IMG/VR virus record: IMGVR_UViG_3300010885_002746
Span: 1-23,901 of that record
Strand: one strand, 5' to 3'
From: a virus
Length of the DNA: 23,901 nucleotides
Shown in pieces: positions 1 through 23,901 of the stretch. The position numbers were made by a program, and so were the translations under genes. The notes beneath the pieces are model-generated. The model had not been told where the DNA came from and ran no database searches. It saw nothing but the letters and a program-made list of their open reading frames with translations. Positions within the stretch are counted from its first letter, which is position 1, and the number at the start of each line of letters is the position of its first letter.

Positions 1-1218
1 AGCAATCGCAGTTGCGGTAACAGTAATTGTACCAGAAGTAGAACCAGAGAAGTTAGCACCAGCAGAACCAATAGTTGGTGTAGTAAGTGCTGCGCTAGTT
101 AAAGTCTTATTAGTTAAAGTATCAGTTGTTGCACGACCAACTAATGTATCTGTTGCCGCTGGTAGAGTTAATGTACCAGAAGCAGCAGCAGTTGCAACAA
201 GAGTTGTAGTACCTGAAGAAGAACCAGCAACAGTAAAACCAGCAGAACCAATTGCTGGAGTTGTAAGAGTTGCACCACTGATTGTTGGGCTAGTTCCAAG
301 AACTAATGCACCAGAACCAGTAACAGTAGTTGCACCATCAAATTCAGTTACCCATGTTTCTGCGCCAACAGAAGCAACAGTAAATACTGCACCAGCACCA
401 GCAGGAATTGTAGTAATTGCACCAGAAGCAGAAGTCTGAATTGTTAAAGCACCAGTACTTTGGTTGGTAATGTAATATTCTTGACCAATAGTTAGGGTTG
501 CAGTACTTGGTAACTTAACTGTTTGAGTAGTTGATCCAGTAAAGAACTGGTTGGCAGTACTAGAAGCTGTTAAAGTAGTAGTTGTTCCACCAGTTGCTGT
601 AGAAGTATAACCACCAGCACCAATAGAAGAAATCGTAACAGTCTGACCAGAAACTGAAGTAGTGATACCATTACCACCAGCGATAGTTAATGTCTGTGAT
701 AGTAAAGCAATTGAACCAGTAGTTGCGCTGCCAGCTGCTAAGTTTAAAGTGGCAGCAGAAGCTGCCCAAGTAGATGTTCCACTACCGTTAGTAGTTAATA
801 CGTACCCGTTTGTACCACCATCTCTTGGTAGTGTCCAAGTACCAGCAATTTGCACCATGCCAGTACCATTGGGATTAAGTATCAAATTACCATTGTTATT
901 GGTTGTACTTAATGTGTTTCCTGTTAATTGGGTATTACCAACTTTCCAAGTATCAATCGTACCAGTTGCTGAAAGAACTGGAATTGAAGAAGCGTTGGTA
1001 GTTAATGTGCCAGCAGTTGATGCATCGATCAAACCAGTATAGTATGTACCACCAATAACAAAGTGATTTACTGCGTTGCCGCTGGTTTCTGCGCCCATAC
1101 CGATGTATAATCGGTTACCTCCAGCGCCATTTAATGCTGAATATGCTAATTCACCTGCGCCAAGAGTAGCTGGGTTTCCCGCAGTACTAGAACGCTTAAT
1201 TCTGATAATAGATGCCAT
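1..1218 (-). CDS. Large tail fibre protein, 3' part outside window
   Basis: Open for 406 codons from ATG at 1218 to base 1 with no stop, so the C-terminal part is missing. Ribosome site GGAGA (1227-1231) with an 8-base spacer supports the start. Residues 1-60 (MASIIRIKRSSTAGNPATLG; GELAYSALNG; RLYIGMGAETSGNAVNHFVI) form an N-terminal unit like that of Mtd-type and many T4-like fibre proteins. Then come NGTGMVQIAGTWTLPRDGG and TNGYVLTTNGSGTSTWAA, a shaft of Ser/Thr/Gly strands, and from about 310 a repeated unit SGTLTLPAATDTLVGRATTD - TLTNKTLTSAALTTPTIGSA. The second copy of this unit runs off the edge. The tip, receptor-binding domain and possible chaperone are not visible. Confidence 0.9.
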   Translation of the reverse strand, partial: MASIIRIKRSSTAGNPATLGAGELAYSALNGAGGNRLYIGMGAETSGNAVNHFVIGGTYYTGLIDASTAGTLTTNASSIPVLSATGTIDTWKVGNTQLTGNTLSTTNNNGNLILNPNGTGMVQIAGTWTLPRDGGTNGYVLTTNGSGTSTWAASAATLNLAAGSATTGSIALLSQTLTIAGGNGITTSVSGQTVTISSIGAGGYTSTATGGTTTTLTASSTANQFFTGSTTQTVKLPSTATLTIGQEYYITNQSTGALTIQTSASGAITTIPAGAGAVFTVASVGAETWVTEFDGATTVTGSGALVLGTSPTISGATLTTPAIGSAGFTVAGSSSGTTTLVATAAASGTLTLPAATDTLVGRATTDTLTNKTLTSAALTTPTIGSAGANFSGSTSGTITVTATAIA

Positions 1219-1232
1219 CTTTTATGTCTCCG

Positions 1233-1484
1233 TTAAAATTCTCCACCTTCCATGTTTTGCGCATCGAGGGTGGTTGTGGACGTCCACTTATTTGTTGTTG
1301 TTCTATAGACTAACACTGAACCATTGAGTTTGCCATAAGTTGATGTATCTACATCGGCTACGTTATCTAACGACTCTACCACAACAGGTGCCGCTAAATT
1401 AGTTTCAGCTGTGGTTAAATTCTGCTCTGATGTGGTAATGAATAAAGATTCGTCACCACTTAATGTTACGAATGTATCGGTCAT
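1233..1484 (-). CDS. Small structural protein preceding fibre gene
   Basis: 83 residues. Sequence is acidic and Thr/Ser-rich: TFVTLSGDESLF, then VADVDTSTYGKLNGSVLVYR, WTSTTTLDAQNMEGGEF at the C-terminus. The D-V-D-T-S...L-V-Y...W...L-x-x-Q-x-x-x-G-G-x-F arrangement occurs in small aquatic phage tail proteins and at the ends of some fibres; the role is unknown. No Shine-Dalgarno is visible before the ATG (CAATAATT), and it begins two bases after the preceding stop, so it probably relies on coupled translation. The stop lies in the ribosome site of the following fibre gene. Confidence 0.72.
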   Translation of the reverse strand: MTDTFVTLSGDESLFITTSEQNLTTAETNLAAPVVVESLDNVADVDTSTYGKLNGSVLVYRTTTNKWTSTTTLDAQNMEGGEF

Positions 1485-1486
1485 AA

Positions 1487-1819
1487 TTATTGAGTAATTT
1501 GAGGTGTTACTGTGACAATTCCCTCAACCACTCGTTTCTTTGCACCAGCACTAGAAGTTACCTCTAAGTCATAGAGATATCTTCCTGGAGGGATTGCTTC
1601 AGATTGACCAGCTGTTAATTGGATTCGCACTTTCCCTTGTGCTGCAACATATAATGATGCAGTAAACGCATATGCAGTAGAAGATGTGTATGATTTTCTC
1701 ATCTGCGAGGCAACAGTGTAACCAGTAAGATCAAGTGCCTGACCAGTAGATGCAGTGACAGTGATTATATTACTATAATCGCTACCTTGATCTATGAAAA
1801 TGTTCGCTACAGTTGCCAT
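1487..1819 (-). CDS. Small virion structural protein, beta type
   Basis: 110 residues. Typical small phage protein: IFIDQGSDYSNIITVT, ALDLTGYTVASQMRKSY (about 28-44), IPPGRYLYDLEVTSS and RVVEGIVTVTP at the end. The pattern (fixed Q-G at the start, D-L-T-G-Y, G-R-Y-x-Y-D, V-x-G-x-V-T-V-T) is that of a beta-sandwich related to the N-terminal domain of BppU-like baseplate proteins. No catalytic residues. It is first in the unit driven from 1844-1851 with ribosome site CGGAG. Two bases separate it from the next gene. Probably an adaptor between baseplate and fibre. Confidence 0.8.
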   Translation of the reverse strand: MATVANIFIDQGSDYSNIITVTASTGQALDLTGYTVASQMRKSYTSSTAYAFTASLYVAAQGKVRIQLTAGQSEAIPPGRYLYDLEVTSSAGAKKRVVEGIVTVTPQITQ

Positions 1820-1843
1820 TCATAACTCCGTGTTTTACTTCTT

Positions 1844-1851
1844 TATTTATA
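1844..1851 (-). promoter_or_regulatory. T4-type late promoter TATAAATA for the distal fibre unit
   Basis: Exact match to the T4 late -10 box on the minus strand, in the 115-base gap after the terminator and 24 bases before the ATG at 1819. A leader of about 20 bases containing CGGAG follows. Together with the terminator it marks a new transcription unit. Confidence 0.75.
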
Positions 1852-1870
1852 ATTCTATAGAATGCAAACA

Positions 1871-1898
1871 AAAAACCCCACCGAAGTGGGGTTTTGTT
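1871..1898 (-). terminator. Rho-independent terminator with UUCG tetraloop
   Basis: A 10-bp stem (1872-1881 with 1886-1895) closes the loop TTCG on the minus strand, giving the very stable C(UUCG)G tetraloop with a CCCCAC/GTGGGG core. On the minus strand it is followed by TTTTTTGTTTG. It lies 37 bases after the stop of the 91-residue gene and ends the upstream unit. The flanking A/T arms could also let it act on the plus strand. Confidence 0.93.
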
Positions 1899-1934
1899 AT
1901 GCGCAATTACCTAAATTCATATCCAAGAATATTA

Positions 1935-2210
1935 TTATGATGCTTCAGGTTTAGGGTACTTTTGCTTTACCGCTAAACAATCGTCAATGTATTTCTGTAC
2001 TTGCACAGCGTCACCTTTAACGATACCGTCTAAGTAGTCAGTCATTGGTGGGTATTCATCTGCTCGATTACGTTGATATTCATTTTTAACGTATTTTTCA
2101 TATTTAACGACATCATCAGCATGAAGAATATCCCACTGTTCTTCTTCTTCTTCCGTGAATTGAACATTACCATATGGTGTTGCATGAAATCTTGGCAATT
2201 CTCTTGTCAT
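1935..2210 (-). CDS. Small accessory tail protein, XkdW-like C-terminus
   Basis: 91 residues; ATG with AAAGGATAA upstream in a 34-base gap. The N-terminus RELPRFHATPYGNVQFT is followed by an acidic run (TEEEEEQWD) and the C-terminal helix pair YPPMTDYLDGIVKGD ... YIDDCLAVKQKYPKP. The latter (Pro-Pro, Asp, Leu-Asp, Lys-Gly, Val-Lys, Tyr-Pro) is a short module repeated in many phage genomes next to fibre genes, like XkdW of PBSX and the ends of tail-fibre assembly proteins. It may be an assembly factor or small virion protein. It is the last gene before the terminator. Confidence 0.78.
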   Translation of the reverse strand: MTRELPRFHATPYGNVQFTEEEEEQWDILHADDVVKYEKYVKNEYQRNRADEYPPMTDYLDGIVKGDAVQVQKYIDDCLAVKQKYPKPEAS

Positions 2211-2244
2211 TATATTATCCTTTAATCAATAGTTGTATAAATTT

Positions 2245-2829
2245 TTAAGTCGCAGAGACTTTAGTGTAACCATAAAAAGTAAAAACTCCTGCAGTACAAG
2301 TATTACCCTGATCTATCCGAAAACCAGTTGGGGCGGACCCCGAGACCAATCGCCCTCCAGTCTGATGATTACCAGGTGCACCATACCCCTGTGATGCAGT
2401 TGTTTGCGACACAGTAGTTATTATATAAGTACTATTATAGTAAATTCTACTCATTTGCATATTAATACCAAAACCTGTATTATCATAGGTATTTTGGGCT
2501 AAATCTATACGACCGATGTTAGATTCGTATCCACCTGACAAGTTCGACCCATTCGCAAATTTTGATGTTCCGTAACTGTGTGCAGTGCTGAAATCAGAGG
2601 CAAGAGCATTGTTAAATATCAGAGACATAGTACCGTACGAACCTGTATCTGTTCTTATATTCCCACCAATCAATAAATAATTTTCATATCTATCAGATAG
2701 AACAGATGAGAAAGTTATCGAAGAGACAGCGCCACTGACTCTAATTTTAGCCAGTTCAACAAGCCCGTTTGTATCTACAAATGCTGATGTAGTACCAGTG
2801 GGAAGTATGACAGTGTTAGTTCTTGCCAT
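2245..2829 (-). CDS. Phage fibre-type beta-sandwich protein
   Basis: 194 residues. The pattern is seen in many aquatic phage tail proteins: AVSSITFSSVLSDRYENYLL (about 33-52), a run of beta strands with a Tyr/Gly/Asn-rich middle (FANGSNLSGGYESNIGRIDL), and the ending GVFTFYGYTKV. No enzyme motif, signal peptide or transmembrane segment is visible. Ribosome site GAGGA lies inside the end of the 528-residue gene, two bases of gap, so the two are translated together. Probably a receptor-binding tip or fibre decoration; assignment is by family resemblance from memory. Confidence 0.72.
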   Translation of the reverse strand: MARTNTVILPTGTTSAFVDTNGLVELAKIRVSGAVSSITFSSVLSDRYENYLLIGGNIRTDTGSYGTMSLIFNNALASDFSTAHSYGTSKFANGSNLSGGYESNIGRIDLAQNTYDNTGFGINMQMSRIYYNSTYIITTVSQTTASQGYGAPGNHQTGGRLVSGSAPTGFRIDQGNTCTAGVFTFYGYTKVSAT

Positions 2830-2831
2830 GA

Positions 2832-4418
2832 TTAATCCTCATATCCCATTGCTGTAACTGACACTGCTACATCGCCATAGTTTTGAGCATATAACTTATC
2901 ACCAGGACTTAATACAATGCCAGTTCTTTGGTAGTTGTTAACGCTTGTATTATATTCAAGAACTGCTGTATCAGCTACAGTACTGAAGTTAGAATCAAAT
3001 TTAGATACGTTGGCAGTACCATTTACAGCATACAAATATGAACTAAGGGTCAGCTGATTTTTATTAAATGTATTTGCTGCTTCTCCAGCAGCAGTAAAAT
3101 ATGATATGGCAGTTTGCCAATTGGCTAAATCTGTACTAACATAAGCAACATCATCGGCTGCGCATGTCCACCATAAAGACGCAGCAATTCTCTGAGGTCT
3201 CTCTACAAATTGTGTCCCCCATGGTCCACGACCATGATTTGTAAACATAGATTCGGTCAAAGCACTGCTTCCACTATAACCTCTGAGAGCAATGGCTCGC
3301 AGTCCTGTTCTTGTAAATGAGTATATATTACGGTTTTGATCTGCAGCCACACCACCTTCTTGCGCCATACAGAAATAATATCTATCTGTATTTGGATTAT
3401 AATCAAACCACTGAACATGGCCATATACACCAGACGTTATAGAGAAGCTAGGACTAATCTGCCACCATGATACGTTGGCAGTAGTGCTCCAAAGTATAGA
3501 ACGACCAATAGCACCTTCTGATACTGCAAGATCAACATCACTAATAAAGAAGTTAGATTGGGAACCACCAGAAGCGCCAAAGCCTGACCCCTGAATTAGA
3601 AATAATCCATTAGCTGCCATAAGTCTAGGAGCATACCACGAATGTCGATATTGATCGATGTTGCCATAGCTATTTTGCATAACGAATGCGTAGTAAAAAA
3701 TACTATTACTAGTATAACCTGTTGCCGGAGTTCCTATTTTACCATTAAATACATTACCGTAACCAGCATTGCCAAAAGTCATTACATAATCTGTATAGGT
3801 ATCAACAGCAAAACCAAAGCCACCATAGCCTTCGTCACGGCTATATGTTTGTGTAACGCCAGGATCTTGAAACATTTGAGATAATCTAAATTGAGCACCT
3901 GTGAATGTTCTCAAATCTTCATAATGTCTAAAACGCATATTATCAACGGACGTATTATATGATAAACCCAATACTATTGATGCTTTAGTTTTTCCACCAT
4001 ATGCTGATGGAGCATATAAAAAATAAGGATCAATTTTTTGCCAGTTTTTTGCTCCATATAAATTCGATGTTGCGCCTGTCGTCCATGCGCTACCATCCCA
4101 GTACTGTATTGGAAAGTTTAGAGATGCAGATTCATTAGTTGGGTTATATCTATTAACTCGTAATACATTAGTACCACTTAACGGATCTAACCATCTTGTG
4201 CGTTGAGTCATAGAACCAGCACTTAATGCTGTATTAAGTGTAATATTATTCAATGCAACAGTTGCTGTATCTATAGATAAAGCTATGTTAGTGTTTACCG
4301 TACTACTTAAAGTAGTTGCTTGAATGCTAACTGAAGCTGGATTTGCAGATGCATTGCTATAAAGTAATACTGCTCTAGATGGGGTAAGTTTGGCAAAGCC
4401 AAGACGTCCTGAAGCCAT
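2832..4418 (-). CDS. Probable fibre/adhesin: small virion domain split by a large insertion
   Basis: 528 residues; ATG preceded by AAAAAGGAA. The first residues MASGRLGFAKLTPS and the last 45 (LEYNTSVNNYQRTGIVLSPG, GDVAVSVTAMGYED) resemble the two ends of a phage virion domain that is normally only about 110 residues (MASGRLG... to ...RTGIVL.PG...V.GFEE). The roughly 400 residues between are rich in Tyr, Trp, Ser, Asn and Gly (YGGFGFAVDTYTDY; VSWWQISPSF; VQWFDYNPNTDRYYF) with a blade-like motif VAYVSTDLANWQ near 424-434. This composition is typical of beta-propeller or other sugar-binding adhesin domains; no catalytic site is evident. It sits between a fibre shaft gene and a second fibre-type gene, so a receptor-binding role is likely but inferred. 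Its stop overlaps the ribosome site of the next gene. Confidence 0.75.
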   Translation of the reverse strand: MASGRLGFAKLTPSRAVLLYSNASANPASVSIQATTLSSTVNTNIALSIDTATVALNNITLNTALSAGSMTQRTRWLDPLSGTNVLRVNRYNPTNESASLNFPIQYWDGSAWTTGATSNLYGAKNWQKIDPYFLYAPSAYGGKTKASIVLGLSYNTSVDNMRFRHYEDLRTFTGAQFRLSQMFQDPGVTQTYSRDEGYGGFGFAVDTYTDYVMTFGNAGYGNVFNGKIGTPATGYTSNSIFYYAFVMQNSYGNIDQYRHSWYAPRLMAANGLFLIQGSGFGASGGSQSNFFISDVDLAVSEGAIGRSILWSTTANVSWWQISPSFSITSGVYGHVQWFDYNPNTDRYYFCMAQEGGVAADQNRNIYSFTRTGLRAIALRGYSGSSALTESMFTNHGRGPWGTQFVERPQRIAASLWWTCAADDVAYVSTDLANWQTAISYFTAAGEAANTFNKNQLTLSSYLYAVNGTANVSKFDSNFSTVADTAVLEYNTSVNNYQRTGIVLSPGDKLYAQNYGDVAVSVTAMGYED

Positions 4419-4430
4419 TATAATTCCTTT

Positions 4431-5252
4431 TTAAAAACTTGAGAAAAAGTAGGCTTGTCCCAGAGTAGCACCAGCAGAAGCTGGTGGTGTGCTGACCCAA
4501 GTCGTACCATTAGATACTAGAACATTACCAGTTGTACCAGGAGCAACAAAACTTACTGCTGATGTTCCGTTACCGATAATTACGTTATTTGCAGTGAGCG
4601 TCGTTGCTCCAGTACCACCGCTACCTACCACTAAAGTTGCTGAGAGCCCAGCAGCTGTACCACTTGTATTTTGAGTACCAGCAGAGTTAACACCTGGTAA
4701 GTTAATATTAGCAGAACCATTAAAACTAACACCACCAATAGTTCGAGCAGTAGTTAAGGTAGCAGCAGAAGTAGCAGTAGCTGCATTACCACTTGTATTT
4801 TGAGTACCAGCAGTGTTCACTCCAGGTAAACTGATGTCGGCAGAACCATTAAAACTAACACCACCAATCAATCGAGCATTAGTTAATGTGGCAGCAGAAG
4901 TAGCAGTTGTGGCTGTCGTAGCAGTTGTGGCTGTCGTAGCTGTAGTTGCAGTAGAAGCATTACCAGACAATGTAGCTGTAATAGTTCCAGCTGCGAAATT
5001 TCCTGAAGCATCTCTAGCAACGATAGTACTTACAGTATTTGCTGTGGCAGAAGTTAATCCGTCCAAGGTATCAGCGTCTAGTCCAGAGCCAGCACCATCA
5101 ACAGTTAACAACTTAGATAGTACATCAGCAGCAGTATAGCTACTAGAAGTCAACTTAGTACCAACCTCAGTGTTAAGGGCAGTAAAGTTACCATCTACTT
5201 CGGCATTTGTAAGGGGACTACCCTTAGTTGTTCTTAGCGTTAGTGACGCCAT
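4431..5252 (-). CDS. Repeat-rich tail fibre protein
   Basis: 273 residues. The start ATG has AAGGAAAC upstream. Residues 1-35 (TLRTTKGSPLTNAEVDGNF) are a common fibre opening; LDADTLDG follows, as in many phage fibres. Then comes an Ala/Thr tract (TATTATTATTATTATSAAT) and two copies of a 43-residue repeat (RLIGGVSFNGSADISLPGV... / RTIGGVSFNGSANINLPGV...). The C-terminus has GTTGNVLVSNGTTWVSTPPA and ends FFSSF, a short ending without a receptor-binding or chaperone domain. It is therefore probably a shaft segment or a short accessory fibre that joins the neighbouring adhesin. It is first in the fibre cassette after the coiled-coil gene, 11 bases away, and precedes the 528-residue protein by 12 bases. 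Confidence 0.88.
   Translation of the reverse strand: MASLTLRTTKGSPLTNAEVDGNFTALNTEVGTKLTSSSYTAADVLSKLLTVDGAGSGLDADTLDGLTSATANTVSTIVARDASGNFAAGTITATLSGNASTATTATTATTATTATTATSAATLTNARLIGGVSFNGSADISLPGVNTAGTQNTSGNAATATSAATLTTARTIGGVSFNGSANINLPGVNSAGTQNTSGTAAGLSATLVVGSGGTGATTLTANNVIIGNGTSAVSFVAPGTTGNVLVSNGTTWVSTPPASAGATLGQAYFFSSF
4659..4916. repeat. Two tandem 129-base (43-residue) fibre repeats
   Basis: Copy A (4659-4787) and copy B (4788-4916) start with the same accacttgtattttgagtacc and differ by scattered substitutions. Each encodes one unit SAATLTxARxIGGVSFNGSA through SGxA. They look like a recent in-frame duplication in the fibre shaft. Confidence 0.88.
4903..4938. repeat. 18-base tandem repeat in fibre gene
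   Basis: Two perfect copies of gcagttgtggctgtcgta (4903-4920, 4921-4938), followed by partly matching triplets. They encode alternating Thr-Ala-Thr units in the fibre shaft. Copy-number change would stay in frame. Confidence 0.9.
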
Positions 5253-5263
5253 TGTTCGTTTCC

Positions 5264-5500
5264 TTAATTATGAGAACTTTGATTTAATATCAATAGAAGC
5301 ATCTGTTTGATCTCAGAAAGTTCTGTCTTTATATTATTTATGTCTTTTGAGTGTTCTTCTATCTGGTTTTGTTTATTTATAACTGAATTTCTTCGGTTTA
5401 AATAATTCTGGTAATCAGATCTATTAGTATTTATAATGGCGCTAGTGCTTATATCTCGCACTAGTCCATCTTTACCTTCAATTTTAACTAGTGTATTCAT
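5264..5500 (-). CDS. Small coiled-coil protein, translationally coupled
   Basis: 78 residues from ATG at 5500. A TTG three codons upstream would give 81 residues, but the ATG forms a TAATG overlap with the stop of the giant gene and begins the more usual MNTLVKIEGKDGLVRDISTS. No Shine-Dalgarno is visible, which fits coupled translation. The first half is a short globular or extended part ending in Ser/Asn/Arg-rich sequence; the second half (QNQIEEHSKDINNIKTELSE and the adjoining IKQMLLLILNQ) has heptad-spaced Ile/Leu residues and should form a parallel coiled coil. Similar small coiled-coil proteins are common beside tail-fibre genes of T4-like phages; the role is unknown, perhaps fibre attachment or trimer assembly. 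Three late-promoter-like motifs lie inside this gene. Confidence 0.8.
   Translation of the reverse strand: MNTLVKIEGKDGLVRDISTSAIINTNRSDYQNYLNRRNSVINKQNQIEEHSKDINNIKTELSEIKQMLLLILNQSSHN
5335..5342 (-). promoter_or_regulatory. Late promoter-like CATAAATA (third of three)
   Basis: The minus strand reads CATAAATA, fitting NATAAATA, 83 bases before the fibre gene start. It is the closest of three such elements in about 100 bases. Confidence 0.35.
5374..5381 (-). promoter_or_regulatory. Late promoter-like TATAAATA (second of three)
   Basis: A second perfect T4-type late box on the minus strand inside the coiled-coil gene, 122 bases before the fibre gene start. Confidence 0.45.
5428..5435 (-). 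promoter_or_regulatory. Late promoter-like TATAAATA (first of three)
   Basis: Perfect match to the T4 late-promoter -10 box on the minus strand, inside the 78-residue coiled-coil gene, 176 bases before the fibre gene at 5252. Confidence 0.4.
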
Positions 5501-8500
5501 TATGCACAAGCGATAACACGAAGATCTTTAACTCTAGGGATTGCTGAGCTATTTGTAGACTTCATAACTAATTTGATCTGAACAGCATCGAATGCTGCTG
5601 CAGCTTCAACTGAGAACGCAGTATCTATAAAACGTTCACTACCATTTTGTACAGTAACAATCGGTTGATCGGCTGCCATTAATTCCCAGTTAGTGGTGTC
5701 AAACGAAGAAGTGCTACCAATAGCAGAAGTTTTATAATAAACATCTACATTAGCCTCAGCAGGAATGCTTGCTGCAAATCTTACACGAATAAAGGTAGAA
5801 GCATTCGCTAGACTAATAACCTTAGTTACATACTTACTGTAACTAGAAGATCCAATTGGAGAAATTTCATCTGTGAAGAATTCTTTCTGCGACAGAGTAA
5901 CTGAAGCACCAGCAGTCTGAGTAGTAAATGCTTTATTTAAAGTCACTGTAGCAGTTGATCCATTATCTGTAACTTTAGTAACTAAGAAAGTACCATCATT
6001 TAAATTACTAGTAGATCCAGCAATTGTCAAGAACTTACCAACTGTAATAGTTTGTAAAACTCCACGTGCAGTAGAATTGGTAGAAGTGATGGTGTTGCCG
6101 CTAAAGGCTATAGTAACATTAGAAGTTAAAAGAGCAACATCATCTAATCCACCAACATTTATATTGTCAGAAGAAGGATTGTTGATTTTGTTACTAATAG
6201 CAATTAAACTAATACGTTGAGTATCTAAGATTGGAGACAATGAATCATTATCAGTCTGCATAGTTACATTGAATGTAGCAGACTTATTACCACTTAAACT
6301 ATTAGTTTCATTGATTTCAGAAGCAACCATCTTTGGAGCATAGAAGTAGTTATTTTCATTCGCCAGTAAATCACCAAAAGTAGAATCTAAACTATATGCG
6401 GTTTGAGTAGAACTATCTACAGATTTACCAGTAGTTGCTTTAATTCCAAATGTAGTCATAGTTTCAGAGAATGTCTGAATCTGAACGTTTGGTTGCAAAG
6501 CATCATACTGTAAGTTTCTAGTGGCACGAACAGTAGAACCTCCAACGTACCCAGTATTAGTAGGCGTAGTAGTTACACTAATGCAATACGAATCAATATC
6601 AACATCACTAATAATATGAGTGTTATAAATTTCAGCTGCTGGAATACCAAAGATTGGTGCAACGTATTTGAATGCAGATCCCGCAGTTAATGTAATAGTA
6701 GCATTAGCTGCGAATGTCGCAGAAGTGTTGCTTGCAATAGTAGCAATCTTACCAATAAAAGAACCAGCTGAATTGTAAATTGCACTTCCCACAGCCAGTT
6801 GTGTAGTAAATGCAGTTGATACACCAGTAAGTGTGGTATTGGCAGTGTTAGTTGCAATAGTTCCAGTACCTGTAGTTCCAGTTAAATTAGTTTGATCTGA
6901 GTTTGTAATAATTGTGCGAGAGCCAACAGGCATACCATGGTCACGTTGGTAAACACGCACTTTAGTTACACCAGTCTTAATTTCAAGTGGATCGATGTCT
7001 AATGACTGATATGGTAAAACATCATTAACAAATTCAACATTGCCTACTACATCAGTATCAAACTTGGCACGATAGATTGTGAACTTTAGATCTTGAGTTT
7101 GGTCAGGTGTCCAAGTAGATGCATTCTGTGATTTAAAGAATACACCCATATATGGTTGTTCAGAAATAGTTCTGTTAGACCCTGGAATCAAATCGCCAAT
7201 CTGAGAAATCCAAACTTTATAGTTATTTGAGTCAGATGAAAGAACGATCGCATACTCTCCATTATTTTGTACGTATACAGGAGAAGGAAACTCAAACGTA
7301 GTTGCAGTATCGTAACTTGGAGTTGGTATACCACCAACTGAAACGATATTAGAAGAAATATTAACATTAACAGGTTTCTTAGAAACTTTAGAGAATGGAA
7401 GAACTAGCTTACCTGGATATCCGTTAACAACTTCACGGATTTCTATGTTGACTGGAACATTATCATCTTTAGATGCAAAGAATATATCAATTTTAGTTAG
7501 GAATGCACCACCCTTTTGTTCAACCAAGAATGTTTGTGCCAGTGGATCATACCATCCAGTATCAGCAACAACACGTTCAGTAGTCTGAACGACAACACGA
7601 TTATCACGTAGTTGCTCTTCAGCTAGTTCAGCATTACGAACAGCATTAACAGTTTGCTGACGTGTTTCAAGTATACCCTCAGCACGGTATAGTTGACGAC
7701 CACGAGAAGTAAAATCACCCTGCGCTGCTACATTGTCAACTAGTTTAAACTCACGGATACCAGTGCGGAAGCGCACAGCGTCAGTATTCGGAATATTAAA
7801 GATTAGGTTTAAGTCTCCACTAAAGTTAGAAACTAGTGAATCGCCTTTTGCTGGAATTGTAATAGAGCCAAAAGTTCCAGTTGCAGCAGAAACAGACCCC
7901 AAAAGTTGTTCTGAAGCAGAGAATGTACCTTTAATGTTTTGTACAAACAACGAATATACATTAGTTGCAGCGTTAAATTCTTTACCGACTACAACAGCAG
8001 TTGCACCAGAAGTAGCACCAGTAAGAACATCACCACGATTCAAACAAACTTGAGAATCCCCATTAATGCGACGTGCTGTCTGAGAAGAAAGACCACCAAC
8101 GTTTGTTGAGTCATCAAACTGCCCAGAACCTGGAGTATATACTAAACGTGCTGAAGCAGTACAGAATGAAGAAATTGTAACATCATCGAAGAATGGATAG
8201 AAACGAGTATTTGGTTTCAATCCTTTAACTTGAACTAGAATGTTTCTGGAACGAATGTATGGGATAACTGCAGTAGAAAGTGTGCGATCTGCAATAACTT
8301 GTCTATCGATACGAGCAACTAATGTAGTCTTAACACCAACACGACTTTGACCGATATTAGTAGCAGTTGTTTCTACCGTAACTTCACGACGTGCACCACC
8401 ACCAGCGTTAAAGCCAGCTATACGGTTAAGTTCTTGACCAGTTGTATTAGTTTGCCACCATGGTCCACCACCCCATGATGGGTTAATGGCAGATAAATTT

Positions 8501-11500
8501 TGACGAGTATTAACTGGAACACCAGTCCATTGATTTTGCCATGCATTCCAAATAGTGCCCAGCACACCAGCACGTTCAGCAATAGCTAGAGTTGCAGAAA
8601 AATTACCTTCTAATTCATTGACAATGTCTGGACGACGATCAACCTCAAACCAATCATCAGACGATGGAGTTAGTGTAACTTGACCCAAGAATGTAAAAAT
8701 AGCGAATGGATTGATGTTTTCTAAACGAGAAGCATACTCTTGTTTAATCAGGGGAACATGCTCAACTACAGGCAGTGTGATAACATCACCATAAAGTTGA
8801 TAGTTAGCACTTTGTCTAGCATTATTAGATGAATTTTTTTCAATCAGATTAATGTTTTGCATGCTATAGAATGGACGCAATTCACCTCTTTCCATATCAA
8901 TGGAACACAAGTAATCTGGAGAAAGAACATCTCCTGTGTTATGACCAGTAAACGAATCAACAATAAAGCCATTCTTGAAACGATCTAAACCACCAGCATC
9001 TACAATATTCAAAGATTCAGTTTGTTGTTCAAGCAACGATAGTGAAGTATAGTATTCTAGATTATCGATACGCTTTTCTAGCTTACCAATATCACGCATA
9101 GTATAACGTTTATTGTCAACCGAGGTAATAGCTACGTTAGTACTAGCGGTGCCAAATGTATAAGGCTCTAGATTTAAATTATAAAGAACCATACCTAAAG
9201 AAGGAGATAGCGGTTCACCAGGATTTAATGAAGAAACTCCATCAATGGAAAAGAAGTTACCAGAAAAATCAACAGCGATTTTAGTCTTGCGTGCTAGGTA
9301 ATAAGTAAAATCTGCACGAACATCAATACCACGTTTTGGTACCAATGATGGTGAAGAACCAGCACCAGTGAATGAACTACCATCATCTGAAATTCTAGGA
9401 CGGAAGTCAATAGAATCTCTTAATGAAACTCCAGCAAATGCAGGAATGTTTTCATAAGCTACGTTTGCTGGGTAAGAATTTACAGTGAAGTAATCCCCTG
9501 TTGCATGTGTGAAGAACTCAAACTGAACACTAATTGGAGCAGTTGGTGATGCAAAAGAAGACTTTAGTAGTATACGTGCTACATCGTAATGTGTATTTCT
9601 TTGACCATTGTCGAATTCATAACGATCAGTAATATCAATCCCATAGTTTCCTGTTGCGGTTGCAAATGTACCTGTATCCATTTTAACACTAATTAAACGG
9701 AAACCATCTGCTTTACCTAGTAGTAATTCAGTTTTTGTTGCTGTAGCTAAGGTAGTGAATGTAACTGTAGAAGAACTTAAAGTTTTTGCTTTTTCAGTTA
9801 GCGTAGAACCTGATTTATTAACAGTTCCAATGACAATAAAATTCTGAGACGCAAAAGAAGAGTTTAGTGTAAATTGTACAGTAGAACTAGAAACTACAAT
9901 TGCACTAGGTAGAACAATAGCACCACCAGTAGTAGCATCATTACTAGCTAAAATATAATTATCAGTTTCAGCAGCAGAAGCAAAAGTTCCGCTAGATGTT
10001 GTGATAGTAAGGGTACAGTTACCACCAGAAGCAGAAGAAGTTGTACCAGTAAAACGCTCCATCACAGTATAAGTGGTATCATTAGTACCATTTGAACTTC
10101 GTACAGATTTTATAGCGTAGTATGGAAAATTGTAGATTAATCCAACGTTTTCGGGTTCGATGACGTTTACTGAAATTTTATCAATAGTTACACCAAGAAC
10201 ATTAATAGCTGGTGCTACCTCAATTCTCGTTTGTGAAACAACTGATGTAACTCGAACACGATTTGTTCCAATATAAATCCAGTCATTAACAGCTAGATCA
10301 GTTTGGAATGAAGTTCCCTGCGCCTGAATGAAAGTTCCAGAACCAACAGTTGAATATGTGTTGGCTGTATATGATGTTGCTGCTCCAACTAATCGGTTAG
10401 ATTGTCCAACAACGTCTGATGTAAAACTTAAATTGGTATCTCCAGAAACTGCAAAGAATAATGATTTTACATCTTCTTCGAAGACAATCTCACTATTCAT
10501 TTTAACATCAAATAAGAATAGTTTATACTGTTCAGTTCCAGAAGCAATAGTACCATTATGCCATTCAATCCCACGGATACGTGCAGTGCCAATCGCAGTT
10601 CCACCAGAAGGTACTGCGCCAGCAGTAGTGATAAAACGATCGTATAGTGTTACATTTACAAAAGAGTTAACTGGTGGAAGATTATTTACATTTGTTACTA
10701 AGATATAGTTACCAACTGTTGCTGGAATAACAGCATTATCGACCTGAACAAATTCTCTTGCTTTATCTACTGTTACATACTCAGTAGCAACTTTTTCAAT
10801 CTCATAACCTTGAACGTATGCTTTACCAGGTTCCATACCAATAGCAAGTTTACTTTCATCACCACCAGTGGCTGGTGTGAATACACCACGATTGTAGAAA
10901 GGTGTTGTGTTATATTCCCACTGAACGCCAGTAGATCCTGGACCATCATATGCTAAGCCAGTACTGTGAGATGGAGTAGTATTAATAGATGTGGCAGAAA
11001 TTTTAGCAACGTATGTATTACCATTGCTAGTAACTACATCACCAATTAAGAATGCAGTATTTGACGTCCATGCGCCACGATTATTATTTCTATGTTCACG
11101 AACATCAATCTTGAATGGGCGAACGGTATAATCACCAGATTCATCAGAAGTTCTACGTGCCAGAGTTTTTTCAAGAATAGAATACTCAGTGGTAGTTGTA
11201 TGTCGTTTGATTTCTCCATCTTCTACACGAAGCAGTTCTACGAAATCTGCATCATCTGTAGAATTTATTGTTTTTGTGCTAAGAGTTAAATCAATATAAT
11301 ATCTGTGCGCACCTGGAGCCGCAAAGTTAAAGCTATTCTGCGCATTATCAAGAAGCATTTCATAACCAGTATCTTCTGGAGTTATTAGCTTTTCTTCAAT
11401 AGAAAGACCTACACGATAATTAGGTGTATTTGTATATTTGTCTAGTGTAATAAGCTGAGATTCAACTAAAACAAAGTGCCCGTTAACATAGTAAACACCA

Positions 11501-12018
11501 CTTTGAATAGTAGCAGTTGATCCTACACCAGTAGAACTACTTGCTGCTGCTTGTAATTTATACGATGTAAGCAAAGTGTCATTTGGTGTTAAAATTTCAC
11601 TATTAGCAAAAACTTTACTAGTATTATCGTTTCCAGAGTTTTTATAACGAACATAAATTGTTGTTGCATCTGTATTAGTAGCAGAAACAACTTTAATGAT
11701 TTTAGCTTGTAAACCATTCGCACCAGTAATATCTTTTCCTTCTAAATTGGCAATATATGTTTCTACTGGAACTCCACCAAAAAGTGGTTGTACTTTAACG
11801 TATGATACATTGGTGTCAATAGAAATCTGTCCAGGAATAACCATTGCACCCTGTTTAAAGATGTGATCCCCATGACGCTTAATTTGATTGTGTAGGATTG
11901 ATTGCAGCTGAGTTAGTTCTCTAGCCTGAACAGCAAAACTTGGACGAAACAAAATTCTATGGAATTTGTTGGTTTCATCAAAATCATCATTGTATGGTTC
12001 TGTATTGAAGTCGATCAT
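5500..12018 (-). CDS. Giant DUF4815-type baseplate/fibre structural protein
   Basis: 2172 residues, the largest gene here. The N-terminal 300 residues match the DUF4815 style: FHRILFRPSFAVQARELTQL (19-38), IKRHGDHIFKQGAMVIPG, then YVQGYEIEKV after an interposed W-T module at 317-369. Two beta modules of the type GT.F...L.VG/ND.IY occur near 558-600 and 1716-1780. A probable trimeric coiled coil lies near 971-1000 (RYTMRDIGKLEKRIDNLEYY), followed by SSDDWFEVDRRPDIV. A jelly-roll-like domain starts at D1491 (DPLAQTFLVEQKGG; NIEIREVVNGYPG; FPSPVYV). The C-terminus (SYSKYVTKVISL; VDVYYKT) is another conserved piece. Relatives are virion proteins of aquatic T4-like phages; the place between gp8-like and fibre genes suggests a rim protein that carries fibres. 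No signal peptide. The stop shares one base with the next ATG. Confidence 0.85.
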   Translation of the reverse strand: MIDFNTEPYNDDFDETNKFHRILFRPSFAVQARELTQLQSILHNQIKRHGDHIFKQGAMVIPGQISIDTNVSYVKVQPLFGGVPVETYIANLEGKDITGANGLQAKIIKVVSATNTDATTIYVRYKNSGNDNTSKVFANSEILTPNDTLLTSYKLQAAASSSTGVGSTATIQSGVYYVNGHFVLVESQLITLDKYTNTPNYRVGLSIEEKLITPEDTGYEMLLDNAQNSFNFAAPGAHRYYIDLTLSTKTINSTDDADFVELLRVEDGEIKRHTTTTEYSILEKTLARRTSDESGDYTVRPFKIDVREHRNNNRGAWTSNTAFLIGDVVTSNGNTYVAKISATSINTTPSHSTGLAYDGPGSTGVQWEYNTTPFYNRGVFTPATGGDESKLAIGMEPGKAYVQGYEIEKVATEYVTVDKAREFVQVDNAVIPATVGNYILVTNVNNLPPVNSFVNVTLYDRFITTAGAVPSGGTAIGTARIRGIEWHNGTIASGTEQYKLFLFDVKMNSEIVFEEDVKSLFFAVSGDTNLSFTSDVVGQSNRLVGAATSYTANTYSTVGSGTFIQAQGTSFQTDLAVNDWIYIGTNRVRVTSVVSQTRIEVAPAINVLGVTIDKISVNVIEPENVGLIYNFPYYAIKSVRSSNGTNDTTYTVMERFTGTTSSASGGNCTLTITTSSGTFASAAETDNYILASNDATTGGAIVLPSAIVVSSSTVQFTLNSSFASQNFIVIGTVNKSGSTLTEKAKTLSSSTVTFTTLATATKTELLLGKADGFRLISVKMDTGTFATATGNYGIDITDRYEFDNGQRNTHYDVARILLKSSFASPTAPISVQFEFFTHATGDYFTVNSYPANVAYENIPAFAGVSLRDSIDFRPRISDDGSSFTGAGSSPSLVPKRGIDVRADFTYYLARKTKIAVDFSGNFFSIDGVSSLNPGEPLSPSLGMVLYNLNLEPYTFGTASTNVAITSVDNKRYTMRDIGKLEKRIDNLEYYTSLSLLEQQTESLNIVDAGGLDRFKNGFIVDSFTGHNTGDVLSPDYLCSIDMERGELRPFYSMQNINLIEKNSSNNARQSANYQLYGDVITLPVVEHVPLIKQEYASRLENINPFAIFTFLGQVTLTPSSDDWFEVDRRPDIVNELEGNFSATLAIAERAGVLGTIWNAWQNQWTGVPVNTRQNLSAINPSWGGGPWWQTNTTGQELNRIAGFNAGGGARREVTVETTATNIGQSRVGVKTTLVARIDRQVIADRTLSTAVIPYIRSRNILVQVKGLKPNTRFYPFFDDVTISSFCTASARLVYTPGSGQFDDSTNVGGLSSQTARRINGDSQVCLNRGDVLTGATSGATAVVVGKEFNAATNVYSLFVQNIKGTFSASEQLLGSVSAATGTFGSITIPAKGDSLVSNFSGDLNLIFNIPNTDAVRFRTGIREFKLVDNVAAQGDFTSRGRQLYRAEGILETRQQTVNAVRNAELAEEQLRDNRVVVQTTERVVADTGWYDPLAQTFLVEQKGGAFLTKIDIFFASKDDNVPVNIEIREVVNGYPGKLVLPFSKVSKKPVNVNISSNIVSVGGIPTPSYDTATTFEFPSPVYVQNNGEYAIVLSSDSNNYKVWISQIGDLIPGSNRTISEQPYMGVFFKSQNASTWTPDQTQDLKFTIYRAKFDTDVVGNVEFVNDVLPYQSLDIDPLEIKTGVTKVRVYQRDHGMPVGSRTIITNSDQTNLTGTTGTGTIATNTANTTLTGVSTAFTTQLAVGSAIYNSAGSFIGKIATIASNTSATFAANATITLTAGSAFKYVAPIFGIPAAEIYNTHIISDVDIDSYCISVTTTPTNTGYVGGSTVRATRNLQYDALQPNVQIQTFSETMTTFGIKATTGKSVDSSTQTAYSLDSTFGDLLANENNYFYAPKMVASEINETNSLSGNKSATFNVTMQTDNDSLSPILDTQRISLIAISNKINNPSSDNINVGGLDDVALLTSNVTIAFSGNTITSTNSTARGVLQTITVGKFLTIAGSTSNLNDGTFLVTKVTDNGSTATVTLNKAFTTQTAGASVTLSQKEFFTDEISPIGSSSYSKYVTKVISLANASTFIRVRFAASIPAEANVDVYYKTSAIGSTSSFDTTNWELMAADQPIVTVQNGSERFIDTAFSVEAAAAFDAVQIKLVMKSTNSSAIPRVKDLRVIACA

Positions 12019-12046
12019 TTGTTCTCTTCTTTTGCTTATCTGTCTT

Positions 12047-12054
12047 TATTTATT
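12047..12054 (-). promoter_or_regulatory. Late promoter-like AATAAATA before the giant DUF4815 gene
   Basis: The minus strand reads AATAAATA in the 42-base gap between the gp8-like gene and the 2172-residue gene. It lies 28 bases before the ATG at 12018, followed by a purine-rich ribosome site (AAGAAGAGAAC). Spacing suits a late promoter with a short leader. Confidence 0.5.
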
Positions 12055-12060
12055 CTAGAT

Positions 12061-15000
12061 TTAGAATCTAATAATAGTTCGTAGCGTTACTGATTGATCT
12101 GTTGTTGGAGTAAATCCAGACTTGTTATCAATAAACATTAGATCACCAGAATATTTATCAACTGATGGAGGAGTTACTGCACTGGCATTAAAGGTATATC
12201 CACCTGCATTAACAAAAGTTGTGCCGATACTTGGACTAAAGTTGTCTAAAGATTGCATCAACGCAGCAACACCTGTATTGGTTACAATTCTAAATCTTTT
12301 ACTGGTTGTAGCCACGGTAACGATACTATCTGCTGGAAAGAAAGTAGTGCTAATGTTTCCAGCAACAACCCAACATGTAGATCCTATAATACCAGTTAAC
12401 GCATACGTATTGTTATATTTTCTTGGATTTTTAATAATTCCAGTTTGACGATAGTCATTGTTTACTACAAACCCCTGATTTTTATCAGCAGATATGTTAC
12501 TGTAAAACATCAAAGTTCTTGCATACAAATCATTCAAAGCATTTTTCCCATGTCCACCATATACAGTGATTATTGGGCGAATTTTAGCTCCATATCCATT
12601 TCCTGTAATTGTAGCAGTCGCCCAACGATATCCAGTTCCATAGTTAGTCATTACAATTTTAATTATCTTTCCATTCTGGATAACTGCAGTTGCAGCTGCT
12701 CCAGTTCCGTCACCAGTAATAACTACTGTTGCACTTGCATATCCATAACCCCCTGAAGTGGGTTTAATCGACATAATTCTACCATCAAGAGTCAATAATT
12801 CAATATTAGCCTGAAGAGTATTAATATCACCTGGAGATAAGTCGGCTGATATTTGAGCACCTGAGCCATCACCAGTAACAGTTAAAATTGCATATGAATA
12901 ACCAATACCACCATCATCAATTTGAATTGATTTTAATTGACCATTTTCAAAATATGGAACAAGTTTAGCTTCTGATTTAATACCACTGAATAGGATTGAT
13001 GCGTTAGATCCAGTTAAAGTTCCAATAGTTACCGCTGGAGATGCTACACTATACCCAGAACCAAACTTAAGAGTTGCAGTTGCAGTTATTGGAAATCCTA
13101 CATATTCAAGAGTTGCAGTCCCATTAGTTGCAGAACCAGAAGTATGAGATGGCGTGGTAGAAGCGTGGGTAGTTCCAGCAGCAGTTACTGTGTATAAACG
13201 ATTGGCAAAAAACAACTGCTGACCTATCGTTACTACAGTTGAAGCAGTCCACTGTGTTCCAATTACAGCTGTAGGTGCACTAAGATAACCAGAACCGCCA
13301 TTAGTAATAACAATTTTAGCAAGACGTCCACCCTGCATAACTGCAACAGCAGTAGCTTGCCCTGAAGTATAAGTAAACGTCTGTGTACCAGTTCCAGCAG
13401 AAGTAAGATTAATTGCAGTTCCTGCAACAGCATTACTATAAGAAGTAGCTAATTTTATTTGAGTTTGCGAAGAACGAATAATATAATAAGTCTGTCCATT
13501 AGAAAGACCTCCAATAGTAGTTGCTCCAATAGTATAAACAACAGTGTCACCAGTTTGTAGCGGATGTACATCAGTTAGTGTAATAACTTCTGTAGAAGTA
13601 TTAACAGAAGAAGCAGATGTGTAAAATGGTGCAGCTATTGTAATTGGCGGTACTGCAGTATATCCATTACCAAACGATGAAATCTCTAGATCTCTTAAGA
13701 TACCATAAAATTTAACAGATGTTATTACACCAGATGGCGCAATAACATCACCAGTTGCAGTAGTTCCAAGGTATTTTAGGGCACATGCTCCATTTTCAGC
13801 AATACCTGTTCTGTGTACTGGTCCAGTGCTTGCTGTTGTTCCAGAAACTGCAACTTCATATATGTTATTATTATGTCGTATTCTTTGTCCCACCAGAAAT
13901 AAGGTAGAAGCCGTCCATGGAGAAGAATTAGTAAATGGAGGACTCACGATAACAGTATCCGTACTTCCATAAGAACTTCCACCATTAGCTAATGTAAATG
14001 CATTAAGGTAAAATGGATCCGATTCCAAGTATCCATCACCTTGAACTGTGATTGCTCCTAATGTATAGTTAGCTCCTGCTTGATCTACTCTTACAGTTTG
14101 AATGTTTCCATTTGAATAAAATTGATTTCTCAATGCAGTTACGACTGGAATAAAATCATCAGTTAAAAATTTATTTCTTAATGCAACTGGTATATTGAAC
14201 ATAAATTTCCACATGTATCCATCTGAAAATGTAATCGGATCAACAGTTGTTCCTATCGGCTTAAATGTAGAAGCTGCATTGTTATTATTATCAAGACATT
14301 TATAAACATTAAACTCATCTGTTACCACGTAGAAATTACAGTCTTCCAATTTCTGCGCACCAGATGCTGACTTTGTAATAACTGATTCAGCATACGCATT
14401 ACCACCAACATTACCAACAGACGCAATATTAACTGATGGCTTTGATGTATAATTAATACCACGTGCGGTCAATGATATATCAATGACTTGTCCATTTGAT
14501 ACACTAGCTTGTGCAGCAGCCCCAGTACCACCACCATCACTAACAACAACATGATTCAATATAGCTGTACCATTAGTTGCCGTGCCAGAAGTATGAGTAG
14601 GTGCTACAGTTCCTGTCGTTCCTGCAGTTGTTACAATATAATATCTACTAGATATTTTTAAGAATGCCCCAGCTAAGACAGCAGTATTTGAAGTCCATGT
14701 AACAGAACCAGCACTACCAATGTAAACAGTTGGGGCTGTCGTATAAGCCGCACCGCCATTAATTAGATCAATCCCCTGCACTTCTTTAGAGTATTGATCG
14801 TCATACATATCATATATTAAACCACTAGTCCAATTGTATCTTGTAACAACAAACGCAACATCTGTTGGTTTGATTTCTTTAAATGTAATAGATTCGTTAC
14901 GACTTTTCAATTCATAATCAAAACTATCAATGGGTGCTGGTGGCGTGAACTCATCTTCCCAGCTAAGAGTTTTACCCAGGAAATAGTAATAACGTGCGCT

Positions 15001-15081
15001 TCTATTTACGATTTCGTCGTAAATACCTTCTGCAATAGAATTATGCAGAATAGTTTTAACCAAGGAAGATTGAGTCGCCAT
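12061..15081 (-). CDS. 8: Baseplate wedge protein gp8-like, enlarged by repeat modules
   Basis: 1006 residues, about three times T4 gp8 (334). Segments that fit the gp8 layout are spread out: YYFLGKTLSWEDEFTPPAP (32-50), DVAFVVTRYNW (74-84), NFYVVTDEFNVYKCLDN (249-265) with SDGYMWKFMFNIP (286-298), then near the C-terminus VYGGHGKNALNDLYAR (840-855), VNNDYRQTGIIKNP (873-886) and the ending SGDLMFIDN...TLRTIIRF. Between them are inserted Gly-rich repeats of the type GGSGYLSAPT, about 8-10 in all, and three W-T modules beginning at W129, W389 and W611. gp8 links neighbouring wedges and contacts gp6, gp7 and gp10 in T4; the inserts presumably project outward. The start has a weak Shine-Dalgarno (AGAAG). 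The gp8 call rests on remembered motif order and should be confirmed by structure search. Confidence 0.82.
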   Translation of the reverse strand: MATQSSLVKTILHNSIAEGIYDEIVNRSARYYYFLGKTLSWEDEFTPPAPIDSFDYELKSRNESITFKEIKPTDVAFVVTRYNWTSGLIYDMYDDQYSKEVQGIDLINGGAAYTTAPTVYIGSAGSVTWTSNTAVLAGAFLKISSRYYIVTTAGTTGTVAPTHTSGTATNGTAILNHVVVSDGGGTGAAAQASVSNGQVIDISLTARGINYTSKPSVNIASVGNVGGNAYAESVITKSASGAQKLEDCNFYVVTDEFNVYKCLDNNNNAASTFKPIGTTVDPITFSDGYMWKFMFNIPVALRNKFLTDDFIPVVTALRNQFYSNGNIQTVRVDQAGANYTLGAITVQGDGYLESDPFYLNAFTLANGGSSYGSTDTVIVSPPFTNSSPWTASTLFLVGQRIRHNNNIYEVAVSGTTASTGPVHRTGIAENGACALKYLGTTATGDVIAPSGVITSVKFYGILRDLEISSFGNGYTAVPPITIAAPFYTSASSVNTSTEVITLTDVHPLQTGDTVVYTIGATTIGGLSNGQTYYIIRSSQTQIKLATSYSNAVAGTAINLTSAGTGTQTFTYTSGQATAVAVMQGGRLAKIVITNGGSGYLSAPTAVIGTQWTASTVVTIGQQLFFANRLYTVTAAGTTHASTTPSHTSGSATNGTATLEYVGFPITATATLKFGSGYSVASPAVTIGTLTGSNASILFSGIKSEAKLVPYFENGQLKSIQIDDGGIGYSYAILTVTGDGSGAQISADLSPGDINTLQANIELLTLDGRIMSIKPTSGGYGYASATVVITGDGTGAAATAVIQNGKIIKIVMTNYGTGYRWATATITGNGYGAKIRPIITVYGGHGKNALNDLYARTLMFYSNISADKNQGFVVNNDYRQTGIIKNPRKYNNTYALTGIIGSTCWVVAGNISTTFFPADSIVTVATTSKRFRIVTNTGVAALMQSLDNFSPSIGTTFVNAGGYTFNASAVTPPSVDKYSGDLMFIDNKSGFTPTTDQSVTLRTIIRF
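14588..14635. repeat. 48-base repeat, copy 2 (partner at 16505-16552)
   Basis: This copy lies in the first W-T module of the gp8-like gene and matches the copy in the 756-residue gene at 47 of 48 bases. A third, diverged relative of the same coding segment begins near 13138 in the same gene. Confidence 0.93.
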
Positions 15082-15095
15082 TTATATGCTTCTAA

Positions 15096-15539
15096 TTAAC
15101 TTACAGTAATAACCCAAGTGATAGCAATAGAATCACCTGCTTGTTTAGTAACAACAGGGAATGTTGTTCTGCATAACATAGTACCAGCAGAAGCTGCATT
15201 AAGAATAGCAGCTTCTGTGATAGCACCAGTACCAGTACCTGCTGGGAATGTAGCTGTTCCAGTAACCGTATTAGTTGACGCTGAAAACGATGATAAAGTT
15301 ACTCTTCCAGCTTCAATACCAAGAACAGTATCGCCTGCAATTGGAGTTGACGAACCAGTACCAATAGCCATATGACTCATGACAGTGGCAGAGGCACTAG
15401 CCATTCGAGATGCAATGTAGTTTTTACCTACAGTAACAACTAAATTATTTACGTCAAACTGCTGCTTAACATTACCATAATAGTCTTTGACTGTTATTGT
15501 TAGTGCACCCTTTACATTAAGTGTTTCATTTAAGTCCAT
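15096..15539 (-). CDS. Small beta-rich structural protein, fibre/collar type
   Basis: 147 residues. The pattern is familiar from many phage virion and fibre proteins: N-terminal strand pair (GALTITVKDYYGNVKQQF), NLVVTVGKNYIASRM, then MAIGTGSSTPIAGDTVLG, and a C-terminal TEAAILNAASAGTMLCRTTF and SIAITWVITVS. I know of no defined biochemical role; such proteins are beta-sandwich pieces of the tail periphery. The ATG is well supported by AAGGAG seven bases upstream. It lies between the gp7-position gene and the gp8-like gene, 14 bases before the latter, so it probably joins or decorates the wedge rim. There is no signal peptide or membrane segment. Confidence 0.8.
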   Translation of the reverse strand: MDLNETLNVKGALTITVKDYYGNVKQQFDVNNLVVTVGKNYIASRMASASATVMSHMAIGTGSSTPIAGDTVLGIEAGRVTLSSFSASTNTVTGTATFPAGTGTGAITEAAILNAASAGTMLCRTTFPVVTKQAGDSIAITWVITVS

Positions 15540-15573
15540 ATATTTTCTCCTTGATTGACGTTGTCTAATTTAT

Positions 15574-15581
15574 TATTTATC
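15574..15581 (-). promoter_or_regulatory. Late promoter-like GATAAATA before the 147-residue gene
   Basis: The minus strand reads GATAAATA, overlapping the TGA stop of the upstream gene. It fits NATAAATA and lies 34 bases before the ATG at 15539, leaving room for a leader with a near-perfect Shine-Dalgarno AAGGAG (15547-15552, 7-base spacer). The 40-base gap is the second largest in the window, which favours a real promoter. Confidence 0.5.
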
Positions 15582-17850
15582 ACAGTTTCGTTACTGTGAT
15601 AGTAGGTGTTTGTTCAGCATAATTACTAGCAAAGTACTCTAGATCTTCATTACCTTCACCAAAGTACACGGTATATGTTGTAAAGTCAAGAACAGATTGG
15701 GATTCTGCGATAGGTTTCACTATCCCTATTGATAGTGACTCTCCTATAGAAACATTTTCTGTTAGATTCTTATTTATATTTAGGTTGTTGGAATCAGACA
15801 AAACCACAGAGTCTGTATATTTATCCCATGCAGTTACATCAATAATCGGTATTGTAAAGTTCTGGATAACACCACTAGAAATATCTGTGTGTGTCCAGAA
15901 AATATTTCCCGTATTGGATGCAATTAGAGTTTCTGGGAATGTACCCTTAGTTACCAATTTAACATCAAACTCTGAAACTACTACCTTAGTATCCTCAGCA
16001 ACGCCAGAATAATCTAATTGACTACCTAAAGGTTTACCTACATGTTTAGTTGAAATACCAGCACCCAAGAAAACTTCATCTTGCTCAAAAACACTAATGA
16101 TCTTCATTAAGAACTCTAAAGAAGATCCTAAATCGAATTCATTTTTAATATCATATTCACCAAACAATGCCACACCTGCTGGATGCACAAGGGTCTTAAC
16201 TGCTGATTTATAAGATTCTAATTTTTCGTTAATTTTCAAAACATATGAATATGGTTGATAATATTTACTATCTTGAATAAAAATAGCATCATCTAAGAAT
16301 CCATCATTATTTTGATAATATCCTGGATACTTGGTTAGTGCATTTAATTCAACTTTAATAATACACACGTTATCTGAATTAACTGTATCTTGAATAGTGC
16401 TAGCATAGAACTGTCGAGTAGCTACTCCAGTATATGTACCATCAAATGCTGGTCCGTATGTTCTAGTATAAGTTAATGAAGCAGTTCCGTTTGATACTGC
16501 TCCTGAAGTATGAGTAGGTGCTACAGTTCCTGTTGTTCCTGCAGTTGTTACAGTGTAAAGTCTATCTGCAAAATAAATTAATGAACCTAAAGTAACATTA
16601 GTAATAGAAGTCCAAAAATCACCACTATCTTGTGAATAATCTGATACGTTAATATAACCCTGCTCTTCGAAAATATTCAAACTCTCAGCAATAACATAGT
16701 TATATCGAGAGCCAATAATTGGTGTCACTGATGCTCCAGTTCCACCACCACCAGTTATTGAAACTGTAGGTAAACTACTATATCCAGAACCAGAATTTGC
16801 AATATTAATTTTTGTTATAGCCCCACCAGAAATTACAACAGAAGCAATAGTAGCTGCTGTTTGGAATCCACCACCAGAAAGTGTAACAGTTGGTGCAGTA
16901 GTAAATCCAGATCCACCACTATTAATTGTAAATCCTGTAATGCTATTAGTTGCTGTACTAATATTTAAAGATGATAGACTTGCTCCAGTGAGTTCTTGAT
17001 CTTCTATAGATGATAGAGAAGATGTAAAATCAGTTTCATATCCTACACCATACTTAACAAACTCAGATGATAAAATACCACCATTAGAATCTACTGATTT
17101 TATCTTTAGTATAGATCCATTACCATCACCATTTCTAATATTGTATAGTTGTCCTACTCTAAAATTTTTACCAGGCTGAAGAATTTCAACTTTAGATGTG
17201 GTTGGTAATATAGTGGCTTCGAACTTTTCATCATATCTGATACGATCATTTATATTAATATTACCAAATATACGTCGATCAATATAAAACTCATATACGT
17301 CTGGAAGAATTTGAACGAATGTATTCACTTCAATCTCAACATCTTGTCGACGATCAACTAAAACACGAATTATTTTATTTTCATTTACTACATCAACTAC
17401 ACGACCAACGATATCTTCAGGGTTTCCATAATTAACTCTAGCGAATATTGAAACATCTTGATTCCACTTACCATCAGATGCTCTTAAGATCTGTTTACCT
17501 GGATAATCAACAGTTACATTTTTATTGAATAGTAATCTAAACAAAAACTTAAATGATAGTTCAGACCCTTTAGCTAAGTGTTGATCTTTTATTCTGGAAA
17601 GATTAAACCTTTCCATATTTTCACTAAATGGTAAATTTGGTGCATTAACTGAAATTTCTTTTTGAAAGAACTCAATAAAATTATCAAGAGTTTTATCCAA
17701 ATCACGGATAGTGAATAAATCTGCTTGTGTAGTTTCTAGATACTCGTAATATGCTTGCAAAAATGCTACGAATGTAGGATAATCGTTCCTGATAAACTCA
17801 GGAAGCTGGCTTGCGACTATACTAGAAATTTTTGGTTTTGTGATGGACAT
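15580..17850 (-). CDS. Baseplate wedge-associated protein in gp7 position, with glycine-repeat and WT modules
   Basis: 756 residues. The family is shared by many aquatic T4-like phages and usually called a virion structural protein. By order (gp25, gp6, this), it occupies the place of T4 gp7 and P2 gpI; homology to gp7 is inferred from position, not visible similarity. Residues 1-190 look like the conserved head: SQLPEFIRNDYPTFVAFLQ, YYEYLE, LAKGSELSFKFLFRLLF. Residues about 309-379 hold two GGSGFTTAPTV / GSGYSSLPTV repeats. Residues 413-461 are a W-T...Y-T-V...G-T-T module also found in the gp8-like neighbour. A conserved segment follows at about 525-567 (DSKYYQPYSYVLKI, HPAGVALFGEY). The C-terminal 170 residues are acidic and beta-rich. 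It overlaps gp6 by one base and ends TGA within a late-promoter-like element. Confidence 0.82.
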   Translation of the reverse strand: MSITKPKISSIVASQLPEFIRNDYPTFVAFLQAYYEYLETTQADLFTIRDLDKTLDNFIEFFQKEISVNAPNLPFSENMERFNLSRIKDQHLAKGSELSFKFLFRLLFNKNVTVDYPGKQILRASDGKWNQDVSIFARVNYGNPEDIVGRVVDVVNENKIIRVLVDRRQDVEIEVNTFVQILPDVYEFYIDRRIFGNININDRIRYDEKFEATILPTTSKVEILQPGKNFRVGQLYNIRNGDGNGSILKIKSVDSNGGILSSEFVKYGVGYETDFTSSLSSIEDQELTGASLSSLNISTATNSITGFTINSGGSGFTTAPTVTLSGGGFQTAATIASVVISGGAITKINIANSGSGYSSLPTVSITGGGGTGASVTPIIGSRYNYVIAESLNIFEEQGYINVSDYSQDSGDFWTSITNVTLGSLIYFADRLYTVTTAGTTGTVAPTHTSGAVSNGTASLTYTRTYGPAFDGTYTGVATRQFYASTIQDTVNSDNVCIIKVELNALTKYPGYYQNNDGFLDDAIFIQDSKYYQPYSYVLKINEKLESYKSAVKTLVHPAGVALFGEYDIKNEFDLGSSLEFLMKIISVFEQDEVFLGAGISTKHVGKPLGSQLDYSGVAEDTKVVVSEFDVKLVTKGTFPETLIASNTGNIFWTHTDISSGVIQNFTIPIIDVTAWDKYTDSVVLSDSNNLNINKNLTENVSIGESLSIGIVKPIAESQSVLDFTTYTVYFGEGNEDLEYFASNYAEQTPTITVTKL
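16505..16552. repeat. 48-base repeat, copy 1 (partner at 14588-14635)
   Basis: This stretch in the 756-residue gene matches 14588-14635 in the gp8-like gene at 47 of 48 bases (single t/c difference). It encodes the segment VTTAGTTGTVAPTHTS in both. Similarity falls off sharply outside it. Both copies are on the same strand about 1.9 kb apart. Confidence 0.93.
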
Positions 17851-19682
17851 TATGAACGACTTGTTGTAAATACATAATTCTTACCAGCACGATTATCGCC
17901 ATTGGAAGTTTCATCGGCAATTACTGTCACCTTTAAATGATCTCTTGCGATTTCTGCGATTTGTTCATAAGCGGAAACAACATCATATGATGATGGACGA
18001 ATTGAAATCTCAAAATCAATATCTGCAATATCAGTAATATGCAAGTTTGTAATATTGATAACTCCTGCAGCATAATCAACAGTACCAATAGTAGGATTTA
18101 CAATAATCTTTTCAGCTGATGTTCCAACATAATATAAACGCATGTTACCAGCACCATCATCGTCAAGATAGTGAACAATATCACTTCCATAAATGAATAT
18201 ACCAGTAGAGTAAATATTATTTTGCGCTAATCCAGTAGTATAGATTGGATTTATAATATCAATAATGTATTGTGCACTAACGTTATAACGAGGAGCAACA
18301 GTACGACGAATTAAAACTGTATTGTTGCTATTTGTAATACTCTTTTCACACACATCAATTAAACGACTTAACTTTGAGTGACGGAATACACTATCAAAAC
18401 GTTGAAGGTCTTCATCGTCATATTTGTAAATTGTTTCAATAACCAAAGATTGTATTTCTTGGGCTGATCGTTTGGTGTCTCTTGGATTATAATAAACAGT
18501 AATATCTAGTGCAATATTTAAATATTCTGGATCTAAAATTTCTGGAATAACCGAAACTACATTTTTATTGGCAAGAACATTATTAATAATATCAGACTTT
18601 TGCTGAGTTGTTAGTTTGGTAGCACTTTTTGGTCTAATACAAATAAATGTTTTACCATAAACTGGTGGATTGTTATCTTCACCACCCCATACACCAACTG
18701 ACTTTGCCTCAGCAAAATTATTATAGATTATTGTTTTGTAATCTTCAGTAGTTACTGCACGATTTTGTGCAGCGTATGTTCTTGGTGCATTAAATCTAAT
18801 AGATTCTACATCTTCTGGTAACGAACCACCAAAAGCTGGAGTAGTAGTTACTACAGTAACTACAGAACCTGAGTATGGAGGATTGCCAGCAAAGTTGAAA
18901 GAACGTGCGCCATTGGCTCCATCTAAGTTTGAAACAATATAATTAACTTCAACTACATTACCATTTGTCAATGCCGCACTAAGAACTCCATCACCAAAAA
19001 TTATTTCATATAAACCATCATCTATTTCTTTAATCCAATATGCTTTAACTGTTGGATCTACATTAACTAATGACGATGCTTTTGTAAATGTGTTAAAGTT
19101 TGAACTTGTTGCATTTTCTTGAACACGAACTGTAACTGTATCTAAATCTACGTTAGCATTTGGGATAATGTATCGTGTACCAGTAGATACATTAAATCTA
19201 AAAGATAACTGCTGTCCCTCAATTAATGTTACACCAGTTGCAGTATAAACATTAGATGATCCTGTAATACTTATAGCTTGTTTATTATAAAAATTATATG
19301 GCTGACCATTAGCAATAGTACTAAATGCACTATATTGTGGAATAGTCACTAGACTTGGACCAGCTGAGGCTGACGTGATTGTTATATTAACAACTGCCTC
19401 AGAACATTTGGCAGAGCGTGGAGTATAACCAAGAGTTTTAGCAAGTGAAACTACGCTGTTTCTTTTAATGGCAGAATCAAGAAACATCTCATTAACAGCT
19501 AAGTTATTATACAAAGCATTGTAATGTGTATTGTAAGCTAAAATATCTAAAATTACAGAAAGACCAGAACCCTCAAAGTCGTAGTCTTGAAACTCAGTCT
19601 GTGCCTGTAAGAATGTTTTTAAGTTAGCTTTGATAGCATCAAAGTCTAATTCTGTTACGTTAATTTTCTTATTGTTAGACAT
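17850..19682 (-). CDS. 6: Baseplate wedge subunit gp6 (Baseplate_J family)
   Basis: 610 residues, against 660 in T4 gp6. gp6 dimers form the continuous inner ring of the baseplate and drive its hexagon-to-star change. The N-terminus is very gp6-like: ELDFDAIKANLKTFL, then DYDFEGSGLSVILDILAYNT and the helix with NNLAVNEMFLDSAIKR (about residues 38-75). The Baseplate_J core follows at about 285-355: RFNAPRTYAAQNRAVTTEDY and GVWGGEDNNPP. The C-terminal half is alpha/beta (ITVYYNPRDTKRSAQEIQ). It starts one base after the gp25 stop, with GAAAGAAC inside gp25 as a possible ribosome site. Its TAA shares one base with the next ATG (TAATG at 17848-17852), which suggests coupled translation with its wedge partner. 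Confidence 0.95.
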   Translation of the reverse strand: MSNNKKINVTELDFDAIKANLKTFLQAQTEFQDYDFEGSGLSVILDILAYNTHYNALYNNLAVNEMFLDSAIKRNSVVSLAKTLGYTPRSAKCSEAVVNITITSASAGPSLVTIPQYSAFSTIANGQPYNFYNKQAISITGSSNVYTATGVTLIEGQQLSFRFNVSTGTRYIIPNANVDLDTVTVRVQENATSSNFNTFTKASSLVNVDPTVKAYWIKEIDDGLYEIIFGDGVLSAALTNGNVVEVNYIVSNLDGANGARSFNFAGNPPYSGSVVTVVTTTPAFGGSLPEDVESIRFNAPRTYAAQNRAVTTEDYKTIIYNNFAEAKSVGVWGGEDNNPPVYGKTFICIRPKSATKLTTQQKSDIINNVLANKNVVSVIPEILDPEYLNIALDITVYYNPRDTKRSAQEIQSLVIETIYKYDDEDLQRFDSVFRHSKLSRLIDVCEKSITNSNNTVLIRRTVAPRYNVSAQYIIDIINPIYTTGLAQNNIYSTGIFIYGSDIVHYLDDDGAGNMRLYYVGTSAEKIIVNPTIGTVDYAAGVINITNLHITDIADIDFEISIRPSSYDVVSAYEQIAEIARDHLKVTVIADETSNGDNRAGKNYVFTTSRS

Positions 19683-19683
19683 T

Positions 19684-20076
19684 TTATCGTGTTCTTTCCA
19701 GTACCAAATCTAAACTTAATGGACGTTCGGTATTAATTATTTTGAAATCTATTCTTATAGAAACTGCGTTATCGTCTGGATTATATGTAACAGCAACTTC
19801 AGTCACTGTAACTCTTGGTTCAAAACTTTGAATCATGTCAAAAATAGCACGTCTAATAGAAGCTGAAGTTAATGGTGACTGTGGTTCAAATAACATCGCT
19901 CTAATTGGAGAACCAATTTCACTATGAAATGGTCTCTCATAGTTAGATGTTAAAATTAGGTTTTTAAGTGCATTCTTTACTGCACTCTCATCATATCTAC
20001 GTGTTATGTCCTTAGTCACTGGGTGAGCAGTGAAGTTCAAGTCGATATCTGAGAAGATTCTTGTATTTCGTGCCAT
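19684..20076 (-). CDS. 25: Baseplate wedge subunit gp25
   Basis: 130 residues, against 132 in T4 gp25. This small conserved wedge protein (TssE in type VI secretion, gpW in P2) helps anchor the first sheath layer to the baseplate. Visible marks are the N-terminal DIDLNFTAHPVTKDI, the core NYERPFHSEIGSPIRAMLFEP (two adjoining pieces, residues 46-65), the E-P-R motif at 86-88 (IQSFEPRVTV), and the final strand pattern VSIRIDFKI. The upstream spacer (ATAATAAG) contains no convincing Shine-Dalgarno, so expression may depend on read-through from the PAAR gene. It ends one base before the gp6 start, the usual gp25-gp6 pairing. Confidence 0.95.
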   Translation of the reverse strand: MARNTRIFSDIDLNFTAHPVTKDITRRYDESAVKNALKNLILTSNYERPFHSEIGSPIRAMLFEPQSPLTSASIRRAIFDMIQSFEPRVTVTEVAVTYNPDDNAVSIRIDFKIINTERPLSLDLVLERTR

Positions 20077-20081
20077 CTTAT

Positions 20082-20089
20082 TATTTATT
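20082..20089 (-). promoter_or_regulatory. Possible late promoter AATAAATA before gp25
   Basis: The minus strand reads AATAAATA across the PAAR stop codon and the 11-base gap, matching the NATAAATA late-promoter form reported for cyanophages and 7 of 8 bases of T4 TATAAATA. It lies only 5 bases before the gp25 ATG, so a transcript from it would be nearly leaderless. It may be a chance AT-rich match. Confidence 0.3.
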
Positions 20090-20369
20090 AGTTTACTAAC
20101 ACGTTGGGAGAGCCAGAAGCAATCATATCACCACAACTTAATCTATCTCCAACTCTAGCTAGTGGTTTACCATTAACTAGAACATTTGGAGAACCCATAG
20201 CAGTAATTGATGGATGCAAGAATTTACCACAATTGTGGATTGGCCATGACATTCCAATAGTATGTGCTGGAAGACCACCTATTAAAACATTTGAAGATCC
20301 TTGGTAGGTTGGTCTTGGGAAGAAACAATGTCCCGCTGACATGGATCCAATTGTTGCTGCTACTGACAT
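20088..20369 (-). CDS. 5.4: PAAR-domain spike tip protein (T4 gp5.4-like)
   Basis: 93 residues, close to the usual length of phage PAAR proteins. PAAR proteins cap the gp5/VgrG needle with a sharp zinc-binding cone that first contacts the membrane. Family signatures are clear: SAGHCFFPRP near the N-terminus, then three turns GSSNVLIGGLPAH, GSPNVLVNGKPLARVGD and GSPNVLVN ending at the last residue. Likely zinc ligands by family pattern are H14, H45, H52 and C79 (in LSCGD); this assignment is inferred. A Shine-Dalgarno AAGGAAA lies just upstream in the 9-base gap. The gene sits between the 225-residue protein and gp25, matching the T4 order hub, tip, then wedge genes. Confidence 0.95.
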   Translation of the reverse strand: MSVAATIGSMSAGHCFFPRPTYQGSSNVLIGGLPAHTIGMSWPIHNCGKFLHPSITAMGSPNVLVNGKPLARVGDRLSCGDMIASGSPNVLVN

Positions 20370-20378
20370 ATAATTTCC

Positions 20379-21056
20379 TTAGTTTAATTCTGGATAAACA
20401 GTTTTAGCTTTTATTCCTGCAGTTCCTGCAGCAACTGAAGAAAGAAAATATTGATTCACTAAAGTAAAATTCTCATTTATTGTAAAAGTCCAGTCACTAT
20501 ACTTTATGTATGCGTTATATGCTGCATTTCCTATTGGATTACCAGAACCCCATGGAGGAGTTACAGGAGTGATAGAACTACCAACTTCAGAGTATTCATA
20601 ATGATTAACTCTAATAGTTACAGATTTAGATCCAGCAGGTGGTGAAATATATTCATATACTGCAGTGTATTGAGCTGGCAAATTAGCAAAACGTGATACT
20701 GTTCCATATGTTTTCAGATTATAGTTATTTGTTATATCTGTATTATCTTCGCTATATTTTAAATATTTAATAACTCTATCAAACATATCTGGAAATCCGC
20801 TTCTTATTGTAACTGTTTTTGGTTGAGTTATGACAGCACTAAAATCTAATGGTGCTGTAATACCCAACATCTGAACATTAATAATATAATATGCGTAGTT
20901 TGTTATAGCCATGTCTGCGCCAGCAGACACTGCTCCATTTAAAACAATTGGTACTACTGGATTAGTTTCAGTTCCAATAAATTCAGTCAATTCATAAGGA
21001 AGAGACTGTTCTGGATTAGCTGGATCTGCTGCACCACTTGGTCCAAGTATTGGCAT
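20379..21056 (-). CDS. Unrecognised virion-type protein between hub and PAAR genes
   Basis: 225 residues; I do not recognise the family. It starts at an ATG with a good Shine-Dalgarno (AAAGGAAAA) in the 13-base gap after the hub gene and ends 9 bases before the PAAR gene, so it is co-transcribed with both. The N-terminus is Pro/Ala/Gly-rich (MPILGPSGAADPANPEQSLP). The body is rich in Tyr, Val, Ile and Thr with alternating hydrophobic residues, suggesting a beta-sandwich. There is no signal peptide, membrane segment or clear catalytic motif. The segment NPVVPIVLNGAV and the aromatic C-terminal half (YIKYSDWTFTI) have no assignment I trust. Position suggests a hub- or spike-associated structural or assembly protein; it does not resemble T4 gp53. 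Function is inferred from neighbours only. Confidence 0.75.
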   Translation of the reverse strand: MPILGPSGAADPANPEQSLPYELTEFIGTETNPVVPIVLNGAVSAGADMAITNYAYYIINVQMLGITAPLDFSAVITQPKTVTIRSGFPDMFDRVIKYLKYSEDNTDITNNYNLKTYGTVSRFANLPAQYTAVYEYISPPAGSKSVTIRVNHYEYSEVGSSITPVTPPWGSGNPIGNAAYNAYIKYSDWTFTINENFTLVNQYFLSSVAAGTAGIKAKTVYPELN

Positions 21057-21069
21057 AATTATTTTTCCT

Positions 21070-23901
21070 TTATACTAAAACAAATCCACCTGTGGGGAAT
21101 GTTCCCGCATAGGTAGCATGATGATTCATTGTAAACATATGACCTTTATTTCCAGCTGGTCTGCATGACACATGTATCCAATATTGAGATCCATTGTACT
21201 CCATAATAACTTGGTTCCATGAAGGTAGGAGTTTAACAATCTCATTACATATTTTATATGTTTCTGCCTTACCGCCTGGAAACACAATATCAGCTGCACA
21301 ACCAATTGGATGATCGCCACCTTCTTTCTGGTTTGGACCTAAATCTCCAGGAGCAGCACCGAATGGTGGTCTGCGGAAAGCTGAAGTAATAGTAAATTTA
21401 CCAAACTTTTCACGGATTGGATCAAGAACCTTTTCAGCCAATACTCTCATGTTACAAACAATTTCTTGGGGTGTAATGTTTGCACCATTAACATTATACG
21501 TAACACGTGGAATACGAACACCACCTTTGGTTAAATCACCAAGAGTGAAGTGCTTTGATAGTTTCATTCCAGCAGTGTATTGATCTGCTGGAATATTTCT
21601 AATTGCATCTAGACCAGCAACAGATCCTGGTGTGGATGCAGAGTTTGCTGCGGGAGTTTCTTTCTGTGTTGGATATTTAGTACCCTCAATATCAGATTTA
21701 CTAACTTCGTTATTTTCAATCTTTCTATTCGCATACGCAGTAGAATTACCAGTATCTGGGGAGTCAAAACCAGTTTCTGAACCACGATTTGGAACTGCCA
21801 TTGGTGGTAACACAGAAACACCAGAAGTTCCACGAAGTTCAATAGGAAGTTCAATATCAGCCTGTCCAGCAGCACGTGCAGGGAGAGCAGGTTTCGCTTC
21901 TGTTGCACCCAATGGTGATAAGGCAATTCCACTATTAAGTGCAACAATGGCACCATCAAGGGCAACCATGGCACCACCTTTAATACTAACTGCGCCACTT
22001 GCGCCTAAGGCAACTGCTGCTGCAGATTTTAAGTTCAGTAGACCTGTAGCCTCAATATTTAAGAAAGCGGTAGACTTAATATGTGTAGCAAGTTTACTAC
22101 TAATATTAACATTATTAGAAGAATTGATATGTGTATCTAATTCTGTAGTTAAGAAAATAGAACCTTTAGTTGATGTGTAATTTATATCAGAGTCTGCTTC
22201 AACAAATAGACCTGCCTCAGACTTGAGGTTCATATCCTTGACAGAATGAATATTTAAACCAGAATCAGATTTAATATTAAATCGTCCAGTGGACTCCATA
22301 TTAATTCTAGATGCTCTTAGATTAAATTCACCACCAACAGCTAAGTTTGAATTACCACTGATGTTAATATTAGCATCGTTATAGATGTTAATTTTAGCAG
22401 CACCAGAAACTTCTAAGTTAAAGATATTATCTGTGCGTACATTTAACGCACCGTCAACAGTTACATTCATGGCACCTACAACATAAACATGCCCATTACG
22501 TTCAATGATTTCATATCCGTCGCCAACAATACGATTAACTTGAGTACCGTTTGCATCCCACTCAATAAATGATCCTGTTCTATGATATAAGTGAATACGT
22601 TCAGATCCAGGAGTATCATCAAACTCCATTATGTGACCTGATTCAGTTTCTGTAACTTTATTGTATGGGTAAGTTGCATTATATGGAACTGGAGATTGAT
22701 CCCATGTTCCACCATTGGCAATCTTAATACCCATTTTCATAGCTGCTTCTTTTTTAACAACGTATGTTCTACCTAAATTATTACCAGCAGCTAAACGATT
22801 AGTATCAGGTTCATTTTTATACTTTGGATATACACCATTTGGATCTTGGAAACCAAGATTTGAATCAACAAGAAGCCCAGTACTAATAGTACCATCAGCA
22901 TTTGTCATACCTATTGCTTCAACATTATTTGTAGTAGGCTCACCCTCAGCTTCTAATTTAGTGAGAAGACTTTTAGCCTGACCAACAGGGGAGTTTGCTA
23001 TTTTAACCAACTCATTTAAGATAGAATCTTTAGTTGGATTTACGATACCTAACTTAGAAACTAATTCAGTAACAGATCCAGAAACATTATTGATACCAAG
23101 ATTCGCAGCAATATCTGTAATAGAACCACCGAAACTTGATAGTGAATTTAATTTTGATGCAAATAATGATTCTACATTAGTTGCTTGGCTAATTGCACCA
23201 TTTATCTGGTTGGTAATAGCTGTAAACGGATTGGCAATACCATTAGTTAAATTATTGATATTAATACCAGTAGCATTAGTTAGCTGATTAGTTAACTGGT
23301 TGGTTAAGTTTCCAGTTAAATTATTGACATTGAAACCACCAACCCCAAGATTTGAAATCTGCGCATTTAAACTATTTGCAATATTTGGTGGTAATATATT
23401 ACCACTAGCATCAAGGATATTAGTTTTAAGACCACCAAGATTATCATTGGCAAAACTTGTAACAGTTGCGGATAAATCACCAAATTGTTCAGTAAGCTGA
23501 TCTGTTAATCCACCAGTCAATTCAGATAAAGAAGCACCAATATCAAAACTATTTACTAGATCTGTATACTGAGAAATTTGATCAGTAATATTACTCACTA
23601 AATCTGTAGGTAATGCGCCAAGAATATTGTCAAGACCAAATTCTGATAGTACATCTAAACCGCCAATTGCATCTAATCCTGGAATACTACCCAAATCAAA
23701 TCCACCAAGATCAAGTCCACCAAGATCAAGTCCACCAAGTCCACCACCAGTAACTGCACCAATTACATCACCTGTAATACTGCCAGCTTCTCTTGGAGTT
23801 GACTCTGCCGAATCATCTTTTGGTGTTGCTTTAACTACACCATAGTAGTCGGTGCCCATGTCAATCTTATCACCGCCACCAATTGATGCAGTAGCTGCAG
23901 C
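21070..23901 (-). CDS. 5: gp5-like baseplate hub/tail spike with C-terminal M15 peptidase (5' end outside window)
   Basis: Central spike protein of the baseplate; it would pierce the outer membrane and cut peptidoglycan during infection. The frame is open to the window edge: 14 codons (AAATASIGGG...) precede the first Met at 23859, and that Met has no Shine-Dalgarno, so the true start and probably the OB-fold domain lie upstream. Numbering from this Met: residues about 20-300 are low-complexity Gly/Leu/Asn/Thr sequence (LGGLDLGG, LTNQLTNQLTN). About 395-440 is the gp5-type spike entry (SGHIMEFDDTPG, LYHRTGSFIEW). About 440-620 has short alternating repeats (INIYNDANINISG) typical of the needle beta-helix. 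About 765-929 is an M15-type D,D/L,D-peptidase: H850-x6-D857 (GGDHPIGCAAD) and H896 (WIHVSC) as zinc ligands, with E887 the likely catalytic base. T4 gp5 instead carries a lysozyme between OB fold and needle; none is visible here. The PAAR gene two places downstream supports the role. Confidence 0.88.
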   Translation of the reverse strand, partial: AAATASIGGGDKIDMGTDYYGVVKATPKDDSAESTPREAGSITGDVIGAVTGGGLGGLDLGGLDLGGFDLGSIPGLDAIGGLDVLSEFGLDNILGALPTDLVSNITDQISQYTDLVNSFDIGASLSELTGGLTDQLTEQFGDLSATVTSFANDNLGGLKTNILDASGNILPPNIANSLNAQISNLGVGGFNVNNLTGNLTNQLTNQLTNATGININNLTNGIANPFTAITNQINGAISQATNVESLFASKLNSLSSFGGSITDIAANLGINNVSGSVTELVSKLGIVNPTKDSILNELVKIANSPVGQAKSLLTKLEAEGEPTTNNVEAIGMTNADGTISTGLLVDSNLGFQDPNGVYPKYKNEPDTNRLAAGNNLGRTYVVKKEAAMKMGIKIANGGTWDQSPVPYNATYPYNKVTETESGHIMEFDDTPGSERIHLYHRTGSFIEWDANGTQVNRIVGDGYEIIERNGHVYVVGAMNVTVDGALNVRTDNIFNLEVSGAAKINIYNDANINISGNSNLAVGGEFNLRASRINMESTGRFNIKSDSGLNIHSVKDMNLKSEAGLFVEADSDINYTSTKGSIFLTTELDTHINSSNNVNISSKLATHIKSTAFLNIEATGLLNLKSAAAVALGASGAVSIKGGAMVALDGAIVALNSGIALSPLGATEAKPALPARAAGQADIELPIELRGTSGVSVLPPMAVPNRGSETGFDSPDTGNSTAYANRKIENNEVSKSDIEGTKYPTQKETPAANSASTPGSVAGLDAIRNIPADQYTAGMKLSKHFTLGDLTKGGVRIPRVTYNVNGANITPQEIVCNMRVLAEKVLDPIREKFGKFTITSAFRRPPFGAAPGDLGPNQKEGGDHPIGCAADIVFPGGKAETYKICNEIVKLLPSWNQVIMEYNGSQYWIHVSCRPAGNKGHMFTMNHHATYAGTFPTGGFVLV
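23701..23748. repeat. 15-base tandem repeat in the hub gene
   Basis: Two perfect tandem copies of tccaccaagatcaag (23701-23715 and 23716-23730) are followed by two shortened copies. On the minus strand they encode a run of G-G-L-D-L units in the Gly/Leu-rich N-terminal part of the hub protein. The length is a multiple of three, so copy-number change would keep the frame. Probably replication slippage in a linker. Confidence 0.8.

Follow-up and report, generated by a model that had tools for sequence, protein, structure and literature searches.

Background: CBM-like domains on phage virions

Decorations of phage virions that resemble carbohydrate-binding modules (CBMs) are often taken to be glycan binders from their fold alone. 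The described system closest to the modules considered here is the receptor-binding domain of the tailspike of cyanophage Pam1, a short-tailed phage, which holds a single module (PDB 7EEA, sequence residues 494-546); next comes a domain of the tail nozzle protein of the podovirus Carin-1 (8CK1, residues 214-285), also present as one copy, with longer loops, and likewise part of a virion structural protein. Among enzymes the corresponding fold is that of family CBM5/12 (PF02839), as found in ChiA1 (1ED7), ChiB, ChiC and Vibrio chitin-oligosaccharide deacetylases. In the capsid protein of T4 a chitin-binding-like insertion domain stabilises the capsid and is reported to bridge neighbouring molecules (PMC3185693). 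In lactococcal 936 phages CBM inserts are found in structural proteins of the baseplate and tail (evolved Dit, and neck and tail proteins decorated with CBMs); there the presence of the insert correlates with the exopolysaccharide of the host, and such inserts, whose effect on adsorption has been tested, promote binding to the host (PMC6669499, PMC10688798). The lactococcal inserts are of a BppA-like CBM type and the baseplate carrier there is Dit, whereas the carriers here are gp8, a gp7-like protein and VrlC/DUF4815. In a study of pelagimyophages, gp8 and VrlC were described as conserved baseplate proteins and carbohydrate-binding domains were placed in other proteins (PMC7029224).

The locus and its five modules

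The window, i.e. the whole 23.9-kb stretch of DNA analysed, comes from an IMG/VR virus record and holds a T4-like baseplate cluster on the minus strand, comprising a gp5-like hub/lysozyme protein, gp25, gp6, a 756-aa gp7-like wedge protein, a 147-aa protein, gp8 and a 2172-aa VrlC/DUF4815 protein. The gene order matches that of Kyanoviridae, e.g. Pelagibacter phage Mosig and Methylophilales phage Melnitz, the gp6 of Melnitz being the nearest named relative at the protein level (41% identity); the phage is T4-like and aquatic. No relative of the gp8 protein was found in the plasmid collection. Three adjacent baseplate genes carry between them five copies of a Thr/Gly-rich module of about 50 residues, named here by the residue number of its leading Trp (W-T):

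15580..17850, minus strand: carrier, gp7-like baseplate wedge protein, 756 aa, directly after gp6 (Pfam Baseplate_wedge PF23786; gene order gp25-gp6-gp7 as in P-HM2)
16465..16614, minus strand: module W413, residues 413-462 of the gp7-like protein (leave-one-out HMM; AlphaFold model; fold matches; empty site in a relative)
12061..15081, minus strand: carrier, T4 gp8-like baseplate wedge protein, 1006 aa, about half of it insertions (PHROG 438; T4 gp8 1n7z, Z 10.4)
14551..14697, minus strand: module W129, gp8 residues 129-177, site A (leave-one-out HMM; CBM5/12-type strand pattern in the gp8 model)
13768..13917, minus strand: module W389, gp8 residues 389-438, site B (leave-one-out HMM; 7eea match within the gp8 model)
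13099..13251, minus strand: module W611, gp8 residues 611-661, site C (leave-one-out HMM; strand pattern in the gp8 model)
5500..12018, minus strand: carrier, VrlC/DUF4815 baseplate protein, 2172 aa (Pfam DUF4815, 9e-56; annotated as VrlC in Mosig)
10909..11070, minus strand: module W317, residues 317-370 of the VrlC/DUF4815 protein, divergent subtype ending in W (leave-one-out HMM; Pfam CBM_5_12 for the module alone; empty site in VrlC of Mosig and Melnitz)

All five copies lie at the residues where the original prediction had placed them, and each is recovered when an HMM built from four copies is used to search the window for the fifth (i-E 6.5e-16 for W129, 1.5e-16 for W389, 9.6e-19 for W611, 2e-16 for W413 and 6e-8 for W317). 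These models found nothing else convincing in the window, the next best match being a 22-residue fragment at 0.0055, and a control using reversed proteins from all loci gave zero matches under 1e-3. The copy in the DUF4815 protein, at first described simply as a looser form, is on sequence comparison a distinct subtype, marked by a terminal Trp and a D-G-P-G-S-T-G loop, yet homologous to the other copies (probability 98.5 and E 3.6e-15 when the two subtypes are compared profile to profile).

Fold of the module

The W413 module was modelled with AlphaFold from a 54-row alignment of modules of the window and related contigs (two rows from a named phage record being left out), and the model has a pLDDT of 97. 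Its best match among solved structures is the Pam1 domain (Z 10.8, rmsd 1.0 over all 54 residues), which is 39-41% identical in sequence and is also reached by sequence profiles at E 4.9e-11; the Pam1 module has the same P-T-H-T-S-G...[ND]-G signature and, again like the modules here, no Trp before the Pro, but it sits in a tailspike, whereas those described here are inserts in baseplate wedge proteins. The Carin-1 nozzle domain follows (Z 8.6, rmsd 1.0 over 54 residues, 30% identity), and after it the CBM5/12 domains of the Vibrio deacetylases (Z 5.5-6.9) and of ChiC, ChiB and ChiA1 (Z 4.5-5.5), for which the overall ranges are Z 4.5-6.9 and rmsd 1.7-2.3; the profile E-value for the ChiA1 chitin-binding domain is 2.3e-4. 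With these enzyme domains the phage modules share the fold and an N-terminal W...G...[VIL]...Y core. They differ in having no W-x-P Trp, in being longer by several residues and in a conserved P-x-H-x-x-G-x(3)-N-G loop and turn. The T4 capsid insertion offers a parallel, being likewise inserted, with a possibly related fold, into a scaffold protein of the virion, but it belongs to the capsid rather than the baseplate and the structural match is weak (Z 3.9 and 3.0, rmsd 2.6-2.9).

A model of the whole of gp8, made from 37 sequences, has a mean pLDDT of 72. Its core is that of T4 gp8, and one strand order is common to all three module copies (local pLDDT 75-93), so that in this model the three share one fold; the W389 copy matches 7eea with Z 10.1 and rmsd 1.3 over 57 residues. 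Pfam CBM_5_12, with E-values of up to 1 accepted, matched all 18 DUF4815-type modules and 25 of the other 54; measured against the curated PF02839 cut-off of 26.2 bits, the W317 module alone scored 28.2, its whole protein 21.8 and the carrier of W389 12.2, and the W413 module gave no match. A fibronectin fold had been suggested as a second target for the fold search, but neither fibronectin nor Ig-like folds appear among the listed matches (absence from such a list being no proof). Prediction, solved structures and Pfam thus give strong support to the CBM5/12-type fold that was originally guessed at from the spacing of aromatic residues.

Insertion sites and their occupancy

The modules had been said to interrupt otherwise conserved segments, and for three of them this is borne out by clean empty sites. 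The W317 site is empty in the VrlC of Mosig and of Melnitz and the W413 site in the gp7-like protein of one relative (L059), the sequence in both cases being continuous across the site, while the W129 site of gp8 is empty in 44 of 60 relatives. For W389 and W611 empty sites are seen only in the distant, module-free gp8s of Mosig, S-CAM8 and BUCT-ZZ01, which also lack the flanking Gly-rich repeats at these positions and are 486-525 aa long, as against 1006 in the window.

The 60 unique gp8s gathered from related contigs show modules at six points in all, of which sites B (W389) and C (W611) are each filled in 60/60, site A (W129) in 16/60 and three others in 4, 1 and 6; at some of them the modules stand in tandem. 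In one relative (L015) a complete module is nested inside a W389-type module, between GVT and GPVH, at a position where the copy in another (L016) is uninterrupted, so the module can evidently plug into a loop, even one of its own. Considering fold and insertion together, we regard it as very probable indeed that the modules are true inserts of this kind.

Distribution and history

A profile search of seven whole phage records gave convincing modules in BUCT-ZZ01 (in a VrlC-like protein), S-RIM44 and P-HM2 (in gp7); those of Mosig and S-CAM8 were weak, and Melnitz and HTVC008M had none. A profile scan of genome contigs gave at least one match, in a Paenibacillus tailspike-like protein. Related modules occur in families of head-closure (Hc3), major-tail, tail-fibre, baseplate and tailspike proteins, and in two relatives (L151 and L164) the module lies close to the C-terminus of tailspike-like proteins with a beta-helix.

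Copies at the same site in different phages have mean identities of 53-75%, and copies at different sites within one phage only 26-50%; because same-site identity exceeds identity within a phage, the copies are old and have been kept in place. Recent duplication within the genome can for the same reason be rejected as their general origin, the copies being mostly old across the family. W129 and W413 may be an exception: their DNA is 72% identical and they agree over a stretch of 17 residues, a hint that gene conversion has acted locally between them. The pooled dN/dS over 125 gp8 pairs is 0.118 for the modules and 0.097 for the rest of gp8 (rough values, since dS is high), which places the modules under purifying selection. 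The sequence comparisons therefore portray modules that are old, site-specific and maintained.

The sugar-binding residue

In ChiA1 and its relatives the exposed tryptophan that binds the ligand (W687 in ChiA1) is that of the W-x-P motif, lying two residues before the Pro. This Trp is present in all five of the solved CBM5/12 sequences aligned, and in the HMMER register the W-x-P Trp of chain 3wx7 falls on a Thr column of the DUF4815-type profile. Across 160 unique modules that column holds W in none and Y or F in four (0/160 and 4/160), and of the 2560 cells in the 16 columns that follow the invariant Tyr, 10 are aromatic; since these flanking columns are nearly free of aromatics, the missing Trp does not depend on the exact register. 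As judged from the alignments, then, the module lacks the aromatic platform with which true chitin-binding CBM5/12 domains grip sugar, the canonical form of that platform being missing in 160/160 modules, although a solvent-exposed aromatic platform had been named beforehand as something the modules ought to possess. Of the earlier suggestion that the baseplate carries glycan-binding decorations, the CBM5/12 fold accordingly stands, but the glycan binding is weakened. Because the gripping tryptophan is absent, the modules may not be genuine chitin binders but parts with a structural or a loosely adhesive role.

The W and Y that are conserved in the modules align to invariant or near-invariant columns of CBM5/12, and they probably represent the hydrophobic core of the CBM family. 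The phage branch has conserved features of its own, P-x-H-x-[ST]-G and N/D-G; in the W413 model N-G lies between two strands and may form a beta-turn.

Possible roles of the modules

Given the observed fold, insertion, absence of the canonical aromatics and long-term retention, the reading favoured here is that the role of the modules is structural, namely peripheral bridging of the kind performed by the chitin-binding-like insertion of the T4 capsid, and to this we would give a probability of about 0.48. It is favoured because of the fixed occupancy, the ordinary purifying selection and the presence of modules in neck and tail proteins, the carriers including proteins that are not classic receptor binders (the head-closure Hc3 family, a major tail protein family and the tail nozzle). 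The modules are CBM5/12-fold plug-ins from a phage-virion branch that is also found in tailspikes, nozzles, neck and tail proteins, accepted in gp8 by loops between beta-strand repeats and in the gp7-like protein and VrlC by single loops. As compact domains they would project from the wedge proteins, presumably at the periphery, and might there touch neighbouring wedge subunits or fibres, so bridging or spacing the outer baseplate.

The main rival to a structural role is glycan adhesion through another face of the module, i.e. weak, polyvalent binding to the host surface by a non-canonical polar site, with avidity gained as in the CBM inserts of evolved Dit. The fold itself is what one would expect of such a role, as is the presence of the module in the receptor-binding domain of the Pam1 tailspike and in the tailspike-like proteins of the two relatives mentioned above; moreover, lactococcal phages have CBM inserts in Dit and in major tail and neck proteins, and two of these bound their hosts (PMC6669499, PMC10688798). 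However, no host binding was seen for a CBM in the neck fibre of A-1(L) (PMC10966104), the aromatic platform is found in 0/160 modules, the module dN/dS is close to that of its carrier, and two gp8 sites are filled in 60/60 relatives, whereas the adhesion inserts of Dit vary with the host. Adhesion is to be taken seriously, even if we hold it less probable than a structural role.

It is rather unlikely, though by no means fanciful, that a virion-specific branch of CBM5/12 has lost sugar binding altogether and now acts as a protein-protein coupler, spreading from gene to gene and into itself, and linking the wedge proteins of a baseplate in which part of the T4 architecture has been replaced.

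Less likely again is that the module is a near-neutral, promiscuous domain, self-folding and with close termini, which recombination has spread among virion genes with little function attached. Near-neutral promiscuous spread has been proposed for the Ig-like domains of phages, and the variable occupancy of six gp8 sites, the tandem and nested copies and the occurrence of the module in many unrelated families of virion protein would all suit it, but the fixation of sites B and C throughout the 60 relatives and the purifying selection on the modules speak against it. Finally, chance resemblance between low-complexity Gly/Thr-rich sequences with no common fold, which the composition of the modules might suggest, as might a tblastn search of phage records with one 54-aa module that gave no match (probably because the query is short and of simple composition), is refuted by the leave-one-out recovery, the reversed-sequence control, the pLDDT of 97 and the rmsd of 1.0 to a solved domain.

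The wider point is that 160 unique modules (with 60 unique gp8 carriers) without the known sugar-binding residue, standing at fixed baseplate sites, are a caution against annotating such domains as carbohydrate-binding. Whether they are adhesive or structural becomes a directly testable question, and their copy-number, tandem and nested states preserve a natural record of how domains come to be inserted into virion proteins.

Inserts in the gp8-like protein

In the T4 gp8-like baseplate wedge protein (ORF 12061-15081, minus strand), every W-T module is flanked by Gly-rich repeats of the form GGxGYTxAPTVTITGGGGTGA, and between them the repeats and the modules bring the protein to 1006 aa, about twice the length of its counterpart in Pelagibacter phage Mosig (486 aa). 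In Mosig itself (MT647606.1) the module profile matches weakly three times in tandem, at 50046-50477 (minus strand) within a single 1246-aa open frame. Two further features concern gp8 genes:

13363-13632, minus strand: second, non-W-T kind of insert, gp8 residues 484-573 (predicted fold)
Related contig L015, gp8 (7998-11102), residues 387-494: W-T module nested within a W-T module, the inner copy complete

The former has a predicted structure similar to that of the ubiquitin E1 FCCH-type domain, at a Z of about 8; this predicted structure also resembles residues 105-179 of the Acinetobacter phage Mystique tail tube protein (9n71; Z 7.2). For the latter, gp8 of related contig L016 carries an uninterrupted version of the host module.

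Likeness between module copies

The gp8 W129 copy (14551-14697, minus strand) and the W413 copy of the gp7-like protein (16465-16614, minus strand) are 72% identical in DNA and share the identical 17-residue peptide VTTAGTTGTVAPTHTSG, a sharing that differs from the state of their orthologues in close relatives; local gene conversion between the two copies is possible.
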